In this document: piece after piece, positions 1-64,000 of the stretch
How the letters are laid out: every line of letters starts with the position of its first letter
Position numbering within the stretch: position 1 is the first letter of the stretch
Source of the DNA: Meiothermus sp.
Lineage (GTDB): Bacteria > Deinococcota > Deinococci > Deinococcales > Thermaceae
Assembly: GCF_026004075.1 (NCBI RefSeq)
Contig: NZ_BPIK01000002.1
Span: 186,001 to 250,000, forward strand
DNA length: 64,000 bases
Direction of reading: 5' to 3'
The notes under the pieces: model-generated
What the model was told of the DNA's origin: nothing
Seen by the model: the letters and a program-made list of their open reading frames with translations, nothing else
Databases searched by the model: none
Translations under genes and position numbers: made by a program

Positions 1-1096
1 CCCCCACCGAGAGCACCACCGACTCCACCAAAAACTGGGTCAGGATGTCGCGGGGCTTGGCCCCCAGGGCCTTGCGGATGCCAATCTCGCGGGTGCGCTC
101 GGTCACCGAGACCAGCATGATGTTCATGATGCCGATGCCCCCCACCAGCAGGCTAATCCCGGCCACCCCGCCCAGGAATAGGGTCATGGTCTGGGTTACC
201 TGGTTGACCGAGGCCAGCGCGTCGGCCTGGTTCTGCACACTGAAGTCGTACTCGCTGGGGTCGGTCACTTTGCGGCGCTGGGCCATAAAGTCGGTGAGTT
301 CCTGCTGCAAGCGGCTGAGTGAGTCCTTGTCGGGAGCCTGCACATAGATGGCATTTACCCTGGGCTCGCCGGTGCTGCTGCGCGAGAGGCGTTGGAGGTA
401 GGTCGAGAGCGGCACCATCACCTGGTAGTTGGGGCTGGCAAAGCCGGAGTCGCCCTTGTCGGGCAGCACCCCCACCACCGTAAAGGAGATGCCGGCGATG
501 CGGATACGCTGCCCCAGGGGATCCTGGCCGCCGAACAGGTCCTGGGCGATGCCATACCCAATCACCGCCACCCGGCGGCGGCTTTGCAGGTCGGCCTCGC
601 TAAAGAAGCTGCCCTGGGCGGGCTGGGCGTTGCGCACGCTGGCGTAGTCGGGCCAGGTGCCAATCACGGTGACGTTGAGGTTGTTGGCCCCCACCTTGAC
701 CTGCTGGTTGCTTTGCAGGGCCGGTGCCACACCGGCCAGGCGATCCGCGAAGGCCGATTTCACCGCTTCGGCGTCGGCCAGGGTGATGGTCTGGGGACCT
801 CCAAAGCGCACCAGGCCAAAGCCCCCGCCCCGCCCCCCGGTGTTGCTGCCGATGGTGAGCAGGTTGGTGCCCAGGCTTTGCAGGCTGCGGGTGATGTTGG
901 CCGTGGAACCCTGCCCCACCATGGTCAGGGCCACCACCGCCGCCACCCCGATAATCACCCCCAAGGTGGTGAGCACCGAGCGCAAAGGGTTGCCCAGAAT
1001 GGCCCGCCAGGCAATGCGGAACACCTGCCAGAGGTTCATGCCGGCTGCGTGCGAACGCACTTTTTTGGGTGCTTGCGTCGCTATGGATGCGCTCAT
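1..1096 (-). CDS. macB: MacB-type ABC transporter permease (3' end beyond window)
   Basis: Inner-membrane permease of a MacAB-type tripartite exporter. The frame is open to the window edge, so about 365 N-terminal residues are visible and the end is missing. The start ATG at 1096 overlaps the TGA of the upstream ATPase gene (ATGA). After a short cytoplasmic tail there is a first transmembrane helix near residues 30-55 (LTTLGVIIGVAAVVALTMVG). A periplasmic core of about 200 residues follows, then the start of the FtsX-like membrane block with GGIGIMNIMLVSVTERTREIGIRKA, which is the family hallmark. The fold and operon order (adaptor, ATPase, permease) are typical of MacB/LolC-like mechanotransmission exporters. 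The substrate (drug, peptide, lipoprotein or toxin) cannot be told from sequence. An inner ATG at 1039 is an alternative start. Confidence 0.9.
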   Translation of the reverse strand, partial: MSASIATQAPKKVRSHAAGMNLWQVFRIAWRAILGNPLRSVLTTLGVIIGVAAVVALTMVGQGSTANITRSLQSLGTNLLTIGSNTGGRGGGFGLVRFGGPQTITLADAEAVKSAFADRLAGVAPALQSNQQVKVGANNLNVTVIGTWPDYASVRNAQPAQGSFFSEADLQSRRRVAVIGYGIAQDLFGGQDPLGQRIRIAGISFTVVGVLPDKGDSGFASPNYQVMVPLSTYLQRLSRSSTGEPRVNAIYVQAPDKDSLSRLQQELTDFMAQRRKVTDPSEYDFSVQNQADALASVNQVTQTMTLFLGGVAGISLLVGGIGIMNIMLVSVTERTREIGIRKALGAKPRDILTQFLVESVVLSVG

Positions 1097-1806
1097 GCCA
1101 CACCTCCTACAGCCCGTTTGCGGTGGGGGTTGGGGCCGTCGGACTCGATCTGCCCGTCCCGGATGCGCACGATGCGCCCGGTGTACTCGGCGATATCGGC
1201 CTCGTGGGTCACGATAATCACGCAGGTGCCCTCGTCGTTGAGCTCCTGGAACAGCCGCATCACCTCGGCGGCGGTTTTGGAGTCGAGGTTGCCGGTCGGC
1301 TCGTCGGCCAGCAGGATGGAGGGGCGCATGGTCAGGGCCCGGGCGATGGCCACCCGCTGCTTCTGGCCGCCCGAAAGCTGGGAGGGCAGGTTCTTGAGCT
1401 TGTCGCCCAGGCCCACTTTTTGCAGCACCTCGAGGGCGCGCTCCCGCCGTTCGTGGGGGCTATAACCGGCGTAGGTAAGAGGAACCTCCACGTTCTCCAG
1501 CACATTCAGGCGCGGCAACAGGTGAAAAGCCTGGAAAACAAAGCCGATCTCCTGGTTGCGCACCTCGGCCCGCTCGTTTTCGGTCAGGGTGGTGACGTCC
1601 CGCCCGGCTAAAACATAGCGCCCCTCGGTGGGCCGGTCGAGCAGGCCGATAATCTGCATCAGGGTGGTTTTGCCCGAACCCGAAGGCCCCATCAGGGCCA
1701 CCATCTCGCCCTGGCGAATCTCCAGCGAAACGCCCTTGAGGGCCTCGAACTCGAGCGCCCCGCTTTTGTACACCTTGCGCACCTGGTGGAGGGCCACCAC
1801 CGTCAC
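1093..1806 (-). CDS. ABC transporter ATP-binding protein, MacB/LolD type
   Basis: 237-residue ATPase that should power the adjoining permease. Walker A (GPSGSGKTT) lies at about residues 40-48, the ABC signature LSGGQ at 144-148 and Walker B (ILLADEPTGNLD) from residue 164. The sequence stretches that follow are those of the LolD/MacB/FtsE branch. The start is a GTG at 1806 that overlaps the TGA of the adaptor gene (GTGA), and its own stop overlaps the permease start. The three genes are therefore probably translated as a coupled unit. In E. coli MacB the ATPase is fused to the permease; here the two are separate genes, as in many Gram-positive and Thermus-group exporters. Its role is certain at the level of family and unknown at the level of substrate. 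Confidence 0.95.
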   Translation of the reverse strand: MTVVALHQVRKVYKSGALEFEALKGVSLEIRQGEMVALMGPSGSGKTTLMQIIGLLDRPTEGRYVLAGRDVTTLTENERAEVRNQEIGFVFQAFHLLPRLNVLENVEVPLTYAGYSPHERRERALEVLQKVGLGDKLKNLPSQLSGGQKQRVAIARALTMRPSILLADEPTGNLDSKTAAEVMRLFQELNDEGTCVIIVTHEADIAEYTGRIVRIRDGQIESDGPNPHRKRAVGGVA

Positions 1807-3137
1807 CGGCCACCTCCGATAGGCAGGCGCAGGCCGCCCTGGCCGCTGGAGTTGTTGGAGGTGGGCTGTACCCGGCTGGGCAGCACCACGGTCTGGCGCG
1901 GCTCGAGGCCCTCTAATATCACCTGGTTCACCCCGTCGTCGGGCCCCAGCACCACCCGCACGGTCTCCCTGCTGCCGTCGGGTTGCAACACGTCCACATA
2001 GGCCCGGTTGCGCACGGTCTGCACCGCTCGCTTGGGAATGGTCAGGGCCTCCGGAATCTCCTCGGCGATGATCTCGCCCTCGGCGGTCATGCCGGGGCGC
2101 AGCTTGCGCTCGGGGTTGGGCACCTTGACGGTCACGTAGAACACCGCGATGTTCTGCTGGATGCGGGCGCTGGGCGAGATGGCCGTCACCACCCCCTCAA
2201 AGGTCTCGTTGCTGAAGGCGTCGAGGGTCACCTCCACCTTCTGGCCCACCCTGACCTTGGCAATCTCGCTTTCGTCAATCTGCACCAGCAGGTTGACGCT
2301 GCTGTCGTCAATCAGGGTGAGCAGGGCGGTGCTGTTGCTGACCGTAGCCCCCACCCCGATGCTCCCCACCTGGGCGTTGACCTCCGAGACCACCCCGTCG
2401 AAGGGGGCGTAGATTTTGGTGCTGGCCAGGTTTTCCTCGGCGTTTTTGACCTCGAGGCGAGCCTGCTCCACGGCGATCTGGGCGTTCTTGAGATCCTGCG
2501 CGTTGGCGTTGCTGCGGAGCGTGAGGGCCTGCCGAGCGGTGTTGAGATTGACCTGGGCGATCTCCAGGCTGGCCTGGGCCTTGGCGTAAGCGTCGCGCGC
2601 GCTTTGCAGGCTCTGGGCGCTGGCCCCTCCCAGGTCGAAGAGCTTCTGGGTGGCCTCGAGGTTGGTGCGGGCGGCCTCGAGGTCGCGCCGGGCGTTGGCA
2701 TAGGCCACCTCGGCGCTGGCCAGGTTCTGCCGGGCCGTAGCCAGGGCGCTCTGCTGGTCGGCCCGCAGCTTGTCCAGGTTGGCCTGGGCTTTTTGCAGGG
2801 CCAGCCGGGCATTCTCCAGGGCGCGGTTGTAGTTGGTGGGGTCGAGCTGCACGATGAGCTGGCCTTTTTGCACCCGGTCGCCCACGGTGGGCAGCTTGAG
2901 CACCGTGCCGTTTACGGCAGGCTTAACCGCCAAGGTTTGCACGGCCTCGAGGGTGCCCGGCCCCGAGACCGAGACCCGGAACACCCCCCGCTGCACCGTG
3001 GCGGTCTCGATCGTAGGCGCAGTGCTGGTGGGCTTGGGCCGCAGGAACCAGTAGGCCGCACCCCCCAGACCGGCCAACACCAAAGCCACAACCAGCCAAA
3101 GCCAGGGTACGCGGATACGGGAACGGGCTTGTGTCAT
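1803..3137 (-). CDS. macA: Periplasmic adaptor (HlyD/MacA family)
   Basis: 444-residue membrane-fusion protein that links the inner-membrane exporter to an outer-membrane TolC channel. A single N-terminal anchor (VPWLWLVVALVLAGLGGAAYW) is followed by a beta/lipoyl segment. Next comes a long Ala/Gln-rich coiled-coil hairpin, about residues 95-215 with ALENARLALQKAQANLDKL-type heptads, then the second lipoyl half and beta-barrel (DGVVSEVNAQVGSIG onward). I place the start at the ATG at 3137, preceded by GAGGGGTG. The longer frame from 3170 adds 11 residues without a better ribosome site. It heads the adaptor-ATPase-permease operon. The likely partners are the two TolC-like genes at 5479-7866, now separated from it by the nuclease gene at 3506. 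Confidence 0.9.
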   Translation of the reverse strand: MTQARSRIRVPWLWLVVALVLAGLGGAAYWFLRPKPTSTAPTIETATVQRGVFRVSVSGPGTLEAVQTLAVKPAVNGTVLKLPTVGDRVQKGQLIVQLDPTNYNRALENARLALQKAQANLDKLRADQQSALATARQNLASAEVAYANARRDLEAARTNLEATQKLFDLGGASAQSLQSARDAYAKAQASLEIAQVNLNTARQALTLRSNANAQDLKNAQIAVEQARLEVKNAEENLASTKIYAPFDGVVSEVNAQVGSIGVGATVSNSTALLTLIDDSSVNLLVQIDESEIAKVRVGQKVEVTLDAFSNETFEGVVTAISPSARIQQNIAVFYVTVKVPNPERKLRPGMTAEGEIIAEEIPEALTIPKRAVQTVRNRAYVDVLQPDGSRETVRVVLGPDDGVNQVILEGLEPRQTVVLPSRVQPTSNNSSGQGGLRLPIGGGR

Positions 3138-3505
3138 GTTCACCCCTCGAGTTTCTCCCAGGATATCCAATGTTCGGTGTATGCCATGCGAAGATTTGGT
3201 GAAGATGTGCCGCGCTTGATTTGGAAGGGAGTTGTGCCTAGTATGAGGCTATCAAAAAGTTTTGTGTAGGAGCCTTGAGGCGTTGGGCGACGAATCCTTC
3301 GATGCAGCGCCAGAAAGGAAAAGATTTTTGGGCGGTTATTTCTACGTGAAGGGTTGAGTGGAAAGGTTATATAAACCTTTGGTGTAGGTGTACAGGTGTA
3401 ATTGTAAGACGAAATGATATGTGCTCGATATTGACCGCACCCGTACGTAAAACTTCAAGATGGGTCAAGAACCAATGGTAGGGAACTTTTTTTGGAGAGC
3501 GAGTT
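3138..3505. other. Intergenic region with palindrome and candidate promoter
   Basis: This 368-nt divergent spacer becomes clearly AT-richer toward the nuclease gene. It holds a perfect 7+7 bp palindrome, AAAGGTT-ATATA-AACCTTT, at 3362-3380 that could be an operator for the plus-strand gene. It also holds a plausible plus-strand promoter, TTGATT (3216-3221), 17 nt, TAGTAT (3239-3244). I see no RNA gene or further ORF in it. Confidence 0.4.
3190..3206 (-). promoter_or_regulatory. Possible response-regulator site upstream of macA
   Basis: Read on the plus strand, the hexamer GAAGAT occurs twice with a 5-nt gap (3190-3195 and 3201-3206), an 11-bp period like OmpR/PhoB-family half-sites. It overlaps a 13-mer, AGRTTTGGTGAAG (3192-3204), that is found again upstream of the TolC operon (7930-7942). 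Position is about 55-65 bp before the macA start. Function is inferred only. Confidence 0.35.
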
Positions 3506-5143
3506 ATGGCCAAACTAGGTGTTTCTAGCTTTATTAAAGCAATCGCCCGTGACGCGGCTCGAACCCGTCGCCAACAAGAGATGAATCGCAAGCGCAAACT
3601 ACGTGAACAGGAAGCTCGTCGTAGAGAAGATGAGCGTCGTAGAGCGCAAGCTGAGATTCTCGTCAAACGCCAACAAGCACAAACTGAACGAGAAAGAAAA
3701 CAACTAGAAAAAGAGGAAAAACAGCAATATATTCAATCTCGCATTGAGGAAGTTGATGAACTCAACGCCGAGTTGAGTGAACGGATAAGAGATCTCAGCC
3801 AGATATTGCAGCATACCCTGGATAAAAATGACACAATTGCCTTTAGCTCTCTACGAGTTGTTGAAGAATTTCCACCTTTTACACCTCCCCAAGAGTTACT
3901 TACTGTTGAGCCGCCAGATAAGCAGTCATACTTACAAAAAGTCAAGCCAATGGGAATTATTGAAAATGCATTGGGCATGAGGGGCAGGTATCAGCGTGAG
4001 CTCCAGGCGGCAGAAGCGCAGTATCTCAGTGCACTTAAGACATACGAGGAAAAGAGGGTTAGGCTTGAACAACTCAAGAAGGAATATGAGAATGCCCGCC
4101 AAGTATTTCTAAGAAAGGTTCAGCAACGTGATCAAGAAGTTGCTGAACTCGAAGCAGCTTATAAAGAGGGTGAAGCATCAGCAGTTATGACGTATACAAG
4201 TATGGTTTTGGAGCGTTCTGAATATCCTGAGGACTTCCCTCAAAGTTTTCGATTAGCTTACTCACAAGAGTCCAAAGAAATGGTGGTTGAATACGAATTT
4301 CCTGGAATTGATGTAATCCCAGTCGTTGCTGAGTACAAGTACAACAAAGCCAAGGATCTTATAGAGGAGAAGCCTCGAAAACCAGCAGAAATCAAGGCTC
4401 TTTATCAGGATATTGTAATCGCGATAACCCTGCGAACTATTCACGAAATTCTCGAAGCCGACCAAGGAAATCACATACAGGTAGTTACTTTCAATGGTTT
4501 CGTTAACGCAGTGGATCCAGCCACGGGGAAGGATGTGCAGCCTTGTCTTATATCGGTAAGAACAACAAAAGATGTATTTATGGACATCAACCTAGAAAGA
4601 GTTGATAAACAGGTATGTCTTCGGAATCTCGGAGCTCGAGTTTCTTCAAGTCCAGAGGAACGGCTGCCGGTCAAACCTGTTGTTGAATTCGATATGGTAG
4701 ATAGGCGGTTTATTGATCAAGAAAATATCCTGAACAATCTAGACTCACGCCCCAACTTGATGGATTTGAGTCCAACAGAGTTTGAGAACCTAGTTAGCAA
4801 TTTATTCGGCAAAATGGGCCTAGATACCAAATTAACTCGATCGTCCAAAGACGGTGGAGTTGACGCTGTTGCTTTCGATACTCGCCCGGTATTGGGGGGA
4901 AAAGTTGTCATCCAAGCAAAGAGGTATAAAAATACGGTGGGTGTTTCTGCGGTGCGCGACCTCTACGGCACTATGTTAAATGAGGGTGCTAGCAAGGGAA
5001 TCCTTGTAACGACAAGCAGTTATGGATCCGATGCTTACGACTTTGTCAAGGATAAGCCGCTTGAGCTAATTGATGGTGGAGGACTTCTCTATTTATTGGA
5101 TCAGGTCGGTATCAAAGCGAAGATTATTATGCCATCGGAATAG
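3506..5143 (+). CDS. Coiled-coil protein with C-terminal Mrr-type restriction endonuclease domain
   Basis: 545 residues. The N-terminal part (about 15-85) is a very charged Arg/Glu/Gln-rich coiled coil, and a second helical segment lies at about 150-225. The middle region (about 230-410) matches nothing I recognise. The last 130 residues form an Mrr_cat-like PD-(D/E)xK nuclease: LSPTEFENLVSNLFGKMG, then GGVDAV with Asp453, and the QAK motif at 470-472 (VVIQAKRY). In this family the domain cuts modified or foreign DNA. A GGAGAG ribosome site precedes the ATG. The gene is visibly AT-richer than its surroundings and its codon use is relaxed (many AAA, GAA, TTA). It also runs against the flanking efflux genes, so it was probably acquired horizontally as a defence gene. 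The target and the role of the N-terminal region are unknown. Confidence 0.8.
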   Translation: MAKLGVSSFIKAIARDAARTRRQQEMNRKRKLREQEARRREDERRRAQAEILVKRQQAQTERERKQLEKEEKQQYIQSRIEEVDELNAELSERIRDLSQILQHTLDKNDTIAFSSLRVVEEFPPFTPPQELLTVEPPDKQSYLQKVKPMGIIENALGMRGRYQRELQAAEAQYLSALKTYEEKRVRLEQLKKEYENARQVFLRKVQQRDQEVAELEAAYKEGEASAVMTYTSMVLERSEYPEDFPQSFRLAYSQESKEMVVEYEFPGIDVIPVVAEYKYNKAKDLIEEKPRKPAEIKALYQDIVIAITLRTIHEILEADQGNHIQVVTFNGFVNAVDPATGKDVQPCLISVRTTKDVFMDINLERVDKQVCLRNLGARVSSSPEERLPVKPVVEFDMVDRRFIDQENILNNLDSRPNLMDLSPTEFENLVSNLFGKMGLDTKLTRSSKDGGVDAVAFDTRPVLGGKVVIQAKRYKNTVGVSAVRDLYGTMLNEGASKGILVTTSSYGSDAYDFVKDKPLELIDGGGLLYLLDQVGIKAKIIMPSE

Positions 5144-5284
5144 AAACTGAGCTTTCTAGAACTTTGAGCGCTCCAGATGCACGATAAAGTCGCAATGTTT
5201 TGACTGTTTCGAGGGTGCTTTGTAGCTGAACTATAGCGCTAAAAACTCCTCAGTGGAGATTGAGGGCAAGCGCTTATGGAGTGC

Positions 5285-5446
5285 TTACCCTTCGTCCTCG
5301 GGCATGGCCTCGAGCTCGGCTTTCAGGTCCTCGTCGCCCGAAGCCGTCCAGGCCTCGAGCAGCCCGATGAACCGCTGGGCCTCCTGACGCATCTCTTCCA
5401 GCAGTAGGCGGTTGCGGGCTTGGATTCGCTCGAGGCCGTCTATCAT
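5285..5446 (-). CDS. Small acidic helical protein, unknown function
   Basis: A 53-residue frame, ATG at 5446 and TAA at 5285. A good ribosome site (GAGGAG, 8 nt spacing) precedes it, and it starts 32 nt after the second TolC gene on the same strand. The product begins MIDGLERIQARNRLLLEEM and ends in an acidic tail (AMPEDEG). It looks like one or two amphipathic helices with no signal peptide. Codon use, including CTC GAG pairs, matches native genes. I do not recognise a family. It may be a small cytoplasmic partner of the efflux system or an unrelated passenger. Confidence 0.55.
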   Translation of the reverse strand: MIDGLERIQARNRLLLEEMRQEAQRFIGLLEAWTASGDEDLKAELEAMPEDEG

Positions 5447-5478
5447 CCCTGCGTCTCCTCGATTAGGACTCCAAAGGG

Positions 5479-6537
5479 CTAGGGCGCACTGGCTGCCCGC
5501 ACCAGGCCGGTGAAGTCCTGGCCGGCGGCCACCGAGAAGGCCGCCAGGGCCCTCCAGTAGTTGCCCAGGGCCTGCACCAGGGCGTACTCAGCGCTTCTAA
5601 GCGAGACCTGGTCGGCCTGGAGCTGCAAGGCCGAGATGGTACCGGCCCGCAGGGCGGCCTGGCTCTGCTCCACCACTTTTTGGGCGTTGGTCAGGTTGGC
5701 CTGGGCCAGGGCGATGTTTCGGAAGGCGTTCTGGGCGGCCTGGTAGGCGTTGGTGAGGCTGGTCTGGGCGTTTTGCTGGGCGGTTTGCAGGGTGCGCAGG
5801 TTGTTTTCCAGGCTGGTTTTGGCGGTGTTGAGCTGAACTGCCGGGGTGTAGTCGTTGTCGGCCAGCTTAACGTTGAGCTGGGAAAGCTCCACCGCCTGCT
5901 GGGCTTGCAGCACGCTGGGGAGGCGCTCAAACAGGCCGTTGCGCAGGGCCTCGAGGTTGGCTTCAAGAGCGGGCGGGTTTGGGGGAGCCGCCACCGTCAC
6001 GTTGCCCAGTTCGCTCAGGCCCAGGAGCGCGGCGAGCTGGGCAGACAGCACCGGTATCTGCGACTGGGCGTTGGTGAGCGACTGCCTCGAGCTGTCCAGG
6101 GTGGTCTGGGCGCGGGCCACGTCCAGCGCGGTGGCGTTGCCCGCGGCCTGGCGGGCCTTGGCCACGTCCAGGTTGCGCTGGTTCAGGGCCACCTGGGCCT
6201 GGAACAGGGCCACGTTCTGCTGGGCTTCGTAGAGGTTCGTATAGGCGTTCACCACGCTCTGCATCACCGAGAGCCGGGTGGCCTCGAGGTTGACCTGGGC
6301 CAGCCGGGCGTTGTGCTCGGCCTGGGTGAGGGCCACAATCAGGGTGCTGGGGTCGGCCTTGAGGGCGTTGAGCTGGAGGGTGGCGTTTTGCAGGGTGGCC
6401 TGGGCGCTTTGCAGCGAGGGGCCCCGGCTATAGGCCTGCGCAAGGGCCTGTACCAGGGTCAGGCTGTTCTGGGCCAGCCCAGCCGAAAAAACCAGCACTG
6501 GTAGCAGCCAAAAAAAGCGTTTTGCGAAGCGAATCAT
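5479..6537 (-). CDS. TolC-family outer membrane efflux protein (short form)
   Basis: 352 residues with a clear signal peptide (RFFWLLPVLVFSAGLAQ). The body is almost wholly Ala/Gln/Leu-rich helix (for example NVALFQAQVALNQRNLDVAKARQ), with the repeated heptads of TolC-type alpha-barrel channels. It is shorter than typical TolC (about 430-490 residues), with little between the helical halves. The ATG at 6537 directly abuts the stop of the longer TolC gene upstream. Two adjacent TolC paralogues of unequal length suggest either a duplicated channel or two subunits of one channel. It would form the outer-membrane exit for the MacA-like adaptor and ABC exporter at 1-3137. Confidence 0.85.
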   Translation of the reverse strand: MIRFAKRFFWLLPVLVFSAGLAQNSLTLVQALAQAYSRGPSLQSAQATLQNATLQLNALKADPSTLIVALTQAEHNARLAQVNLEATRLSVMQSVVNAYTNLYEAQQNVALFQAQVALNQRNLDVAKARQAAGNATALDVARAQTTLDSSRQSLTNAQSQIPVLSAQLAALLGLSELGNVTVAAPPNPPALEANLEALRNGLFERLPSVLQAQQAVELSQLNVKLADNDYTPAVQLNTAKTSLENNLRTLQTAQQNAQTSLTNAYQAAQNAFRNIALAQANLTNAQKVVEQSQAALRAGTISALQLQADQVSLRSAEYALVQALGNYWRALAAFSVAAGQDFTGLVRAASAP

Positions 6538-7866
6538 CTATCTTCCTCCAAGGGTTGCGGTGAAGTCGGTGCCCAGGGCGTTTTGCAGGGCCAGGGCGGC
6601 CAGTTGGGCCTGGATCAGGGCGGCCTCGAGGTTGCGCTGGGCCTGGAGCTGGCTCACCTGGGCCGCCTGCACCTCCACGCTGGTGCCGGTGCCGGCCTGG
6701 AGCCGGGCCTGGGCGGTGCGCAGGTTCTGGTTGGCGATATTCAAGGCGGCCCTGGCCGCGGCAATGGCGGCCTGGGCGGTCTGCAGGTTCTGATACTTCT
6801 GCCGCACATCCAGCTCGGCGGCCCTGCGGGCAGTTTCCAGGGCCTGCCGGGCTGCTTGCAGGGCGGTCTGGGCGGTGCGGATGCGGCTATCGCTTACGGG
6901 GTCGAAGATGGGTACGCTCAGCGAGAGCCCCAGGCTATAGCCCTGGGCCGGCGAACCGCTTCCGGTACCCTGCAACACAGGCAGCGCCGCCGAAAGCGAG
7001 GCCACGCCGCTCTTGAAGTTAAGGCCCGCCGAGACCGAGTTGCCGCTGCTGCTGTAAGCCGCGCTCATCGAAGCGTTGGGAATCAGCCGGTCGCGCTCGG
7101 CGCTGGCCAGGTTTTCCTCGGCGTCGCGGAGCTGGGAAAGGGCCCGCAGCACATCCGAGCGGCCTGCCAGAGCCCTTTGCAGCAGGGCTTCCAGGCCCTC
7201 ATCGGGCAGGCTGGGTTCCTCGGGGGGGGTGGTGGGGCTCCCGAGCTGCTGGGGGTTCAGGCCCAGGGTGCCCGCCAGGGTGAGCCGGGCCAGCTCGAGG
7301 GCTCCCTGGGCGCTCACCAGGCTCGAGCGTGCTGTGTCCAGGTTTTGCTGGGCGGTGAGCAGGTCGCTCAGGGTGGCGCTGCCGGCCTGGTTCTGGGCGG
7401 CCACAATCTGTAGCTGACGCTCGCGCAGGGCCAGGGTGGCCTGGGCCTGGGCCAGGTCGGTCTGGGCCTGGCGCAGGTTGAAGTACTGGGTGTGCAGGGC
7501 GATGTACAGGCTATTCCGGGCGTCGCGCCGGGCCAGGGCGGCCCGCTCCAGGGCCCGCTCGGCGCTGCGCACGGCATCGGCGCTGCTCGACCAGGGCAGA
7601 ACCCCTATGCTGGCGGTGCCGGAGAGGGTTAGGTTGCTGCCTGCATTTTCCCGCAGGGTGTAGTCGGCCCCGCCCGATAGCTTGAAGCCCAGGGCGGCCA
7701 GGGCAGCCTCGAGCTGCCGTACCGCGCTCTCGTAGTTAAGGTCGGCGCTTTTCCAGTCCAGGGTGTTAGGCAAAGCCTGGAGAGCCTGGGGGAGCTCGAG
7801 GCCTTGCGCCAGGGCCGGAGGTGCTAGGGCCAGCAGGGTTGCGATAGATGAAAGAAATTTATTCAA
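6538..7866 (-). CDS. TolC-family outer membrane efflux protein
   Basis: 442 residues, the usual length for TolC. A signal peptide (LSSIATLLALAPPALAQG) is followed by two related helical halves. A Gly/Ser-rich beta stretch in the middle (SMSAAYSSSGNSVSAGLNF) represents the membrane barrel strands. The start is TTG at 7866, chosen because GGAGGTGGT lies just upstream. It is first of a three-gene minus-strand unit with the shorter TolC and the 53-residue protein. A 13-mer shared with the macA promoter lies about 65-75 bp upstream, so both units may answer to the same regulator. Family assignment is firm; the cargo is unknown. Confidence 0.9.
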   Translation of the reverse strand: MNKFLSSIATLLALAPPALAQGLELPQALQALPNTLDWKSADLNYESAVRQLEAALAALGFKLSGGADYTLRENAGSNLTLSGTASIGVLPWSSSADAVRSAERALERAALARRDARNSLYIALHTQYFNLRQAQTDLAQAQATLALRERQLQIVAAQNQAGSATLSDLLTAQQNLDTARSSLVSAQGALELARLTLAGTLGLNPQQLGSPTTPPEEPSLPDEGLEALLQRALAGRSDVLRALSQLRDAEENLASAERDRLIPNASMSAAYSSSGNSVSAGLNFKSGVASLSAALPVLQGTGSGSPAQGYSLGLSLSVPIFDPVSDSRIRTAQTALQAARQALETARRAAELDVRQKYQNLQTAQAAIAAARAALNIANQNLRTAQARLQAGTGTSVEVQAAQVSQLQAQRNLEAALIQAQLAALALQNALGTDFTATLGGR

Positions 7867-7929
7867 AGCACCACCTCCACTCGGGTCATCTTTGACAAGG
7901 CTGATGTAAGCGCAAAGAACAAGATGTGT

Positions 7930-7942
7930 AGGTTTGGTGAAG
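7930..7942 (-). promoter_or_regulatory. 13-mer shared with the macA upstream region
   Basis: AGGTTTGGTGAAG here matches AGATTTGGTGAAG at 3192-3204 in 12 of 13 positions. Each copy sits 55-75 bp upstream of the first gene of a minus-strand efflux unit. This suggests common control, but only two sites are visible. Confidence 0.35.
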
Positions 7943-8050
7943 GGAGCTTGCAGTCAATTCAGGAGCAAACCCGGGAAGGTCTTGTGGTTTTTGTTTTGAA
8001 AGCTGTGCTAACAGCCCCCGCGTCTCATAAGGTTCATCCGCAACCAGCCA

Positions 8051-8947
8051 CTAGCTCATCACCTCTTCCGGGTGGTGCTTGTTCCAGTAGCGCACCAGCC
8101 CATCCACGCTCATCCAGGCGGGGTCGGCAAACTCGTACTCCTGTATTTCTTCCTCGGAAAGCCCCGCGGCTCGGAGGGTGGCGGCCACGTAGGCCTCGAA
8201 AGCCTGCACCATCTGCTCGCGGGTGAGGCCGGCCTTGAGTTGTTGCTTAATCCAGTCGGCCCACTCCAGCAAGCGCGCTTCCAGTGCGTCCAGATGGGGC
8301 CCTACGTCCTCGGTTTCGCCAAAGTGGGTCAGGTAAATCTTGCTCAGCTTCAAGGCCCGTATCCGGGCGATGGACGCACGCCAAGCTTCAATGTGAATTT
8401 CTGGCGGGGGGCAGGGGGGCAGCACCGGGCCGCGCCCAATTTTGACCCCGGTTACGTCGCCGCCGATCAGCACCTCGCCAATCCGGTAGGCGTGGTGGTG
8501 GTAAGCATGGCCGGGGGTCTCGAGGGCCTCGATCTGGGCCTCGCCAATCTGGATCACCTGCCCGTCCTGGACGATCTCGATCTGGCCCTCCGGCACGTGG
8601 CCCATCTGGCCCCAGAGTTCTTCCATCCGGTCGCCGTAGATGCGGCTGGCCGAGGCCCAAAGCTTGCTGGGGTCTACCAGGTGCGGCGCCCCCTTGGGGT
8701 GGACGTAGATGGTCGCGCCCCGCTCGGCCATGCGCCAGGCGGCGCCCGCGTGGTCGAGGTGGATGTGGGTCACGAAGACGTGCTTAACGTCGGAAGCGGC
8801 GTAGCCCAGCGCGTTGAGGCCATCCAGCAGCACCGAGAAGCGCGACTCCGGCCCGGTCTCGAAGAGCACCGGCCCCTGGCTGGTTTCCAGCAGGAACGAA
8901 GCAATTACCCTGGGAGCCCGGTCGTGAAGGTCGAGGATGTGGATCAC
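8051..8947 (-). CDS. Metallo-beta-lactamase fold hydrolase
   Basis: 298 residues if the GTG at 8947 is the start. An ATG at 8983 would add 12 residues but overlap the upstream gene by 17 bp. The binuclear metal motif is present as THIHLDHAG, with further ligands in the LETPGHAYHHHAY and GGDVTG segments. The N-terminal beta-strand block (VIHILDLHDRAPRVIASFLLET) and an alpha-helical C-terminal third of about 90 residues resemble the glyoxalase-II-like hydrolases rather than RNases or beta-lactamases proper. The likely reaction is thioester or ester hydrolysis in the cytoplasm, since there is no signal peptide. It follows the M20 peptidase gene by 19 bp and may share its transcript. Substrate unknown. 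Confidence 0.85.
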   Translation of the reverse strand: MIHILDLHDRAPRVIASFLLETSQGPVLFETGPESRFSVLLDGLNALGYAASDVKHVFVTHIHLDHAGAAWRMAERGATIYVHPKGAPHLVDPSKLWASASRIYGDRMEELWGQMGHVPEGQIEIVQDGQVIQIGEAQIEALETPGHAYHHHAYRIGEVLIGGDVTGVKIGRGPVLPPCPPPEIHIEAWRASIARIRALKLSKIYLTHFGETEDVGPHLDALEARLLEWADWIKQQLKAGLTREQMVQAFEAYVAATLRAAGLSEEEIQEYEFADPAWMSVDGLVRYWNKHHPEEVMS

Positions 8948-8966
8948 AGGCCTATTGTATGCCGGC

Positions 8967-10322
8967 CTAAAAGATGCCTGCAAAGCCGTCCAGAATGCGG
9001 GCGATGTGCCGGGCGGCGTTGTGGAAGTCCTGGATGCGGATGTTCTCGTTGGGGGCGTGGGTGCGGTTGGTGATGCCGTAGCCCACCCCCGCGTCGATGA
9101 CCGGGATGTTCAGGGGCCCGGCAAAGGCATACACCGGCGAGCTGCCCCCGGTGAGGGGGATGCGCTGGTAGGGCTTCTGGTAGACCTCCTGGGCTGCGCG
9201 GGCCGCCAGCTCTACCAGGGGGTGCTGGGGGTCGGAGCGGGCCGGGAACATGTAGTCGGCGTGGGTAATCTGCACGTCGGTGAAGCCTTCGGTGTCGAGG
9301 TGGGCCCGCAGCTTTTGCAGGATGTCGGTGGGATCCTGGTCGGGCACCAGGCGGAAGTCGAGCTTGGCCTTGGCCCGGGCCGGAATCACGGTCTTGGTGC
9401 CCGGGCCCTGGTAGCCGGTGGTGATGCCCTGGATGTTGCAGGTAGGGTTGAAGACGGCCTTGCGCAGCTCGAAGCCGCTCAGGTTGTTCACAAAGCCCCG
9501 CACCCCAAAGGTCTGGCGCAGGTAGGCCTCGAGGTCGGGTAGGTTGCGCAAGAGCTCGAGATCCTGCTCCGAAACAGGCCGCACATGGTCGTAGAAGCCG
9601 GGAATCAGGATGCGCTCGTTCTCGTCCTTCAAAGAGGCCAGCACCCGCACCATCCGCCAGGCCGCGCTGGGCAGGATGTGGGCGTTGCCGGAGTGGGCGT
9701 CGCGCGAAAGGGTCTCGACCTCCAGCTCCAAAGCCAGAATCCCCCGCCGGCCCAGCGAGGTGCCGGGCCGTTCTTCAAAGTCGATGCCCCCCTCCTCCCA
9801 GATGGCCCCGTCGCATTTGAGCAAGTCCAGGTGATCCTGCACGAACCGGGCGATGCCGGGGCTGCCCACCTCCTCGTTGCCCTCCACTACGAAGAGCACC
9901 CCACAGGGCAGCTCGCCCCCATGCGCGGCCCGCACCGCCTCCACCGCGGCCAGGCGAGCCATAAACTCGCCCTTGTCGTCCTTGGCCCCGCGGGCATAGA
10001 GCTTGCCCTCGCGGATTTGCGGTTCAAAAGGGGGCGAGTCCCACAGCTCCAGCGGCTCGGGGGGCTGCACGTCGTAGTGGTTGTAAAAGAGCAGGGTGCG
10101 CTCCGATTTCCCGGCGGCCCGGCCCACCACCACCGGGTTGCCGTAGCCCTCGAACTTCCAGGTCTCAAAGCCATGCTGTTGCAAGATTTGTTCGACCAGT
10201 TGGGCGCACTCGAGCACCCCCTCGCCGGTGGCCGAGACACTGGGCTGGGCGCAGAGGCGGATGGTCTCTTGCAGGTAGGCCTCGAGGTGCTCTTGCAGGT
10301 AGCGGTCTATGGCTTGCGACAT
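8967..10322 (-). CDS. M20 family metallopeptidase (dipeptidase-like)
   Basis: 451 residues. Zinc-peptidase landmarks of the M20/M28 clan are intact: NHYDVQP with His82 and Asp84, GAKDDKGE with the bridging Asp near 115, the general-base pair GNEEVG (Glu150-Glu151), and a C-terminal NRTHAPNE metal segment. A lid/dimerisation domain occupies about residues 200-320. Length and motifs fit the cytoplasmic dipeptidase / carboxypeptidase-like group, which trims di- and oligopeptides. There is no signal peptide. The -10 box TATAGT (10334-10329) ends 6 nt before the ATG, so the mRNA is probably leaderless, which supports this start. The MBL hydrolase gene lies just downstream on the same strand. Confidence 0.9.
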   Translation of the reverse strand: MSQAIDRYLQEHLEAYLQETIRLCAQPSVSATGEGVLECAQLVEQILQQHGFETWKFEGYGNPVVVGRAAGKSERTLLFYNHYDVQPPEPLELWDSPPFEPQIREGKLYARGAKDDKGEFMARLAAVEAVRAAHGGELPCGVLFVVEGNEEVGSPGIARFVQDHLDLLKCDGAIWEEGGIDFEERPGTSLGRRGILALELEVETLSRDAHSGNAHILPSAAWRMVRVLASLKDENERILIPGFYDHVRPVSEQDLELLRNLPDLEAYLRQTFGVRGFVNNLSGFELRKAVFNPTCNIQGITTGYQGPGTKTVIPARAKAKLDFRLVPDQDPTDILQKLRAHLDTEGFTDVQITHADYMFPARSDPQHPLVELAARAAQEVYQKPYQRIPLTGGSSPVYAFAGPLNIPVIDAGVGYGITNRTHAPNENIRIQDFHNAARHIARILDGFAGIF

Positions 10323-10406
10323 AGCCAGACTATAACCCTGTCCAGCACCCCTTGACCATTACGGCTTTTTGCTTCCCGCAGCCAGAAAGTTTTCCCGAAA
10401 GACCCT

Positions 10407-12026
10407 CTAGGATGAAGCCGCCCTGGACTTGTAATCCCTGAACTGCTCCCGCAGCTTGGACTTGAGGAACTTGCCGGTGCTGGTACGGGGAATCTCGTCC
10501 AGGAAGACATAGGCATCCGGCAGCCACCACTTGGCAAAGCGGGGCTCCAAAAACCGGGCCAGCTCCTCCGGGGTGACACTGGCCCCCTCCTTGAGCACCA
10601 CTGCGGCCAGCGGGCGCTCGTCCCACTTGGGGTCGGGAATGGCGATCACCGCGGCTTCCTTGACGGCCGGATGGGCCATCAGGGCGTTCTCCAGGTCAAT
10701 CGAGCTAATCCACTCGCCGCCGGACTTGATCAGGTCTTTGGTGCGATCGGCAATGCGGATGTAGCCCTCGGGGTCAATCGCCACCACATCGCCGGTGCGG
10801 AACCAGCCGTCGGGAGTCCACTTGTCGGACTCTTCTTCCAGGTTGTAGTAGCTCGCGGCCACCCAGGGCCCCCGCACCTGCAGCTCACCCAGCGACTGCC
10901 CGTCCCAGGGCACCACCCCCTGCTCACCCACCGCCCGTATCTCCACCCAGGGGGTGGGCAGGCCTTGCTGGGCCCGGTAGCGGTACTCGAGCGCTGGGTC
11001 GCCCCGCAGGTGGCGCTTGAGCCGGCTCACGGTGCCCAGCGGGCTCATCTCGGTCATACCCCAGGCGTGCAGCACGGTGTGGCCCAGGCGGTCGAAGGCC
11101 CGGATCATGGCCTCGGGGGCCGCGCTGCCCCCCACCACCATCTCCATCGGTTTGAGTTTCCAGCGGGTGGGTTCTTTCTCGAGGGCTTGCAGCACCCCCA
11201 GCCAGATGGTGGGCACCCCGGCGGTCTTGGTCACCTGTTCCGACTCGAACAGGTCCAGCAGGCTCACCGGGTCGAGGTGGGGCCCCGGCAGCACCATCTT
11301 GCTGCCCACCATCACCCCGGTAAAGGGCAGCCCCCAGGCCAGCACGTGGAACATGGGCACCACCGGCAGCAGCACATCGTGGCCGGCCAGGTTCAGGGCA
11401 TCGGGCAGGGCCGAGGCCAGGCTGTGCAGGGCAATGGAGCGGTGCGAGTAGACCACTCCCTTGGGCTTGCCGGTGGTGCCGGAGGTATAGCACATCCCGG
11501 CAGCGTCGCGCTCGTCGAGGGCGGGGTAGGCAAAATCGGGGTCGCCGGTAGCCAGGAAGTCCTCGTAGCTCAGCAGGCCCTCGGGCACCGGCTGGCGCGA
11601 GAGGGGCACCACAATCACCTTCTCCAGGTTCACCTGCTCCTTTACCGCTTCATACAGCTTCAAGAGCACGTCGTCTACGATCAAAAACCTGTCCTGAGCA
11701 TGGTTGATGATGTAGGCGATGTCGGAGGGGTGCAGGCGCAGGTTGAGGGGGTGCAGCACCCCCCCGGCTACCGGCACGCCAAAGTAGGCCTCGAGGTGGG
11801 CGTAGGTGTTCCAGGAGAGGGTGGCTACGCGGTCGCCTTTTTGCAGCCCGGCCTTTTGCAAGGCTGAGGCCAGCCTGCGCGAACGCTGGTAAAAATCGCC
11901 AAAGGTGTAGCGGTGCAGCGACCGGTCGGGCAGCCGGGTCACGATTTCTTCCTTTGGAAACAGCTTGCCGGCCCGCTCCAAAAGGTGCGGCAGGGTCAGG
12001 GGAAAATCCATCATGGTGGACTGCAT
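10407..12026 (-). CDS. fadD: Long-chain acyl-CoA synthetase (AMP-forming)
   Basis: 539-residue member of the ANL adenylating enzymes. It should activate fatty acids to acyl-CoA with ATP and CoA for beta-oxidation or membrane lipid synthesis. The P-loop-like AMP motif YTSGTTGKPKGV, the motif AWGMTEMSP, the GWFRTGDV segment and the C-terminal hinge DRTKDLIKSGGEWIS with the final STGKFLK lysine are all present. I choose the ATG at 12026, with GGAG ahead of it. The frame from 12068 would read through two copies of an upstream repeat. The promoter region carries a tandem 11-bp repeat (12050-12071) that could bind a fatty-acid-responsive repressor. Medium-chain or other acid specificity cannot be excluded. 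Confidence 0.92.
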   Translation of the reverse strand: MQSTMMDFPLTLPHLLERAGKLFPKEEIVTRLPDRSLHRYTFGDFYQRSRRLASALQKAGLQKGDRVATLSWNTYAHLEAYFGVPVAGGVLHPLNLRLHPSDIAYIINHAQDRFLIVDDVLLKLYEAVKEQVNLEKVIVVPLSRQPVPEGLLSYEDFLATGDPDFAYPALDERDAAGMCYTSGTTGKPKGVVYSHRSIALHSLASALPDALNLAGHDVLLPVVPMFHVLAWGLPFTGVMVGSKMVLPGPHLDPVSLLDLFESEQVTKTAGVPTIWLGVLQALEKEPTRWKLKPMEMVVGGSAAPEAMIRAFDRLGHTVLHAWGMTEMSPLGTVSRLKRHLRGDPALEYRYRAQQGLPTPWVEIRAVGEQGVVPWDGQSLGELQVRGPWVAASYYNLEEESDKWTPDGWFRTGDVVAIDPEGYIRIADRTKDLIKSGGEWISSIDLENALMAHPAVKEAAVIAIPDPKWDERPLAAVVLKEGASVTPEELARFLEPRFAKWWLPDAYVFLDEIPRTSTGKFLKSKLREQFRDYKSRAASS

Positions 12027-12049
12027 GGGCGTCTCCTCTCGCTTCGGGT

Positions 12050-12071
12050 TGTAACAAAAGTGTAACAAAAG
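12050..12071 (-). promoter_or_regulatory. Tandem 11-bp repeat at acyl-CoA synthetase promoter
   Basis: TGTAACAAAAG occurs twice head to tail (12050-12060, 12061-12071), immediately downstream of and partly overlapping a minus-strand -10 box, TATACT (12075-12070). The repeats would cover the transcription start of the fadD-like gene, a usual repressor position. The regulator is unknown. Confidence 0.4.
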
Positions 12072-12078
12072 TATAAGA

Positions 12079-12106
12079 CCCCCTCGAGGCCTTTACCACG
12101 AGGGGG
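12079..12106 (-). terminator. Rho-independent terminator of the Tat-exported hydrolase gene
   Basis: 8-bp perfect stem CCCCCTCG / CGAGGGGG (12079-12086 with 12099-12106) and a 12-nt loop, followed on the minus strand by TCTTATACTTTTG. It lies 20 nt after the stop of the 12126-13040 gene. The T-tract is imperfect. Confidence 0.55.
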
Positions 12107-12125
12107 CTGGGTTCTGAAAACTGGC

Positions 12126-13040
12126 CTAGAAAGTGAAGAAGGCCGGCACGAACTCGTAGGCGTTGCCCGCGCGGCGCACGTAGCCCACACCCGGCCAGGC
12201 GAAGTGGTAGCCCACCACCATAATCCGCTCTGCCGCCGCGGCCTGCCACAGCCGGGCCCGGGTGGCCACGGCCTGCTGGGGGTTGTTGTCAAAGCCCAGG
12301 TAGTGGTCGGGGAAGCGCAGGGAGAGGATGTAGTGGCCCCCGGCATCGCCCAGGTGCCACAGCGTCCGCCCGCCCGAGGTTACCTGTACGGCCAGGTGTC
12401 CCACGGTGTGGCCCGGGGTATCCACTGCGGTAATGCCGGGGGCAATCTCGGCACCGGGACGCACCCGGGTAAAGCGGTCGCGCAGGGCCACCAGGTTGGC
12501 GGGTGGGGTGGCCTGGGAGAGCCAGAACTGTAGCTCGGTCTCGCCGATGATGTGCTGGGCGTTGGCAAACACCGGCTGCCCATCCCGCACCAGACCGCCA
12601 ATGTGATCGCCGTGGCCGTGGGTGATGAAGACGATATTGATATCGCCAGGCCGCAGGCCGGCGTTGGCCAGGTTGTTCAGCAGTTGCCCGGCCTGGCCCC
12701 GGCCCGTATCAATGAGAATTTTGGCCCGCCCGGTGTCAATGACCATGGGGTTGAAGTTGTTGATGAACTGGGTGGGCTCGAGGAAGTGCTCCCGCAGGGC
12801 TGCTTCAAACTCGGCCTGCCTGCCGGGGGTCGCCCCCCAGTTGGGGAAGGCGTTGCCGGGCGGGGTCTGGCCGTCGCTCAGCACCGTAAAGGTGAAATCC
12901 CCCAGCTTAAAGCGATAGAAACCGGCTCCATTGGGCATGGTGGGTGTTTGTTGGGCTATGGTGGGTATCGTACCGGCAGCAGCCACCGCACCGGTAGTAC
13001 CCAGCAGCTTGAGGGCTTGACGACGAGAAACTTTACTCAT
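12126..13040 (-). CDS. Tat-exported metallo-beta-lactamase fold hydrolase
   Basis: 304 residues. The N-terminus (SKVSRRQALKLLGTTGAVAAAG) is a twin-arginine signal, so the folded metalloenzyme is exported to the periplasm. The metal motif is THGHGDHIGG, with DTPGHTVGH and the Asp of LGDAGGH completing the binuclear site. This layout (HGHGDH, exported, about 270 mature residues) resembles the lactonase/AidC-like and related exported hydrolases. Substrate could be a lactone, a thioester or a xenobiotic, and I cannot decide. AAGGAGG precedes the ATG. The gene is monocistronic, ending in the hairpin at 12079. Confidence 0.88.
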   Translation of the reverse strand: MSKVSRRQALKLLGTTGAVAAAGTIPTIAQQTPTMPNGAGFYRFKLGDFTFTVLSDGQTPPGNAFPNWGATPGRQAEFEAALREHFLEPTQFINNFNPMVIDTGRAKILIDTGRGQAGQLLNNLANAGLRPGDINIVFITHGHGDHIGGLVRDGQPVFANAQHIIGETELQFWLSQATPPANLVALRDRFTRVRPGAEIAPGITAVDTPGHTVGHLAVQVTSGGRTLWHLGDAGGHYILSLRFPDHYLGFDNNPQQAVATRARLWQAAAAERIMVVGYHFAWPGVGYVRRAGNAYEFVPAFFTF

Positions 13041-13127
13041 ACGGGCCTCCTTAGGGTTTTCTCATTTTGCTTGACGAAATAAAGTACGTAAAAAAACATA
13101 GCTTAGGGGGTGTGGCCCAATGTAAGC

Positions 13128-13829
13128 TCATCTCACATTGACCAGCCGCCGCTGCAACCCAGCGTGCAGGTGGGCCTGGCGCAGGGGCTCGGGCAGACGG
13201 GTCTTCCCCATCAGCGAGCGCATAAATGCCAGGCTCTCTTCCATGCCCACCCGGTGGCCCGGCGAGACCACCAGCGGCCGAACCCCGCTGCGGCTGCGGA
13301 AAAGCCAGCCAATCTGCGTCTCCCCATCCAGCAAGCGCACCGCCGAACCCGCCTCCAGGGGTAGTGGGCTTTCTGGCCGGCCGAAGAGCAGGGTCTTGGC
13401 AACTCCGATGGTTGGGAGGTTCAGGTGCACCCCCAGGTGGGCGGCTATGCCCAGCCGCCGGGGATGCGCGATGCCCTGCCCGTCTACCAAAAGCACCTCG
13501 GGCAGGCGGGATAACCGGGCCAGGGCCGCCAGGTACAGTGGGGCCTCGCGGAACGACAGATAGCCGGGGATGTAAGGAAATAGCTCGGCCTCGTCCATCT
13601 GGGCCGTGGCGACCTCGAGCACCCCCCCCGTCTGCCTATCCCACAAGACCGCCACCGCCACCGAGGGGCCTTTTTGCCTGGAAAAACGGGTCGGGTGGGA
13701 AGCATCCAGAGCCCCGATATATCGGGCTTTACAGGGGTTCCCTGCCAGTACCACAGACTGGGCCAGCGTGCGTTGCAGCGCCGCGGCCTCCTGCAGGGTG
13801 CTGGGCCGGGCAAAGCTATCGAGGCGCAT
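13128..13829 (-). CDS. nfi: Endonuclease V (deoxyinosine repair)
   Basis: 233 residues. It nicks DNA one phosphodiester 3' of hypoxanthine, a useful function at high temperature where adenine deamination is fast. Family motifs are seen in order: IGALDASH (usually DVSY/F, first metal Asp), PGYLSFREAPLYL (catalytic Glu), LLVDGQGIAHPRRLG (Asp and His of the DGHGxxHPR motif, here DGQG), then TIGVAKTLL. The ATG at 13829 has GGCGG upstream. The longer frame from 13913 adds 28 residues that do not look like the family. The two changed motif residues (DASH, DGQG) are variations I would expect to be tolerated. Confidence 0.88.
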   Translation of the reverse strand: MRLDSFARPSTLQEAAALQRTLAQSVVLAGNPCKARYIGALDASHPTRFSRQKGPSVAVAVLWDRQTGGVLEVATAQMDEAELFPYIPGYLSFREAPLYLAALARLSRLPEVLLVDGQGIAHPRRLGIAAHLGVHLNLPTIGVAKTLLFGRPESPLPLEAGSAVRLLDGETQIGWLFRSRSGVRPLVVSPGHRVGMEESLAFMRSLMGKTRLPEPLRQAHLHAGLQRRLVNVR

Positions 13830-13938
13830 AAACCATCCGCCTAATATGCTACAATCGGCCCTTGGCGTAGGTTCGCTGATGCTTAACCCTGGTCTTACCT
13901 TATCGGGGTACAAAGAGTTCGGTGGGCGATGCTACCGG

Positions 13939-13963
13939 AAAAAAGGCCGGGCTAGGCCCGACC
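13939..13963 (-). terminator. Rho-independent terminator of tRNA-Arg
   Basis: On the minus strand an 8-bp stem GGTCGGGC / GCCCGGCC with loop CTA is followed by six T. It lies 9 nt beyond the encoded CCA of the tRNA. Confidence 0.8.
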
Positions 13964-13972
13964 TCAGAAGGT

Positions 13973-14048
13973 TGGCGCACCCGACAGGACTCGAACCTGT
14001 GACCTTTCGCTCCGGAGGCGAACGCTCTATCCACTGAGCTACGGGTGC
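13973..14048 (-). tRNA. tRNA-Arg (anticodon CCG)
   Basis: A 76-nt cloverleaf on the minus strand. Acceptor strands GCACCCG and CGGGTGC pair fully. The D-arm is GCTCAGTGGATAGAGC, the anticodon loop CTCCGGA gives CCG, and the T-loop is GGTTCGAGTCC. CCA is encoded at 13973-13975. It reads the Arg codon CGG, which is common in this GC-rich DNA. Confidence 0.95.
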
Positions 14049-14091
14049 ATAAGCACAGAGAAGGGTAGCACCGCATAGAGGAGGCAGTCAA

Positions 14092-15942
14092 GTGTTTGGA
14101 ATCAACAGAAGGGTAATTGCGGTTATTTTTGGGGTTCTGGCCCTGGCGTTTGTGGTGGGTTCGGTGCTGTTGTTCACCCCCCAGGGCCAGCGCAGCACCC
14201 AGGGCAAAATCGAATTCACCGTGAACGGTCGTCCGGTGTACGAGCTCGAGCTCGCCAGAGCCCAGCAAGCCGACCCCATTTTGAGCACCAATCCCCAGGG
14301 GCTCCTGAAACGGCTGGCCGAGATCAACTTTACCGATAAGCTTATCGTGACCACAGCGCTTTTGCAGGATACTGCCCGCATTCGGGTCTCGAGCGGGGAG
14401 CTCAAAAAAGAGCTCGATACCATCAAAGAGCGCTTTGGCCTGCAAAAAAAGGAAGACTACGACCGCTTCCTGACTCAGGTAGGCTATACCGATTCGCAAC
14501 TGCGCAACGAGCTGCGCGATCAGATTCGCATCAATAAGCGCGTTGAGGAAATACAGAAAAAAGCCGAGCCGACCGAAGAGGAGATGCGCCTGTATTTCGA
14601 GCTCAACCGCGAGCAGTACAAAAACGAAGAGCGGGTACAGGCCCGTCAGATTGTGGTGGATGACAAGGCCACCGCCGACAAAATTTACGCCGAGGTGACC
14701 GCGGCAGGGGCCGATTTTGCCGCCATCGCCAAAGCCAACTCCAAGCTCAACGCCGAGCAAGGTGGGGCTTTGGGGGCCGAGGCAGGCAAGAGCGAGCCCG
14801 GCCCGGTGACCCGGGTGGTCTTCCCCAATGCTGTGGCCGATGTGGTCTTCAAGCTGCGCGACGGACAGATCAGCAAGCCCATCGAAGCCGGGGGCCGCTT
14901 CTACATCGTGAAGGTAGAAAAGTATCTTCCAGCAGGCGACGTGAAGTTTGAAGAGGTCAAAGACCGGGTCAAGGAAGACGCTAAGCGTATCAAGGGCCAG
15001 GGGGCGCTGGAAGCCTACCTCGAGGAGCTGCGCGCCAAAGCCAACGTCAAGTTTGCCGAGGGCTCTACCCTCAAGTACGAGAACCCCGTGGTGGCTAAGG
15101 TCAACGAGGCCGAAATCAAGCTGGCGGAAGTAACCCAGTCGGTCTTTGCCAACCCCCAGGTTCCCCAGCTAGTACAGCAGGGTCTGGGTGAGCTGGCCGT
15201 GCAGTTCTTTATGCCCCAAACGCTGGAGCAGTTTATTAACCGGGAGGCCGTCTATCAGGCTGCTCAAAAGCTGGGCCAGCCTTTCTTTGGCTCAAAATCC
15301 GATATTGTCACCCAGGCTCAACAGTGGAAAACCCGCGACATCACCGTAACGGATGCTGAAGTACGCAAGTACTACGACTCCAACCTGGCCAACTTCACCA
15401 TCCCGGCCTCGGCCAAAGTGCAGGCGGTGAACTTCAAAAAGGAAGATAAAGCCAAAGCCGATGCTTTCCGGGCTGCTGCCCTCAAAGGCGGCAAGCTTGA
15501 AGACCTGGCTAAGGCCAACAGCGGCACCGTACAGGACTTTGGCGTGGTCAACCCCGGTACTATGCCGCCGGTACCCAACCGGTTGGTCTTCCTGACTCGC
15601 GGCACTTTCCCCAAAGGGCCACTGGGTGAGGTAAGCGAGGTGGTGAAGCTCGAGGACGAAAGCCACCAGGTGCTCATCGTCAACGACCGCAAGGCCGAAG
15701 TCCTGCGCCCCTTCGAGGAGGTCAAGGAAGAAGCCCGCCAGCAGGTACTGGCCAGCCGCCGGGCCGAGGCCGCTCAGAAATGGGTGGAAGAGGTGCGTAA
15801 GGCCGCCAAGGTGGAAAACAACCTGCAAAAGGTGCTTTCAGCCCTAACCCCCAAGGAAGAACCCAAGAAGGAAGAACCCAGCACCAACTCCACCCAGCCC
15901 GGCAATAATCAAAGCAACCCCTCCACCCCGGCTAACCGCTAG
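14092..15942 (+). CDS. SurA/PpiD-like periplasmic foldase with parvulin domain
   Basis: 616 residues anchored by one N-terminal helix (VIAVIFGVLALAFVVGSVLLF). The rest should be periplasmic. A SurA_N-like helical domain (about 45-175) is followed by a parvulin-type prolyl isomerase block (about 185-300): QARQIVVDDKATADKIYAEV, GGALGAEAGKSEPGPVTRVVF, then GRFYIVKVEKYLP. A second, more divergent repeat lies at about 320-580, with a Pro/Asn/Ser-rich tail. The function expected is chaperoning of outer-membrane and secreted proteins. The start is GTG at 14092, preceded by GAGGAGG. A strong terminator follows the stop. The parvulin signature is partial, so chaperone activity is more certain than isomerase activity. 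Confidence 0.85.
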   Translation: MFGINRRVIAVIFGVLALAFVVGSVLLFTPQGQRSTQGKIEFTVNGRPVYELELARAQQADPILSTNPQGLLKRLAEINFTDKLIVTTALLQDTARIRVSSGELKKELDTIKERFGLQKKEDYDRFLTQVGYTDSQLRNELRDQIRINKRVEEIQKKAEPTEEEMRLYFELNREQYKNEERVQARQIVVDDKATADKIYAEVTAAGADFAAIAKANSKLNAEQGGALGAEAGKSEPGPVTRVVFPNAVADVVFKLRDGQISKPIEAGGRFYIVKVEKYLPAGDVKFEEVKDRVKEDAKRIKGQGALEAYLEELRAKANVKFAEGSTLKYENPVVAKVNEAEIKLAEVTQSVFANPQVPQLVQQGLGELAVQFFMPQTLEQFINREAVYQAAQKLGQPFFGSKSDIVTQAQQWKTRDITVTDAEVRKYYDSNLANFTIPASAKVQAVNFKKEDKAKADAFRAAALKGGKLEDLAKANSGTVQDFGVVNPGTMPPVPNRLVFLTRGTFPKGPLGEVSEVVKLEDESHQVLIVNDRKAEVLRPFEEVKEEARQQVLASRRAEAAQKWVEEVRKAAKVENNLQKVLSALTPKEEPKKEEPSTNSTQPGNNQSNPSTPANR

Positions 15943-15959
15943 CCCTGTTTGGTGTATGA

Positions 15960-15986
15960 CCCTCCCCACCTTGGGGAGGGTTTTTT
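15960..15986 (+). terminator. Rho-independent terminator
   Basis: A perfect 8-bp stem CCCTCCCC / GGGGAGGG with a 5-nt loop is followed by TTTTTT, 17 nt after the stop of the foldase gene. Confidence 0.9.
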
Positions 15987-16006
15987 GTTAGCTGTTATCG
16001 CGGTTC

Positions 16007-16145
16007 ATACCCTTTCCGCTTGAATCCTTCACCGCCCTGCGCAGTCAGAGGTGGAGGATTCAAGCCGACCGAAGGGAGTAGAAAAGCATTTCGGTAGTAT
16101 CGTTTAGGCTTGTCAAAGTGAACGATACTACCGAAATGCGTATCA
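16007..16145 (+). repeat. Dispersed double-hairpin element, copy 1
   Basis: 139-bp element, nearly identical to those at 22285, 24116 and 55819. It begins ATACC(C/G)TTTCCGC and ends ATGCGTATCA. Hairpin A has arms GCTTGAATCCTTCACC and, here, GGTGGAGGATTCAAGC, where the one change gives a G-U pair. Hairpin B is a 19-bp perfect inverted repeat starting GCATTTCGGTAGTATCG. It lies between the foldase terminator and rlmB. No transposase is present. It looks like a MITE or REP-type non-autonomous element. Confidence 0.85.
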
Positions 16146-16284
16146 CTCCATTTTTTACCTGTCCTGGCAGAAAAAGCGAGTTTGGAATAGTTTTGTTGTC
16201 TTTTGTGGGTTGCCGAGTTCTTTTTGCGTATCGCCCTAAAGAACCGGAAAGCTGTCTATGCAAGCCTGGTATTAGACTATTTCC

Positions 16285-16995
16285 ATGCTGATCTATGGGC
16301 GTAATCCGGTTTTGGAAGCCCTGCGCGAAGGCCAGGTGGGGCAGGTTTGGGTAGCCAAGGGCGTGGAAACCTGGCTCTTGAAGGAGCTTGACAAGCTGGG
16401 GGCTTCGTACAAACTGGTGCCGCGCATCGAGCTCGATCAGATGGTGCGCACCACCCAGCACCAGGGTCTGGTAGCTGAAATCGAAGAGGCCACCTACGCC
16501 GACCCCCAAGCCCCCTTCCTGGTGGCGAAAAAACGCGGCGAGCAGGTTTTGCTGGTGGTGCTGGATGGTATCACCGACCCACGCAACTACGGGGCCATTA
16601 TCCGCAGTGCTTTTGCCTTGGGAGCGCATGGGGTGGTGACCGAGGAACGCCGCAGCGCACCCCTATCTGCACTGGTGATGAAGGCTTCGGCGGGTACGGC
16701 CAGCAAGATCCCTTTGGTGCAGGTCAAGAACATCGCCCGCTACCTCGAGCAGCTCAAACAGCAAGGGGTCTGGGTCTATGGCACCAGCGGCAAGGCCAGC
16801 AAAACCATAGCCGAGCTCGACTACCAACGCCCGCTGGCTGTTGTGGTTGGCTCCGAGGGTGAGGGTATGCGCCGCCTGGTGGCAGAGCACTGCGACGAGC
16901 TGGCCAGAATCCCCCTGGCCGAAGGGGCCGAGAGCCTGAACGCGGCGGTGGCGCTGGGGGTGGTGCTGTATCAGGCAGGGCTTTCTCGCGGCTGA
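16285..16995 (+). CDS. rlmB: 23S rRNA 2'-O-methyltransferase RlmB (TrmH/SpoU family)
   Basis: 236 residues. An N-terminal substrate-binding domain (YGRNPVLEALREGQ) of about 75 residues is followed by the SPOUT knot: motif 1 DPRNYGAIIRSA with the catalytic Asn and Arg, motif 2 VVVGSEGEGM, motif 3 PLAEGAESLNAAVALGV. The enzyme methylates the ribose of a conserved 23S rRNA guanosine (Gm2251 in E. coli). TAGACT at 16273-16278 ends 6 nt before the ATG, so the mRNA is probably leaderless, and I see no Shine-Dalgarno sequence. TrmH-like tRNA methyltransferases share the fold, but the N-terminal domain favours RlmB. Confidence 0.9.
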   Translation: MLIYGRNPVLEALREGQVGQVWVAKGVETWLLKELDKLGASYKLVPRIELDQMVRTTQHQGLVAEIEEATYADPQAPFLVAKKRGEQVLLVVLDGITDPRNYGAIIRSAFALGAHGVVTEERRSAPLSALVMKASAGTASKIPLVQVKNIARYLEQLKQQGVWVYGTSGKASKTIAELDYQRPLAVVVGSEGEGMRRLVAEHCDELARIPLAEGAESLNAAVALGVVLYQAGLSRG

Positions 16996-17039
16996 AACAG
17001 ACGAAGCAAGTCTCATCGGGCAAGTAGAATGGTAATGAA

Positions 17040-17945
17040 ATGCCAATTCCAAGCTACCAGCGATTCATGTACCCATTGCTCGAGATGGCAGCAGACGGTG
17101 AAGCGCACTCGATGGAGGAAGCCTACGAGGTGCTGGCCGGAAAGTTCAACCTAAGCAAAGAAGATCGGGCTGAATTGCTGCCCAGTGGTGGGCAAAGTAG
17201 GTATGAGAACCGCGTCGGATGGGCCAGAACCTACTTAACAAAAGCAGGTTTGCTGGAGTCGCCTGGCAGAGGGCAATTCAAGATCACTGCGGAAGGTCGC
17301 AGAGTTTTGCAGTCGGGCATTACTGAACTCAACAACCAGTACCTTATGCAATTCCCTGGGTTTGTTGAGTTTAAGCGTAGAGGCCGCACTGTAGATGAAA
17401 CAAGCTCAGAAGAAGAGGTTAGCAACGAGACAACACCGGATGAGCAGCTCGAGCAGCTGCATCTAGTTTTGAGGAGACAGCTAGCACAGGAGCTTTTGGC
17501 ACGTGTCAAGCAGTGCTCACCTGCATTCTTTGAGCGTCTTGTGGTTCAGCTTTTGGTAGCAATGGGTTACGGCGGTTCGGTAGCAGATGCGGGTAAGGCA
17601 GTGGGGCGAAGTGGGGATGATGGCATTGATGGCATCATCAAGCAAGACCGGCTTGGCCTGGACAATATTTACATTCAAGCCAAGCGTTGGGAAAGAACCG
17701 TCCCAAGTGAAGTTGTCAGAACCTTTCACGGAAGCCTAGCCCTTCAAAGAGCAAGCCGAGGGGTTATCATCACCACCTCGGACTTTTCCAGTAGTGCGAT
17801 TGAAACAGCTAAGGCGCTCGGGAATATCGTACTAATTGATGGAAATACCCTGGCAGACTTCATGATCGAGTACAACGTTGGAGTCACGGTAGCGGCCAGG
17901 TATGAGGTGAAGCGGGTTGATAGGGACTTTTTTGAAGAGAGTTAG
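17040..17945 (+). CDS. mrr: Mrr-type restriction endonuclease
   Basis: 301 residues with both Mrr domains. An N-terminal winged helix covers about residues 1-95: SYQRFMYPLLEMAADGEAH, then WARTYLTKAGLLESPGRGQFKIT. A linker follows, then the Mrr_cat nuclease from about residue 155: FERLVVQLLVAMGYGGS, GDDGIDGIIKQDRLGLDNIYIQAKRWE (Asp and Q-x-K of the PD-(D/E)xK site), EVVRTFHGSL, and GVIITTSDFSSSAIETA. Known Mrr proteins are type IV enzymes that cut methylated DNA. GC content is lower than in neighbours, though less so than in the gene at 3506. The last 4 bp overlap the convergent mltG gene. It is the second nuclease of this superfamily in the window, with different N-terminal architecture. Confidence 0.9.
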   Translation: MPIPSYQRFMYPLLEMAADGEAHSMEEAYEVLAGKFNLSKEDRAELLPSGGQSRYENRVGWARTYLTKAGLLESPGRGQFKITAEGRRVLQSGITELNNQYLMQFPGFVEFKRRGRTVDETSSEEEVSNETTPDEQLEQLHLVLRRQLAQELLARVKQCSPAFFERLVVQLLVAMGYGGSVADAGKAVGRSGDDGIDGIIKQDRLGLDNIYIQAKRWERTVPSEVVRTFHGSLALQRASRGVIITTSDFSSSAIETAKALGNIVLIDGNTLADFMIEYNVGVTVAARYEVKRVDRDFFEES

Positions 17946-19018
17946 CGATAATACTTCGCGGTATCGCGCAGATGCCCGTCGAAACTTACATTCAGAAACA
18001 AGCGCCCCTGGGCGTGTAGGAAGTAAAGGTACTTCTGGCCTTTTTCGTTGGTGCGCACCGGGTTAAGCACCGCTTGCAAGGCCTCGGAGCCAGGGTTGCC
18101 GATGGCGCCCGGAGGCAGGCCGCGTCGGGTATAGGTGTTGTAGGGGGTGTCTTTGGCGAAGTCGCCCGCGCCCCGATCGAGTTCGGGCAGACGCTTGCCC
18201 AGGCCGTAGGCCACGGTGGGGTCGGCCTGGAGGGGCATGCCAATTTCCAGGCGGTTGAGGAAAACCCCTGCAATCAAGGGCTTTTCGCTGGCATTGGCAG
18301 CTTCGGCTTGCACAATGGAGGCCAGCGTGACCCAGTCGTGGATACTTTGAAGGCCAAGCTGCTGCAGGCGGGCCTTGGCAGCAGGGGTGAACTCCTGCTC
18401 CATGCGGCGGGTCATGGTGCGAATGACGTCTTCGGCGGTGTAGTCGAGGGGGAAGTCGTAGGTAGCGGGAAAGAGGTAGCCCTCGAGGGTGGGGCCTTTG
18501 GCCTCAGCAGGGCGCAACTCGGAGGGAGGGTTGTTGACCAGCTCGAGGAATTTGGGGCCATCCAGGTTGTTTTCGCTCAGGCGCTGGGCCATATCCACCG
18601 CCCGCCAGCCTTCCGGAAAGGTGATGCGCACGGTGAGGGGGCGGGACTCATCGGTGATGGCCAGGGCAATGGCCCGCAACCCCTTGCCCTCGAGCTTGTA
18701 GTAGCCAGGCTTGAGTTCTTTATCCTGGCCGGAAAAGCGCAGATACAGGGCAAACATAGAGCCCGAACGCACCAGTCCGGCCTGCTCGAGGATGCGACCA
18801 ACCGCCGCGGCCCCGCTGCCTTTGGGAATGCGGATTTCGGCCGTGGTGCCGGTGGGGCCCATCAAATACAGGGCATAGCCAAAAACCGCCGCCACCAGGG
18901 CAAACATGAACAGCACCCCCCGCAGAATCCAGCGGGTGGGCGACTTACCCCTTTCTTGGGGGTCGTCGAGGGCTGCAACAGGCCCATCGGGAGGGGTTGG
19001 CTTGTTCGAATCGTCCAT
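17942..19018 (-). CDS. mltG: Endolytic peptidoglycan transglycosylase MltG (YceG-like)
   Basis: 358 residues. A cytoplasmic tail of about 30 residues and one membrane helix (VLFMFALVAAVFGYALYL) precede a LysM-like segment (EIRIPKGSGAAAVGRILEQAGLV) and the YceG catalytic domain. Recognisable motifs are LEGYLFPATYDF, ASIVQAEAAN (site of the catalytic Glu), VFLNRLEIGMPLQADPTVAYG, and PYNTYTRRGLPPGAIGNPG. The enzyme cuts nascent glycan strands and so sets their length at the inner membrane. It is followed 32 nt upstream by ruvX, and the mltG-ruvX-alaS order suggests one transcript. Its 3' end overlaps the mrr gene by 4 bp in convergent orientation. Confidence 0.93.
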   Translation of the reverse strand: MDDSNKPTPPDGPVAALDDPQERGKSPTRWILRGVLFMFALVAAVFGYALYLMGPTGTTAEIRIPKGSGAAAVGRILEQAGLVRSGSMFALYLRFSGQDKELKPGYYKLEGKGLRAIALAITDESRPLTVRITFPEGWRAVDMAQRLSENNLDGPKFLELVNNPPSELRPAEAKGPTLEGYLFPATYDFPLDYTAEDVIRTMTRRMEQEFTPAAKARLQQLGLQSIHDWVTLASIVQAEAANASEKPLIAGVFLNRLEIGMPLQADPTVAYGLGKRLPELDRGAGDFAKDTPYNTYTRRGLPPGAIGNPGSEALQAVLNPVRTNEKGQKYLYFLHAQGRLFLNVSFDGHLRDTAKYYR

Positions 19019-19050
19019 GCTAAAAGCTCCACGGCTCGGTACGGCTTGGC

Positions 19051-19455
19051 TTATACACCCGCCAAATAGGATTCCAGCAGCGCGATGGCTGCGGCTTCGT
19101 CCAGCTTACCTTTCTCCTGTCGAATGCGCTTGGGGGCATTTTTGAGGCGGTTTTGTCCCAGTTTGGTGGTGTAGCGCTCATCCAGCAGCTCGACCTGCAT
19201 ACCCCGCTGGCGCATGGCTTCCACCAGGGCCAGCACCCGCTCGGCCTGGGCGCTGGGCCGGCCGTCGGTGCGCAGGGGCAGCCCCACCACAAAGCGCTCG
19301 GCCTGCTCGCGTTGGGCAAACGCGGCCAGGGCCTCGAGGTCGGCCTCGAGGTTTTTGCGCACCAGGTAGCCCCGACCAAAAGCCCAGGGTGAACCGGTTT
19401 CGCCCACCGCCAGGCCAATCCGGGCCTCTCCCACGTCCAGCGCCACTACCCGCAT
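19051..19455 (-). CDS. ruvX: Putative pre-16S rRNA nuclease / Holliday junction resolvase-like RuvX (YqgF)
   Basis: 134 residues, the usual size. RNase H-like motifs: [17 protein letters not shown] with Asp7, [11 protein letters not shown], and LLDERYTT with the C-terminal Asp in [17 protein letters not shown]. YqgF proteins mature the 5' end of 16S rRNA in E. coli and resemble RuvC resolvases. The gene lies 47 bp after alaS on the same strand, a neighbour pair found in many bacteria. Confidence 0.93.
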
Positions 19456-19502
19456 CTACCCTATTATCTCCTCCAGCTATCGGGTGCACATGAGGCCAAA
19501 CA

Positions 19503-22154
19503 CTATTCCAACACCTGCTCGAGCGCCCCAAAGGCTTTGTCCAGGTCGAAGCCCCCGCCCTGGGCCAGGGCCCCCTTGCCGCCGCCGCGCCCGCCGGCGA
19601 CAGCCGAGAGTTTCTTCATCACCGCACCAGCATCCAACCCCCTGTCCAGGGCCTTTTTGCCCACCTTGACCACCAGGTGCTGCCCCGAGCCCACCGCCAC
19701 CAGGTCGGCCTGGTGCTTGTCCAGCAGCTCGTCGGCTGCACCCCGCAAGGCCCCGGCCTCGAGACCCTCGAGCTTGACTGCCAGATACCTGTAGCCGTTT
19801 GCTTCCTTGAGCGAGATGCCTGCCGCGCTGCCCCCAAGCTGGGCTCGAGCCAGATCCAGCTTCAGTTTTTCGATCTCTTTCTCACGGGCCTTGAGTTCGT
19901 CCTGGAGCTTGCTCACCCGCTCAAGCAGGTGCTCAGGGGTCGTACCCAGCTCGCGGGAGAGGCCGCCCAGCCGGTTCAGCATCTCGCGCACGTACTGCGT
20001 AGCCCCGGTTCCGGTCAGGGCCTCAATGCGCCGCACCCCCGCCGCCACCGACTCCTCGGCCACGATCACAAAGGCCCCAATCTCGCCGGTGCGCCGCACG
20101 TGGCAGCCACCGCAGAGTTCCTTGGAGGTCACGTTGTCGATGGCCCCTTCCACGCTCACCACCCGCACCACGTCGCCATATTTTTCGCCAAACAGGGCCA
20201 TGGCCCCTTCCTTGCGGGCTTCCTCCAGGGGCTTGTACGTATAGCTCACCGGGAAGTCGGCCTGAATCCAGCGGTTCACCAGCAGCTCGACCCGGACCAG
20301 ATCCCTGGGGGCAATCGGCTCAAACTGACTGAAGTCGAAGCGCAGCCGATCCGGCCCCACATAGCTGCCTTTTTGCTGCACGTGGGGGCCCAGCACCGCC
20401 CGCAAGGCAGCGTGCAGCAGGTGGGTGGCGGTGTGGTTTTTCTCGGTATCGCGCCGGTGCAGATCCACCAAAGCCCGCACCGTCGAGCCCGCCTTAAGGA
20501 TGCCTTCCTCCACCCGCGCGATATGCAAAAAGATGCCATCGGGGTTTTTCTGGGTGGTCGAGACCCTGGCCCAGCCCCCTTCCCATTCCAGCACGCCCGC
20601 ATCCCCCACCTGGCCGCCCCCTTCGGCGTAAAAGGGGGTTCTGTCCAGCACCACCTGCACCTCGGTGCCAGCCGGTGCTTCCTCGATGGTTTGCTCGCCC
20701 ACCAGTAGCAGCTTGACCTGGGCCTGGGCCTCGAGGCTCTCGTAGCCCACAAACTTGGTGCCCCCGTAGTCGGCGGCCAGGGCCGAAAGGGCCTCGTTGG
20801 ACTTCTTGAAAAGCTCCTTGCTGAAAGCGGCGGCGGCTCGAGCCCGCTCCTGCTGTTCCTCCAGGGCTTGCTCGAAGCCTTCGGTGTCCACCTGAACCCC
20901 GTGCTCCCCGGCAATTTCGATGGTTAAGTCGAGCGGGAAGCCGTAGGTGTCGTAGAGGGTAAAGGCATCCCGGCCCGCCAGGGTATCGCCCGGCTTGAGG
21001 TTGGCCAGCATCGCGTCCAGGCGCTTGATACCGCTCTCGAGCGTGCGCAAGAACTGCTCTTCTTCAATTTTGATTTGTTTCTGTACGCCCTCGAGGTTCT
21101 CCTTTAGCTCGGGGTAGACCCCGCCCATCACCTGGGCCACCACCTCGGCCAGCCTGTACATGAAGGGCTCGCGCAGGCCCAGCAAATAGCCAAAACGCAC
21201 CGCCCGGCGCAGCAAGCGGCGCACCACGTAGCCGCGCCCGGTATTGGAGAAGTGCACCCCATCGGAGAGGATAAAGGTCACGGCGCGGGCATGCTCGGCA
21301 ATCACCCGGTGGGCCACCGAGCTGGGGCCTTCGTAACTGATACCGGTCAGCTCTACAATTTTGGCAATCAGGGGCTGGAACTCGTCGGTCTCGTAGAAGT
21401 CGGTCACGTCTTGCAGCACCATAGCCACGCGCGCAAGGCCCATACCGGTATCAATGTTGGGCTTGGGGAGGGGCTCCAGCACACCGCCGTCCTTGCGGTC
21501 GTACTGTGGAAATACCAGGTTCCAGAGCTCCACAAAGCGGTTGGACTCGCGGGTCTGGTAGTAGTCGGCCCAGGTATCCGAACCAAAAGCCGGCCCCCGG
21601 TCGTAGTAGATCTCGCTGCAGGGCCCACACGGCCCGTTGGGGCCTTTGGTGGGGGCGTTCTGCGGCCAGAAATTCTCGTCGGCGTCGAAGCGGTGAATTT
21701 TCTCGGGGGGTACGCCCACCCGCGTCCAGTGCTCAAAGGCTTCGTCGTCGTCTTTGTAGATGGTCACGTAAATGCGCGCCGGATCCAGACCCAGCCACTT
21801 GGGGTCGGTCAGGAACTCCCAGGCCCACTCGATGGCCTCTTTTTTGAAGTAGTCGCCAAAGCTGAAGTTGCCCAGCATCTCGAAAACGGTCTGGTGGCGG
21901 TTGGTGTGCCCCACGTTCTCGATATCGCCGGTGCGCACGCATTTCTGGCAGGTGGTCACCCGGTACCACTCGCCCTCGTAGCCAGGGAAAACTGGCTTTT
22001 TGCCCAGAAAGTAGGGCTTGAGGGGGGTCATGCCCGCGTTGATGAAGAGCAGGGTAGGGTCGTCCTGGGGCACCACGCTAAAGCTCGGCAGGCGTAAATG
22101 CCCCTTGGATTGGAAGAACTGGAGAAATTTTTCGCGGATTTCGGCGGTTTTCAT
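19503..22154 (-). CDS. alaS: Alanyl-tRNA synthetase
   Basis: 883 residues, full length. Class II catalytic domain at the N-terminus (FLQFFQSKGHLRLPSFSVVPQDDPTLLFINAGM; motif 2 region TCQKCVRTGDIENVG; FEMLGNFSFGDYFKKEAI). A tRNA-recognition helical domain, the editing domain with zinc ligands (HTATHLLHAAL and CGGCHVRRTGEIG), a coiled coil (LQDELKAREKEIEKLKLDL) and the C-Ala/DHHA1 tail (SAVAGGRGGGKGALAQGGG) complete the standard order. It charges tRNA-Ala and clears mischarged Ser and Gly. Upstream lies a 341-nt divergent spacer that holds repeat copy 2. Confidence 0.98.
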   Translation of the reverse strand: MKTAEIREKFLQFFQSKGHLRLPSFSVVPQDDPTLLFINAGMTPLKPYFLGKKPVFPGYEGEWYRVTTCQKCVRTGDIENVGHTNRHQTVFEMLGNFSFGDYFKKEAIEWAWEFLTDPKWLGLDPARIYVTIYKDDDEAFEHWTRVGVPPEKIHRFDADENFWPQNAPTKGPNGPCGPCSEIYYDRGPAFGSDTWADYYQTRESNRFVELWNLVFPQYDRKDGGVLEPLPKPNIDTGMGLARVAMVLQDVTDFYETDEFQPLIAKIVELTGISYEGPSSVAHRVIAEHARAVTFILSDGVHFSNTGRGYVVRRLLRRAVRFGYLLGLREPFMYRLAEVVAQVMGGVYPELKENLEGVQKQIKIEEEQFLRTLESGIKRLDAMLANLKPGDTLAGRDAFTLYDTYGFPLDLTIEIAGEHGVQVDTEGFEQALEEQQERARAAAAFSKELFKKSNEALSALAADYGGTKFVGYESLEAQAQVKLLLVGEQTIEEAPAGTEVQVVLDRTPFYAEGGGQVGDAGVLEWEGGWARVSTTQKNPDGIFLHIARVEEGILKAGSTVRALVDLHRRDTEKNHTATHLLHAALRAVLGPHVQQKGSYVGPDRLRFDFSQFEPIAPRDLVRVELLVNRWIQADFPVSYTYKPLEEARKEGAMALFGEKYGDVVRVVSVEGAIDNVTSKELCGGCHVRRTGEIGAFVIVAEESVAAGVRRIEALTGTGATQYVREMLNRLGGLSRELGTTPEHLLERVSKLQDELKAREKEIEKLKLDLARAQLGGSAAGISLKEANGYRYLAVKLEGLEAGALRGAADELLDKHQADLVAVGSGQHLVVKVGKKALDRGLDAGAVMKKLSAVAGGRGGGKGALAQGGGFDLDKAFGALEQVLE

Positions 22155-22495
22155 CGTGGCCTCTCAAACTAACTCAGCATAAAAAAAGATGCCCCGCTAG
22201 GCAAACCCCACCAGTCATTTCAAAACGAAACGCCGGGGTTAGTGGGTAGCTCGAGCGAAGGGAAATGGCCTCGAGCCAGACATCATACGCATTTCGGTAG
22301 TATCGTTCACTTTGACAAGCCTAAACGATACTACCGAAATGCTTTTCTACTCCCTTCGGTCGGCTTGAATCCTTCACCTCTGACTGCGTCCAACGCTGAA
22401 GGATTCAAGCGGAAAGGGTATCACCTCTTGTAAAGCCGGCCCACTGTAGCAGGCGTAGTAGACCCCCCGTCCAGGCTTTAGTACAATTTTGGCCC
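22155..22495. other. Divergent spacer between alaS and the GuaC-like gene
   Basis: The 341 nt contain repeat copy 2 (22285-22421), two CTCGAG hexamers near 22250-22275, and the plus-strand -10 box TACAAT at 22482-22487. I see no T-box and no other RNA. Confidence 0.5.
22285..22421 (-). repeat. Dispersed double-hairpin element, copy 2
   Basis: 137-bp copy in reverse orientation. Hairpin B keeps a perfect 19-bp inverted repeat; in hairpin A the outer arms stay complementary, with one changed base near the loop. The end reads GCGTAT without the final CA seen in the other copies. It sits between two divergent genes rather than at a 3' end. Confidence 0.85.
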
Positions 22496-23608
22496 GTGAA
22501 CTACGGAATTTTTGATGGCATCGCCCAGGAAGCTCTGGAAAAAACCCAGGCCGACCTGGCCCGCTACCCCTACGAGCGTTTTGAAACCTACTACACCTTC
22601 GCCGACAAAACCATCATCCCCACCTTTCTGACCCAGCCGGTCTCGCGCCGCCAGGTGGAGGTGCGCCAGCTTTTTTACACCACCAAAGGCACCATCGAGA
22701 TTTTCCCGGCCTTTGGGGCTTCCATGAGCATGATGCGCAGCCGTTTTGCCCGCGACGTGTGGGACGGGGGCAACGGGGGGGTGCACATTCTGCCCAGGGT
22801 GGGGCTTTCCGACGAGGAGCGCCTCCGGGACGTGCAGGCCAGCGCTCCGGCCCTGGTGGGGGCTGCTTTGGGCACGAACGAGAAAGAGGAGTTTCTGGCC
22901 GAGCTCTTCGCCCAGCCCAACCTGATTTTCGCCTCGATTGACATCGCCCACGGGGCCAACGCGGCGGTGCTGCCGGTGCTGGCCAAGATTCGCGGGCTGG
23001 GCATTGATAGCGGGGTGATTCTGGGCAATGTGGGCTCCATCGAGGGCTTCGCCTACGCCTACTGGCTGATGAAGCTCTCGGGCTTCCGCCACTTCATCCT
23101 CAAGGTGGGGGTGGGGCCGGGCTCGGTCTGCACCACCCGCATCAACACCGGGGTGGGGGTGGGCCAGCTCTCGCTGCTGGAGGAGGTTCGCCGGTTCCAG
23201 TCGGTGGTGGGGTACAGCGACGTGCAGATTATCGCCGACGGCGGGGTCAACAGCTCGGGCGACTTTGTGAAGGCCCTGGCCTACAGCGACGGGGTGATGA
23301 TGGGCAAGTTCTTTGCCTCCGGCAGCTTCGAGGACGAGGTGCTCATCAAGAAAGACGGGCAGCTCGAGGGCGTTCTGCTCTACGGCATGGCCTCCATGCT
23401 GGTAACCGAGAAGCGCAACTTCATCGAGGGCTCCTCGCAAACCCTGCGGGCCTTCCACCACACCGCCCAGGAGGCCATCGCCCGCCTGCGCGAAGGCCTG
23501 CAGAGCGCCATGACCTATGTGAACGCCACCAACCTGACCGAGTTTAGGGGCAATGTGCGTTTTGCCAAGAACTCGGCGGCAGCCATCACCGAGGCGGGGG
23601 TGCACTAG
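22496..23608 (+). CDS. guaC: IMP dehydrogenase/GMP reductase family protein, GuaC-like
   Basis: 370-residue (beta/alpha)8 barrel. The active-site loop GVGPGSVCTTR with Cys212 and the phosphate motif IIADGGVNSSGDF (Asp248) identify the family. ILGNVGSIEGFAYAYWL and GVMMGKFFA follow the IMPDH/GMPR order. No CBS pair is present, as in GMP reductase (about 346 residues), which converts GMP to IMP with NADPH. The segment after the Cys loop (TGVGVGQLSLLEEV) departs from classical enzymes, so a related activity is possible. The start is GTG at 22496, with TACAAT ending 8 nt before it. It is convergent with dinB; the two stops lie 2 nt apart. Confidence 0.75.
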   Translation: MNYGIFDGIAQEALEKTQADLARYPYERFETYYTFADKTIIPTFLTQPVSRRQVEVRQLFYTTKGTIEIFPAFGASMSMMRSRFARDVWDGGNGGVHILPRVGLSDEERLRDVQASAPALVGAALGTNEKEEFLAELFAQPNLIFASIDIAHGANAAVLPVLAKIRGLGIDSGVILGNVGSIEGFAYAYWLMKLSGFRHFILKVGVGPGSVCTTRINTGVGVGQLSLLEEVRRFQSVVGYSDVQIIADGGVNSSGDFVKALAYSDGVMMGKFFASGSFEDEVLIKKDGQLEGVLLYGMASMLVTEKRNFIEGSSQTLRAFHHTAQEAIARLREGLQSAMTYVNATNLTEFRGNVRFAKNSAAAITEAGVH

Positions 23609-23610
23609 AC

Positions 23611-24084
23611 TCAGCGAGCCATCTGCAGCACCTCGCGGATGCGCCAGAAAGCCAGGTAGAGGTGATGGGCTTCGTGCACCAAGAAGAGCTCGAGCCACTC
23701 CCGTAGCAGCATGGGCCCGGCTGCGCTGTGGATGCCAATGCGCTCGAGCTGGGCCTCGCTCAGGGCCGCTACCTGCTGGTTAAGCTGGGCCCGCAGTTCT
23801 TTGAGCTGGTTCAACACCTCCTCAGGAGAACGCTCCACCAGCAGCAAAAAGGCCGGTTCGGTATCGGGCTTCAGCCGCTCAATCAGGGGGGTTTCTTCCT
23901 GCAGGATGCGGGCCATGCGGTCCTGGGTGACCAGGGTGAAGTGGGCCAGGTGGGCAAAGTTCTCGTGGGCCGACCATTTGTCGGGCAGGCTGCGCTGGCG
24001 CAGTTGTTCAGAGGTAGCCTGGCCCAGAATTTGGGGCAAACCAGCCAGCGAAAGCTCAAAACGGGCTAGTAGAGTGTTGTTCAT
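23611..24084 (-). CDS. DinB/YfiT-like metal-binding helical-bundle protein
   Basis: 157 residues from the ATG at 24084, which I prefer to an upstream ATG at 24141 because the latter lies inside repeat copy 3. The DinB_2 four-helix bundle is shown by the three conserved histidines: one in WSAHENFAHLAHF and the pair in FLVHEAHHLYLAFWRI. Members bind a divalent metal. Some act as thiol (bacillithiol or mycothiol) S-transferases, and many are unassigned. There is no close operon partner. A bacillithiol-dependent role would fit Deinococcota but is only inference. Confidence 0.8.
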   Translation of the reverse strand: MNNTLLARFELSLAGLPQILGQATSEQLRQRSLPDKWSAHENFAHLAHFTLVTQDRMARILQEETPLIERLKPDTEPAFLLLVERSPEEVLNQLKELRAQLNQQVAALSEAQLERIGIHSAAGPMLLREWLELFLVHEAHHLYLAFWRIREVLQMAR

Positions 24085-24115
24085 ATTGTAATAGCATAGG
24101 CCAAGTCGGCGTTTC

Positions 24116-24254
24116 ATACCGTTTCCGCTTGAGTTCTTCACCGTGGAGCGCAGTCAAAGGTGAAGGATTCAAGCCGACCGAAGGGAGTAGAAAAGCATTT
24201 CGGTAGTATCATTTAGGCTTTCAAAAGTGAACGATATTGGCGAAATGCGTATCA
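24116..24254 (+). repeat. Dispersed double-hairpin element, copy 3 (degenerate)
   Basis: 139 bp and the most divergent copy. Both changes in the left arm of hairpin A (GAGTTCTTCACC) give G-U or U-G pairs on the plus strand. Hairpin B has drifted (GATATTGGCG in the right arm) and lost part of its pairing. It lies between tRNA-Ser and dinB, close to the likely dinB promoter. Confidence 0.8.
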
Positions 24255-24259
24255 GATGT

Positions 24260-24290
24260 AAAAACCCAGGCCTCCAAGCAAAAAGCTGGG
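24260..24290 (-). terminator. Probable terminator after the tRNA-Ser pair
   Basis: On the minus strand CCCAG / CTGGG arms (24286-24290 with 24265-24269) close a 16-nt loop, followed by TTTTT. A second short hairpin (GGGGCCAAGACCCC) lies just before it. The stem is short, so confidence is moderate. Confidence 0.5.
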
Positions 24291-24337
24291 GTCTTGGCCC
24301 CAACCCTTGCCACAGCTTTCTTTGTACTGCTCTATTC

Positions 24338-24432
24338 TGGCGGAGGAGGGGGGATTCGAACCCCCGATAGGGACTTTCGTTCCCTATAACGGTTTAGCAA
24401 ACCGCCGCCTTCAGCCACTCGGCCACCCCTCC
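24338..24432 (-). tRNA. tRNA-Ser (anticodon GCT)
   Basis: 95-nt class II tRNA with a long variable arm. The acceptor GGAGGGG pairs with CTCCTCC (one G-U). The anticodon loop is TTGCTAA and the T-arm GGGGGTTCGAATCCCCC. The CCA end is encoded (24338-24340). It reads AGC and AGU. Confidence 0.95.
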
Positions 24433-24511
24433 ATCCAACTGTTCGGTTTTGGGGGCTGTCCCTAAAACCGCAACCGATACTTTAGCACAAAATCCGGTAA
24501 ATGAAATAGCC

Positions 24512-24601
24512 TGGCGGAGGGAGAGGGATTCGAACCCCCGGTAGACTTGCGTCTACAACGGTTTTCAAGACCGCCGCTTTCAACCACTCAGCCATCCCTC
24601 C
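24512..24601 (-). tRNA. tRNA-Ser (anticodon TGA)
   Basis: 90-nt class II tRNA. The acceptor GGAGGGA pairs with its 3' strand. The anticodon loop CTTGAAA gives TGA, the variable arm is long (TTGTAGACGCAAGTCTACC), and CCA is encoded at 24512-24514. It lies 79 nt upstream of tRNA-Ser(GCT) on the same strand, probably in one transcript. Confidence 0.95.
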
Positions 24602-24675
24602 AGGACAGCGCATTCCTAACTATGGCTAAGCTCCCCTGGGTTGTCAAGTAAAATCATTGATCCGAATCCTGGGGT

Positions 24676-25893
24676 TTAGCGCACCGAGCGGATCTGGCGA
24701 ACCAGGATGGTGCCCAGTACAAAGCAAACCGCCGCTATCAAGAACAGTACCGTATAACCCAGACCGGGGCTTTGGCGGTTGAAGGCATCGAGCATGGCCC
24801 CAAATCCGCCCGCTAAAACCTGCGGCAGTACGATGGAGGTCTGCCAGATACCCATATCGGTGGCATGGGCCTGGGGGTTGGGCAGCACATCGGAGACCAG
24901 GGCCCAGTCCACTGCCAGGTAGGCCCCATACAGCACCCCAAACACCAAAGCCAGCACCATCAGCACGTCGTAGCGGGGCAGTAGCAGGATCGGCAGCATC
25001 AGCACCGCCAGCCCCACCCCGGCTACGTAGATGAGGGGTTTACGGCCATGCCGGTCAGACAAACGCCCGGCCGGAACCGCAGACACCGCCGCTCCAATGG
25101 AGATGAGCAGGCCCAGCAGGGCCACCGCCTGAAAGGCTTCGGTCGCTAGGGTTTGACCGAAGGTCTGGAAGGTTTGTACCACATCGGCCAGATAGTACTG
25201 CAAATAGGTTTGCACCACGTACTGGGCCAACATCACCAAAAAGCGGGTGAGCCAGACCCAGCGAAAATCGGCGCTGCGCCAGGGGGCTATCATGCTCTCC
25301 CACAGCCCCCGGCGCTGGGGCCTCAAGCCCGGCACCTCGCGGATCAGGCTCAGAATCATGCCGGCTGCGGCCAGGTTGAGCAGGGCAATCAACAAAAACT
25401 GCCACTGTAGGTTGGCCAGCAGGAAGCCCACCGCCCCCGCCGCCACCTGACCCCCTACCTGGAGCGCACCCAGCCAGCCCGAGGCCACCCCTCGCTCGCG
25501 TCGGGCCGTGAGGTCGGGGATCAGGGCCGAGTAGGGGCCGGTAGCCATGTCGTCGGCCAGTTGCAGCAGCAAATAGGCCACCACCAGCTGCCAGTAACTG
25601 CCTGCATAGGCCATCCAGACCAGCGAGCCTGCTGTCAGGATAGTTCCTATTGCCAAAAATGGCATTCGGCGGCCCACCCGGTCAGAGATGTAGCCCCAGA
25701 TGGGCGGCCCGATTAAAGCCATTACCGCCCCCAAGGCAAACAGCAGCCCCAGGCGGGTAGCCCGCTCGGGTTCGGGTACCAGCTCTGCCACCCGCGCCGG
25801 TAACAGTACGAGTAGAATCAAAAACCACTTGAAGCTGCTGGCAAACCAATAAGAGGAAAGCACCAAATACCAAGGGTTGGTGTGAGCGCGCAT
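24676..25893 (-). CDS. Major facilitator superfamily transporter
   Basis: 405 residues with about 12 hydrophobic segments. The MFS loop signature is seen between helices 2 and 3 (WGYISDRVGRRMPFL) and a related copy in the second half (GRLSDRHGRKPLIYV), so both six-helix halves are present. I choose the ATG at 25893. TATACT lies 7 nt ahead of it on the minus strand, and the extra 27 residues from 25974 are not hydrophobic and would run through the rlmN promoter region. The overall pattern is nearest to sugar/polyol or SLC45-like carriers (PWYLVLSSYWFASSFKWF start). Substrate unknown. Confidence 0.88.
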   Translation of the reverse strand: MRAHTNPWYLVLSSYWFASSFKWFLILLVLLPARVAELVPEPERATRLGLLFALGAVMALIGPPIWGYISDRVGRRMPFLAIGTILTAGSLVWMAYAGSYWQLVVAYLLLQLADDMATGPYSALIPDLTARRERGVASGWLGALQVGGQVAAGAVGFLLANLQWQFLLIALLNLAAAGMILSLIREVPGLRPQRRGLWESMIAPWRSADFRWVWLTRFLVMLAQYVVQTYLQYYLADVVQTFQTFGQTLATEAFQAVALLGLLISIGAAVSAVPAGRLSDRHGRKPLIYVAGVGLAVLMLPILLLPRYDVLMVLALVFGVLYGAYLAVDWALVSDVLPNPQAHATDMGIWQTSIVLPQVLAGGFGAMLDAFNRQSPGLGYTVLFLIAAVCFVLGTILVRQIRSVR

Positions 25894-26010
25894 TTGCCCC
25901 AGTATACGGGCGGCTGACAGGAAAGCCGTCAGGAGGTCGGCGCATTGGAAGCCCGAGAACCTCGAGCCGCCCACCTTCTGAAGCAGTCGCGCCCGCTATA
26001 CTAAAGCGTT
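25894..26010. promoter_or_regulatory. Divergent promoter region of the MFS gene and rlmN
   Basis: Two TATACT -10 boxes face away from each other. The minus-strand one at 25906-25901 ends 7 nt before the MFS ATG, and the plus-strand one at 25997-26002 ends 8 nt before the rlmN ATG. Both mRNAs would have almost no 5' leader. Confidence 0.55.
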
Positions 26011-27039
26011 ATGGCTTTGCCGCAAGACCAAACCCCCCTACTTTCGCTGCCCATCGAAGAGCTTCCGGGCCAGGGCTACCGCCGGGCGCAACTGGCTGCC
26101 TGGCTCTACGCTAAAGGGGCGCGGCAGTGGGAGGAGATGACCGACCTGCCCAAGGCCCTGCGGGCCGAGTGGGCCGAGCAGTACCGCATCTCGGAGTTCG
26201 CCGAGGTGACCCCCTTCCCAAGCCAGGACGGCTCGGTCAAGTACCTGTTCACCCTGCTGGACGGCCAGAAGACCGAGGCCGTGTACATGCCCTATCTGAA
26301 CCGTAAAACCATCTGCATCTCCAGCATGGTGGGCTGCCCGGCGGGCTGTACCTTTTGCGCTACCGGCCGGATGGGCTTTGGGCGCAACCTGACCGCCGCC
26401 GAGATTCTGGATCAGATTCTGTTTACCGCCCACCATCAGGGGCACACCCCCCGCGAGATTCGCAACGTGGTGCTGATGGGCATGGGCGAGCCGCTCCTGA
26501 ACGTAGATAACGTGTTTGCGGCCCTCGAGCGCATGCTACACCCCGAGGGGCTGGCCATGAGCCCGCGCCGTGTTACCCTTTCGACCGTAGGGATTCCCCG
26601 GGGCATCTACAAAATGGCCGAGTGGGGGCTCGAGGTGCGCCTGGCCCTCTCGCTCCACGCCCCCGACGACGAAACCCGCCAGCAAATCATCCCCACCGCC
26701 CACCGCTACAGCATCGCCGAAATTATGGAAGCTGTGCGGCACTACTACGCCCAGACGGGCCGCCGCATCACCCTGGAGTACACCCTGCTCAAGGGCATCA
26801 ACGACCACGACTGGCAGGCCCGGGCCCTGGCCCAGCACTTCAAGGGCATTAGCGTCCACATGAACCTGATTCCCTGGAACCCCTGGGAGGGGGCCCCGCA
26901 TCAGGGCACCCCCAGGGCGCAAATCCTGAAGTTCGCTGCCATTCTGGAGCAGCAGGGCATCCCCACCTCGGTGCGCTGGAGCCGGGGGCGCGACGTGGGG
27001 GCGGCCTGTGGCCAGCTCGCGCTGAAGCAACCCGCCTGA
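26011..27039 (+). CDS. rlmN: Dual-specificity RNA methyltransferase RlmN (radical SAM)
   Basis: 342 residues. The [4Fe-4S] motif CxxxCxxC is at Cys109, Cys113 and Cys116 (GCPAGCTFC). The mechanistic Cys that forms the methyl-carrying adduct sits near the C-terminus in GAACGQLALK (about 333). GEPLLNVDNV and the N-terminal four-helix domain (RRAQLAAWLYAKGARQWEEM) are typical. It methylates C2 of A2503 in 23S rRNA and A37 in some tRNAs. The mRNA is likely leaderless. The fkb gene follows after 43 nt on the same strand. Confidence 0.97.
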   Translation: MALPQDQTPLLSLPIEELPGQGYRRAQLAAWLYAKGARQWEEMTDLPKALRAEWAEQYRISEFAEVTPFPSQDGSVKYLFTLLDGQKTEAVYMPYLNRKTICISSMVGCPAGCTFCATGRMGFGRNLTAAEILDQILFTAHHQGHTPREIRNVVLMGMGEPLLNVDNVFAALERMLHPEGLAMSPRRVTLSTVGIPRGIYKMAEWGLEVRLALSLHAPDDETRQQIIPTAHRYSIAEIMEAVRHYYAQTGRRITLEYTLLKGINDHDWQARALAQHFKGISVHMNLIPWNPWEGAPHQGTPRAQILKFAAILEQQGIPTSVRWSRGRDVGAACGQLALKQPA

Positions 27040-27082
27040 GCCAGTCATCGCGCTGGGCAAAAGCCATACAATGGGCAGCGAT

Positions 27083-27574
27083 ATGAACCGAAACGTCATC
27101 GTCATAGTGGTTATCGTGCTGGCTTTGTTGGGTATGGGGGCCTATTTTCTGTTTGGGCAACGCCCAGGCAGCCAGACCAGCGCAGACAGCGGCACACTCT
27201 GCGCCAACCAACCCCCTGCCGCTACCGGCCTTACCAACGAGGGCGTCACCGCCCTCCGCATCGAAGACCTCAAGGAAGGCAACGGCCCCCAGGCCATCAC
27301 CTCCAACACCGTGCGGGTGCAGTACATCGGGCGGCTGGTAGATGGCAAGCAGTTCGACACCTCCTGCCAGCCGGGCCGCACCCCCTTCGAGTTCACCCTG
27401 GGGGCGGGTGAGGTGATTCCCGGCTGGGATTCGGGCATTGTGGGCATGCGGGTCGGCGGTCAGCGCCGCCTGATTATTCCGGCCAATCTGGCCTATGGCG
27501 AGCGCAGCCCCAGCCCCGATATTCCCCCCAACTCGGCCCTGGTTTTCGACGTGGAGCTGCTGGAGATTCGGTAA
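27083..27574 (+). CDS. FKBP-type peptidyl-prolyl isomerase, membrane-anchored
   Basis: 163 residues. One N-terminal helix (VIVIVVIVLALLGMGAYFLF) anchors or exports the protein. A short linker with a single Cys precedes the FKBP domain of about 105 residues: VRVQYIGRLVDGKQFDTS, FTLGAGEVIPGWDSGIVGMRVGG, RRLIIPANLAYGER and SALVFDVELLEI. The active-site aromatic and Asp residues are in place. The start is ATG 27083, because the ATG at 27071 lies within the probable -10 box TACAAT (27067-27072). Role: periplasmic protein folding. Confidence 0.9.
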   Translation: MNRNVIVIVVIVLALLGMGAYFLFGQRPGSQTSADSGTLCANQPPAATGLTNEGVTALRIEDLKEGNGPQAITSNTVRVQYIGRLVDGKQFDTSCQPGRTPFEFTLGAGEVIPGWDSGIVGMRVGGQRRLIIPANLAYGERSPSPDIPPNSALVFDVELLEIR

Positions 27575-27663
27575 GCACCGTACTGAAGCTGTTGACCCTT
27601 GGCGTACAAAAGCCGCCGATATACTTGAATGCGTACTACCAGTGGGTAGGTTGGGGTGAATTA

Positions 27664-28494
27664 ATGCGGTTTGTGGTGCTCAGTGGACAAAGCGGGGCCG
27701 GCCTGACTTCGGCCCGGATGGCCCTAGAAGACCTGGGCTATTTTTCGGTAGACAACCTCCCGCCCCAGCTCTGGGCAGACCTGCTGCAAACCGTGGAGGC
27801 CCGGGGCATCCACAAGGTGGTGGTGGTGCTGGACATCCGAGCCCGCAACCTGCTCGACGAGGTGGATACCGTACTGAGCCAGCTCAAGCCCTTCATCATC
27901 TTTTTGGAGGCCAAGTCGGACATCCTGCTCAAGCGCTACAACCTGTCGCGCCGCCTACACCCGCTGGGCATGGGCAACCTGCTGCGCGAGATTGAGGAAG
28001 AGCGTCTGGCTTTGGCCCCCCTGCGCGACCGGGCCGACCTGGTGATTGATACCTCCGAGCGTTCCCCCCGCCAGCTCAAGGAAGCCCTCGAGGCCGCCCT
28101 GGGCGAAGAGGAGGGGTTTTTGCTGCGGATTTTTTCCTTCGGCTTCAAGTGGGGCCCCCCGCAGGACGCCGACCTGGTGCTGGACGTACGCTCGCTGCCC
28201 AACCCCCACTACGACCCGGTGCTCAAAGCCCGCCCCGGCACCGACCCCGAGGTGGCCGGGTATGTGTTTGCCGATAAAAAGAACGAGCCCCTCTACCGTG
28301 CCCTGCTGGCCACCATCGGGCTTTCGGCAGAAGGCGCTCGCCAGACCGGGCGGGCTGCGTATACGGTAGCCATCGGCTGTACGGGGGGTCAGCACCGCAG
28401 CGTGGCGGTGGCCGAACGCCTGGCCCAGGAGCTCTCGAGTCGCTTTCGGGTGGAGCTCGAGCACCGCGACCTGGAAAAAGCCCTCTCGGCTTGA
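27664..28494 (+). CDS. rapZ: RapZ/YvcJ-family protein with altered Walker A
   Basis: 276 residues from ATG 27664 (GGGGTGA upstream). The longer frame from 27592 has no support. Family hallmarks: DLGYFSVDNLPPQLW, DIRARNLL, FLEAKSDILLKRYNLSRRLHPL, and in the C-terminal RNA-binding half RSLPNPHYDP and IGCTGGQHRSVAVAERL. The N-terminal P-loop reads GQSGAGLTSA where relatives have GxSGxGKS/T, so the ATP-binding Lys is replaced by Leu. RapZ adapts RNase E to sRNAs in enterics; YvcJ is a nucleotide-binding protein in Bacillus. The next gene, yvcK, is its usual partner. Confidence 0.92.
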   Translation: MRFVVLSGQSGAGLTSARMALEDLGYFSVDNLPPQLWADLLQTVEARGIHKVVVVLDIRARNLLDEVDTVLSQLKPFIIFLEAKSDILLKRYNLSRRLHPLGMGNLLREIEEERLALAPLRDRADLVIDTSERSPRQLKEALEAALGEEEGFLLRIFSFGFKWGPPQDADLVLDVRSLPNPHYDPVLKARPGTDPEVAGYVFADKKNEPLYRALLATIGLSAEGARQTGRAAYTVAIGCTGGQHRSVAVAERLAQELSSRFRVELEHRDLEKALSA

Positions 28495-28509
28495 GGGAGA
28501 CCGGCCCCT

Positions 28510-29835
28510 ATGATCTGGAACAAGGCCAAACGCCCCAACCTGCAAAGGCTCGCCCAGGGCCTGCGGGCCAACCCCGCCGACGACCGCTTCCTTAGCTCGT
28601 TGCGCTGGCTGCTGCCGGGCATGCGGGTCAAGCGGTATGCGTTTTTGGCTGCCCTGGGCATGCTATGCATGTTTACCGGGGTGGTGCACCTCTCGTGGCA
28701 AACCTCGCTCCTACCCTGGTTCTTGCAGACCACCCGCTGGGCCGGCTACTTTTCCATCCCGCTGTGGATCTCCGGGGGGCTTTGGCTGCTGGGTGGCCTG
28801 GTGCTGTTTTTGATGGGCTTGCGCTGGATGAACCGCAGCATGCTCTCGGCCATCACCGACCCCAGCTCGGTCTCCAAGCAGGTGTACATACGCCGGAGGC
28901 TCGAGGCCGGCCCCCGCATTGTGGCCCTGGGCGGGGGCACCGGGCTTTCGCGCGTGCTGCGGGGCCTCAAGATGGAAACCGCCAACATTACCGCCGTGGT
29001 AGCAGTCACCGACGACGGCGGCTCCACCGGGCGCCTGCGGGTCTCGTTTGGGGTTCCGGCGGTGGGCGACCTGGTGGACTGCCTGGCAGCCTTATCGGAT
29101 GCCGAGGGTCTTCCCGACCTAATGGAGTACCGCTTCCAGCGTGGGGAGGAGCTCAAAGGCCATACCTTTGGCAACCTGATGCTGGTCTCGCTGTCCGAAC
29201 TCAACAACGACTTCGCCAAAGCTATGCGTCAGGCCAACCAGGTGCTGCGCCTGCGCGGCGCGGTATGGCCCGCTACCTACGAAGCGGCCCGGCTCTGGGC
29301 CGAACGCGAGGATGGCTCGCGGGTGCAGGGGGAGACCGCCCTGCGCGAACAACCCGGCCGGATTCGCAGGGTGGGGTTGGCCCCTATTGGGGTAGCCGCC
29401 ATGCCCGAGGCCATCACCGCCCTGCAAAAAGCCGATTTGATTGTGCTGGGGCCGGGCAGCCTCTATTCCAGTGTGATTCCCAGTTTTTTGCCCAAGGGCA
29501 TCCAGATCGCTATTCAGCAGTCTCCGGCCAAGCTGGTCTACATTGTCAACATCATGAGCGAGCGCGGCGAGACCGAGGGCATGGATGCCTACGACCATTT
29601 TCACGCGGTCGAGCAGCACCTGGGCCGCAGGCCCAATGTGGTACTGGTCAATAATGCTCACATCCCAGACGATTTGCTCAAACGCTACCGGGCCGAGGGC
29701 CAGATGCCGGTACACTTCAACCCCAAACGTTTCGAGGGGCTGGGGGTACAGATTGTGGCCGACGATTTTTTGGAGCCCGGCTTTGCCCAGCACGACCCCA
29801 AACGCTTGGTCAAAGCCCTAATAAACCTGTGCTAG
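28510..29835 (+). CDS. yvcK: YvcK/CofD-like protein (gluconeogenesis factor family)
   Basis: 441 residues, longer than Bacillus YvcK (about 320). The extra N-terminal 130 residues carry two membrane helices (FLAALGMLCMFTGVVHLSW and IPLWISGGLWLLGGLVLFLMGL). The YvcK domain begins at about residue 138 with RIVALGGGTGLSRVLRGLK and VTDDGGSTGRLR, and continues with DLVDCLAALSD and LVLGPGSLYSSVIPSFL-like elements. YvcK binds UDP-sugars and supports cell shape and growth on gluconeogenic carbon. The membrane-tethered form is common in Gram-negatives and Thermales. It is coupled with rapZ, 15 nt apart. Confidence 0.93.
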   Translation: MIWNKAKRPNLQRLAQGLRANPADDRFLSSLRWLLPGMRVKRYAFLAALGMLCMFTGVVHLSWQTSLLPWFLQTTRWAGYFSIPLWISGGLWLLGGLVLFLMGLRWMNRSMLSAITDPSSVSKQVYIRRRLEAGPRIVALGGGTGLSRVLRGLKMETANITAVVAVTDDGGSTGRLRVSFGVPAVGDLVDCLAALSDAEGLPDLMEYRFQRGEELKGHTFGNLMLVSLSELNNDFAKAMRQANQVLRLRGAVWPATYEAARLWAEREDGSRVQGETALREQPGRIRRVGLAPIGVAAMPEAITALQKADLIVLGPGSLYSSVIPSFLPKGIQIAIQQSPAKLVYIVNIMSERGETEGMDAYDHFHAVEQHLGRRPNVVLVNNAHIPDDLLKRYRAEGQMPVHFNPKRFEGLGVQIVADDFLEPGFAQHDPKRLVKALINLC

Positions 29836-29971
29836 GCTAAAACATCCCCTTGATATGGGGCCGCAGACAGGGTAGGGTGTGGGCTCGTGGGCAGCTCTGG
29901 CTCACCTGTTACCTGTATTCACACATATACCACCGTGGCATTGTTGGGTATTGCAGGGAAACCCATCCGCC

Positions 29972-30658
29972 ATGATCCCCCTTCTCTTCTCCGACCCTGT
30001 AGGTGACGACTATGGCCTGGGCTATGCCTATCCTCGAGCGGCCCTGTTTGCCGAGGCCGGCTTTGCCGACCTGACCGGTTTTGAAGCCCTTCGCAAAGGG
30101 GAAAAGGTGGTACTCCGGGTCAGGCTCCACCGCTATCCAAACCCTGGCAACGCCCCTAACGGCTTTTCGCTGGCTAGCATCGGCATCTATATCCATACCG
30201 AGCCCGGCGGCCAGGAAGAACTCCCGGGAGCCGGCTTCAAAACCCCCCCAGGGCAGGGGTGGAACTGGGCCTATTTGCTAACCGGCTGGAAAGCCGAAGA
30301 GCACCGACCCGATGGCAGTGTGCAGGCCGTTCCGGTTGCGAAGAATGGAGACTGGCTCGAGCTTTCCCCCAACCTGCCCCCAGGGGACTACGCCTACTAC
30401 GTGGCGGTGGGGCTCTACGACCCCTTCACGCCCTGGCACTTTCGCCCGGTGCGCCCCGGTGGGGGTACCTGGACGATCGATGGGCCAGCAGACGCCCCCG
30501 CCGCCGTAGACGTGCTCGCACAAAACCAGCACCAGGCCTACCAAAGCGGTGTGCTGCACCCCACGCGGGCCATCCAGAACCGCATCCCCTGGGCCATCCT
30601 GAGCGCTGCTTTGGGAGTGCTGTTTATCCTGCTGGCCTTCCGCTTTCCTCGACGGTGA
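29972..30658 (+). CDS. Glucodextranase C-terminal-like domain protein with C-terminal membrane helix
   Basis: 228 residues from ATG 29972. The first part, LLFSDPVGDDYGLGYAYP, is the recognisable opening of the glucodextranase C-terminal beta-sandwich domain. VVLRVRLHRYPNPGNAPNGFSLASIGIYI and the WAYLLTGW and PPGDYAYYVAVGLYDPF stretches follow. A single helix near the end (IPWAILSAALGVLFILLAF) would leave the sandwich outside and a short basic tail inside. I see no ordinary signal peptide at this start, and an upstream frame from 29879 does not supply a better one. Catalytic domains are absent, so it may be a carbohydrate- or surface-binding module. Function not assigned. Confidence 0.6.
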   Translation: MIPLLFSDPVGDDYGLGYAYPRAALFAEAGFADLTGFEALRKGEKVVLRVRLHRYPNPGNAPNGFSLASIGIYIHTEPGGQEELPGAGFKTPPGQGWNWAYLLTGWKAEEHRPDGSVQAVPVAKNGDWLELSPNLPPGDYAYYVAVGLYDPFTPWHFRPVRPGGGTWTIDGPADAPAAVDVLAQNQHQAYQSGVLHPTRAIQNRIPWAILSAALGVLFILLAFRFPRR

Positions 30659-30739
30659 GCTTATCTCTTGCTTCGCTGAAGCCAAGCTGTGCCAGGGGCT
30701 TCGGCTATCCGGACAGGCCCAGGCGGTGTACCCTGGGCT

Positions 30740-31111
30740 ATGCGCGGTTTCTTGCTGCGGTTGCTACTCAACACATTGGCCCTGTGGATCGTAACCCAGC
30801 TCTATGGCGGTCTCTTTTTCGCCAGGGGCAGCAGTCTGGGTGATTATCTCCTAGCCGGGCTGGTATTTGGCCTGGCCAACGCCTTGCTCAAACCGGTGTT
30901 GTTGTTGCTTACCCTGCCCTTCAATATCCTGACCCTGGGTCTGTTTACCCTGGTGGTCAACGCCGTGATTTTATTGATTGTGGCGAGCCTGACCCCGCTG
31001 GAGGTGCGGGGGTTTGGTGGGGCTTTGATTGGAGCCGTCTTGCTCTCGGTGATCAGCTTCGGACTCAATCTGCTTACTGGGCCTTCGGATCGAAAAGAGA
31101 GGCGTCGCTGA
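30740..31111 (+). CDS. Phage-holin-family membrane protein (PF04020 type)
   Basis: 123 residues with four hydrophobic segments: LLRLLLNTLALWIVTQLY, LAGLVFGLANALLKPVLLLL, LPFNILTLGLFTLVVNAVIL, LIGAVLLSVISFGLNLL. NALLKPVLLLLTLPFNILTLGLF is the signature of the mycobacterial-type 4TM holin family, which is mostly chromosomal and not phage related. The ATG at 30740 is favoured because TACCCT ends 5 nt before it. The frame from 30689 would add 17 polar residues. It is convergent with cobT, 16 nt apart. Function unknown. Confidence 0.75.
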   Translation: MRGFLLRLLLNTLALWIVTQLYGGLFFARGSSLGDYLLAGLVFGLANALLKPVLLLLTLPFNILTLGLFTLVVNAVILLIVASLTPLEVRGFGGALIGAVLLSVISFGLNLLTGPSDRKERRR

Positions 31112-31127
31112 CCGACCCAGCCTTTGA

Positions 31128-32174
31128 CTATGGCGCCGTAGTTTGCGACACCCCGGCCTGGGCAAAGGTAGCCATCCCTGCCATTACCGAAGCCGCCGCC
31201 CGCAGGATGGGAAAGCTCAAAACCGCCCCGGTGCCCTCACCCAGGCGCATGTCCAGCTCGAGGATGGGCCTTAGCCCCAGCGCCTCCAACTGCCTTCTGT
31301 GCCCCGGCTCCAGCGAGCGGTGTCCGGCGAAAAGATATTCGCGCACGTTCGGCTCGATGCGGCAGGCCAGCAAAGCCCCGGCGGTTACCGGGAAGCCGTC
31401 GGTGACCAACGGCAGGCCGGCCTCGGCCCCGGCCAGAAACACCCCCGCTATCGCCGCAATTTCCAGCCCCCCCAGCTCTGTGAGCAGCTCGAGCGGCCCG
31501 GCTTGAGTAAGGTCGCCCAGGCGGGACTGAGCTCGCTGCAGCGCCCTGCGGACGACCTGCACCTTTTGCTGGTAGCGGGCCTCGTCCACCCCCGTACCGC
31601 GCCCGGTCACCGCCTCAGCCTCCAGACCCAGCAAGGCCGCGGTGAGGGCTGCCGCAGCGGTGGTATTGCCGATGCCCATATCGCCGGCGGCCAGGAGGGT
31701 AGCGCCCTCGGCGATGGCCCGGCGGGCGGCCTCGGCCCCGACCCGGATGGCCTGCTCGGCTTCGGCGCGGGTCATGGCAGCCTCCTGGGCGATGTTGCCG
31801 GTGCCCGACCGCACCCGCTCCGGCGACGGAACGGGGGAGTTGATGCCCACGTCGAGCACGTAAACCTGGGCGTCGGCGGCTCGAGCAATTTGATTGATGG
31901 CCGCGCCCCCCGCCCGAAAGTTCAGGAGCATCTGGGCGGTCACCTCGGATGGGTAGGCCGAGACGCCCTCGGCGGCCACCCCGTGGTCGGCGGCGCAGAC
32001 GATCACGGCGCCCTTGCCCAGCGTGGGCCGCAGGGTCTGCTGGATGGCGGCCAGGCGAACCCCCAGTTCCTCCAGATACCCCAGCGAGCCCGGCGGCTTG
32101 GTGAGCTGATCCTGGTGGGCTCGAGCCTGGGCCAGCCATTCTTGGGGGATGGGTGGGATGTTGAAGTGCATCAT
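31128..32174 (-). CDS. cobT: Nicotinate-nucleotide-dimethylbenzimidazole phosphoribosyltransferase
   Basis: 348 residues. It transfers phosphoribose to dimethylbenzimidazole to form alpha-ribazole phosphate for the lower ligand of B12. Motifs: TKPPGSLGYLEELG at the N-terminus, CAADHGVAAEGVSAYPSEVT, GDMGIGNTTAAAALTAAL, VTGRGTGVD, and the C-terminal RLGEGTGAVL with the catalytic Glu. Last gene of the riboswitch-controlled minus-strand operon. It starts 3 nt after the original end of cobU. A cobS (cobalamin synthase) gene is not in this operon and must be elsewhere if the pathway is complete. Confidence 0.95.
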   Translation of the reverse strand: MMHFNIPPIPQEWLAQARAHQDQLTKPPGSLGYLEELGVRLAAIQQTLRPTLGKGAVIVCAADHGVAAEGVSAYPSEVTAQMLLNFRAGGAAINQIARAADAQVYVLDVGINSPVPSPERVRSGTGNIAQEAAMTRAEAEQAIRVGAEAARRAIAEGATLLAAGDMGIGNTTAAAALTAALLGLEAEAVTGRGTGVDEARYQQKVQVVRRALQRAQSRLGDLTQAGPLELLTELGGLEIAAIAGVFLAGAEAGLPLVTDGFPVTAGALLACRIEPNVREYLFAGHRSLEPGHRRQLEALGLRPILELDMRLGEGTGAVLSFPILRAAASVMAGMATFAQAGVSQTTAP

Positions 32175-32177
32175 AGA

Positions 32178-32687
32178 CTATTTAATCTGTACCGGAATGC
32201 CCGCCACCAGCAGGTAGACCCGGTGGGCCTCCTGGGCGACGCGGGTGTTGGCCGCCCCCAGCAGGTCGCGTTAGTGCCGGGCCAGGGAGTTCTCGGGCAC
32301 GACGCCCAGGCCCACCTCGTTGCTGACCACCAGCAGGGTTTTGCCGGTCTGGGCCCGAACCGCCAGCAGGTGCTCGAGCGCGGGCAGCACCTCGAGCCCG
32401 GCCAGCATCAGGTTGGAGACCCACAGGGTCAGGCAGTCCAGCAGCACCACCCCATGCCGGGCCTCCTGCAGGGCCTGGGGCACCTCGAGCGGGGCTTCCA
32501 GGGTTTCCCAGGTGGGGGGGCGCTCGGCCCGGTGCTTAGCGATGCGCTGGCGCATCTCCCCGTCCAGCGGCTCCGCTGTGGCGATAAAGCTCACCTGCGC
32601 CTGCCCCAGGGCCAGGGCCTGGGCCTGGGCAAAGCGGCTCTTACCGGCCCTGGCTCCCCCCGTGATGAGCACCAGATGGTTCTGCAC
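32178..32687 (-). pseudogene. cobU: cobU (adenosylcobinamide kinase/guanylyltransferase) interrupted by an in-frame stop
   Basis: The frame starts at ATG 32687 with the P-loop ITGGARAGKSRFAQ, then PLDGEMRQRIAKHRAERP (guanylyl-accepting His), VVLLDCLTLWVSNL and VSNEVGLGVVPENSLARH. It then meets TAA at 32271-32273, codon 139. The same frame continues without change of phase for 30 more codons (RDLLGAANTRVAQEAHRVYLLVAG...) to TAG at 32178, exactly the C-terminal part expected of CobU. The stop stands where relatives have an aromatic residue before RDLLG, so a single base change (TAC or TAT to TAA) explains it. Either the enzyme is truncated by 31 residues, the gene is dead, or there is a sequencing error. 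The neighbours cobC and cobT are intact. Confidence 0.85.
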
Positions 32688-32693
32688 AGGGCC

Positions 32694-33239
32694 TCACCCC
32701 TTGTCCTCGGGTGTCCGCACGAAGCGCACCCGCTTGTGCGCCCAGTCCACCCCTACCACTGCACAGGGCGGCAGGAAGCGGTCTTGATCTAGCTCCCGCA
32801 GCACCATGCGCAGCACCCCCCCGTGGGTGAAAACCAGGTGGCGGCCCGCCGGCAGGCGGTCGAAGAAGCCATACACCCGACAGCGCAACTGGGCGGTGGA
32901 CTCCCCCCCGGGCGCCTGGAAGCCATCAAAGGCCAGGAGCGCCGCTTTGTAGGCCTCGGGCAGCTCGGCCCACTTCAGGCCCTCGAGCTGGCCGAACTCG
33001 AGCTCGCGCAGCGCCACCGAGACTTCTTGGGGTTCGCCGTAGGCCAGCCGGGCGGTCTGGATGGCCCGTTGCAAATCGGAGGCCACCACCCGCTCGAAGC
33101 GTTCGGCGGCCAGCCAGCCCGACAGAGCCCGGGCCTGCTGCTCGCCCAGCGCGGTAAGCGGCACATCGCTCCAGCCGGTGAGCCGCCCCTCCTGGTTCCA
33201 CGGGGTCTCTCCGTGCCGCACCAGCCAGAGTTCGCTCAT
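32694..33239 (-). CDS. cobC: Histidine phosphatase, probable alpha-ribazole phosphatase
   Basis: 181 residues. The phosphoglycerate-mutase-like signature LVRHGETPWNQEGRLTGWSD holds the phosphorylated His9. The partner motifs ASDLQRAIQTA, LRELEFGQLEG, and FTHGGVLRMVL (second His) are in order. The fold alone does not define the substrate. The setting between cobU and B12 transport genes makes dephosphorylation of alpha-ribazole phosphate or adenosylcobalamin phosphate the likely reaction. Its start overlaps the stop of the 111-residue gene upstream (ATGA), and cobU begins 6 nt after its end. Confidence 0.85.
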   Translation of the reverse strand: MSELWLVRHGETPWNQEGRLTGWSDVPLTALGEQQARALSGWLAAERFERVVASDLQRAIQTARLAYGEPQEVSVALRELEFGQLEGLKWAELPEAYKAALLAFDGFQAPGGESTAQLRCRVYGFFDRLPAGRHLVFTHGGVLRMVLRELDQDRFLPPCAVVGVDWAHKRVRFVRTPEDKG

Positions 33240-33571
33240 GGCTCCACCCAGGCATAAAAGGGGGTCTCCACGAACTCCGGCGGCCCCGCCAGATACAGCC
33301 CCAGCCCCGGCAGGCGCAGCACCGGGCCCTCCTGCTCGAAGTCCAGGGGATCGGCAGGCAGGGCATACAGCAGGGTTTCACCCGGCGGCAGCCCGGCCCG
33401 CATCAGGTGGGCGTGCCCCGCCCCCCGCCCCATGCGCACACACGTGGTCTGGGCCGAGCGCATCACCGCCACATAGCGCGCCAGCCGCGGCCCGTCCTGG
33501 GTCATCAGGCGGCGCACCTCGCCCAGGTCGAGCACCAATAGTTTGGGGGTAACCTTCAAGCTGGCCTGCAT
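33236..33571 (-). CDS. Uncharacterised protein in the cobalamin operon
   Basis: 111 residues, locked between btuD and cobC by a contact at 33571/33572 and a 4-bp overlap at 33236. It is therefore translated with B12 genes under the riboswitch. The sequence opens MQASLKVTPKLLVLDLGEVRRLM and continues with short beta-like and Gly/Pro-rich segments (GAGHAHLMRAGLPPGETLLYALP, PGLGLYLAGPPEFVETPFYAW). It has one Cys and two clustered His, no signal peptide and no membrane helix. I do not recognise a family. Position suggests a role in cobalamin or cobinamide handling, but nothing in the sequence proves it. Confidence 0.7.
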   Translation of the reverse strand: MQASLKVTPKLLVLDLGEVRRLMTQDGPRLARYVAVMRSAQTTCVRMGRGAGHAHLMRAGLPPGETLLYALPADPLDFEQEGPVLRLPGLGLYLAGPPEFVETPFYAWVEP

Positions 33572-34372
33572 CTACCCTCCCAGGAGCACCACCGGCTGGC
33601 CCTCGATCCACCGCACCCGCACCTGCCGGCCATACACCTGCTGCAACAGGGCCTCGCTCAGCACCTCGCCCGGCCGGCCCTGGGCCAAAAGCCGCCCCTC
33701 CGACAAAAAAGCCACCCAGTCGGCCTTACCGGCCAGGTTGGGGTCGTGCAGCACCGTAAGGATGCCCAGCCCCTGGGCCCGCAAGCCCGCCACCAGGGCC
33801 AGAAACTCGGCCTGGTGGTGCAGGTCGAGGTGGTTGGTGGGCTCGTCCAGCAGCAAAAACCTGGGCCGCGCCGCCAAGGCTCGGGCCAGCAAAACCCGCT
33901 GCCGCTCCCCGCCCGAGAGCGTGGGCAGCAGCCGGTGGCGGAACCCGCTCACCTGGGTCTGCTGCATGGCCCATTCCACCGCCTCCCGGTCGGCCCGGCC
34001 CCCCCGCCCCAGCAAGCCCAGGTGGGGGGTGCGGCCCAGGGCCACCACCTCTTCTACCGTGAGGTCTTCGGGGTAGCCGCCGTTCTGCGGCAGGAAGGCG
34101 ATCTGCTGGCCTCGAAGCCAGCTCGAGTACCCCCCCAGGGGCCGCCCGCCCAGGTACACCCCCCCTCGAGTTGGCTTCAAGAGCCCGGCCAGTAGGCGCA
34201 GCAGGGTAGACTTCCCCGAGCCGTTGGGCCCCAACAGGGCCAGCCACTCCCCCGCGTTCAGCTCGAGGTGGATATCCTCCAGCACCGCCCGGCCCCGGTA
34301 GGCAAAGGAGACCTCGAGGGCCCCCAACCCCCTCACCACAGGCCCTTCGATCACAGCCTTCCCCTCGCTCAT
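33572..34372 (-). CDS. btuD: Cobalamin/iron-siderophore-type ABC ATPase (BtuD-like)
   Basis: 266 residues from ATG 34372, which overlaps the permease stop (ATGA). An ATG 18 nt upstream is less likely. Walker A LLGPNGSGKSTL, Q-loop region IAFLPQNGGYPEDLTVEEVVALGR (FepC/BtuD type), signature LSGGERQRVLLARAL and Walker B FLLLDEPTNHLDL are intact. It energises uptake of B12 through BtuC. The riboswitch and cob neighbours decide for cobalamin over siderophores. Confidence 0.92.
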   Translation of the reverse strand: MSEGKAVIEGPVVRGLGALEVSFAYRGRAVLEDIHLELNAGEWLALLGPNGSGKSTLLRLLAGLLKPTRGGVYLGGRPLGGYSSWLRGQQIAFLPQNGGYPEDLTVEEVVALGRTPHLGLLGRGGRADREAVEWAMQQTQVSGFRHRLLPTLSGGERQRVLLARALAARPRFLLLDEPTNHLDLHHQAEFLALVAGLRAQGLGILTVLHDPNLAGKADWVAFLSEGRLLAQGRPGEVLSEALLQQVYGRQVRVRWIEGQPVVLLGG

Positions 34373-35436
34373 ACCCGCCGCCCCCGCCACAGCAAGTACA
34401 GGAAAAAGGGCCCCCCCAGCAGCGTGGTCACGATGCCCACCGGCAGCTCCGCCGGGGCCACCAGCACCCGCGCCCCCAGGTCGGCCCAGAGCAACAGCAC
34501 CGCCCCTCCCAGGGCCGAGCCCGGCAGCAGGTAGCGGTAGTCGCCCCCCAAGAGCCGCCGGAGCACGTGCGGGGCCACCAGGCCCACAAAACCGATGATG
34601 CCGGCCTGGGCCACCGCCGCAGCGGTCAGCAGGGTGGCGGCCCCAATCAAGAGCAGCTTGAGCCCCTCGAGCGGCAGTCCCAGGCTGCGGGCGGTCTCCT
34701 CGCCCAGGGTGAGGGCGTTGAGGGTGCGGGCCAGCAGCAAAAAGAGCGGCAAGGTGAGCAGCAGGTACAAGGCCAGCGACCCCACCCCCGGCCAGCTCAG
34801 GAAGGCCAGGTTGCCCAGGGTATAGGCAAACACCGCCCGCACCCGGTCGGCATCCTGCAGCATCAGGTAGCTGGTCAGGCCCACCAGCACGCTTCCCACC
34901 ACCACCCCGGCCAGAATCAGGTCGTGGGTGCGGCTGGCCCCACCCGAGAGAAAAAGCACCAGCAGAACGGCCCCAATCGCCCCCAGAAAGCCAAACCAGG
35001 TGGCCGAAGCGGGCAGAAAACTGAACACCGCATGCTGGGCAAAGGCCCCACCCAGCCCCCCCGCCAGGCTCACCGCCAGCGTGACCCCAAAGGCCGCCCC
35101 CGCCGCCGAGCCCATCAGGTAGGGGTCGGCCAGGGGGTTGCGAAACAGGCCCTGGAAGGCCGCACCCGAGAGGCCCAGCGCGGCCCCCACCAGCAGGGCC
35201 CCCAGCACCCTGGGCAGGCGCAGCTCGGTGATGATGGGGTTCTCGCCGAGGCCCAGCAAAGCCCGCACCACCTCATCCGGCGCAATGGGCACGGCCCCCT
35301 GCCCCACCCCCAGCACCAGGCCCAGCACCAGCAGGCCCAGCAGGCCCGTAAAAACCAGCAGCCGCCGACCGAGCATTCGGCCCCGGCGCCCCCCCGCAAG
35401 GGGGGATACGCGGCCTGGATAGGTGGTCTTTTGCAT
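34369..35436 (-). CDS. btuC: Cobalamin ABC transporter permease (BtuC/FecCD family)
   Basis: 355 residues with about ten membrane helices, the FecCD fold. Typical stretches are LRLPRVLGALLVGAALGLSGAAFQGLFRNPLADPYLMG, GAAFGVTLAVSLAGGLGG, LGLPLEGLKLLLIGAATLLTAAAVAQAGIIGFVGLVAPHVLRRLLGGDYR and LPVGIVTTLLGGPFFLYLLWR. The true start may be the ATG at 35436 or one 20 codons later; the intervening residues are basic and cytoplasmic. It follows btuF by 4 nt and overlaps btuD. Confidence 0.94.
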   Translation of the reverse strand: MQKTTYPGRVSPLAGGRRGRMLGRRLLVFTGLLGLLVLGLVLGVGQGAVPIAPDEVVRALLGLGENPIITELRLPRVLGALLVGAALGLSGAAFQGLFRNPLADPYLMGSAAGAAFGVTLAVSLAGGLGGAFAQHAVFSFLPASATWFGFLGAIGAVLLVLFLSGGASRTHDLILAGVVVGSVLVGLTSYLMLQDADRVRAVFAYTLGNLAFLSWPGVGSLALYLLLTLPLFLLLARTLNALTLGEETARSLGLPLEGLKLLLIGAATLLTAAAVAQAGIIGFVGLVAPHVLRRLLGGDYRYLLPGSALGGAVLLLWADLGARVLVAPAELPVGIVTTLLGGPFFLYLLWRGRRV

Positions 35437-35440
35437 GGTT

Positions 35441-36319
35441 CTAGCGCAGCTCGGGGTGGAAGCAGCCCACCAGGAGTTGCAACCCCTGGGCTACCCGCGG
35501 GCCGGGCCGCGAGAGCAGGTTGTCCTGCTGGCCGGTAAAAGCGCAGATGCGCTGGTTGCGGATGGCCGCCAGGCTGCCCCAGCCCGCCCGCTTGGGCAGG
35601 TCGGCGGCCCCTGGATGGGTGAGCACGATAACGGCGGGGTTCTTCTGCACCACCAGCTCGGGGCTGATCTGGGGGAAGAGCCCCAGCTCCCTGGGGACGA
35701 TGTTCTGGCCGCGGGCCTTGGTAATCAGCACGCCGATGAACGATTCGGGCCCCACCGTGTAGGGCGTGGGGTCAATCTCGTAGTAGACCGTGGGGCGCTG
35801 GGTGGCCTTGGCCGCCCGGGTCTCCACCGCGTACACTTCGCGTTGTATTTGCGCCACCAGCCGCTCGGCCTGGGCTTCCAGCCCCAGCACCCGGCCCAGC
35901 AGGCGGGTGGTGCGGAAGATGTCGTCGTAGGTTTCGGGCTTGATGGCAAAGGTAGCGACCCCGGCCCGCTCGAGCCCCTCGTGCAGCTTGCCGTAGATCG
36001 AGACGATCACCAGGTCGGGCTTGAGGGCCAGGATGGCCTCGAGGTTGGGGTTGAAATACCCCCCCACCTTGGGCAGCCGCTTGACCTGCTCGGGAAAATC
36101 GGAGAAGTCGTCCACCCCCACCAGCCGCCCACAGGCATTCAGGGCGCACACCGTCTCGCTGACCGAGGGCAGCATGGCCACAATGCGCTGGGGCGCGGCT
36201 TTGAGCGTAACGCTGCGGCCCAGGTCGTCGGTCAGGGTGCGCGGGAACGGCTGGGCCAGGCCAGAGGTTAGTAGCGCAAAGCTTAGAGCCAGAAGCAAAA
36301 GCCAGAAAAATCTCTTCAT
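35441..36319 (-). CDS. btuF: Cobalamin-binding periplasmic protein
   Basis: 292 residues from ATG 36319 (GGGAGGG upstream). Signal peptide KRFFWLLLLALSFALLTSGLAQ. The mature protein shows the class III binding-protein pattern: TLTDDLGRSVTLKAAPQRIVAMLPSVSETVCALNACGRLVGVDDFSDFP, then NPNLEAILALKPDLVI and the long linker helix. In the second lobe there is YYEIDPTPYTVGPESFIGVLI. It captures B12 or cobinamide and docks on BtuCD. It is the first gene after the riboswitch terminator. Confidence 0.93.
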   Translation of the reverse strand: MKRFFWLLLLALSFALLTSGLAQPFPRTLTDDLGRSVTLKAAPQRIVAMLPSVSETVCALNACGRLVGVDDFSDFPEQVKRLPKVGGYFNPNLEAILALKPDLVIVSIYGKLHEGLERAGVATFAIKPETYDDIFRTTRLLGRVLGLEAQAERLVAQIQREVYAVETRAAKATQRPTVYYEIDPTPYTVGPESFIGVLITKARGQNIVPRELGLFPQISPELVVQKNPAVIVLTHPGAADLPKRAGWGSLAAIRNQRICAFTGQQDNLLSRPGPRVAQGLQLLVGCFHPELR

Positions 36320-36355
36320 CGCGTCCCTCCCCAACCCGGTCTCGCCGCTGGGCGT

Positions 36356-36382
36356 AAAAAAACGCCCTCGGGAGTGAGGACG
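36356..36382 (-). terminator. Expression-platform terminator of the cobalamin riboswitch
   Basis: On the minus strand CGTCCTC and GAGGGCG pair (one G-U) around the loop ACTCCC and are followed by seven T. It ends 37 nt before the btuF ATG and 80 nt after the aptamer, which fits a ligand-dependent attenuator. Confidence 0.8.
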
Positions 36383-36462
36383 CTACAGATAATGTAGAGA
36401 TTCCCCGAGACTCCTCCTTCATGCGAGAGGTGCCTTCTCTATCGGAGTTGAGAAGGCGTTTT

Positions 36463-36682
36463 GGCAGGTATTCGGACTTCGGGCGGTGGCTGGCGACCGC
36501 TCTGCGGATCGCTTAAGCCCCAATGCACCGTTACCGCTGCGCGACAGTGCCGGACTTTCACCGGACTTCCCCACTTTAAGCCAGGGCTACGCGCCCAGGC
36601 ACCAAAACTTGACCGGGTTGTCGGGCCCTAACGGGCCTGTTTCCAGGCTACACCCCCCAAGCCCACCCGACAAGCACCTACC
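36463..36682 (-). promoter_or_regulatory. Cobalamin riboswitch
   Basis: 220-nt aptamer on the minus strand. The B12-box elements are clear: GGGGAAGTCCGGTGAAAGTCC, GGCACTGTCGCGCAGCGG and the closing AGTCCGAATACCTGCC. A 7-bp P1 stem forms between GGTAGGT (36682-36676) and ACCTGCC (36469-36463). It controls btuF-C-D-orf-cobC-cobU-cobT. Its 5' strand overlaps the stop codon of the CARF-HEPN gene at 36678, so a transcript from that gene would run directly into the switch. Confidence 0.93.
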
Positions 36683-37883
36683 AGTTGGGCCAGGCCGGAG
36701 CGGCCTCGAGGCCCTTTTCACCCAGGTAGTCTTGCAAACCTTTCAGGGCCTCGGGCTTAACCGGCTTTACCCCGTGGGCCAGAATGCTGCTGTGGCGCTG
36801 CTGCAACAGGCCTTGAAGCTGGCTCGAGTAGTCACCATAGAGCTGCTGGGCCAGGGTTCCGGTATTGCCCAGCCGGGTGTCAATTTCAAAGGCCAGCCCC
36901 AGGGCCTCCTTGAGTCCGGGGGTTTTTCGACCGGCCAGATCCTGTAGCTTGTCGGGGTAGGTGGAAGCCAGGCGCAGCTCAATGCCGGTGCGCTCGTACA
37001 GGTCGGCCTCGGCAGCCAGCTCCACCGCCCGGTAAAGCCGGGCCAGGGCGTCGTCGTAGCGGCCCCTGGAGGCCCGGCGCTGGGCGTTGGCCAGGAGGTC
37101 GGCCAGCAGGGCAAAGGTGGGCTTGCCCTCCCGATCCAGGATGGCCCGCAGCCGGGCTTTGGCCTGCTGCAACTCCTGCAACGCCCGTACCTTGGTTCCG
37201 TGCCCCCAGGCCTCGGCAATGGCAAGGGCGGGCTCGAGGTGTGCTTCCAGCTTCTGCCAGGCCGCCTTGTGGTAGAACAAGTCCCACTCCAGCATGCCCT
37301 CGGTAATCCCCTTCAGGTGCTCGTAAAAGCGCTTTTCGGAGGGGGTCAGGGGCCGGGCCAGCAGTTCGTCCAGAAACTCCTGTGCGGCCCGGTAGTCGCA
37401 CTGGTTCCAGGCCCGCCGGAAGCCCTCCCACTCGCGCAGGCCGTAGCGGTAGGTGGGGTCTTCCAGCAGCCGCAGCCGCTCGCTGCCGCTTTTCACCCGC
37501 CCCTGGCCGTCGCGGGCCTCGCCGCCCACATAGCTAAAGGTAACGCCCTGCCCGGTAAGGGCCAGCACCAGCCCCGCCGACATGGTTTTGGTGCCCCCGG
37601 TAATATCGGCCACTATGGCCCGCGCCTCCCACTCGAGCGCCTTTTGCAACGCCAAGCGCCCCTTGCGAAACACCTCGCCCAGGTCTTCGGGGTCGTCGAG
37701 CAGCAGGGTATGGTAGCGCAACTCAGCCCTATACCGCTGGATAAGCTCTGCCGACACCACCTGCGAACCCTGGCTAGCTATAAAAATCACCCCCTGCGGG
37801 GTGTGCTCGGTCAGGGCAAACTCGAGGGGCTCCAGGGTCTGCCCCACCCCCAGAATCAAAACTGTGTTTAGTTGCTCCTGCAC
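36678..37883 (-). CDS. CARF-HEPN ribonuclease, Csm6/Csx1-like (TIGR02710/Cas02710 family)
   Basis: 401 residues. The N-terminal CARF domain (about 1-150) opens with VLILGVGQTLEPLEFAL and carries the motif VADITGGTKTMSAGLVLAL, typical of the Cas02710 branch, ending in FSYVGGEARDG. Helical linker repeats follow, then a C-terminal HEPN with QQRHSSILAHG, an R-x6-H active site at Arg363 and His370. It should sense cyclic oligoadenylate made by Cas10 and then cut RNA non-specifically. The start is GTG 37883, with TAGATT ending 6 nt before it, so it has its own leaderless promoter apart from the cas operon. It shares only the family, not close similarity, with the protein at 42275. Confidence 0.85.
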   Translation of the reverse strand: MQEQLNTVLILGVGQTLEPLEFALTEHTPQGVIFIASQGSQVVSAELIQRYRAELRYHTLLLDDPEDLGEVFRKGRLALQKALEWEARAIVADITGGTKTMSAGLVLALTGQGVTFSYVGGEARDGQGRVKSGSERLRLLEDPTYRYGLREWEGFRRAWNQCDYRAAQEFLDELLARPLTPSEKRFYEHLKGITEGMLEWDLFYHKAAWQKLEAHLEPALAIAEAWGHGTKVRALQELQQAKARLRAILDREGKPTFALLADLLANAQRRASRGRYDDALARLYRAVELAAEADLYERTGIELRLASTYPDKLQDLAGRKTPGLKEALGLAFEIDTRLGNTGTLAQQLYGDYSSQLQGLLQQRHSSILAHGVKPVKPEALKGLQDYLGEKGLEAAPAWPNW

Positions 37884-38061
37884 GCCCCCAATCTATCAAA
37901 CTTCACGCGGCCTTTGCGTGGCATTTGTTTACAACCCTGGGATGGCTATGCCACCCCCCCACCTGCGACAAGCGATGGTCAAATACCTCTGCCAACCCCA
38001 CCAGGCCCAGAAACTATTACTCAAACCCGATTTGGGCAAAATCAGCACGCTGCAGATTTGA
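37884..38061. other. Spacer with no recognisable gene
   Basis: 178 nt between the CARF gene and the PIN toxin. It holds the CARF -10 box (37895-37890) and a short palindrome CACGC-ggccttt-GCGTG (37904-37920). No ORF or RNA is supported. Confidence 0.4.
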
Positions 38062-38481
38062 CTAAAGGCCATAGGGATCCAGCTTTTTTAGGAGCCAAGT
38101 TACGCTTACAACCGGGATGTTATGGACTTTTTTGAGCGACAGCAAGTCGCTCTTGTCCCCTGTAACCAAGTAGTCGGCTTTGGCGGCCAGCAACGTCCCG
38201 ATGATCGCATCATCATCGGGGTCGGGCGAAAGGTGCACCCGCTCGGGCGTAACCACCTGCGAGGCTTGTTTGAACTGCCGTATAAACCGACCGATTAGCA
38301 CTTTGTTTTTAACTTTGGGAAACTTTTTTTGAATTACCCGCTTGAATTCTTCGATTTGGTCTTGGGAGGTCACAATTTCAAAACGCTTTCCCTCTAGCCC
38401 CAGATCAACCACCAGATGATGTGCTCTACCACGGGTCAGGATGGCCGCTATCAAAACATTGGTGTCCAAAACAACTTTCAA
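38062..38481 (-). CDS. PIN-domain toxin (putative ribonuclease)
   Basis: 139 residues. PIN fold of the COG1569 type: MKVVLDTNVLIAAILTRG with the first Asp, SQDQIEEFKRVI with the acidic second site, DPDDDAIIGTLLAAKADYLVTGDKSDLLSL with the remaining Asp cluster. The start is TTG at 38481, overlapping the antitoxin stop as TTGA. Such proteins are Mg-dependent RNases held in check by the product of the upstream gene. The pair lies between the leader-distal end of the CRISPR array and the CARF gene. Confidence 0.85.
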   Translation of the reverse strand: MKVVLDTNVLIAAILTRGRAHHLVVDLGLEGKRFEIVTSQDQIEEFKRVIQKKFPKVKNKVLIGRFIRQFKQASQVVTPERVHLSPDPDDDAIIGTLLAAKADYLVTGDKSDLLSLKKVHNIPVVSVTWLLKKLDPYGL

Positions 38482-38684
38482 CTTTTCTCCAGCGTTCGGA
38501 ATACTTCTTCTTCGGTAAGCCCGCTGGTAGCACTGATTCTCCTCGCCAGCTCTGCAGCCTCCAAAGCGGCTTTTTTGCGCTTGGCTTCCTCTCTTAGAAT
38601 TTCCCGTAGCCGTTTGTACCAGCCTGGGCCATAAGCTTCTTTGAAGCGCTCGAGTTCCTTTTCTAAAGTAGTGGGCAGAACCAT
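38478..38684 (-). CDS. Antitoxin partner of the PIN toxin
   Basis: 68 residues from ATG 38684, with the -10 box TATCAT (38696-38691) ending 6 nt before it, hence a leaderless mRNA. The product is a strongly charged helix-rich protein (LEKELERFKEAYGPGWYKRLREILREEAKRKKAALEAAE). It has no evident DNA-binding motif beyond a possible short N-terminal strand. The toxin assignment of the overlapping downstream gene and the size identify it as antitoxin. The longer frame from 38720 nearly reaches the CRISPR repeat and is unlikely. Confidence 0.7.
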   Translation of the reverse strand: MVLPTTLEKELERFKEAYGPGWYKRLREILREEAKRKKAALEAAELARRISATSGLTEEEVFRTLEKS

Positions 38685-38741
38685 AATCTCATGATAGCTC
38701 ACCCCTGTTAGCCCCGCCACAGCGCCGCCTGGCCCAGTCGA

Positions 38742-40653
38742 GTTTCAATCCCCTTACGGGGCTTTTTGTTTGCAACCAATCAGACATACGCCGCCATCTC
38801 ATGGGATGGCGAGTTTCAATCCCCTTACGGGGCTTTTTGTTTGCAACCGGCGGGACTTCACGGTCAACGCCCTGGCCTACCCCATCTGGGAGTTTCAATC
38901 CCCTTACGGGGCTTTTTGTTTGCAACGTCGCCATTATTGCCGCCTTCAGCGGCGGCTTCTGGTCGTTTCAATCCCCTTACGGGGCTTTTTGTTTGCAACA
39001 CGGCAAGAGGAATGAGGTTGTTAGAAAAACTTATGTGTTTCAATCCCCTTACGGGGCTTTTTGTTTGCAACCTAGGTTTGTGAATGCCTTTGCCCTCCCC
39101 GCTGAGGCAAAAGTTTCAATCCCCTTACGGGGCTTTTTGTTTGCAACATAGCGCAACCCGACGATCTTGGTGGGGTTAGGCGCTACGGTTTCAATCCCCT
39201 TACGGGGCTTTTTGTTTGCAACAGGGGCAGCTTCCGCTACCCCTTGGCCGTTTTTGAGTAGTTTCAATCCCCTTACGGGGCTTTTTGTTTGCAACGGTAT
39301 ACCTGCCAGTCCTGCGCCGGGAGAACGGGGTTTCGGGTTTCAATCCCCTTACGGGGCTTTTTGTTTGCAACTGTGAGAAACGTTACGCACGTATCTCATG
39401 ATTATCACGCGTGTTTCAATCCCCTTACGGGGCTTTTTGTTTGCAACTAGAGAAGCTCGAGGCCGCCGTGCGTGTAATAAAGAAAGGGTTTCAATCCCCT
39501 TACGGGGCTTTTTGTTTGCAACCACCCTCAACGCCCACACCCAAGAGGGTGTATGGACGTGGTTTCAATCCCCTTACGGGGCTTTTTGTTTGCAACAACT
39601 CGAGCTTCTCTACAACCCCCGTGAGCCGTGCGATGTTGTTTCAATCCCCTTACGGGGCTTTTTGTTTGCAACAAGCCAGCATCGAGGCGTTCACGTTCGT
39701 TGGAGGAAACTCCAGTTTCAATCCCCTTACGGGGCTTTTTGTTTGCAACACTACGCACCGTCACCGTGACGCCTACCGAACTCGATATGTTTCAATCCCC
39801 TTACGGGGCTTTTTGTTTGCAACGTGGATTACCTGGGAAACGCCCTGTACATTGAACACGCCGAGGTTTCAATCCCCTTACGGGGCTTTTTGTTTGCAAC
39901 TCGGTCTTCATCGAGGGCCGGCTGGTGCAGGACTCCTGGGCGTTTCAATCCCCTTACGGGGCTTTTTGTTTGCAACTCAACCCGGCGCAACCACGCTCCA
40001 GTCGGGTGCCCGGCGTTTCAATCCCCTTACGGGGCTTTTTGTTTGCAACAATCGCTGAGGAAATGGCAGCGTTGCAAGCCAAAGCCAAGTTTCAATCCCC
40101 TTACGGGGCTTTTTGTTTGCAACCCGTGGTCGGGTCAGGGACTTTGCTGGCGGGGGCGCAAGTTTCAATCCCCTTACGGGGCTTTTTGTTTGCAACAAAC
40201 CGAGGTGGTGCGTTCGGTGCGGGTGAAATCGCAGCCGTGTTTCAATCCCCTTACGGGGCTTTTTGTTTGCAACTGTAGATCAGCCGTAGCTGCTGATCCG
40301 CATCCGGCGTAAGTTTCAATCCCCTTACGGGGCTTTTTGTTTGCAACACTTTCCCCAACGCTCAAGAAATAGTTACCCGCCAGGTCTCGTTTCAATCCCC
40401 TTACGGGGCTTTTTGTTTGCAACACATTAGCCCTCTTGCCCGAGCCGGGGCGGGTAATCCCCGGGTTTCAATCCCCTTACGGGGCTTTTTGTTTGCAACC
40501 GGCTGCGCCGGTACTCCGTGGGAGTAGTCCGTGATGTTAGCTGGTTTCAATCCCCTTACGGGGCTTTTTGTTTGCAACCTGGGGCATGTCCATACGCTGG
40601 ACAAGTCGCACCCCCAGCGTTTCAATCCCCTTACGGGGCTTTTTGTTTGCAAC
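38742..40653 (-). CRISPR. Type III-B CRISPR array, 26 repeats and 25 spacers
   Basis: The 35-nt repeat starts GTTTCAATCCCC on the plus strand and ends TTTGTTTGCAAC. All 26 copies look identical. Spacers are 36-44 nt. Read on the minus strand the repeat ends in ATTGAAAC, the usual 8-nt crRNA 5' handle, so transcription runs leftward from the leader at 40654-41029. The inner CCCC/GGGG arms give a small hairpin for Cas6. The leader-distal repeat at 38742 is also intact. I recognised no spacer target within the window by eye. Confidence 0.98.
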
Positions 40654-40718
40654 AGCATACCCCGTTAAACGCCGTGCTGTACAGGGGTGCTGGAGGGGGT
40701 ATTTATGAGAAAATGGAG

Positions 40719-40743
40719 TTATCCACAGCCCCCCTGTGGATAA
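40719..40743. promoter_or_regulatory. Inverted pair of DnaA-box sequences in the CRISPR leader
   Basis: TTATCCACAG, five C, CTGTGGATAA. Each arm contains the exact bacterial DnaA 9-mer TTATCCACA. It may bind DnaA, or act simply as a hairpin. Confidence 0.5.
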
Positions 40744-40876
40744 CTGGGGTAAAAAGTGCGTTTTTTGCGATGAGGGCTTACTTTCCCACACTTTTAGATT
40801 TTTTGTGGCGTGGGTTTGCCTTTTTCATCGCAAAAACTGGCTTTCAAAGTGCGCTGTCGAATTGCTCGACAACAGC

Positions 40877-40885
40877 ATTATAGCA
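40877..40885 (-). promoter_or_regulatory. Candidate pre-crRNA promoter
   Basis: The minus strand reads TGCTATAAT, a perfect extended -10. Transcription from about 40870 would leave a leader RNA of roughly 215 nt before the first repeat. No good -35 box is seen. Confidence 0.5.
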
Positions 40886-41029
40886 TTTTGCGCAAAACAT
40901 AATGGGTTATTTGGTGAAAGTGTTTCCATGCTGTGCTGGACTGGTTTCGGGCTGGGTTTTGTGTGGGGTGGGGTGCGATCGCGCAGGCATTTTTGGCGGG
41001 TGGGGGCAAGGTTATGGGGGGTGTAACGG

Positions 41030-41305
41030 CTAGAGAATCAGGAAGTCGGGGCTTTGGGTGAGGCGGCCCAGGCCCAGCACCTCCACCGTGCCGCCAATGG
41101 GGTAGATGCGGACGCTATCTTGGGAGAGCTCGAGCTTCTTTTGCAAAAGCTGCTTGAGTTGCTGGAGTTGCCCTGGGGCCAGCCAGCACTCGAACACCGA
41201 AAGCTGTACCCGCTCGCCAAAGCTCTTGAGCACGTTGGCAACCTTGACCCGGCGACCATCGTCGGGGATGTCGTAGGCAATGGTGTAGAAGCGTTCGTCG
41301 GGCAT
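41030..41305 (-). CDS. cas2: CRISPR-associated endoribonuclease/integrase subunit Cas2
   Basis: 91 residues, ferredoxin-like. The N-terminal strand FYTIAYDIPDDGRRVKVANVL carries the conserved Asp12. LQLSVFECWL-type and VRIYPIGG segments follow. It forms the Cas1-Cas2 integration complex. The ATG follows the cas1 stop after one nucleotide. Last protein gene before the leader. Confidence 0.96.
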   Translation of the reverse strand: MPDERFYTIAYDIPDDGRRVKVANVLKSFGERVQLSVFECWLAPGQLQQLKQLLQKKLELSQDSVRIYPIGGTVEVLGLGRLTQSPDFLIL

Positions 41306-41306
41306 T

Positions 41307-42278
41307 TCACCTCCACAGGTAGAAAGGTGTGTAGGGTTCGCGGCCCAGCATGGCCGCCTTGAGGCGGGCCGCCTGGGTTTCGATGAGTTCCTGGTAGGGC
41401 TTACGGAAGCCCTTGGGGTGCTGGGCCTCCTGGCTAAAGCGCTCCTCGAGCCGCCTGAGCAGCACCTTGCGCCCGGCCTCGTTCAGATAAACCCCACCGT
41501 TGCGGGCCTCGCTGTGCTGCTGGGGGTTTAGCTCGCCGCGCAAAAAGGCCGCAACTACCACCGCGTCCACCACCGGAACCCTGAACTCCTCCATCAGGTC
41601 GAAGGCCAGGGCGGGGGCCCGGCGGCCCTCGGTGTGCAGCAGGCCCAGCTCGGGGTGCAGGCCAGCTATTCCAAGGGCCAGCAGCACCCGGCCCAGCAAC
41701 ACCATGTAGCCATAGGAGAGCGCGGCATTCACGGCATCGGTGGGGGGGCGGCGGTTGCGCCCAGAAAAGCCGTAGGGCGCAAGTACCGCTTGCAGCCCGG
41801 CAAAGTAGGCGCGGGCGGCGTTGCCTTCGATACCGCGCAGGGCCTCGAGGCTCCGGGCCTGGGGCAGGGCCTCGAGGGCGGCCTCTATCTCGGCCTGCTG
41901 GGGCGCGGTGGGGGCCTGGCGTGCGAGGCGCTCGAGCAGCATCTGCCCCGAACGCAGCTTGCCCAGCAAAAAGCCCTGGGCCAGCGGAAGGGGGTTTTGC
42001 TGGGCCAGAAGCTGGGCCCGCAGCACCTCGGGCGCAAGGCTTTGGGGGGCCTGGGCCTGCCCGTAAAGCTGGCCCTCCAAGGTGGCGTACAGCACCGGAA
42101 CCCCCTGCCGCAACAGGAAGGCCAGGGCCGGGGTGGTCAGCCGCACATTGCCCCAGACCACCACCCCCCGCACCTTGCGGGCGGGCAGTTCGGCCAGGGT
42201 TTGCTCATCGAGCTCTACCCGCAGGCGGCCCTGGGAGAGGCGCAGGGTGGAGGATTGCTCGGTGAGGTGGAGGGTCAC
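41307..42278 (-). CDS. cas1: CRISPR integrase Cas1
   Basis: 323 residues. Metal ligands are visible: Glu151 in RGIEGNAARAYF, His215 in LGLLHTEG and Glu230 (or Asp227) in AFDLMEEFR. The N-terminal beta domain (LRLSQGRLRVEL, VVVWGNVRLTTPALAFLLRQGVPVLYAT) mediates dimerisation. It inserts new spacers at the leader-repeat junction. GTG start at 42278 overlapping the stop of the CARF-HEPN gene (GTGA). No reverse transcriptase fusion. Confidence 0.97.
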   Translation of the reverse strand: MTLHLTEQSSTLRLSQGRLRVELDEQTLAELPARKVRGVVVWGNVRLTTPALAFLLRQGVPVLYATLEGQLYGQAQAPQSLAPEVLRAQLLAQQNPLPLAQGFLLGKLRSGQMLLERLARQAPTAPQQAEIEAALEALPQARSLEALRGIEGNAARAYFAGLQAVLAPYGFSGRNRRPPTDAVNAALSYGYMVLLGRVLLALGIAGLHPELGLLHTEGRRAPALAFDLMEEFRVPVVDAVVVAAFLRGELNPQQHSEARNGGVYLNEAGRKVLLRRLEERFSQEAQHPKGFRKPYQELIETQAARLKAAMLGREPYTPFYLWR

Positions 42279-43741
42279 GATAGGGGAATGGGGTCGAACC
42301 TGACCTCTGGCAAGCCTCCACTTTGAACAAGAGCCACCAACACTTCAGACAGGTTTTTGGCGTTGTCCTCTGTGGGAAGCGTAAAGCCGTGGGCAAAAAC
42401 CGAGGTGTTACGGGTTTTAGTGAGTCCGAGCACCTTGTTTACATTGACGGCTAAAGCCGGCCCATCCCCTAAGGCCCGGAGCAAAAAGAAGGCGGTGATA
42501 AAGTCTACCGCGCTTTTTTCTATCAGCTTGTCGTCTGATCCAGCCTTTGCAGCTTTACGCTCAGCTTGGTACTTCTCTTGGAAATCTTCGATAGAGGTAT
42601 GGTTTGCAGCGCACAATCCCGGAAAGTCCGGCTTCTCTGTGTCAAAACCCCTGAGCGCAAGGCGGTGTTGCAAGAACAGCTCGAGGGCGCGGTAGCGCAA
42701 GAGCACGGCTTCGGCTATACGGCCCGTTTTTAGTCGCTTTTCGGTCATAAAACCGAGAGCTGCCAGCACGCAAGCCACTTGTTGAGGGTCTGCCAGAGGC
42801 GCTATGCTCTTGTCTTTGGCAGAAAGTGCCTCGGTAAGCTGAACAACGGCCTCGAGGGCTTCTTTTTGACGCCCGATGGTAGCGATGTGTTTAGTAAGGA
42901 AACTTTGCCTATGTGCGGGTTTTTGTAGTAGCTCGAGCAGATCATTAAGCCTGTCTTTGGCCTGCTTGAACTGGGCAGCATCCAAAGATTCGTAAGCCTC
43001 CGATAACACCGCCTCGAGGCTATGCGCCCGCCCTTCACGATCTTTAGCTTGGTCAAAAAGCTGCTTTGCAAGCGAAAAATCACCCCGTTTGTAGGCGTCT
43101 TTGGCGCGATGGTATATCCAGTCGGGTACGACCTCACGGGGGTTCTCGAGGCGCTTCAAAAACTCTGTTCCTGCTACAGGACGGCGTAATTCATCGTCGT
43201 ATTCTTCGTTGTCTACGTAGTAAACATGCGCCGTGCGCCCCTCCTCGGCCAGCGAGAAGGCAAACATCGCCAACCCAGCCACCATCGCCTTGGTGCCTCC
43301 AGTCGGGTCAAAGGCAATGGCTGCACCCGGGGGAAGTTCGTCTACCTTTTGCCGCACCTGTTTATAAATGTCTTCTGGGTCGCTACGGCCAACCAGGAGG
43401 GTCTTGATGCGCTCCACCCCCCACCCCAATTCCCTCTCAATCCGCCCGCAGAGCTTTTCGGTGTCTTTGGTGTGCAACAAGTACACTCTGTCTGCATCCA
43501 GCGCCCGAACTGAAAGAATGACCGGCTCTGGCGTTGTTCCTACCGTGTGAAAGGAGGCCACATACTGCTGCTGTCCTCGATCTGCAAAGCCCTCTTTTGT
43601 GAGGGGCCAAATTTGCGTATCGTACAGCTCTTTGGCTTTTTGGCTCTGAGGAGAAGGTTCCGCTCGATTTGCACTCTCTTGCTTTATAAGGGTTTTATAC
43701 TCCGCCCACAGTTCCCTTAAGCGCTCCTTGTTCTGATTCAT
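42275..43741 (-). CDS. csm6: CARF-HEPN ribonuclease, Csm6-like (TIGR02710/Cas02710 family)
   Basis: 488 residues from ATG 43741, preceded by AAAGGAGG. The CARF domain (about 1-215) shows VASFHTVGTTPEPVILSV, then AIAFDPTGGTKAMVAGLAMFA, and VYYVDNEEYD. Helical repeats resembling a TPR-like linker follow (KRGDFSLAKQLFDQAKD). The HEPN domain has TKTRNTSVFAHGF with Arg444 and His451. It is predicted to be activated by cyclic oligoadenylate and to degrade RNA. It lies inside the cas operon between cas6 and cas1, overlapping both (47 bp with cas6, 4 bp with cas1). This is the in-operon effector; the second homologue at 36678 has its own promoter. Confidence 0.88.
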   Translation of the reverse strand: MNQNKERLRELWAEYKTLIKQESANRAEPSPQSQKAKELYDTQIWPLTKEGFADRGQQQYVASFHTVGTTPEPVILSVRALDADRVYLLHTKDTEKLCGRIERELGWGVERIKTLLVGRSDPEDIYKQVRQKVDELPPGAAIAFDPTGGTKAMVAGLAMFAFSLAEEGRTAHVYYVDNEEYDDELRRPVAGTEFLKRLENPREVVPDWIYHRAKDAYKRGDFSLAKQLFDQAKDREGRAHSLEAVLSEAYESLDAAQFKQAKDRLNDLLELLQKPAHRQSFLTKHIATIGRQKEALEAVVQLTEALSAKDKSIAPLADPQQVACVLAALGFMTEKRLKTGRIAEAVLLRYRALELFLQHRLALRGFDTEKPDFPGLCAANHTSIEDFQEKYQAERKAAKAGSDDKLIEKSAVDFITAFFLLRALGDGPALAVNVNKVLGLTKTRNTSVFAHGFTLPTEDNAKNLSEVLVALVQSGGLPEVRFDPIPLS

Positions 43742-44483
43742 CGGGCCTCCTTTCTTGTTGCAAGGGGTCAAACATCCGCACCCGCCCAAACCCCAGGCTG
43801 GTCTTGGCCCCTACTCCGGCGTAAAAGGCAAAGCGCCCCAGGGCCTGGAGCCACTGGGCCTCGGTGGGGCTGGCTTTGGGCAGATAGTAGACCACCCGGC
43901 CCACAAAGCCCACCCCCCGCTCGTCCTGGTTGGGGGCGATGTGGTGGGTGCGGCCCTGGAACTGGCCCACCAAAAGGCGCTCCCAGGCTTCCTGCACCTC
44001 CTGGGGCACCTTTACCGGAGCAAAGGCGTTCCAGCGCTGGGTGAGCGAGTCGAAGACCAGCCGGGGCTCGGGCAGGGGGTAGCTGTGCCCCTTGCGGCGG
44101 AAAAAGGTGGGGCTAGCAAACTGAAGCCCCAGGCTGGCGGTGGCCTGGCCCTGGAAGAGCCTGGGATAGGTGCTCACGCCGGCCCAGGGGTGCTCTTCTT
44201 GCAGCACCGCGCGCACCCGGAAGGCCTCCTTGAGCCGCACCGTCTGGCCTGCCAGGCCAAACAGATGGGGCGAGAGCCGGGCATACAGGCCCTCCTCCAG
44301 AAAAGCAATCCGCACCCACCACTGCCCCAGGGCTCCGCCCAGCCCCAGGCTGAAGGGGTTGTGCTGGGCCGCGTGCAGCTCGGGGTCGAGGGTCTTGAGC
44401 AAGCTATACACCAGGCCGCGCCAGCCGTCGGGGTCGGGGCGGGCGGGGCCCTCGAGGGGGAGTATCAGTGCTGCGAGTATCAT
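43695..44483 (-). CDS. cas6: CRISPR repeat endoribonuclease Cas6
   Basis: 262 residues from ATG 44483. The frame upstream (to 44666) crosses the broken vapC gene and is not used. Two RAMP domains: the start LAALILPLEGPARPDPDGWRGLVYSLLKTLDPELH is typical of Cas6, and the Gly-rich loop GVGAKTSLGFGRVRMF lies close to the C-terminus. It cuts pre-crRNA within the repeat to leave the ATTGAAAC handle. The ATG overlaps the ancestral vapC stop (ATGA), and the 3' end overlaps the next gene by 47 bp. Confidence 0.92.
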   Translation of the reverse strand: MILAALILPLEGPARPDPDGWRGLVYSLLKTLDPELHAAQHNPFSLGLGGALGQWWVRIAFLEEGLYARLSPHLFGLAGQTVRLKEAFRVRAVLQEEHPWAGVSTYPRLFQGQATASLGLQFASPTFFRRKGHSYPLPEPRLVFDSLTQRWNAFAPVKVPQEVQEAWERLLVGQFQGRTHHIAPNQDERGVGFVGRVVYYLPKASPTEAQWLQALGRFAFYAGVGAKTSLGFGRVRMFDPLQQERRPDESEQGALKGTVGGV

Positions 44484-44799
44484 GCCTGGTCGGTCTGGGC
44501 GAAGTCGTCGCCTACGTAGGCCAGAGGTGGCGGCCCTTGCCGTAGCGGCGGAAGGCCGAGAGGGCTTCGCGGTAGTGCTCTGCGTCAAACGGAACAATCT
44601 CCACGCGCAAGCGGCGCAACAGGTCTTCGAGCACAAACAATTGGGTTTCGCCCTCCCGTCGCACAAGCACCATTGCGGCTTCCACCAGCGGTGGAGCCCC
44701 CACGAGTAGCTGTTGGGCTTGGTTGAGCCGACGCGCCACCTCCGGATAACCGGGCTCGCGGAAGAGAATATGGAGCAGCACCGAGCTATCCAGAACCAT
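44480..44799 (-). pseudogene. vapC: vapC-type PIN toxin with internal deletion and frameshift
   Basis: From ATG 44799 the frame reads a PIN domain (MVLDSSVLLHILFREPGYPEVARRL, then PPLVEAAMVL and FDAEHYREALSAFRRYGKGRH) and then LWPT and TAG at 44512, 95 residues. VapC relatives are about 130 residues, with GLNFGDCxxYALAKE next. Here that part is missing. Directly downstream in another phase the DNA encodes AYVGDDFAQTDQA and TGA at 44480, the normal VapC ending. An out-of-phase deletion of roughly 70-80 bp therefore removed the third acidic cluster. The original stop overlapped the cas6 ATG, so vapBC was coupled to cas6 before the damage. Probably inactive as RNase. Confidence 0.8.
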
Positions 44800-45053
44800 C
44801 AGACCCCCTCCGGGCCAAAGCCCAGGATTTCTTCCTCTTCCTCTTTGGTTGGGCGGCGGCCTTTAGGGAGCAGATCGTGCATATCCCGCAGAAACTCCTC
44901 GATCACCTCGCTTCGTGGGCGCTCGGGCCGAGCCAGCCGGGCCTTGCGTTCCAAAAGGGCCTTGCGGATGGCCTCAGTCTTGGTCTCGCCGGTCAGACGG
45001 GCTACTTCTTCGGCCAGGCGCTCGACTTCGGGGTTTTTGACGGTCAGGGCCAT
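44799..45053 (-). CDS. vapB: VapB-type antitoxin
   Basis: 84 residues from ATG 45053. The N-terminal half, MALTVKNPEVERLAEEVARLTG followed by ETKTEAIRKALLERK, is a ribbon-helix-helix-like motif of the Rv0623/PSK family. The acidic C-terminal half (KEEEEEILGFGPEGV) is where the toxin would bind. TACACT (45065-45060) ends 6 nt before the ATG, so the pair has its own leaderless promoter inside the cas operon. The stop overlaps the vapC ATG by one base. With the toxin damaged, it may persist as a DNA-binding regulator of itself and of cas6 downstream. Confidence 0.85.
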   Translation of the reverse strand: MALTVKNPEVERLAEEVARLTGETKTEAIRKALLERKARLARPERPRSEVIEEFLRDMHDLLPKGRRPTKEEEEEILGFGPEGV

Positions 45054-45104
45054 GGGTTCAGTGTAGCTTGAAAAAAGCCGGATTTCAGTAAGGCTCAATG
45101 TGGC

Positions 45105-46130
45105 TTATCCCATTAGTTCCATTAGTTTCTGATACCAGTTTTTCTCCTCCTTGCCCTTGAGCAACTTGGCCGATTCCAAACGCTTCCAAATCTGCTTTGC
45201 AGCAGATTGCTTTTCTTCCACAGAGGCCTCGAGGTTGTATAGCTCAACAATGAGCGCCGGTGCTTGGGGAGCCAGGTCTTTGTCTTTAATCTGACCAAAC
45301 CGCTGAAGCAGCAAGTCTACCGGCGATGTGGGCGCGGAGGGCGCAGCAGCTTGGGCTTGAGCTTTGGGCTCCTCGAGCCGCATACGGCCGTACCCCGAGG
45401 TGGTCTTGGCCCCGATGCCCTCCTCCCGCAAGGCCAGTTCCAGAATTTTCCAGGCAGCCTCGAGCCAGGGCTTCCCCTCCTCCTTGCTCACACCGGAAGC
45501 CAGGCCGAGGGCAAAGAGGAACTTGCCCGTCACGCTCAGAAAAGGAACCGGAATGGGGCTGTCCCAGTCGGCAGGAGGCACGTTCTCACCGCTGTAGTAG
45601 TCGCTGTGGTGAGGGGTCATCACGTCCGGGTGTAGCTGATACACGATAGGCACCGCATCGAAAAACACCAGCAGCCCGGCCTCCTCGGTGGTGCCAAAGA
45701 GGGCTTTTTGAGCCTCCCCACGGTGAAAGTTTTTCGGGTCGAGATCGCGAGCCCAAGCTGCACCCTCCAGACGAGTAGCCGCAAAGCGGCTTAGGAGGCC
45801 TTTGATGGCTGAGCCAGGGATGTAAGGAACTCCGTAGGTGCGGTGCAGGGTGAGGTGGGTCTCGAGGACGCTCTCTCCCCCTAACCCCACCACCAGCCGC
45901 CCCAGGGTCTCTACCTCCCGAATCTCGGCCTCAAGATGTTCCAAGGCCTGTCGATAGCGGTTTCGGTAACCCTCATAGTCTTTTGGAGCAACGGTTCCCG
46001 CTACCTGCGCTACCAAGGTGCGCTTGGCTTCGCTGTCCTCCTTCGCCGTGCTGGTGATGTACTTGTCCAGCCACAGCCCGGCATGGGTAGTGGGCTGCTT
46101 GTTCAAACTCTTGAGATCATTGCGCCTCAT
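45105..46130 (-). CDS. cmr6: Type III-B RAMP protein Cmr6
   Basis: 341 residues. ATG 46130 overlaps the cmr5 stop (ATGA). RAMP elements: GLWLDKYI, YGVPYIPGSAIKGLLSRFAA, FFDAVP, and the glycine loop GIGAKTTSGYGRMRL. After it comes an extra C-terminal tail of about 85 residues (Ala-rich linker, then LLLQRFGQIKDKDL). Cmr6 caps the foot-to-head end of the Cmr backbone near the 3' end of the crRNA. Last of the cmr genes; vapB begins 52 nt later. Confidence 0.94.
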   Translation of the reverse strand: MRRNDLKSLNKQPTTHAGLWLDKYITSTAKEDSEAKRTLVAQVAGTVAPKDYEGYRNRYRQALEHLEAEIREVETLGRLVVGLGGESVLETHLTLHRTYGVPYIPGSAIKGLLSRFAATRLEGAAWARDLDPKNFHRGEAQKALFGTTEEAGLLVFFDAVPIVYQLHPDVMTPHHSDYYSGENVPPADWDSPIPVPFLSVTGKFLFALGLASGVSKEEGKPWLEAAWKILELALREEGIGAKTTSGYGRMRLEEPKAQAQAAAPSAPTSPVDLLLQRFGQIKDKDLAPQAPALIVELYNLEASVEEKQSAAKQIWKRLESAKLLKGKEEKNWYQKLMELMG

Positions 46131-46489
46131 TCCCCGGCCCCCGCTTCCACGTCCAGCACGCTCTGGGCGAAGCGTTTGTACCACTGCGCCACTGCCAGCA
46201 CCTCGCGGCTCAGGCGGAGGTACTGGCTGAGTTGGGCCTCGCGGCTTTGTTTGAGAAGTTCAGTCTTGGAAAGCCCAAGGGTCTGCGCCAGATCTTCCAA
46301 AAAGACCCGGTGGGCCTCCTTACCCCGCGACTCCACGAAGGCCAGGGCCTGGGCCAGCCCAGCCTGCCGCACCAGTACCGGAAGCTTGTGGGCCATACCT
46401 CCGTACTGATCCCGCCAGCTTGCTTCTTTGCCCTGATGCTGCGAAATCCGTTCAAAAGCCGACTTGGCCCGCTTTTGCTCCCGCGTCAT
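46127..46489 (-). CDS. cmr5: Type III-B small subunit Cmr5
   Basis: 120 residues, all helical (MTREQKRAKSAFERISQH, KLPVLVRQAGLAQALAFVESRG, YLRLSREVLAVAQWYKRFAQSVL). It matches the Cmr5/Cas11 pattern of a small subunit that lines the inner filament and contacts target RNA. Both ends overlap neighbours by ATGA, which fixes the start at 46489. Confidence 0.93.
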   Translation of the reverse strand: MTREQKRAKSAFERISQHQGKEASWRDQYGGMAHKLPVLVRQAGLAQALAFVESRGKEAHRVFLEDLAQTLGLSKTELLKQSREAQLSQYLRLSREVLAVAQWYKRFAQSVLDVEAGAGE

Positions 46490-47328
46490 CCTGCACCCCC
46501 CAGCCGCAGTTGACATAGCCCTCGGCCCACACTGGCCTTACCGCCCATCTGGGTATAGCCCAGAAGGGGCTTGAGGTCGTCCAAGGACACCGCCACCTCT
46601 TTCTTGCGGCTGCTGCCAAGGCTCAACAGCCCGTATAGCAAACTCTCTGCAGGCAGGCTCTCCTCGTACCACAAAGCGCCCTGGGCCACGGTTTTAGTCT
46701 CGTCCTCGAGGCGGATACGGGCCACCACCTCGGTGGCGGTCTCGAGCAAAAAGCCCATCACATCGTCGTGAACCAGGCAGATGCGGCCCTTCACCGGGGC
46801 CTCACTCTGCTGGGTCAGCCAGGTTTCCCAGGCTCCCAGTTCTGGGCTGGCCTGAAAGCTCAGGTCGAGGTCTTCCAGGTAAACCTTATCCCCTACTTTG
46901 AGCGTGCTGTTCTGGGATACATGACACCAGGCATCCGACGCAGGCGCAGTTGGCAGCGCAGGCGGATCAAGCCTGGCGAAACCAGCCTCGCGGGCAAAGC
47001 GCTCCATCAGGTAGGGGCTGGTAACATAGGCAAATACCCCTGCTAGGCTGCGTACCGGGAAGAGCAGTAGCTTGGCATCGCCGAACACCGCAGCCCCGGC
47101 GTGCTCCGAAGCGCTGCCGGTCTCGGGGCCAAAGAGGGCCAGCAGCTTTTCTTTGTCCAGCTTGCCACTGGCAGCATCCCGCAACACCCCCTTGACCGAG
47201 CTGCCGGGCAGATAGGGAATGCCGGTGGCCCGCTCGCGGGCGATGGGCAGGTCTATGCTGCCCACCCCCTGGCCGGTGCCGGGGTGTAGAGGGGAAAGGG
47301 CGTGTAGGAACAGGATATGGGTGTTCAC
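46486..47328 (-). CDS. cmr4: Type III-B backbone ribonuclease Cmr4
   Basis: 280 residues from GTG 47328, with AGGAGG upstream. Cmr4 forms the repeated backbone (Cas7) and cuts target RNA every 6 nt. The catalytic Asp is present at residue 26 in GSIDLPIARE. GIPYLPGSSVKGVLRD and the C-terminal loop MGGKASVGRGLCQLRL complete the RAMP fold. The frame from 47379 would overlap cmr1 and lacks a ribosome site. Confidence 0.95.
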   Translation of the reverse strand: MNTHILFLHALSPLHPGTGQGVGSIDLPIARERATGIPYLPGSSVKGVLRDAASGKLDKEKLLALFGPETGSASEHAGAAVFGDAKLLLFPVRSLAGVFAYVTSPYLMERFAREAGFARLDPPALPTAPASDAWCHVSQNSTLKVGDKVYLEDLDLSFQASPELGAWETWLTQQSEAPVKGRICLVHDDVMGFLLETATEVVARIRLEDETKTVAQGALWYEESLPAESLLYGLLSLGSSRKKEVAVSLDDLKPLLGYTQMGGKASVGRGLCQLRLGGAG

Positions 47329-47338
47329 AGGTGTCCTC

Positions 47339-48517
47339 CTATAGCTGGTTGAGGAAGGCCAGCAACGGATCCGCCTCACCCTTGAGCGGGGTAATCCGCT
47401 GGGCCTCCGATTGCGTTAGCTGGATATCTACTGCTTTACCGGTCTGCAAAGCCACCCCACCCGGTGGCGTTCGGGGGGTGTTCAGGATTAGCACGATCGA
47501 GCGTTTATCTGCAAGGGGTCGAAAAATGAGTGGACTGGCCAGACGCTCGATTTCCGAGCTGGCAGGAACAATCTGGGTGCTGGGGTCGTCACTATCCTTG
47601 AAGTGAACTACGATAGGCAGGCCAAACTGGGCTCGAGGGAACTTGAGGATTGGCGGTTGCAGGATGGGCTGGCGGTGTTTAGGTGCAGCCCGACCCAAGA
47701 GGTTTCGGATGGCATCGGGCTCTGGCCAACGGCTCCGACCGGGGCGGTTGGGCTGCTGACCGGCGTTACGCGCCTGGCGAAACTTCTGATACAAGTCGGC
47801 CACTTCCCGCCAGGAACGCTCTACCAACCGCCACCGCGCCCCGCTCAGGCTGGGAACTCCTTCCGGAGCCTCGCCCTTACGCACAAATTTGTTCCACTCG
47901 GCTTGAATAGCCTGCTGCGTTGGAGGGGTAGCGTCTTCAGGCCAGATAGCCCCAAAACCCCTACGGGTACGCCCACCCACCCCGCCAAAGTGCTCCCAGG
48001 CCCATAGCGCGGCTTCTATTTCTTGACGTACCCTTTCCGGATACCGCAAACGCAACCGAAAGCGCACCCCCACCCGCACCGGATAGTTTTTGGGGTCTTG
48101 TCTGTTGCTTTGCAAGGGGAAGGCCACGTAACCCGGCGCAATTTCCGGGCGGTTCTTGGGAAAACTTTTTCCTGGCTCGAGGTAAAAAGGTTCTCTTTCT
48201 TGGCCCAAGTCCAGAGGTTCTATCTCCAGCACCAATGGGGAGGCTAGACCTTTATCACCTGAGGACGCGCCGAAAAGCTCAGCCTCCTGCTCTCGCATGG
48301 CTTGGAGGGAGAGCCCTCCTGCTCGGGCCGCCCGCCACCAAAAGCGAAGCTGCCCTTTGATTTCCGTAGCCCGCACAGCGCTGACCGGGTCGGCATACTT
48401 GGGGTTGACTCCCCCGCCAAACAGAGGAGTGAGCAGGCGGTAGGTTCGCTCGAGCTCTATCCAGCCCGACTTGAGCTTAGGGTGGTATTCTTCTTGAAAT
48501 ACAGGAACCTTCCGCAC
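47339..48517 (-). CDS. cmr1: Type III-B RAMP protein Cmr1
   Basis: 392 residues with two RAMP domains. The opening YRLLTPLFGGGVNPKYADPVSAVRATEIKGQLRFWWRA is the Cmr1 signature, and HFGGVGGRTRRGFGAI is its glycine-rich loop. It binds the end of the crRNA spacer at the head of the complex. The start lies 1 nt after cmr3, and cmr4 follows after 10 nt. Confidence 0.95.
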   Translation of the reverse strand: MRKVPVFQEEYHPKLKSGWIELERTYRLLTPLFGGGVNPKYADPVSAVRATEIKGQLRFWWRAARAGGLSLQAMREQEAELFGASSGDKGLASPLVLEIEPLDLGQEREPFYLEPGKSFPKNRPEIAPGYVAFPLQSNRQDPKNYPVRVGVRFRLRLRYPERVRQEIEAALWAWEHFGGVGGRTRRGFGAIWPEDATPPTQQAIQAEWNKFVRKGEAPEGVPSLSGARWRLVERSWREVADLYQKFRQARNAGQQPNRPGRSRWPEPDAIRNLLGRAAPKHRQPILQPPILKFPRAQFGLPIVVHFKDSDDPSTQIVPASSEIERLASPLIFRPLADKRSIVLILNTPRTPPGGVALQTGKAVDIQLTQSEAQRITPLKGEADPLLAFLNQL

Positions 48518-48518
48518 C

Positions 48519-49628
48519 TTAAACCTCCAGAGTCTCCAGCTTTCCCGTCCAGCTCCCCACCACAGCCAGGCCGTACCCGTCTAAGCGATCCTGTGCCTCA
48601 TCGCTCAGGTTCTGCATCCAGACCTCCTTGAGCCAGTTTTCAATCTGAGCTTCGCTCCAATCTGGGAAACGCACAAAATAAACACTGCCCGCCGGCACCA
48701 GCCGTCGGCTGGGTTTGGCCCTGTTCTGCTCTAAGTCCCAGCCCGAGACCACCGTAGCGCGCCCCAGGGCTACCGCTTCGATTATGGCTCCTTGCACACT
48801 GCGCCCTCGAGGTAGGTAACCCTCGGCAAAAGTGGCTGGGGTTAGGAAGATTACCCGAGCCGCGCGGTGTTGTTTGAGGTGCTCGAGCAGCCCTTGGGGA
48901 GGCTCGGGCTGGGCCACGGTCTGCTCCTGCCAAAGGGCCAGACGGCGTTCGCCACCCAGGGGAAAGATGCCGCTTGGAGCACCCTCAACCCAGAGGGCCA
49001 AGGCCAGGCGGCGCACATTTTTCTCGATCTTTCGGACAAACTCGAGGCCTGAGGTCTGGAACAGATACCCTTCTTCCGCGGTCTGGGTATTTGGGTCGAG
49101 CTTGAGATGGGTACGCACCTCGCCTACCGGCCCGTCGTGTCCCAGGGATTCCCGAATAACCTCCCCCTGCAAGGGTGGTTCTTGTAGCCAGCGCTCAAAA
49201 GCAACCCAAGGCCAGAAACGCGGCATGGCCAGGGGCTTGCTTTTGCTATTTGGGCGCGCGATCCCCACCGGACAAAGGCCTTCGGGTAGGTTGGTCTGGA
49301 CGCCCTGACCTAGATCGAGCGGCAACAGGCGATGCAGGTTGGGCCTCTCGCCTCCGCTCAACAACACCGCATCGGCGGGGGCAGGGGCCATCAGCTGCCA
49401 GCCTCCTCCAAGCTGCTCAGCCAGAAGCGGCCCCCGAATCCCGATCTGCCGCGCCCTTGCTGCGTCCTCGGGAAAGCGCCATCCCTGGCTCAGACCAATG
49501 CGGGTACGAACGGCTCCGGCCAGGGTTTGGGGCATAGGGAAGGGTAAGCTACGGGCTCGAGCCCCAGGGCTACTGGTAAAGGGACGGCCGTCTCGAACAA
49601 TCAAGGGGTCGCGGGGTTCAATGAGCAT
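48519..49628 (-). CDS. cmr3: Type III-B RAMP protein Cmr3
   Basis: 369 residues from ATG 49628, which overlaps the cas10 end by 11 bp. [17 protein letters not shown] and PFPMPQTLAGAVRTRIG are the Cmr3 (Cas5-like) N-terminal motifs. Cmr3 holds the crRNA 5' handle and docks on Cas10. The middle region has an insertion of low similarity, as is usual in this family. Confidence 0.94.
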   Translation of the reverse strand: MLIEPRDPLIVRDGRPFTSSPGARARSLPFPMPQTLAGAVRTRIGLSQGWRFPEDAARARQIGIRGPLLAEQLGGGWQLMAPAPADAVLLSGGERPNLHRLLPLDLGQGVQTNLPEGLCPVGIARPNSKSKPLAMPRFWPWVAFERWLQEPPLQGEVIRESLGHDGPVGEVRTHLKLDPNTQTAEEGYLFQTSGLEFVRKIEKNVRRLALALWVEGAPSGIFPLGGERRLALWQEQTVAQPEPPQGLLEHLKQHRAARVIFLTPATFAEGYLPRGRSVQGAIIEAVALGRATVVSGWDLEQNRAKPSRRLVPAGSVYFVRFPDWSEAQIENWLKEVWMQNLSDEAQDRLDGYGLAVVGSWTGKLETLEV

Positions 49629-51372
49629 CGAGCACCTCCAGAGATTCTTTGGGAATAGCGGCTTGTTCGTAGGCTCTAGCCAACACCTTGGCAACGATCA
49701 GTTCATCGGCCAAGCGAGCCACGTCCTCAGGCGTGCCCAACAGTTTGCCCAGTTCTTCACGGTAGGCTTTTTGCATCTCCTTGCGCCCCAGGATGCGCCT
49801 GGCCTCGAGCACCAACGCCTCCTCCATGCCGCTCACCCCACCGAGCTCTCTTAACAGGTGCTTGAGTTCATAGGCAGCCTTGGTCGGTATTGAGTCCATC
49901 CGCAAAAGGTCGGCATAGCGATACAGCCGTCGCCCCAAAGGGGTCTCTTCGTCCCAACGGCCCCGTACCATCCGCTCGCTGCCACTCCGGGGGCTGTAGG
50001 CTACCGCCAGGGCATTGCGTTTTTTGTCTGGAGGGGTTTTGGAGGGCCCCTCTTTGGCAAACTTTTCGACCCGGCGAACCAGCTCGAGGGCATCTTGCAA
50101 GGGCTCGAGGTGGTGCACAATAGCCAGACCCACCGAGAGTGTGGGGTCTTGTACTTTCCCAAACCCCCTCATGGCATCCCGGAATGCCTGGGCCAAGGCT
50201 TTGGCACAGCGCAGGGCAGTGTGCAGAGGCAGCAGGGCCAGCACATCGTCACCCCCGGCATACACCAGGCAGCCCTTGTGCTGCTCTACAATGCCTTGCA
50301 CCCTGGCGGCAAAGTTCAGCGCCAATTTGTTGGATAGATTTCGGTGGGCTTGCCAACCGCGCTGGCTCTGATGGTCAATGGCCTCGCCCATCCGGTCGCC
50401 ATCGGCGTGCAATAGAACATAGTACGGTTCGGGGCGGCCCAGGTATCGGTACATCTCGCCAAGGATTGTTTTGGCCTGTTCCCAAGCTGAGCCCGGTTGT
50501 TCAAAGAACTCCCCAAGCCGACCTTCAAACAACAGACGGGGATCGTAATGGGCGAGCAAGGTATCACGTACTACCGGATGGGCCCAATCCACACGGGCCG
50601 GTTCACCTACCTGGCTGGCGAGGCGCTCGAGGTAAAAGTGAAGCGATTCTGTTTGTCCCCGCCTTTCAAGCCCCTCCAAGTAGGGCAGAGCAGCCAGGTG
50701 CGAGGTGCTGAGAAAGCTACGCTCCGGCCATAGCCGCTTCAGTAGATCTACCCCGCTCAGTTCCTCACCCGGACGTACCCCGTTAGCCATGCGCCAGTCT
50801 GACCCAGACTGGTGAATAACGCTCTCCCGCACACCATCCAGCGAGCTTTTGGGCACGTTCGCAGCCCAGGTCACCGGCCCAAAATCACGGGTATTCTTGC
50901 GAGCGGCCATGGCCGCAGCCAGCCGATCGCGGGCTTTGGCATAGCCGCCCTCCAACGGTACACAGGCCCAGTAGACCTCGAGCAGATCCTCTATCTGCTT
51001 TAGGCTCGTAGGCATGTCAGTATGAGCTTCGTGCTCCTGAAGTATTTCTCTAGCACGACCCTGAATGTAAGAACGGGCTGAAGCAATGGCTTCCTTCGCC
51101 AACTCTGCACAACTTTCGACCTGATCTACTTGGATCAGCACCACATTAGGAATGCCGGACTTGCGTAATTGCTCAAAGTGATTGAGATCGTTGGGTGCCG
51201 GGAAAATAAGGTTTTGATATCCCACCTTGTCCGCCAAGTGTTCTGCTGCCTTTCCGGCCGCCTCACTTAGCAGCCTACTGCCCGCGTATAGATCGCGGGT
51301 ACGGCGGGCACTGGCGATGAAATCCTGCACCGGGCCAAAGGCGATTTGCAAAAGATATCCCATAGCACTCAT
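49618..51372 (-). CDS. cmr2: Cas10/Cmr2 cyclic-oligoadenylate synthase, lacking its HD domain
   Basis: 584 residues from ATG 51372, overlapping the HD gene stop (ATGA). It begins directly with the first Palm-proximal segment ([33 protein letters not shown]). It has a Palm-like ADGDRMG at about 320 and the second Palm with the full GGDD motif (Gly373 to Asp376, [12 protein letters not shown]). A helical D4 domain ends the protein. GGDD intact means it should make cyclic oligoadenylate when target RNA binds. The usual N-terminal HD nuclease is not in this frame but in the preceding gene. The zinc-finger Cys pattern seen in many Cas10 proteins is not obvious. Confidence 0.94.
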
Positions 51373-51764
51373 CTCCCCAAAGCCATCGCCCGCACCAACC
51401 CTGTCTCCGCTGGCTGACCGAAGCGAGGCGCAAAAAGTGCTCTTTCTAGCGATTGCGCGTTCAAGCGCTCCCTCGAGGCGTAGGTATCGGCCAGGGCCAC
51501 GCACCACTCTTCGGGGGTCTGGGGCTGGTACTGGGGCTTGTCGCGCCAGCCCTCGTGGTGGCGGGCTGCGGTCCGGGCCAGCCAGAAGGGCTCGAGGCCC
51601 GCCCGCTCAAAAAGCCCGCGGTGCCTCCCAATGACCCATGCGGTGTAGGCCGGGTGGCTCCAGTCCGAAAGCTCTTCCGGCGGATGACCCCAGTGGGCCC
51701 GCTGATAGAGCTTGCCGAGGTCGTGCAGCAGACCCAGGGTAGCTAAACTAACAGTATCCAGCAT
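51369..51764 (-). CDS. Stand-alone HD domain, split from Cas10
   Basis: 131 residues. [19 protein letters not shown] holds the His-Asp doublet, ARHHEG gives the next His pair, and [12 protein letters not shown] the final Asp. This is the order of the Cas10-type HD nuclease. It is first in the cmr operon and its TGA overlaps the cas10 ATG, so the two halves are made together and probably reassemble into one ssDNA nuclease module. The start codon is ATG 51764, with TATAAC (51781-51776) upstream as possible -10. It could be a recent fission or a lineage-wide arrangement; I cannot tell. Confidence 0.88.
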
Positions 51765-51941
51765 ACGTTGGGCCAGTTATACAACAAATTTTCAATCGTG
51801 GTAGCGCGAAATAAACCAGATACGGCTTTTGGGTAGTTGTTGGTTTGAAAATATTGAAAACGCCCCATCATACTTTTTTGCAGGTACGCCCAGAAATCCT
51901 TTAAAACCGTTCTTCTTGAGGTGGTATAAGATACGGGGGTT

Positions 51942-52736
51942 ATGGTTCCGATTGACTTGTCCGGCAAAAAAGCCCTGGTGATGGGCGTGACCAACGAGCA
52001 CAGCCTGGGCTGGGCTATCGCCGAAAAACTGTATGCCGCCGGGGCCGAAGTGGCTTTTAGCTACCAAGGCGAGCGGCTCCGGGAAAAGCTCGAGAAACTC
52101 ACGGCGGGCCGTCCAAATCAGCGCCTGTACCAGGTAGATGTCACCGACGAAGCCGCACTCAAGGCTATGTTTGCCGACCTGGGTCAAGCCTGGGGCGGCC
52201 TAGATTATCTGGTGCACTCCATCGCCTTTGCCCCCCGCGCCGCCATGGAAGGACGGTTCATTGACACCACCGCCGCCGACTGGAACACCGCCCTGCAGGT
52301 CTCGGCGTATTCACTGGTCGCCGTAGCCCGCGAAGCCGAGCCACTGCTACGGGACGGGGGTAGCCTGGTCACCCTGACCTACTACGCCTCCGAAAAGGTG
52401 GTACCCAAATACAACGTGATGGGCATTGCCAAGGCCGCCCTGGAAGCCAGCGTGCGTTACCTAGCCTACGAGTTGGGCAAGAAAAACATTCGGGTCAACG
52501 CCATCAGCGCCGGGGCTATTCGTACCGTAGCCGCCATGAGCATTCCCGGCTTTCGCAAGATGGTAGCCAAATACAACGCCACAGCCCCCCTGGGCCGCAT
52601 GATTACCCACGAGGAAGTGGGTAACCTGGGTTTGTATCTGCTCTCTCCCCTATCAAGCGGCACCACCGGCCAGACCGTATACGTGGACGCAGGCTACAGC
52701 ATTATGGGCATGAGCTGGGATGACGCTCAGGAATAA
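51942..52736 (+). CDS. fabI: Enoyl-[acyl-carrier-protein] reductase (NADH)
   Basis: 264-residue short-chain dehydrogenase of the FabI type. The nucleotide-binding segment is KALVMGVTNEHSLGWAIAEKL, and the active-site Tyr157-x6-Lys164 pair is in KYNVMGIAKAAL, with a preceding LTYYASEKVV. The substrate loop is GAIRTVAAMSIPGFRKM. It performs the last reduction of fatty-acid elongation. Its promoter region (177 nt) is shared with the divergent cas operon. A TATAAG/TAAGAT box lies about 10 nt before the ATG, so the leader is very short. Confidence 0.96.
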   Translation: MVPIDLSGKKALVMGVTNEHSLGWAIAEKLYAAGAEVAFSYQGERLREKLEKLTAGRPNQRLYQVDVTDEAALKAMFADLGQAWGGLDYLVHSIAFAPRAAMEGRFIDTTAADWNTALQVSAYSLVAVAREAEPLLRDGGSLVTLTYYASEKVVPKYNVMGIAKAALEASVRYLAYELGKKNIRVNAISAGAIRTVAAMSIPGFRKMVAKYNATAPLGRMITHEEVGNLGLYLLSPLSSGTTGQTVYVDAGYSIMGMSWDDAQE

Positions 52737-52863
52737 AGAGAGCCTCGCAACCTCTTGTTTTTGAGGCGCTCATCCAGGAAAAAACTCCCTACTGCAAGCA
52801 ACTTTTGAGTCGAATGTTGCGCCTGGCGTTCATGCCAGCTCTTCCAAACAACCCCAGCAAAGC

Positions 52864-52892
52864 GCCGCTCCTTAGAATTTCTCTGGAGCGGC
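52864..52892. terminator. Hairpin between convergent fabI and S1 gene
   Basis: 8-bp perfect inverted repeat GCCGCTCC / GGAGCGGC with a 13-nt loop, lying in the 201-nt spacer where both transcripts end. There is no clear T-tract on either strand, so terminator activity is uncertain. Confidence 0.35.
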
Positions 52893-52937
52893 TAACCTTG
52901 GGCAGTTTCTTTTCGATGGGCGAGACGGGCAAAAAAT

Positions 52938-53324
52938 CTATCGGCGCTTGCGCCCACCCTTTCCACCGCTGGACTTTTTGCCTCCACCGCCACCAAAACC
53001 ACCTGAGCCGCGCAAAAAGCTTTTGAGCTTGTTCTCGAACTCGGGAGCCTGGCGGGGCAAGCGCTTGGGTCGGGGGGGCTCCACGGGGGCGGGGGTAAGT
53101 TCTTTGATAGAAAGGTCGAGGCGGCCTTTCTCGTCGCGACCCAACACCAAGACCGAGACCACATCCCCTTCATTCAGGTGATCGCGGATGTTCTTGACGA
53201 ACTCGTGGGCCACCTGCGAGATGTGCACCAGACCCGATTCCCCGCTGGGAAACTCGATAAAAGCCCCAAAATCCATGATTCGCGTGACGCGACCCTCTAC
53301 AATTGCACCGGCTTTAAGCTCCAT
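52938..53324 (-). CDS. S1-domain RNA-binding protein
   Basis: 128 residues. One S1/OB fold fills about residues 1-77 ([61 protein letters not shown]). A linker and a Gly/Lys/Arg tail follow ([21 protein letters not shown]), which looks like an unstructured RNA-binding extension. Similar single-S1 proteins (YugI, GSP13) associate with ribosomes and mRNA. GGAGG precedes the ATG. Confidence 0.85.
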
Positions 53325-53538
53325 TCAGGCGTTCCTCCAAAACGACACGCAATCCCATAGCTCAGGCGTACTAAAGCTGTTGGGGATTCACGATACTTTA
53401 CTATATCACCTCGAGCCCACTTCTTCACAAAGCGAAGTTTTTACTAGCACTGAAGGAAGCAGTCGTGTCTCAAAACATGTAACGCATTTACAACACCAGC
53501 AAGTAAAAGTGATATATTTAGGACACGGAGGAACCAAA

Positions 53539-54723
53539 ATGATCGCCAACCGCCCCAAGGAGTTATGGTTTGAGCTCGATAGCGAGGAACGCCAGATTAT
53601 TGGTGCTTTGCGGGATTTTTTGCAGGCTGAGGTGGCCCCTACCGCCGCCGAGCGCGACGAGACCGGCGCCTTTCCGTTTGAAATTGTGAAGAAGCTCGGC
53701 GAGATGGGCGTAATGGGGGCTCAGGTACCCGAGCAGTATGGCGGGGCGGGGCTCTCGACGCGTATTTTTGCTCGCATTATCGAAGAAATTGCAGCAGTAG
53801 ACGGTTCGCTGGCGCTTACCGTGGCCTCGCACAACAGCCTGTGCACCGGCCATATCCTGATTGCCGGCAACGAGCAGCAAAAGCAGCAATTCCTGCCCCG
53901 GCTGGCCTCCGCCGAGGCGCTGGGGGCCTGGGGGCTCACCGAACCGGGCAGCGGCTCGGACGCAGCAGCTATGCGCACCAAAGCCGAAGAAACCAGCTCG
54001 GGCTGGGTACTTAACGGCTCCAAGCAGTTCATCACCCAGGGGTCGGTGGCTGGGGTGTATGTAATCAACGCCCGCACCGACGCCGCCCCCAGCGAGGAAA
54101 AGAAGCACCTGGGGCTCTCAGCACTGGTATTTGAGGCCCCCATTCCGGGCCTGCGGATTGGGCGCAAGGAGCGGAAGCTAGGGCTCAACGCTTCGGACAC
54201 CGCGCAGATAATCTTTGAGGATATTACCTTGCCCAAAGAGGCCCTGCTGGGTGAGCGGGGCAAGGGCTTCTACGATGTGATGAAGGTGCTCGAAGGCGGG
54301 CGCATCGGCATTGCCGCCATGGCGGTGGGGCTGGGGCGGGCTGCTCTGGAGTTTGCCGCCAAATATGCCCTCGAGCGCGAACAGTTTGGCAAGCCCATCG
54401 CCGAGTTCCAGGCGGTCTCGCACAAGCTGGCCGATATGGCTACGCAGCTAGAAGCCGCCCGGCTCTTGTACCTGAAGGCCGCCGAACTGCGGGACGCCGG
54501 TAAGCCTTTCGGCCCGGCCGCAGCCCAGGCCAAGCTCTTCGCCTCGGAGGTAGCGGTGCAGGCCTGCGACGAGGCCATCCAGATCCTGGGCGGCTACGGC
54601 TACATCAAGGAGTACCCGGTCGAGCGCTACTGGCGCGACGCCCGCCTGACCCGCATCGGGGAAGGCACCAGCGAGGTGTTGAAGGTGATCATCGCCAAGC
54701 ACCTGCTGGCCCAGTACCGCTAG
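53539..54723 (+). CDS. Acyl-CoA dehydrogenase
   Basis: 394 residues. The start is ATG 53539 (GGAGG 8 nt before); the open frame extends far upstream through non-coding DNA and into the S1 gene but is not credible. FAD and substrate motifs: [53 protein letters not shown], and [23 protein letters not shown]. The C-terminal [19 protein letters not shown] carries the catalytic Glu in EGT. It oxidises short or medium acyl-CoA and passes electrons to ETF. It may act with the acyl-CoA synthetase at 10407, though not in one operon. Confidence 0.93.
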
Positions 54724-54765
54724 AAACCCTTCTCCCCCCTCCCTGCGCCCTGCTATCCTTTTCCG

Positions 54766-55866
54766 GTGTACGAACTGCTCAAACCCTGGCTGTTCCGCCA
54801 AGACCCCGAGACCATTCATGAACAGGTCATGTGCTTGTTGGCCTGGCTGGGGCAGCGGGGGCCCAGTCTACAGCTCCTCCAGCGGTTTTTTGGCTTGTCC
54901 GACCCGCGCCTCGAGGTCGCGGCGTTTGGCCTGCGCTTTCCCAACCCCATCGGCCTGGCCGCGGGTTTCGACAAAAACGCGGTAGCCGTGCGAACCTGGG
55001 CCGCCCTGGGCTTCGGGCACGTGGAGATTGGCTCGGTTACAGCCCTGCCCCAGCCGGGCAACCCCAGGCCCCGCCTGTTTCGGCTGCCCCAGGATCAGGC
55101 GCTAATCAACCGCATGGGCTTCAACAACGAGGGGGCCGAGGCCATCGCTCAAAGGCTAGAACGCTTACAACAAACCTTTGGCCGACCCCCGGTGCCGCTG
55201 GGCATCAACCTGGGCAAGTCCAGGGTCACCCCCCTGGAGGAAGCCCCACAGGACTATTTGCAAAGCCTCTCCCGGCTCTGGCCCTATGGCGACTACTTTG
55301 TCATCAACGTAAGCTCCCCCAACACGCCGGGGCTCCGGGCCTTACAGGACAAAGAGCGGTTGGAAGAGCTGCTGGCCGCGCTTACCGGTTTTGTGCAGGG
55401 CCGGAAGCCCCTGTTGCTCAAAATTGCCCCCGACCTCACCTGGGAGCAGATTGACGAGATTTTGGGCCTGGTGGAAGATTACCGGCTCGCGGGCCTGATC
55501 GCCACCAACACCACCACCGCCCGCACCGGCCTGCAAACCCCCATAGACGAAGCCGGCGGCCTCTCGGGCAGGCCCTTGCGGGCGCGCTCGCTCGAGGTGC
55601 TCCGATACCTGCACGCGCGGCTACAAGGCCGCCTGCCCATCGTCTCGGTGGGGGGTATTTTCAGCCCGGAGGACGTGTGGGAACGGCTGGAGAACGGGGC
55701 TACCCTGGTGCAGATATATACCGGCCTGGTCTACGAGGGGCCCCTGATGGTGAAAAAGCTGTGCAGGGGGCTGCTGCAAAGAATGGAGCGAGAAGGTGTG
55801 CGCAGCCTGAAAGAGCTCATACCGTTTCCGCTTGAATCCTTCACCGTTGGACGAAGTCAGAGGTGA
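54766..55866 (+). CDS. pyrD: Dihydroorotate dehydrogenase, class 2, with repeat-encoded C-terminus
   Basis: 366 residues. A membrane-associating N-terminal helical pair (YELLKPWLFRQDPETIHEQ) marks the quinone-dependent class 2. FMN barrel motifs: NPIGLAAGFDKNAV, EIGSVTALPQPGNPRPRLFRL, NRMGFNNEGAEAIA, GINLGKS, NVSSPNTPGLR with the catalytic Ser, GLIATNTTT, and IVSVGGIFSPEDVWERLENGATLVQIYTGLVYEGP. Start GTG 54766; TATCCT ends 6 nt before it. From 55819 onward the last 16 codons (IPFPLESFTVGRSQR) and the stop belong to repeat copy 4, so the native C-terminus has been replaced. Confidence 0.95.
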   Translation: MYELLKPWLFRQDPETIHEQVMCLLAWLGQRGPSLQLLQRFFGLSDPRLEVAAFGLRFPNPIGLAAGFDKNAVAVRTWAALGFGHVEIGSVTALPQPGNPRPRLFRLPQDQALINRMGFNNEGAEAIAQRLERLQQTFGRPPVPLGINLGKSRVTPLEEAPQDYLQSLSRLWPYGDYFVINVSSPNTPGLRALQDKERLEELLAALTGFVQGRKPLLLKIAPDLTWEQIDEILGLVEDYRLAGLIATNTTTARTGLQTPIDEAGGLSGRPLRARSLEVLRYLHARLQGRLPIVSVGGIFSPEDVWERLENGATLVQIYTGLVYEGPLMVKKLCRGLLQRMEREGVRSLKELIPFPLESFTVGRSQR

Positions 55867-55957
55867 AGGATTCAAGCCGACCGAAGGGAGTAGAAAAGCA
55901 TTTCGGTAGTATCGTTTAGGCTTGCCGAAGTGAACGATACTACCGAAATGCGTATCA
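55819..55957 (+). repeat. Dispersed double-hairpin element, copy 4, overlapping two gene ends
   Basis: 139 bp. Both hairpins are complete: hairpin A around 55830-55876 and hairpin B with perfect 19-bp arms at about 55898-55950. The left part codes the end of PyrD; the last bases (GTATCA) include the stop codon of the convergent patatin gene (TCA at 55955-55957). It occupies the whole space between the two genes. Confidence 0.88.
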
Positions 55958-56785
55958 GCCCGACTCCATAACCAGCAGTTCGCGGATTTCCTCGAGCTTC
56001 CCTTCGGCAGCTGCCTCGCCGTCCTGGATGGCCTGCTCGAGCTGCTGGAAGCTAAAAAGCCCGATACCCTCGAGCTTGGGCCGCAGCACCAGGTCGGGGC
56101 GCGAGACCGCCAGCTTTACCTCGGCCAGCCGGATCTGCATAATCTCCACCGAACGATACACGTTCTGGATGGGGTTGGCGTCAATGCCCCGGCGGAAAAT
56201 CTGCTGCCACCAGGTTTTCTTCTGCGGGTGCTCGCGCAGCACCTCCAGCGGGGTCACATCCACCGCAATCACCCGCTCGGCCCCCAAAAAGCGCACCAGG
56301 TCTACCGGAATCTGGTTCAGAATGCCGCCGTCGGCCAGCAGTTGCTCACCCACCCAGATGGGGTTGATAACCCCGGGGTAGGCGATCGAGGCCCGAATGG
56401 CCTGAAACACATCGCCCTGGCGAAAATACACCTCGGTTCCGGTAATCAGGTCGGTGGCGGTGATGCCCAGGGGAATGGGAAAATCTTCCATCTGGCGGGG
56501 CACATAGGGCTCCAAAAAACGCACCAGCTCGCTGAAGTTGAGCATATCGCTCAGAGGGTTCAGGTCCAGAAAGCGCCAGAAGGACACCTGGGACAAAATC
56601 CGCTCTACCTCGTCGGCAGAGTGGCCAGCGGCAAAAACCGCCGCCATGATGCTGCCCATGCTGGTTCCGGCGATCACGCTGGGGCGGAACCCTTCGCGCT
56701 CCAGCACCCGCATCACGCCAATATGGGCATACCCCCGGGCTCCTCCACCGCCCAGGGCCATTCCAAAGCGCTTGAAATCCGGCAT
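55955..56785 (-). CDS. Patatin-like phospholipase (RssA/NTE-type)
   Basis: 276 residues. The oxyanion hole GGGARGYAHIGV and nucleophile motif GTSMGS (Ser42) are followed by the dyad Asp in LLADGGILNQIP (Asp152), and the PLGITATDLITGTEVYF segment. Cytoplasmic or membrane-peripheral esterase/lysophospholipase expected; no signal peptide. The stop codon lies in the edge of repeat copy 4, so the last residue may have been altered by the element. Confidence 0.92.
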   Translation of the reverse strand: MPDFKRFGMALGGGGARGYAHIGVMRVLEREGFRPSVIAGTSMGSIMAAVFAAGHSADEVERILSQVSFWRFLDLNPLSDMLNFSELVRFLEPYVPRQMEDFPIPLGITATDLITGTEVYFRQGDVFQAIRASIAYPGVINPIWVGEQLLADGGILNQIPVDLVRFLGAERVIAVDVTPLEVLREHPQKKTWWQQIFRRGIDANPIQNVYRSVEIMQIRLAEVKLAVSRPDLVLRPKLEGIGLFSFQQLEQAIQDGEAAAEGKLEEIRELLVMESG

Positions 56786-56937
56786 ACCTTAGCCTAAACC
56801 CAAAATGGCCCGTGTTGCATTTAGACGGGATGCTTCCCCATGGGGCCCCAGGTTGGTGGGAGCAATGCGTTTAGGGAATAGACCGTGCCGCCTAGGGACT
56901 TCTTCGCACGTTCATCCCCAAAACCAGCAAACCAGTG

Positions 56938-57345
56938 TCAGGAAGCATCCAGAAAGCGCTCCTTTAGTTCCGGGGTCGGCACCATACAGCGCTCGAGCCG
57001 CCCAAAAAGGCGGTAGCGGTTTTTGGCAACCAGCCGGTAAATCCAGTCCCGCCATCGCTTAGGCAAGAACCGCAGCACAGCCACCACGCGCCACACCCCC
57101 CCCAGCCGGTAGAGGATGTGCAGGGCGGCATCCGACTCCAGCCAGACCCGCCCCTCCTCAACAACCACCACGCTGTCGGCCAGGGCCGCAGCGGTAGGAA
57201 TGCCGTGCTGGCGGAGCAGCCGCTGTCCGGCTTCGGACTGCTGCGAGGCAAACACAAAGCGCCGGGCCCTGTCGTGGCGAAGGATAAACTGCACAGTACG
57301 GTGGCAGAGGTTGCAGACGCCATCGAACAGCACCACCGTCTTCAT
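56938..57345 (-). CDS. DCC-family thiol-disulfide oxidoreductase-like protein
   Basis: 135 residues. The family motif DGVCNLCHRTVQFILRHD gives Cys11 and Cys14. FVFASQQSEAGQRLLRQHG and the C-terminal VAVLRFLPKRWRDWIYRLVAKNRYRLFG complete the usual layout. Redox function is assumed from the CxxC in a thioredoxin-like fold, but few members have been tested. TAAACT (57357-57352) ends 6 nt before the ATG. Confidence 0.88.
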   Translation of the reverse strand: MKTVVLFDGVCNLCHRTVQFILRHDRARRFVFASQQSEAGQRLLRQHGIPTAAALADSVVVVEEGRVWLESDAALHILYRLGGVWRVVAVLRFLPKRWRDWIYRLVAKNRYRLFGRLERCMVPTPELKERFLDAS

Positions 57346-57456
57346 GGTTTCAGTTTAGTGCGATAGGGCTCGAGGGAATGTGGCAGGGATATTTGTAACC
57401 CGCCTTGCGCCATAGGCTAGGCGTGTTGTTAGAATGTGCAACACGGGGTAGCCAAA

Positions 57457-58431
57457 GTGAAACTCATTGACCAATACGGGCGCATCATCAAGGATCTACG
57501 GCTTTCGGTCACACCGCGCTGCAACCTGCACTGCCTGTACTGCCATCCGCTGGGCTGGGAACAGTCGGAGCCCCCCGGCACCATCTCGGTTGAAGACACC
57601 CGCCACTTCCTGAGGGCCATGCAGCTACTAGGTCTGGAGTCGGTGCGTTTTACCGGCGGCGAACCCCTGGTGCGCAAAGAACTTCCCCAGATGATCGCGG
57701 TGGCCAGCGAGCTGGGCATCCCCGATATCGCCATCACCACCAACGGCCTTTTGTTTAAGCGGAAGGCCAAGGAGCTTTTGAGCGCGGGGCTCAAACGCAT
57801 CAACCTCTCGATGGACGCGGTGACCCCCGAGGTCTTCCGAACCATGACCCGGGGCGGGCAGGTCGAGAAGGTCTGGGAGGCCATCGAAACCGCCTGGGAG
57901 CTGGGCATGCACCCGGTCAAAATCAACGCGGTGATGATCCGGGGCATGAACGAACAGGAGGTAATTCCGCTGGCCTCGCTCTCGCTGGAAAAGCCCCTCG
58001 AGGTGCGCTTCCTGGAGTATATGCATCTCGACAACTCCAACCCCGAGCTCTACCACGCGCGCTTTATCAGCGGGGCCGAGACCCGCGCCAAAATCGAGGC
58101 CCACTTTGGCCCCCTCGAGCGCGTAGATAACGACCCCACCGCCCCCGCGCGGGTTTACCGCATCCCCGGCGCGGTGGGTACGGTGGGCTTTATCAACCCG
58201 GTTACCGAGCCTTTTTGCTCCAAGTGCTCCCGCCTGCGCCTAACCTCCGACAAAAAAATCCGACCCTGTTTGCTGACCGACCTGGAGATGGACATCGCCT
58301 GGGCCTTCGAGGCCGAGAACCCTGTCGAGGCCCTGGTAGACGCCATCCTGCTGGCTACCGACCGCAAACCGGCCTTTGGCAACACCCTACCCACCCTGCG
58401 CGAGCGGGTGATGGTGGGGATTGGCGGCTAA
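57457..58431 (+). CDS. moaA: GTP 3',8-cyclase MoaA (molybdenum cofactor)
   Basis: 324 residues from GTG 57457. The frame can be opened 7 codons earlier at GTG 57436, but that lies on the likely -10 box TAGAAT (57430-57435). The radical-SAM cluster ligands are Cys22, Cys26 and Cys29 (PRCNLHCLYC). The C-terminal cluster ligands are Cys254, Cys257 and Cys271 (EPFCSKCSRLRL and IRPCL). FTGGEPLVRKELP and the final Gly-Gly needed for activity are present. It makes 3',8-cyclo-GTP, the first intermediate of molybdopterin. No other moa genes are adjacent. Confidence 0.96.
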   Translation: MKLIDQYGRIIKDLRLSVTPRCNLHCLYCHPLGWEQSEPPGTISVEDTRHFLRAMQLLGLESVRFTGGEPLVRKELPQMIAVASELGIPDIAITTNGLLFKRKAKELLSAGLKRINLSMDAVTPEVFRTMTRGGQVEKVWEAIETAWELGMHPVKINAVMIRGMNEQEVIPLASLSLEKPLEVRFLEYMHLDNSNPELYHARFISGAETRAKIEAHFGPLERVDNDPTAPARVYRIPGAVGTVGFINPVTEPFCSKCSRLRLTSDKKIRPCLLTDLEMDIAWAFEAENPVEALVDAILLATDRKPAFGNTLPTLRERVMVGIGG

Positions 58432-58549
58432 GCGCCCCACGGGAAGCTTCGCCTCTTGGCCCCTCGCAGCAAACCGAATTTTTCTGCTCGAGCACCTATT
58501 TGCACTTCCCGCGGGGGCCTCAGAATGAGGAAAATCAGTGGTAGGGTAC

Positions 58550-58981
58550 CTAGATGACCCCGTAGTTGTAGGTCTCGTGGCGGCCGTTTTTGTCCACAAT
58601 GGCCCACCAGCGGTGCTCAGAGAGCGAGGGCATCTGCAGCAAGAACACCCAGTACTTGCTGGGGTTTTCGCCGCCATCGGGCTGGATGGGGCTTTCGGGC
58701 GTGATCAGGGTGAGCTGGGAGTCACCCGCATTCATGAAGTCACGCACAGCATTTTGCAGCTCTTCGGGCTCCGGTTCATCAGGGAGATCGTAGGCCGAGG
58801 GGTCGGCTTCAATCAGACTTAGAGGGCTTTGATCGTCGTCACCGTCTTCAATAAAGCTCGTAATGGCCGCCTCGAGGGCCTCGAGAAAACCATCTTCATC
58901 GGAAACTGAGGGCACCTCAACCGCAAGGTCGGGCACTTCCAGCGCTTTTAGCAACGACTCGATTCGCTCTTGCAAGGCCAT
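58550..58981 (-). CDS. Uncharacterised acidic protein
   Basis: 143 residues from ATG 58981. The N-terminal two thirds are very acidic and helical ([50 protein letters not shown]). The last 45 residues look like beta strands with aromatics ([36 protein letters not shown]). There is no signal peptide, no Cys and no recognisable motif. An in-frame ATG at 59059 adds 26 residues with Cys and hydrophobic content unlike the rest and is rejected. It precedes nothing on its strand before moaA's convergent end. Function unknown. Confidence 0.65.
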
Positions 58982-59079
58982 AAAGTAACTCGTTCTACAT
59001 AACCACATGTGCCCCCGAACGGTCAAGCTACTGCAAGCGGCTCTTGCGCTCGTTGGCAATATGCAAGCAATACAATTTT

Positions 59080-59619
59080 TTAGCGGTTTTTCGCCTCTTT
59101 GAAGCGCTCGATACAGGCCTTGACCTCAGCCACTGCCCCGGCCCTGTCTTTCCAGCCCGCCACCTTGACCCACTTGCCTTTGTGGGCCTCCAGGGCCTTG
59201 TAGGTCTCAAAGAAGTTCTGGATCTCCTGTTTGTAGGCGGTGGGTACGTCGTTCAAGTCCTGGATGTGATCCCAGCGGGGGTCTTCGGCCACCACCCCGA
59301 TGATTTTGGCATCGCCGCCCTTCTCATCCTGCATGTCCACCATACCCACAATCCGCACATCCACCACCACACCCGGCAAAAGGGGGTAGGTGGAGAGGAT
59401 GATACCATCCAGGGGGTCGCCGTCCTCGGCCAGGGTGGAGGGAATGAAGCCGTAGTCGCCGGGGTAGAACTGGGCCGTGGGCAGCACCCGGTCGAGCTTG
59501 ATGGCCTCGAGGTCGGGGTCGTACTCGTACTTGTTGGAAGAGCCGCGCGGCACTTCAATCACCATGTGGACAATTTCAGGGGCTTTTTTCCCAACGGGTA
59601 GATTCTTGAGGTTCGCCAT
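59080..59619 (-). CDS. ppa: Inorganic pyrophosphatase (family I)
   Basis: 179 residues. The signature EDGDPLDGI with three metal-binding Asp, [19 protein letters not shown], and the C-terminal [12 protein letters not shown] Lys are all present. It hydrolyses pyrophosphate to drive biosynthesis. Length and motifs fit the hexameric bacterial enzyme. AGGTG precedes the ATG. Confidence 0.97.
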
Positions 59620-59688
59620 AGCGCACCTATTCTGACATCCTCTCGCAAAAGCGGCAAAGGTTTATGGCCCAGGCGCGTGGGGCAGGTG

Positions 59689-59737
59689 TTGTACAGACAG
59701 CGCCTCAGGGTTAGTATAGATGTAAGTATGTACTTAC
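59689..59737 (+). promoter_or_regulatory. Promoter and palindromic operator of the TetR-exporter operon
   Basis: TTGTAC (59689-59694), 17 nt, TAGTAT (59712-59717) forms a good promoter. GTAAGTA-TG-TACTTAC (59722-59737) is a 7+7 bp palindrome lying over the transcription start and the tetR ATG at 59728. This is a usual place for an autoregulatory TetR site. Confidence 0.65.
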
Positions 59738-60339
59738 TTTCAAGCTTCGATGAAGCCGACTCCACCCGCGCAGCCCTCATGCGTGCGGGATTGGAGCTCC
59801 TGGCCGAAAGAGGCTACAAAGGCTCCACCACCCGCGAAATCGCGGCCAGGGCCGGGGTCTCCGAGGTTACGCTGTTCAGGCAGTTTGGAAGCAAGAAAGC
59901 CCTGCTGCAAGCGGCGGTGCAAAAGCTCCGCCCGCCGGTAGAGCAGGTTTTGCCCGGCTCATCCCACAAGGAGGTGGCCTGGTCTTCGCTCGAAAACAGC
60001 CTGCTGCACCTGGCCCAGAACTATATGCGAATGCTCGAGGCCAACCAGGGGCTTCTGGTTCGGCTCCTGCCCGAGCTGGCCCGCCACCCCGAGTTGCGCG
60101 GTGAAACAGGGCCCTTGGGCTTGCGCAAGGCCATGTCGGCAGTTTTTGAGTATTTTGCTGAGCTGCAAAAACAGGGCTTGCTACGTTCCGATGAATCCCC
60201 TTCCCAGGTAGCCGTCGCGCTGCTGGGGCCGCTCTTTGCCAGGGTACTGCTTCTGGGCGCGATGGGGATTCAACCTCCATTCGACTTGCAAGCCCACGTG
60301 CGGGGTTTTCTGGAGGGAAGGCGCTATGGTCAGCGTTGA
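59728..60339 (+). CDS. TetR/AcrR-family transcriptional regulator
   Basis: 203 residues from ATG 59728. The N-terminal helix-turn-helix (about 10-56) reads TRAALMRAGLELLAERGYKGSTTREIAARAGVSEVTLFRQFGSKKALL. The rest is the variable ligand-binding helical domain. The palindrome over its own start suggests autorepression. The stop lies 14 bp inside the ABC ATPase gene, so it controls the exporter that follows. The inducer is unknown, likely a compound the exporter removes. Confidence 0.93.
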   Translation: MYLLSSFDEADSTRAALMRAGLELLAERGYKGSTTREIAARAGVSEVTLFRQFGSKKALLQAAVQKLRPPVEQVLPGSSHKEVAWSSLENSLLHLAQNYMRMLEANQGLLVRLLPELARHPELRGETGPLGLRKAMSAVFEYFAELQKQGLLRSDESPSQVAVALLGPLFARVLLLGAMGIQPPFDLQAHVRGFLEGRRYGQR

Positions 60340-61201
60340 GCAGGTCTCGAGGCGGTTCGGCCATCTGGTAGCCCTGAACAAGGTGAGCCTGGAGGTTCAC
60401 CCCGGCGAGGTGTTTGGCCTGCTAGGGCCCAACGGTTCGGGCAAAACCACCCTGATTCGTATCCTGAGCGGAGTCTTGCTGCCCAGCGCGGGCCAGGCCC
60501 AGGTGGCCGGGCTAAATGTGGGCCGTTACCCCGACCAGGTCAAGGCCGCCATCGGCTACGCTACCCAGGAGGCCAGCGTCTACCGCGACCTCACGGTGCG
60601 CGAAAACCTGGAGTTCCGCGCCCGGCTCTACCTGGAAGCTCGCGCAGTGCCCCCAGCCGTTGAAGCAACTTTGCGGCGGTTTGGCCTGCAGGACTTTGCC
60701 CACCAGCTTGCCGGGGCCCTCTCGGGGGGCTGGCGGCAGCGGCTGGCCCTGGCCCAGGCGGTGGTGCATGGGCCCAAGGTGGTGTTTTTGGACGAGCCCA
60801 CCACCGGCCTCGACCCGGTTTCGCGCCGCACCATCTGGGATCTGATTCACCAGGAAGCCGCTCGAGGCGCGGTCGTACTGGTTACCACCCACTACATGGA
60901 CGAGGCCGAGCGCTGTCACCGGCTGGCCCTGCTGTATGGCGGCCAGGTGGTGGCCCAGGGCACCCCCCACGAGCTCGAGCAGCTCGCGCTGCAGCAAGCC
61001 AGGGTGGCTTACTGCGAGACCGACCTTCCCCTCGAGCACATCCGGGCCCTGCCGGGGGTGCTGGATGCCTGGCCCAGCGGGCGCGGGGTGCGGCTGATTC
61101 TGGAGCAACAGGCCTCCCTCAGCCTGCCCCTCCAGACCGTATACCCCAACCTCGAGGACGTCTTCATCATCCTGACCCGTCACCACGGGGGTGCCGCATG
61201 A
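60326..61201 (+). CDS. ABC-2 type exporter ATP-binding protein
   Basis: 291 residues from ATG 60326 (GGAGGGAAGG upstream). The long frame from 60236 lies inside tetR and is not used. Walker A LLGPNGSGKTTLIRIL, Q-loop YATQEASVYRDLTVRENL, signature ALSGGWRQRLALAQAVV (SGGWR instead of SGGQ), Walker B VVFLDEPTTGLDP and the H-loop TTHYMDEAERC are intact. It resembles DrrA/NodI-type ATPases, with a C-terminal extension of about 75 residues. Its end overlaps the permease ATG. Confidence 0.94.
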   Translation: MVSVEQVSRRFGHLVALNKVSLEVHPGEVFGLLGPNGSGKTTLIRILSGVLLPSAGQAQVAGLNVGRYPDQVKAAIGYATQEASVYRDLTVRENLEFRARLYLEARAVPPAVEATLRRFGLQDFAHQLAGALSGGWRQRLALAQAVVHGPKVVFLDEPTTGLDPVSRRTIWDLIHQEAARGAVVLVTTHYMDEAERCHRLALLYGGQVVAQGTPHELEQLALQQARVAYCETDLPLEHIRALPGVLDAWPSGRGVRLILEQQASLSLPLQTVYPNLEDVFIILTRHHGGAA

Positions 61202-62319
61202 ACCGCATCGCCGCCCTGGCGCAAAAGGAGTTCACCCAGATCCGCCGCGACCACGTGCTGTCCCGGCTTATTGTGGGGCTGCCCATCGTCATGACCCTGT
61301 TGTTCGGCTACGCCATCAACTTCACCCTCTCGGGCATCCGCCTGGCCGTCTACGATGGTTCGCAAGACCGCATCAGCCAGTACCTGCTGCAAGAGCTGCA
61401 AAAGGAAAACCGCTTTACCCTCACCTACATCGCACAAAACCCAGCGGAGGTTCCGCAGGCCATCCAGAAAAACCGGGCCCGGGTCGGCCTGGTAATTCCT
61501 TCGGGCGCCCTGCAGACCGTGCGGCAGGATAAAGCTGTGCAGCTCGAGGTGTTTGTGGATGGCGCCGACCCCAACTTTGCCTTCCAGGCCCAGGCCGCCC
61601 TGCGCAAGGTGCTGGGAGACGTCAACAGCCGCCTGCTGGCGGGCAAGGTGCTGGCCGGAACCGCCACCACCCCGCCCCTCACCCCCACCCTGCACACCCT
61701 CTACAACCCCGACAACAAAACCGCCTGGTTTACCATCCCGGGCATCATCGGCCTGATTATGACCATTTTTACGGTGCTCCTGACCGCGCTTTCGATCGTG
61801 CGCGAAAACGAGGGCCGCACCATGGAGGCCCTGATTGCCAGCCCCATCAAACCCTACGAGGTGGTGCTGGGCAAGGTGCTGCCCTATTTTGTGATTGCCA
61901 CCCTGGTGAGCCTGGTGGTGCTCTCGATCGGGCACTGGGTGTTTGGCGTGCCGGTGCGTGGGAGCCTGCTGCTGCTGTTTGGGCTCATCGTGCTCTTTGT
62001 GCTGGGCTCGCTGGGGGTGGGGGTGCTGATTTCCACCCTGGCCCGCACCCAGATTCAGGCCGTGTTTGGTACTTTTGCCTACATCCTGCCCACCATTTTT
62101 CTTTCGGGGTTCGTATTTCCAGTGGACGGGATGCCCCTTTTCTTTAGGTGGTTGGCGGCGGTGATCCCGGCCCGCTATCTGATTGATGGCACGCGGGGGG
62201 TAATGCTCCGGGGCGCGGGCCTCGAGACCCTCTGGGTAGACCTGGTGGCGCTCGTCATTTTCAGCGTGGCCGTGCTGGGTCTGGCCAGCCTGCGCTTTGG
62301 CAAACGGCTGGCGGCCTGA
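61198..62319 (+). CDS. ABC-2 type exporter permease
   Basis: 373 residues. One helix near the N-terminus (VLSRLIVGLPIVMTLLFGYAINF), an extracytoplasmic domain of about 130 residues with LAVYDGSQDRISQYLLQEL, and five C-terminal helices starting WFTIPGIIGLIMTIFTVLLTALSIVRENEGRTMEALIASPIKP. This is the YhhJ/DrrB-like ABC2_membrane_3 layout. IPARYLIDGTRGVMLRG near the end is typical. ATGA overlap with the ATPase gene. Confidence 0.93.
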   Translation: MNRIAALAQKEFTQIRRDHVLSRLIVGLPIVMTLLFGYAINFTLSGIRLAVYDGSQDRISQYLLQELQKENRFTLTYIAQNPAEVPQAIQKNRARVGLVIPSGALQTVRQDKAVQLEVFVDGADPNFAFQAQAALRKVLGDVNSRLLAGKVLAGTATTPPLTPTLHTLYNPDNKTAWFTIPGIIGLIMTIFTVLLTALSIVRENEGRTMEALIASPIKPYEVVLGKVLPYFVIATLVSLVVLSIGHWVFGVPVRGSLLLLFGLIVLFVLGSLGVGVLISTLARTQIQAVFGTFAYILPTIFLSGFVFPVDGMPLFFRWLAAVIPARYLIDGTRGVMLRGAGLETLWVDLVALVIFSVAVLGLASLRFGKRLAA

Positions 62320-62376
62320 GGGGCGCTGGATGGTATCGTTAGCCTGCTCTTTCTGACCGTGAGGAAAAGAACGCTC

Positions 62377-63228
62377 ATGAAAGGATTTCACCCATACCGA
62401 CGTCTCCTGCAACTCGCCCTGGCGGCGGTGGGTCTACAGCTTTCGACCCTCGGCCTTGGGCAGTCCCTCACCTTCGGGCTTTTTGGCCGCCTCTCACCCG
62501 ACCACCTGACCCCCACCCTCGAGGCCACCCTCCCGCTGGGCGAGCTGGAGCTACGCGCACGGCTGCAGCGCGATGCGCTGGGCCTGGGGTTGAACGGCGC
62601 GCTTGAGCTAAGCGCCCTGGGCCGGCTGAGCTACGGCGCAGGCTTTAGCCTGGGCTTTGCCGGCTGGGGCTTGCAGGCCGGGGCCAGCGCCGTCCTGGGC
62701 CCGGTGGCCGCCAGCCTGGAGGCCCTGTACAGCAACACCCCGCGCTCGAGCCTGTGGGTGGGCGACGAGGCCGAAGGCGGGCTGAAGCTGGGGCTGGGCG
62801 GGCGCTACCGCCTCGAGCCCCGGCAGACCCTGGGCCTGCAACTGGGCTTCAAAAACAGCCTGGCGGGTATCGCCAGCGGTTCGGGGGAGCTGAGCTATGC
62901 CCTGCGACAGGAACAGACCTACACCTTTGGGCTGGGGGTGGACGATTCGCGCCTGTACGGCCTCTTGGGCTGGCGGGGTGAGCTGGACGAGGCCGGGACG
63001 CTGCTCGAGGCCACCCTGCGGGCCGGGCAGCTCAACCGGCTGGAAGCGGCCCTAACCGCGCCTTTAGACGAGGAGCAGCTCAACAATCTTAAGCTGCGCC
63101 TAACCGTGGCCTACCCCTGGGCTGCTACCCTGGGGGTGGAGGCCTACGGCTTCCGCGCCGATGCAAGCTACGAGGGCAGTTTTTCGCTGTGGTTGCGCTA
63201 CCGGCTCAGTTTTGGAGGCAGTGAATGA
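62377..63228 (+). CDS. Probable outer-membrane or secreted beta-rich protein
   Basis: 283 residues from ATG 62377, or 289 from a GTG at 62359. The N-terminal signal is RRLLQLALAAVGLQLSTLGLGQ. The mature part alternates polar and Gly/Leu-rich strands (LGLNGALELSALGRLSYGAGFSLGFAGWGLQAGASAVLG and so on) and ends with SFSLWLRYRLSFGGSE, consistent with an 8-12 stranded barrel. I recognise no family. It lies 57 nt after the exporter permease and overlaps the LolA-like gene, so it may be the envelope component or cargo of the exporter. Confidence 0.7.
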   Translation: MKGFHPYRRLLQLALAAVGLQLSTLGLGQSLTFGLFGRLSPDHLTPTLEATLPLGELELRARLQRDALGLGLNGALELSALGRLSYGAGFSLGFAGWGLQAGASAVLGPVAASLEALYSNTPRSSLWVGDEAEGGLKLGLGGRYRLEPRQTLGLQLGFKNSLAGIASGSGELSYALRQEQTYTFGLGVDDSRLYGLLGWRGELDEAGTLLEATLRAGQLNRLEAALTAPLDEEQLNNLKLRLTVAYPWAATLGVEAYGFRADASYEGSFSLWLRYRLSFGGSE

Positions 63229-63878
63229 AAAAACTACTGGCAATCGCCTTCCTATCCCTTGGGCTGGCTACGGCCCAGAGCATCGCCGAAATTACCCGCC
63301 AGGTGCAGGCCAACATGGAACGTTCGCCCTGGGAGGCCACCGTCACGGGCAAGGTGCAGCTACCCGACGGCAGCACCCAGGAGGCCGAGTTCCGGCTCCA
63401 GGTGATTCCGGGCAAGGAGCAGCTCGCCCGGGTCGAGTTCAAAAAACCCGCCGCCCTCGAGGGCAACTTTGTGGTGATCTCGGATAAGGAAGTCTGGAAC
63501 TACCTGTTCCTGACCAACCAGCTCATCATCCAGCCCCGCGCCAAAGCCCGCATCGAAGGCCTGGGCTTCAACCTGACCGACCTCGGCGACTTCGAGGAGC
63601 TTACCCAGCGGGTCACGCTGCGGCTTCTGGGCGAGCAAAACACCCCCGCCGGCCCGGCCTGGCGCATTGGCGGCGCCCCCAAGGACGCCTCGCTGGGCTT
63701 TGCCAGCATGGAAATTCTGGTGCTCAAGTCCGACCCCCGCCCCCTCTCCATCACCCTGCGCGACAGCAGCAACAAGGTGCTGGCCGACCTTAATCTCACC
63801 AACTTCCGCCGGGCCAACCTAACCCCCCAGACCCTGCGCAAACGGCCCGCCGATGCCGAGGTGCTGCGGCGCAACTGA
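63225..63878 (+). CDS. LolA-like periplasmic lipoprotein-carrier/sorting protein
   Basis: 217 residues. Signal peptide KKLLAIAFLSLGLATAQS, then the open half-barrel pattern of LolA/LppX-type proteins: ITRQVQANMERSPWEATVTGKVQL, QLARVEFKKPAALEGNFVVISDKEVWNYLFLTNQLIIQP, and LKSDPRPLSITLRDSSNKVLADLNLTNFR. It belongs to the outer-membrane lipoprotein sorting superfamily and probably ferries a lipid or lipoprotein. The ATG overlaps the stop of the preceding gene. Last gene of the TetR-exporter operon seen here. Confidence 0.83.
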   Translation: MKKLLAIAFLSLGLATAQSIAEITRQVQANMERSPWEATVTGKVQLPDGSTQEAEFRLQVIPGKEQLARVEFKKPAALEGNFVVISDKEVWNYLFLTNQLIIQPRAKARIEGLGFNLTDLGDFEELTQRVTLRLLGEQNTPAGPAWRIGGAPKDASLGFASMEILVLKSDPRPLSITLRDSSNKVLADLNLTNFRRANLTPQTLRKRPADAEVLRRN

Positions 63879-64000
63879 ACTGGGATTGCAACCTTTGCCC
63901 ATCTTTACCTGAGCCTAGGGCACTCTGGCTGGAGTGGAGTGGACTCGAGGGCAGGGGTAATTTCCCTCACTGTGCTAATGCAATGCTTCTTCGCAGTTCA

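Follow-up and report, generated by a model that had tools for sequence, protein, structure and literature searches.

CobU phosphorylates adenosylcobinamide and adds GMP, and CobS then joins the product to alpha-ribazole. CobY is an alternative guanylyltransferase, and CbiZ is a corrinoid-remodelling amidohydrolase. The gene described here is like the CobU/CobP family (PF02283; 1CBU, 1C9K, 8YES, 9VIS) in sequence, in the predicted fold of its intact orthologue and in its placement beside cobT and cobC, with the difference that its frame is interrupted at codon 139 out of 169.

Erosion of cobamide assembly has been described elsewhere. Mycobacterium leprae is reported to carry cobQ and cobU pseudogenes, and members of the M. 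tuberculosis complex to have mutations in the cobamide pathway (PMC12713380). The likeness to the present genome is that assembly genes are lost while cobamide use is kept; the difference is that those species are pathogens believed to have lost the de novo pathway (PMC12713380), whereas here we deal with a thermophile genus lacking CbiC (0/18 genomes). Meiothermus ruber strain A is described as a B12 auxotroph with an incomplete pathway that has btuCD, metH and methylmalonyl-CoA mutase genes and expresses metE (PMC5340862). The present Meiothermus genome shares the incomplete pathway and these uptake and user genes; in contrast to strain A, neither MetE nor a class I-like ribonucleotide reductase was found in it, and its cobU is interrupted. 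Loss of cobU is an event of a known kind and in itself unremarkable; what makes it informative is the setting. For this particular mutation, no report was found among the open-licence papers listed on Meiothermus or Thermus B12, cobinamide salvage and CobU.

An in-frame TAA in the only cobU gene

The features in and around the gene are listed here by their position in the window, by which we mean the whole 64,000-nucleotide stretch that was analysed.

31128..32174, minus strand: cobT, intact (TIGR03160, 426.2 bits, cut-off 319.3)
32178..32687, minus strand: cobU, adenosylcobinamide kinase / adenosylcobinamide-phosphate guanylyltransferase, interrupted (PF02283, front part E 4.1e-44, tail E 1.2e-5)
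32181..32270, minus strand: 30 open, conserved codons after the stop, with similar identity to relatives on either side of the stop
32271..32273, minus strand: in-frame TAA, codon 139, at a Tyr/Phe position in homologues
32694..33239, minus strand: cobC-like alpha-ribazole phosphatase, intact (PF00300, E 8e-44)
33236..33571, minus strand: small conserved gene between btuD and cobC
33572..34390, minus strand: btuD-like ABC ATPase, named by context (the best 25 of 193 NCBIfam models all fall below their cut-offs)
34369..35436, minus strand: btuC-like permease (best NCBIfam model BtuC B12 permease, 226 bits, below the 461 cut-off)
35441..36334, minus strand: btuF-like binding protein, named by context (TroA_like, 51.2 bits, above the cut-off of 30)
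36446..36621, minus strand: cobalamin riboswitch upstream of btuF (RF00174, 59.9 bits, gathering score 31.5)

The cobU frame starts with GTG at 32687 and runs for 138 codons to the TAA, which appears as 'tta' in the letters of the plus strand; the 30 open codons that follow end at a TAG (32178-32180), 3 nt before the ATG of cobT (32172-32174). The front part ends at position 138 of the Pfam CobU profile (positions 1-138), and the tail continues in register, with codons 140-168 matching profile positions 140-168 when searched alone. A six-frame profile search that reads through stops recovers the whole PF02283 domain, interrupted by a single TAA (187.1 bits, positions 1-168). An earlier note on this DNA had described a TAA within cobU followed by 30 preserved codons that end just short of cobT, and the letters together with the Pfam matches bear out the gene, the frame, the coordinates, the preserved tail and the distance to cobT. 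The front part scores 146.4 bits against the complete-enzyme model NF004469, below its cut-off of 161 bits, so that the gene falls short of an uninterrupted complete enzyme by this measure. Amino-acid identity to the orthologue in G012 (locus L022), one of the nearest relatives, is 0.94 before the stop and 0.93 after it. The interrupted gene is the only CobU match in the genome, which is assembled in 2 contigs (3,248,096 bases, 99.92% complete).

The neighbouring genes form a B12 cluster. The best NCBIfam model for the cobC-like gene, ribazole_cobC, gives 117.4 bits (cut-off 162.9), and the btuF-like protein scores 73 bits against the BtuF model (cut-off 234). At E 0.001 the small gene matches nothing in NCBIfam or Pfam; its orthologues in G016, G012 and G010 are 74-75% identical. 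Protein identity to the nearest relatives is 74-92% for the small gene, btuD and btuC, compared with 93-97% for cobT, cobC and btuF, and this greater divergence suggests that the segment 33236-35436 may have been replaced by recombination. Ahead of cobC, about 870 bases present in the relatives are missing here; they include a gene that, on inspection, resembles one for a binding protein. In addition, cobS (G000:C2:269785-270444) lies about 52 kb from cobT, while in G016, G012 and G010 the two are within about 1.5 kb, a rearrangement with its breakpoint just past cobT (window position 31128).

The stop site among relatives and recent change in cobU

We searched 61 genomes, this one and 60 relatives, and found CobU in 51 of them, with 52 matches. 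An internal stop is present in two matches, the cobU studied here (TAA) and that of G040 (TGA). The latter (L174, G040:C12:213752-214246), from another family of the same order, has its TGA at about residue 32, as judged by reading the translation. A cobU match is present throughout the genus (18 of 18 genomes), and the 17 apart from this one are free of internal stops, among them the nearest relatives G012, G016 and G010 (95%, 94% and 91% DNA identity). At loci L002-L031 the codon at the stop site encodes Tyr in 29 and Phe in 1, so the TAA is not conserved; the 30 loci are not 30 independent genes, as the L031 protein (Meiothermus sp. SKYG110) is identical to that of L016 from G004. No internal stop occurs in any of the 109 best-match stretches at loci L002-L110, 80 of which are the best 80 of 350. 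The earlier note's remark that the stop occupies a usually aromatic position holds for every homologue with a residue there: 61 have Tyr and 43 have Phe among 104, out of 105 aligned (the 109 stretches without the three nearest relatives and L031, drawn in part from the best 80 of 350). The gene is disrupted here and intact in close relatives, one of the patterns expected of a recent pseudogene.

We consider it probable, with moderate confidence, that a real and recent nonsense mutation truncated the genome's only cobU, and that dependence on imported complete cobamide would follow. The main competitor is a sequencing or assembly error, with an intact gene in the living strain. In favour of an error, the stop codon is one base from the codon of the nearest relatives, and a second substitution unique to this genome lies 4 nt away (gene positions 413 and 417). 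An error would also leave the tail undecayed and the partner genes open, as they are; the open frames of cobT, cobC and cobS fit a very recent event, and equally an error or a bypass. Against an error stand the completeness and contiguity of the assembly and the lack of internal stops in the other 51 dominant-frame genes that were compared with relatives. Furthermore, the changes unique to this genome in cobT and cobC together, 17 synonymous and 2 nonsynonymous (8 and 0 in cobT), give no sign of a general error burden in those genes. An error is on balance unlikely, if by no means negligible.

The comparison of dominant-frame genes covered 52 genes (13,615 codons), with internal stops scored rather than frameshifts, and only cobU has one. 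In this GC-rich DNA, wrong and antisense frames overwhelmed an initial scan for disruptions (116 hits, 16 flagged). The scan was repeated with a filter for mostly synonymous change, leaving 72 frames, and overlapping frames were then dropped to reach 52. Four of the removed frames contain internal stops (53005-53442, 61353-61697, L207 4467-5192 and L207 7768-8220), each overlapping a better-supported gene; for 53005-53442, the frame that overlaps it and has fewer nonsynonymous changes was chosen manually.

In cobU, 14 bases are unique to this genome relative to all three nearest relatives. At codons where the three relatives agree, the counted changes are 6 synonymous and 7 sense-changing ones, the latter being A59T, T122S, I129V, P134S, R138H, the stop and A148T. 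Six of the seven sense changes fall in codons 122-148 (32243-32324, 27 codons), where no synonymous change is found. The residues resulting from the six amino-acid changes are seen in 18, 79, 75, 2, 1 and 1 of 104-105 homologues. Set against a rough null, whose mutation spectrum was derived from the same 14 changes, the six have a high mean frequency (P 0.002) and are seen at all more often than expected (P 0.012), while the number found in at least 2% of homologues is not unusual (P 0.27). Taken as a whole, they suggest that the encoded protein may have been under constraint until recently.

The nonsynonymous share of the changes unique to cobU here (7:6) is indistinguishable from the 17:25 of the other three branches (p 0.53) and from a neutral expectation of 0.62 (p 0.38), so neither the stop's age nor earlier constraint can be read from these counts. 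We had considered relaxed selection before the stop, since cobU at 7:6 looked faster on this branch than cobT and cobC at 2:17 (p 0.015; p 0.032 with the stop omitted), and dropped this claim because cobU changes about as fast on the other three branches. In cobS there are 5 synonymous and 5 nonsynonymous unique changes here, with 0:4, 4:3 and 20:6 on the other branches, and no clear signal emerges.

Read-through and the truncated product

The frame that stays open past the stop, with cobT, cobC and cobS open as well, is what one would see if the UAA were read through at some rate to make a little full-length CobU. A recent mutation, however, predicts the same undecayed tail. Among the 47 tRNAs found with the Rfam model, all in stretches typed by ARAGORN, none has a suppressor-type anticodon (TTA, CTA or TCA), and TAA also terminates an ordinary nearby gene (27071-27574), which we take to encode an FKBP-type protein. 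The RNA downstream of the cobU stop shows no unusual structure (z -0.80). Read-through thus appears very improbable. The earlier note had offered a recent nonsense mutation, read-through and an error as its options, and among them the mutation gives the best fit, an error keeps its smaller share, and read-through has gained no positive support.

A second way to retain function would be a 138-residue product that still works as an enzyme, or two separately made parts that assemble. The P-loop and most invariant columns do lie upstream of the stop. The missing part, on the other hand, contains conserved positions (G144 and G163 invariant; D141, A151 and A162 nearly invariant) and nearly all of three predicted structural elements. 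These are seen in the predicted structure of the intact G016 orthologue (pLDDT 93.8, alignment of 70 rows), which resembles the solved CobU structures from Methylocapsa, Akkermansia, Klebsiella and Salmonella (TM by query 0.78-0.92) and ends in a helix (134-153) and two strands (156-161 and 164-167), nearly all of it encoded after the stop. In the model of the truncated protein (alignment of 50 rows), the helix is reduced to residues 134-137 and neither strand remains. Over residues 121-138 its block pLDDT values are 66 and 56, compared with 89 and 93 in the intact model, with alignments of 50 and 70 rows, respectively. Although it keeps its P-loop, the truncated CobU has lost the greater part of its final long helix and the two C-terminal strands, and is probably unstable or inactive. 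Separate production of the tail is unlikely given that no in-frame ATG, GTG or TTG follows the stop until the last nine codons. We hold a working fragment or a two-part enzyme to be a highly doubtful explanation.

Cobamide salvage, uptake and use

CbiC, the ring-synthesis enzyme that was tested, is missing from all 18 genomes of the genus; applied to 14 control genomes, the search found it in 7, including Thermus composti. Synthesis of the corrin ring in the genus is accordingly unlikely on this gene content, and its CobU probably serves salvage. CobS is present in all 18 genomes, and in this one the reading frames of cobT, cobC and cobS are open.

A second part of cobamide assembly is missing from this genome. 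Of the 18 Meiothermus genomes, 14 have CbiB, the three nearest relatives among them; it is absent here and in G005, G013 and G017. In G016, a 9,290-base stretch between a gene presumed to encode a V-ATPase subunit and the colinear flank holds a cobD-like gene (best model TIGR01140, 181.2 bits, below the cut-off of 290.55), cbiB (TIGR00380, 204.7 bits, cut-off 165.9), metE and ribonucleotide reductase genes. Here 315 bases take its place (G000:C1 ~661241-661555, L207; compared with L202, L203 and L204), and when 6,076 bases of G016 spanning the cobD-like gene, cbiB and metE were searched for at the DNA level, nothing matched beyond the V-ATPase part and 39 bases elsewhere. At the same place, G012 has cbiB and a class Ib ribonucleotide reductase (1004.6 bits, cut-off 750), and G010 has cbiB and a ribonucleotide reductase. 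Compared with its G016 counterpart, the G012 cbiB (L203 ~8000-8980) has two single-base insertions, and it contains an internal TAA, possibly through assembly error in a genome that is 84% complete. Judged from the three nearest relatives, the block appears to have been lost here rather than gained elsewhere. The four genomes without CbiB are also precisely those without a strong class I-like ribonucleotide reductase match; the reductase class was assigned by NCBIfam in two genomes, this one and G012. G005, G013 and G017 lack CbiB yet keep cobU open, so CobU need not be lost when CbiB is.

Enzymes that use B12 are retained. Three B12-binding domains were found, and the two examined belong to MetH (1233.2 bits, cut-off 1010.85) and to the C-terminal domain of methylmalonyl-CoA mutase (174.1 bits, cut-off 57.45). 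The remaining ribonucleotide reductase is of the NrdJ type (B12-type, class II; NCBIfam, 590.6 bits, cut-off 399.95), and an adenosyltransferase is present. MetE was not found in this genome, which is not unusual for the genus, where 5 of 18 genomes have it.

On the favoured reading of a real, recent nonsense mutation, these observations can be joined in one proposed course of events. A genus that apparently makes no corrin ring would have used CobU, CobT, CobS and CobC to complete salvaged cobinamide, and the cobU stop would be one step in an erosion of cobamide assembly that has also removed the cobD-cbiB block. Without CobU, cobinamide would stay uncompleted, as would cobyric acid without CbiB. 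BtuFCD would import complete cobamide, the adenosyltransferase would activate it, and it would then serve the class II ribonucleotide reductase, MetH and methylmalonyl-CoA mutase. From the known function of CobU and the intact btuFCD-like genes, we infer that cobinamide salvage should be lost and uptake of complete B12 kept. The absence of CbiC and of the cobD-cbiB block, together with the retained B12-dependent enzymes, strengthens this reading.

A further step can be put forward only tentatively: with cobD, cbiB and cobU lost, and with neither a class I-like ribonucleotide reductase nor a B12-independent methionine synthase, the lineage may have become a strict consumer of finished cobamides supplied by neighbours, on which even its DNA synthesis would depend. 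It is likewise possible, if somewhat doubtful, that cobT, cobC and cobS would in that case be undecayed remnants or be used outside cobinamide salvage.

The interruption, if real, carries a warning for annotation, as calling cobinamide salvage from a mere CobU match would misjudge this genome. If the mutation is real, the strain is predicted to grow on cobalamin and not on cobinamide. The genome would then offer an early snapshot of a B12 salvager turning into a pure importer, with cobU itself nearly undamaged and a linked, related block already gone, and with the detected ribonucleotide reductase and methionine synthase in the same genome both of B12-dependent types.
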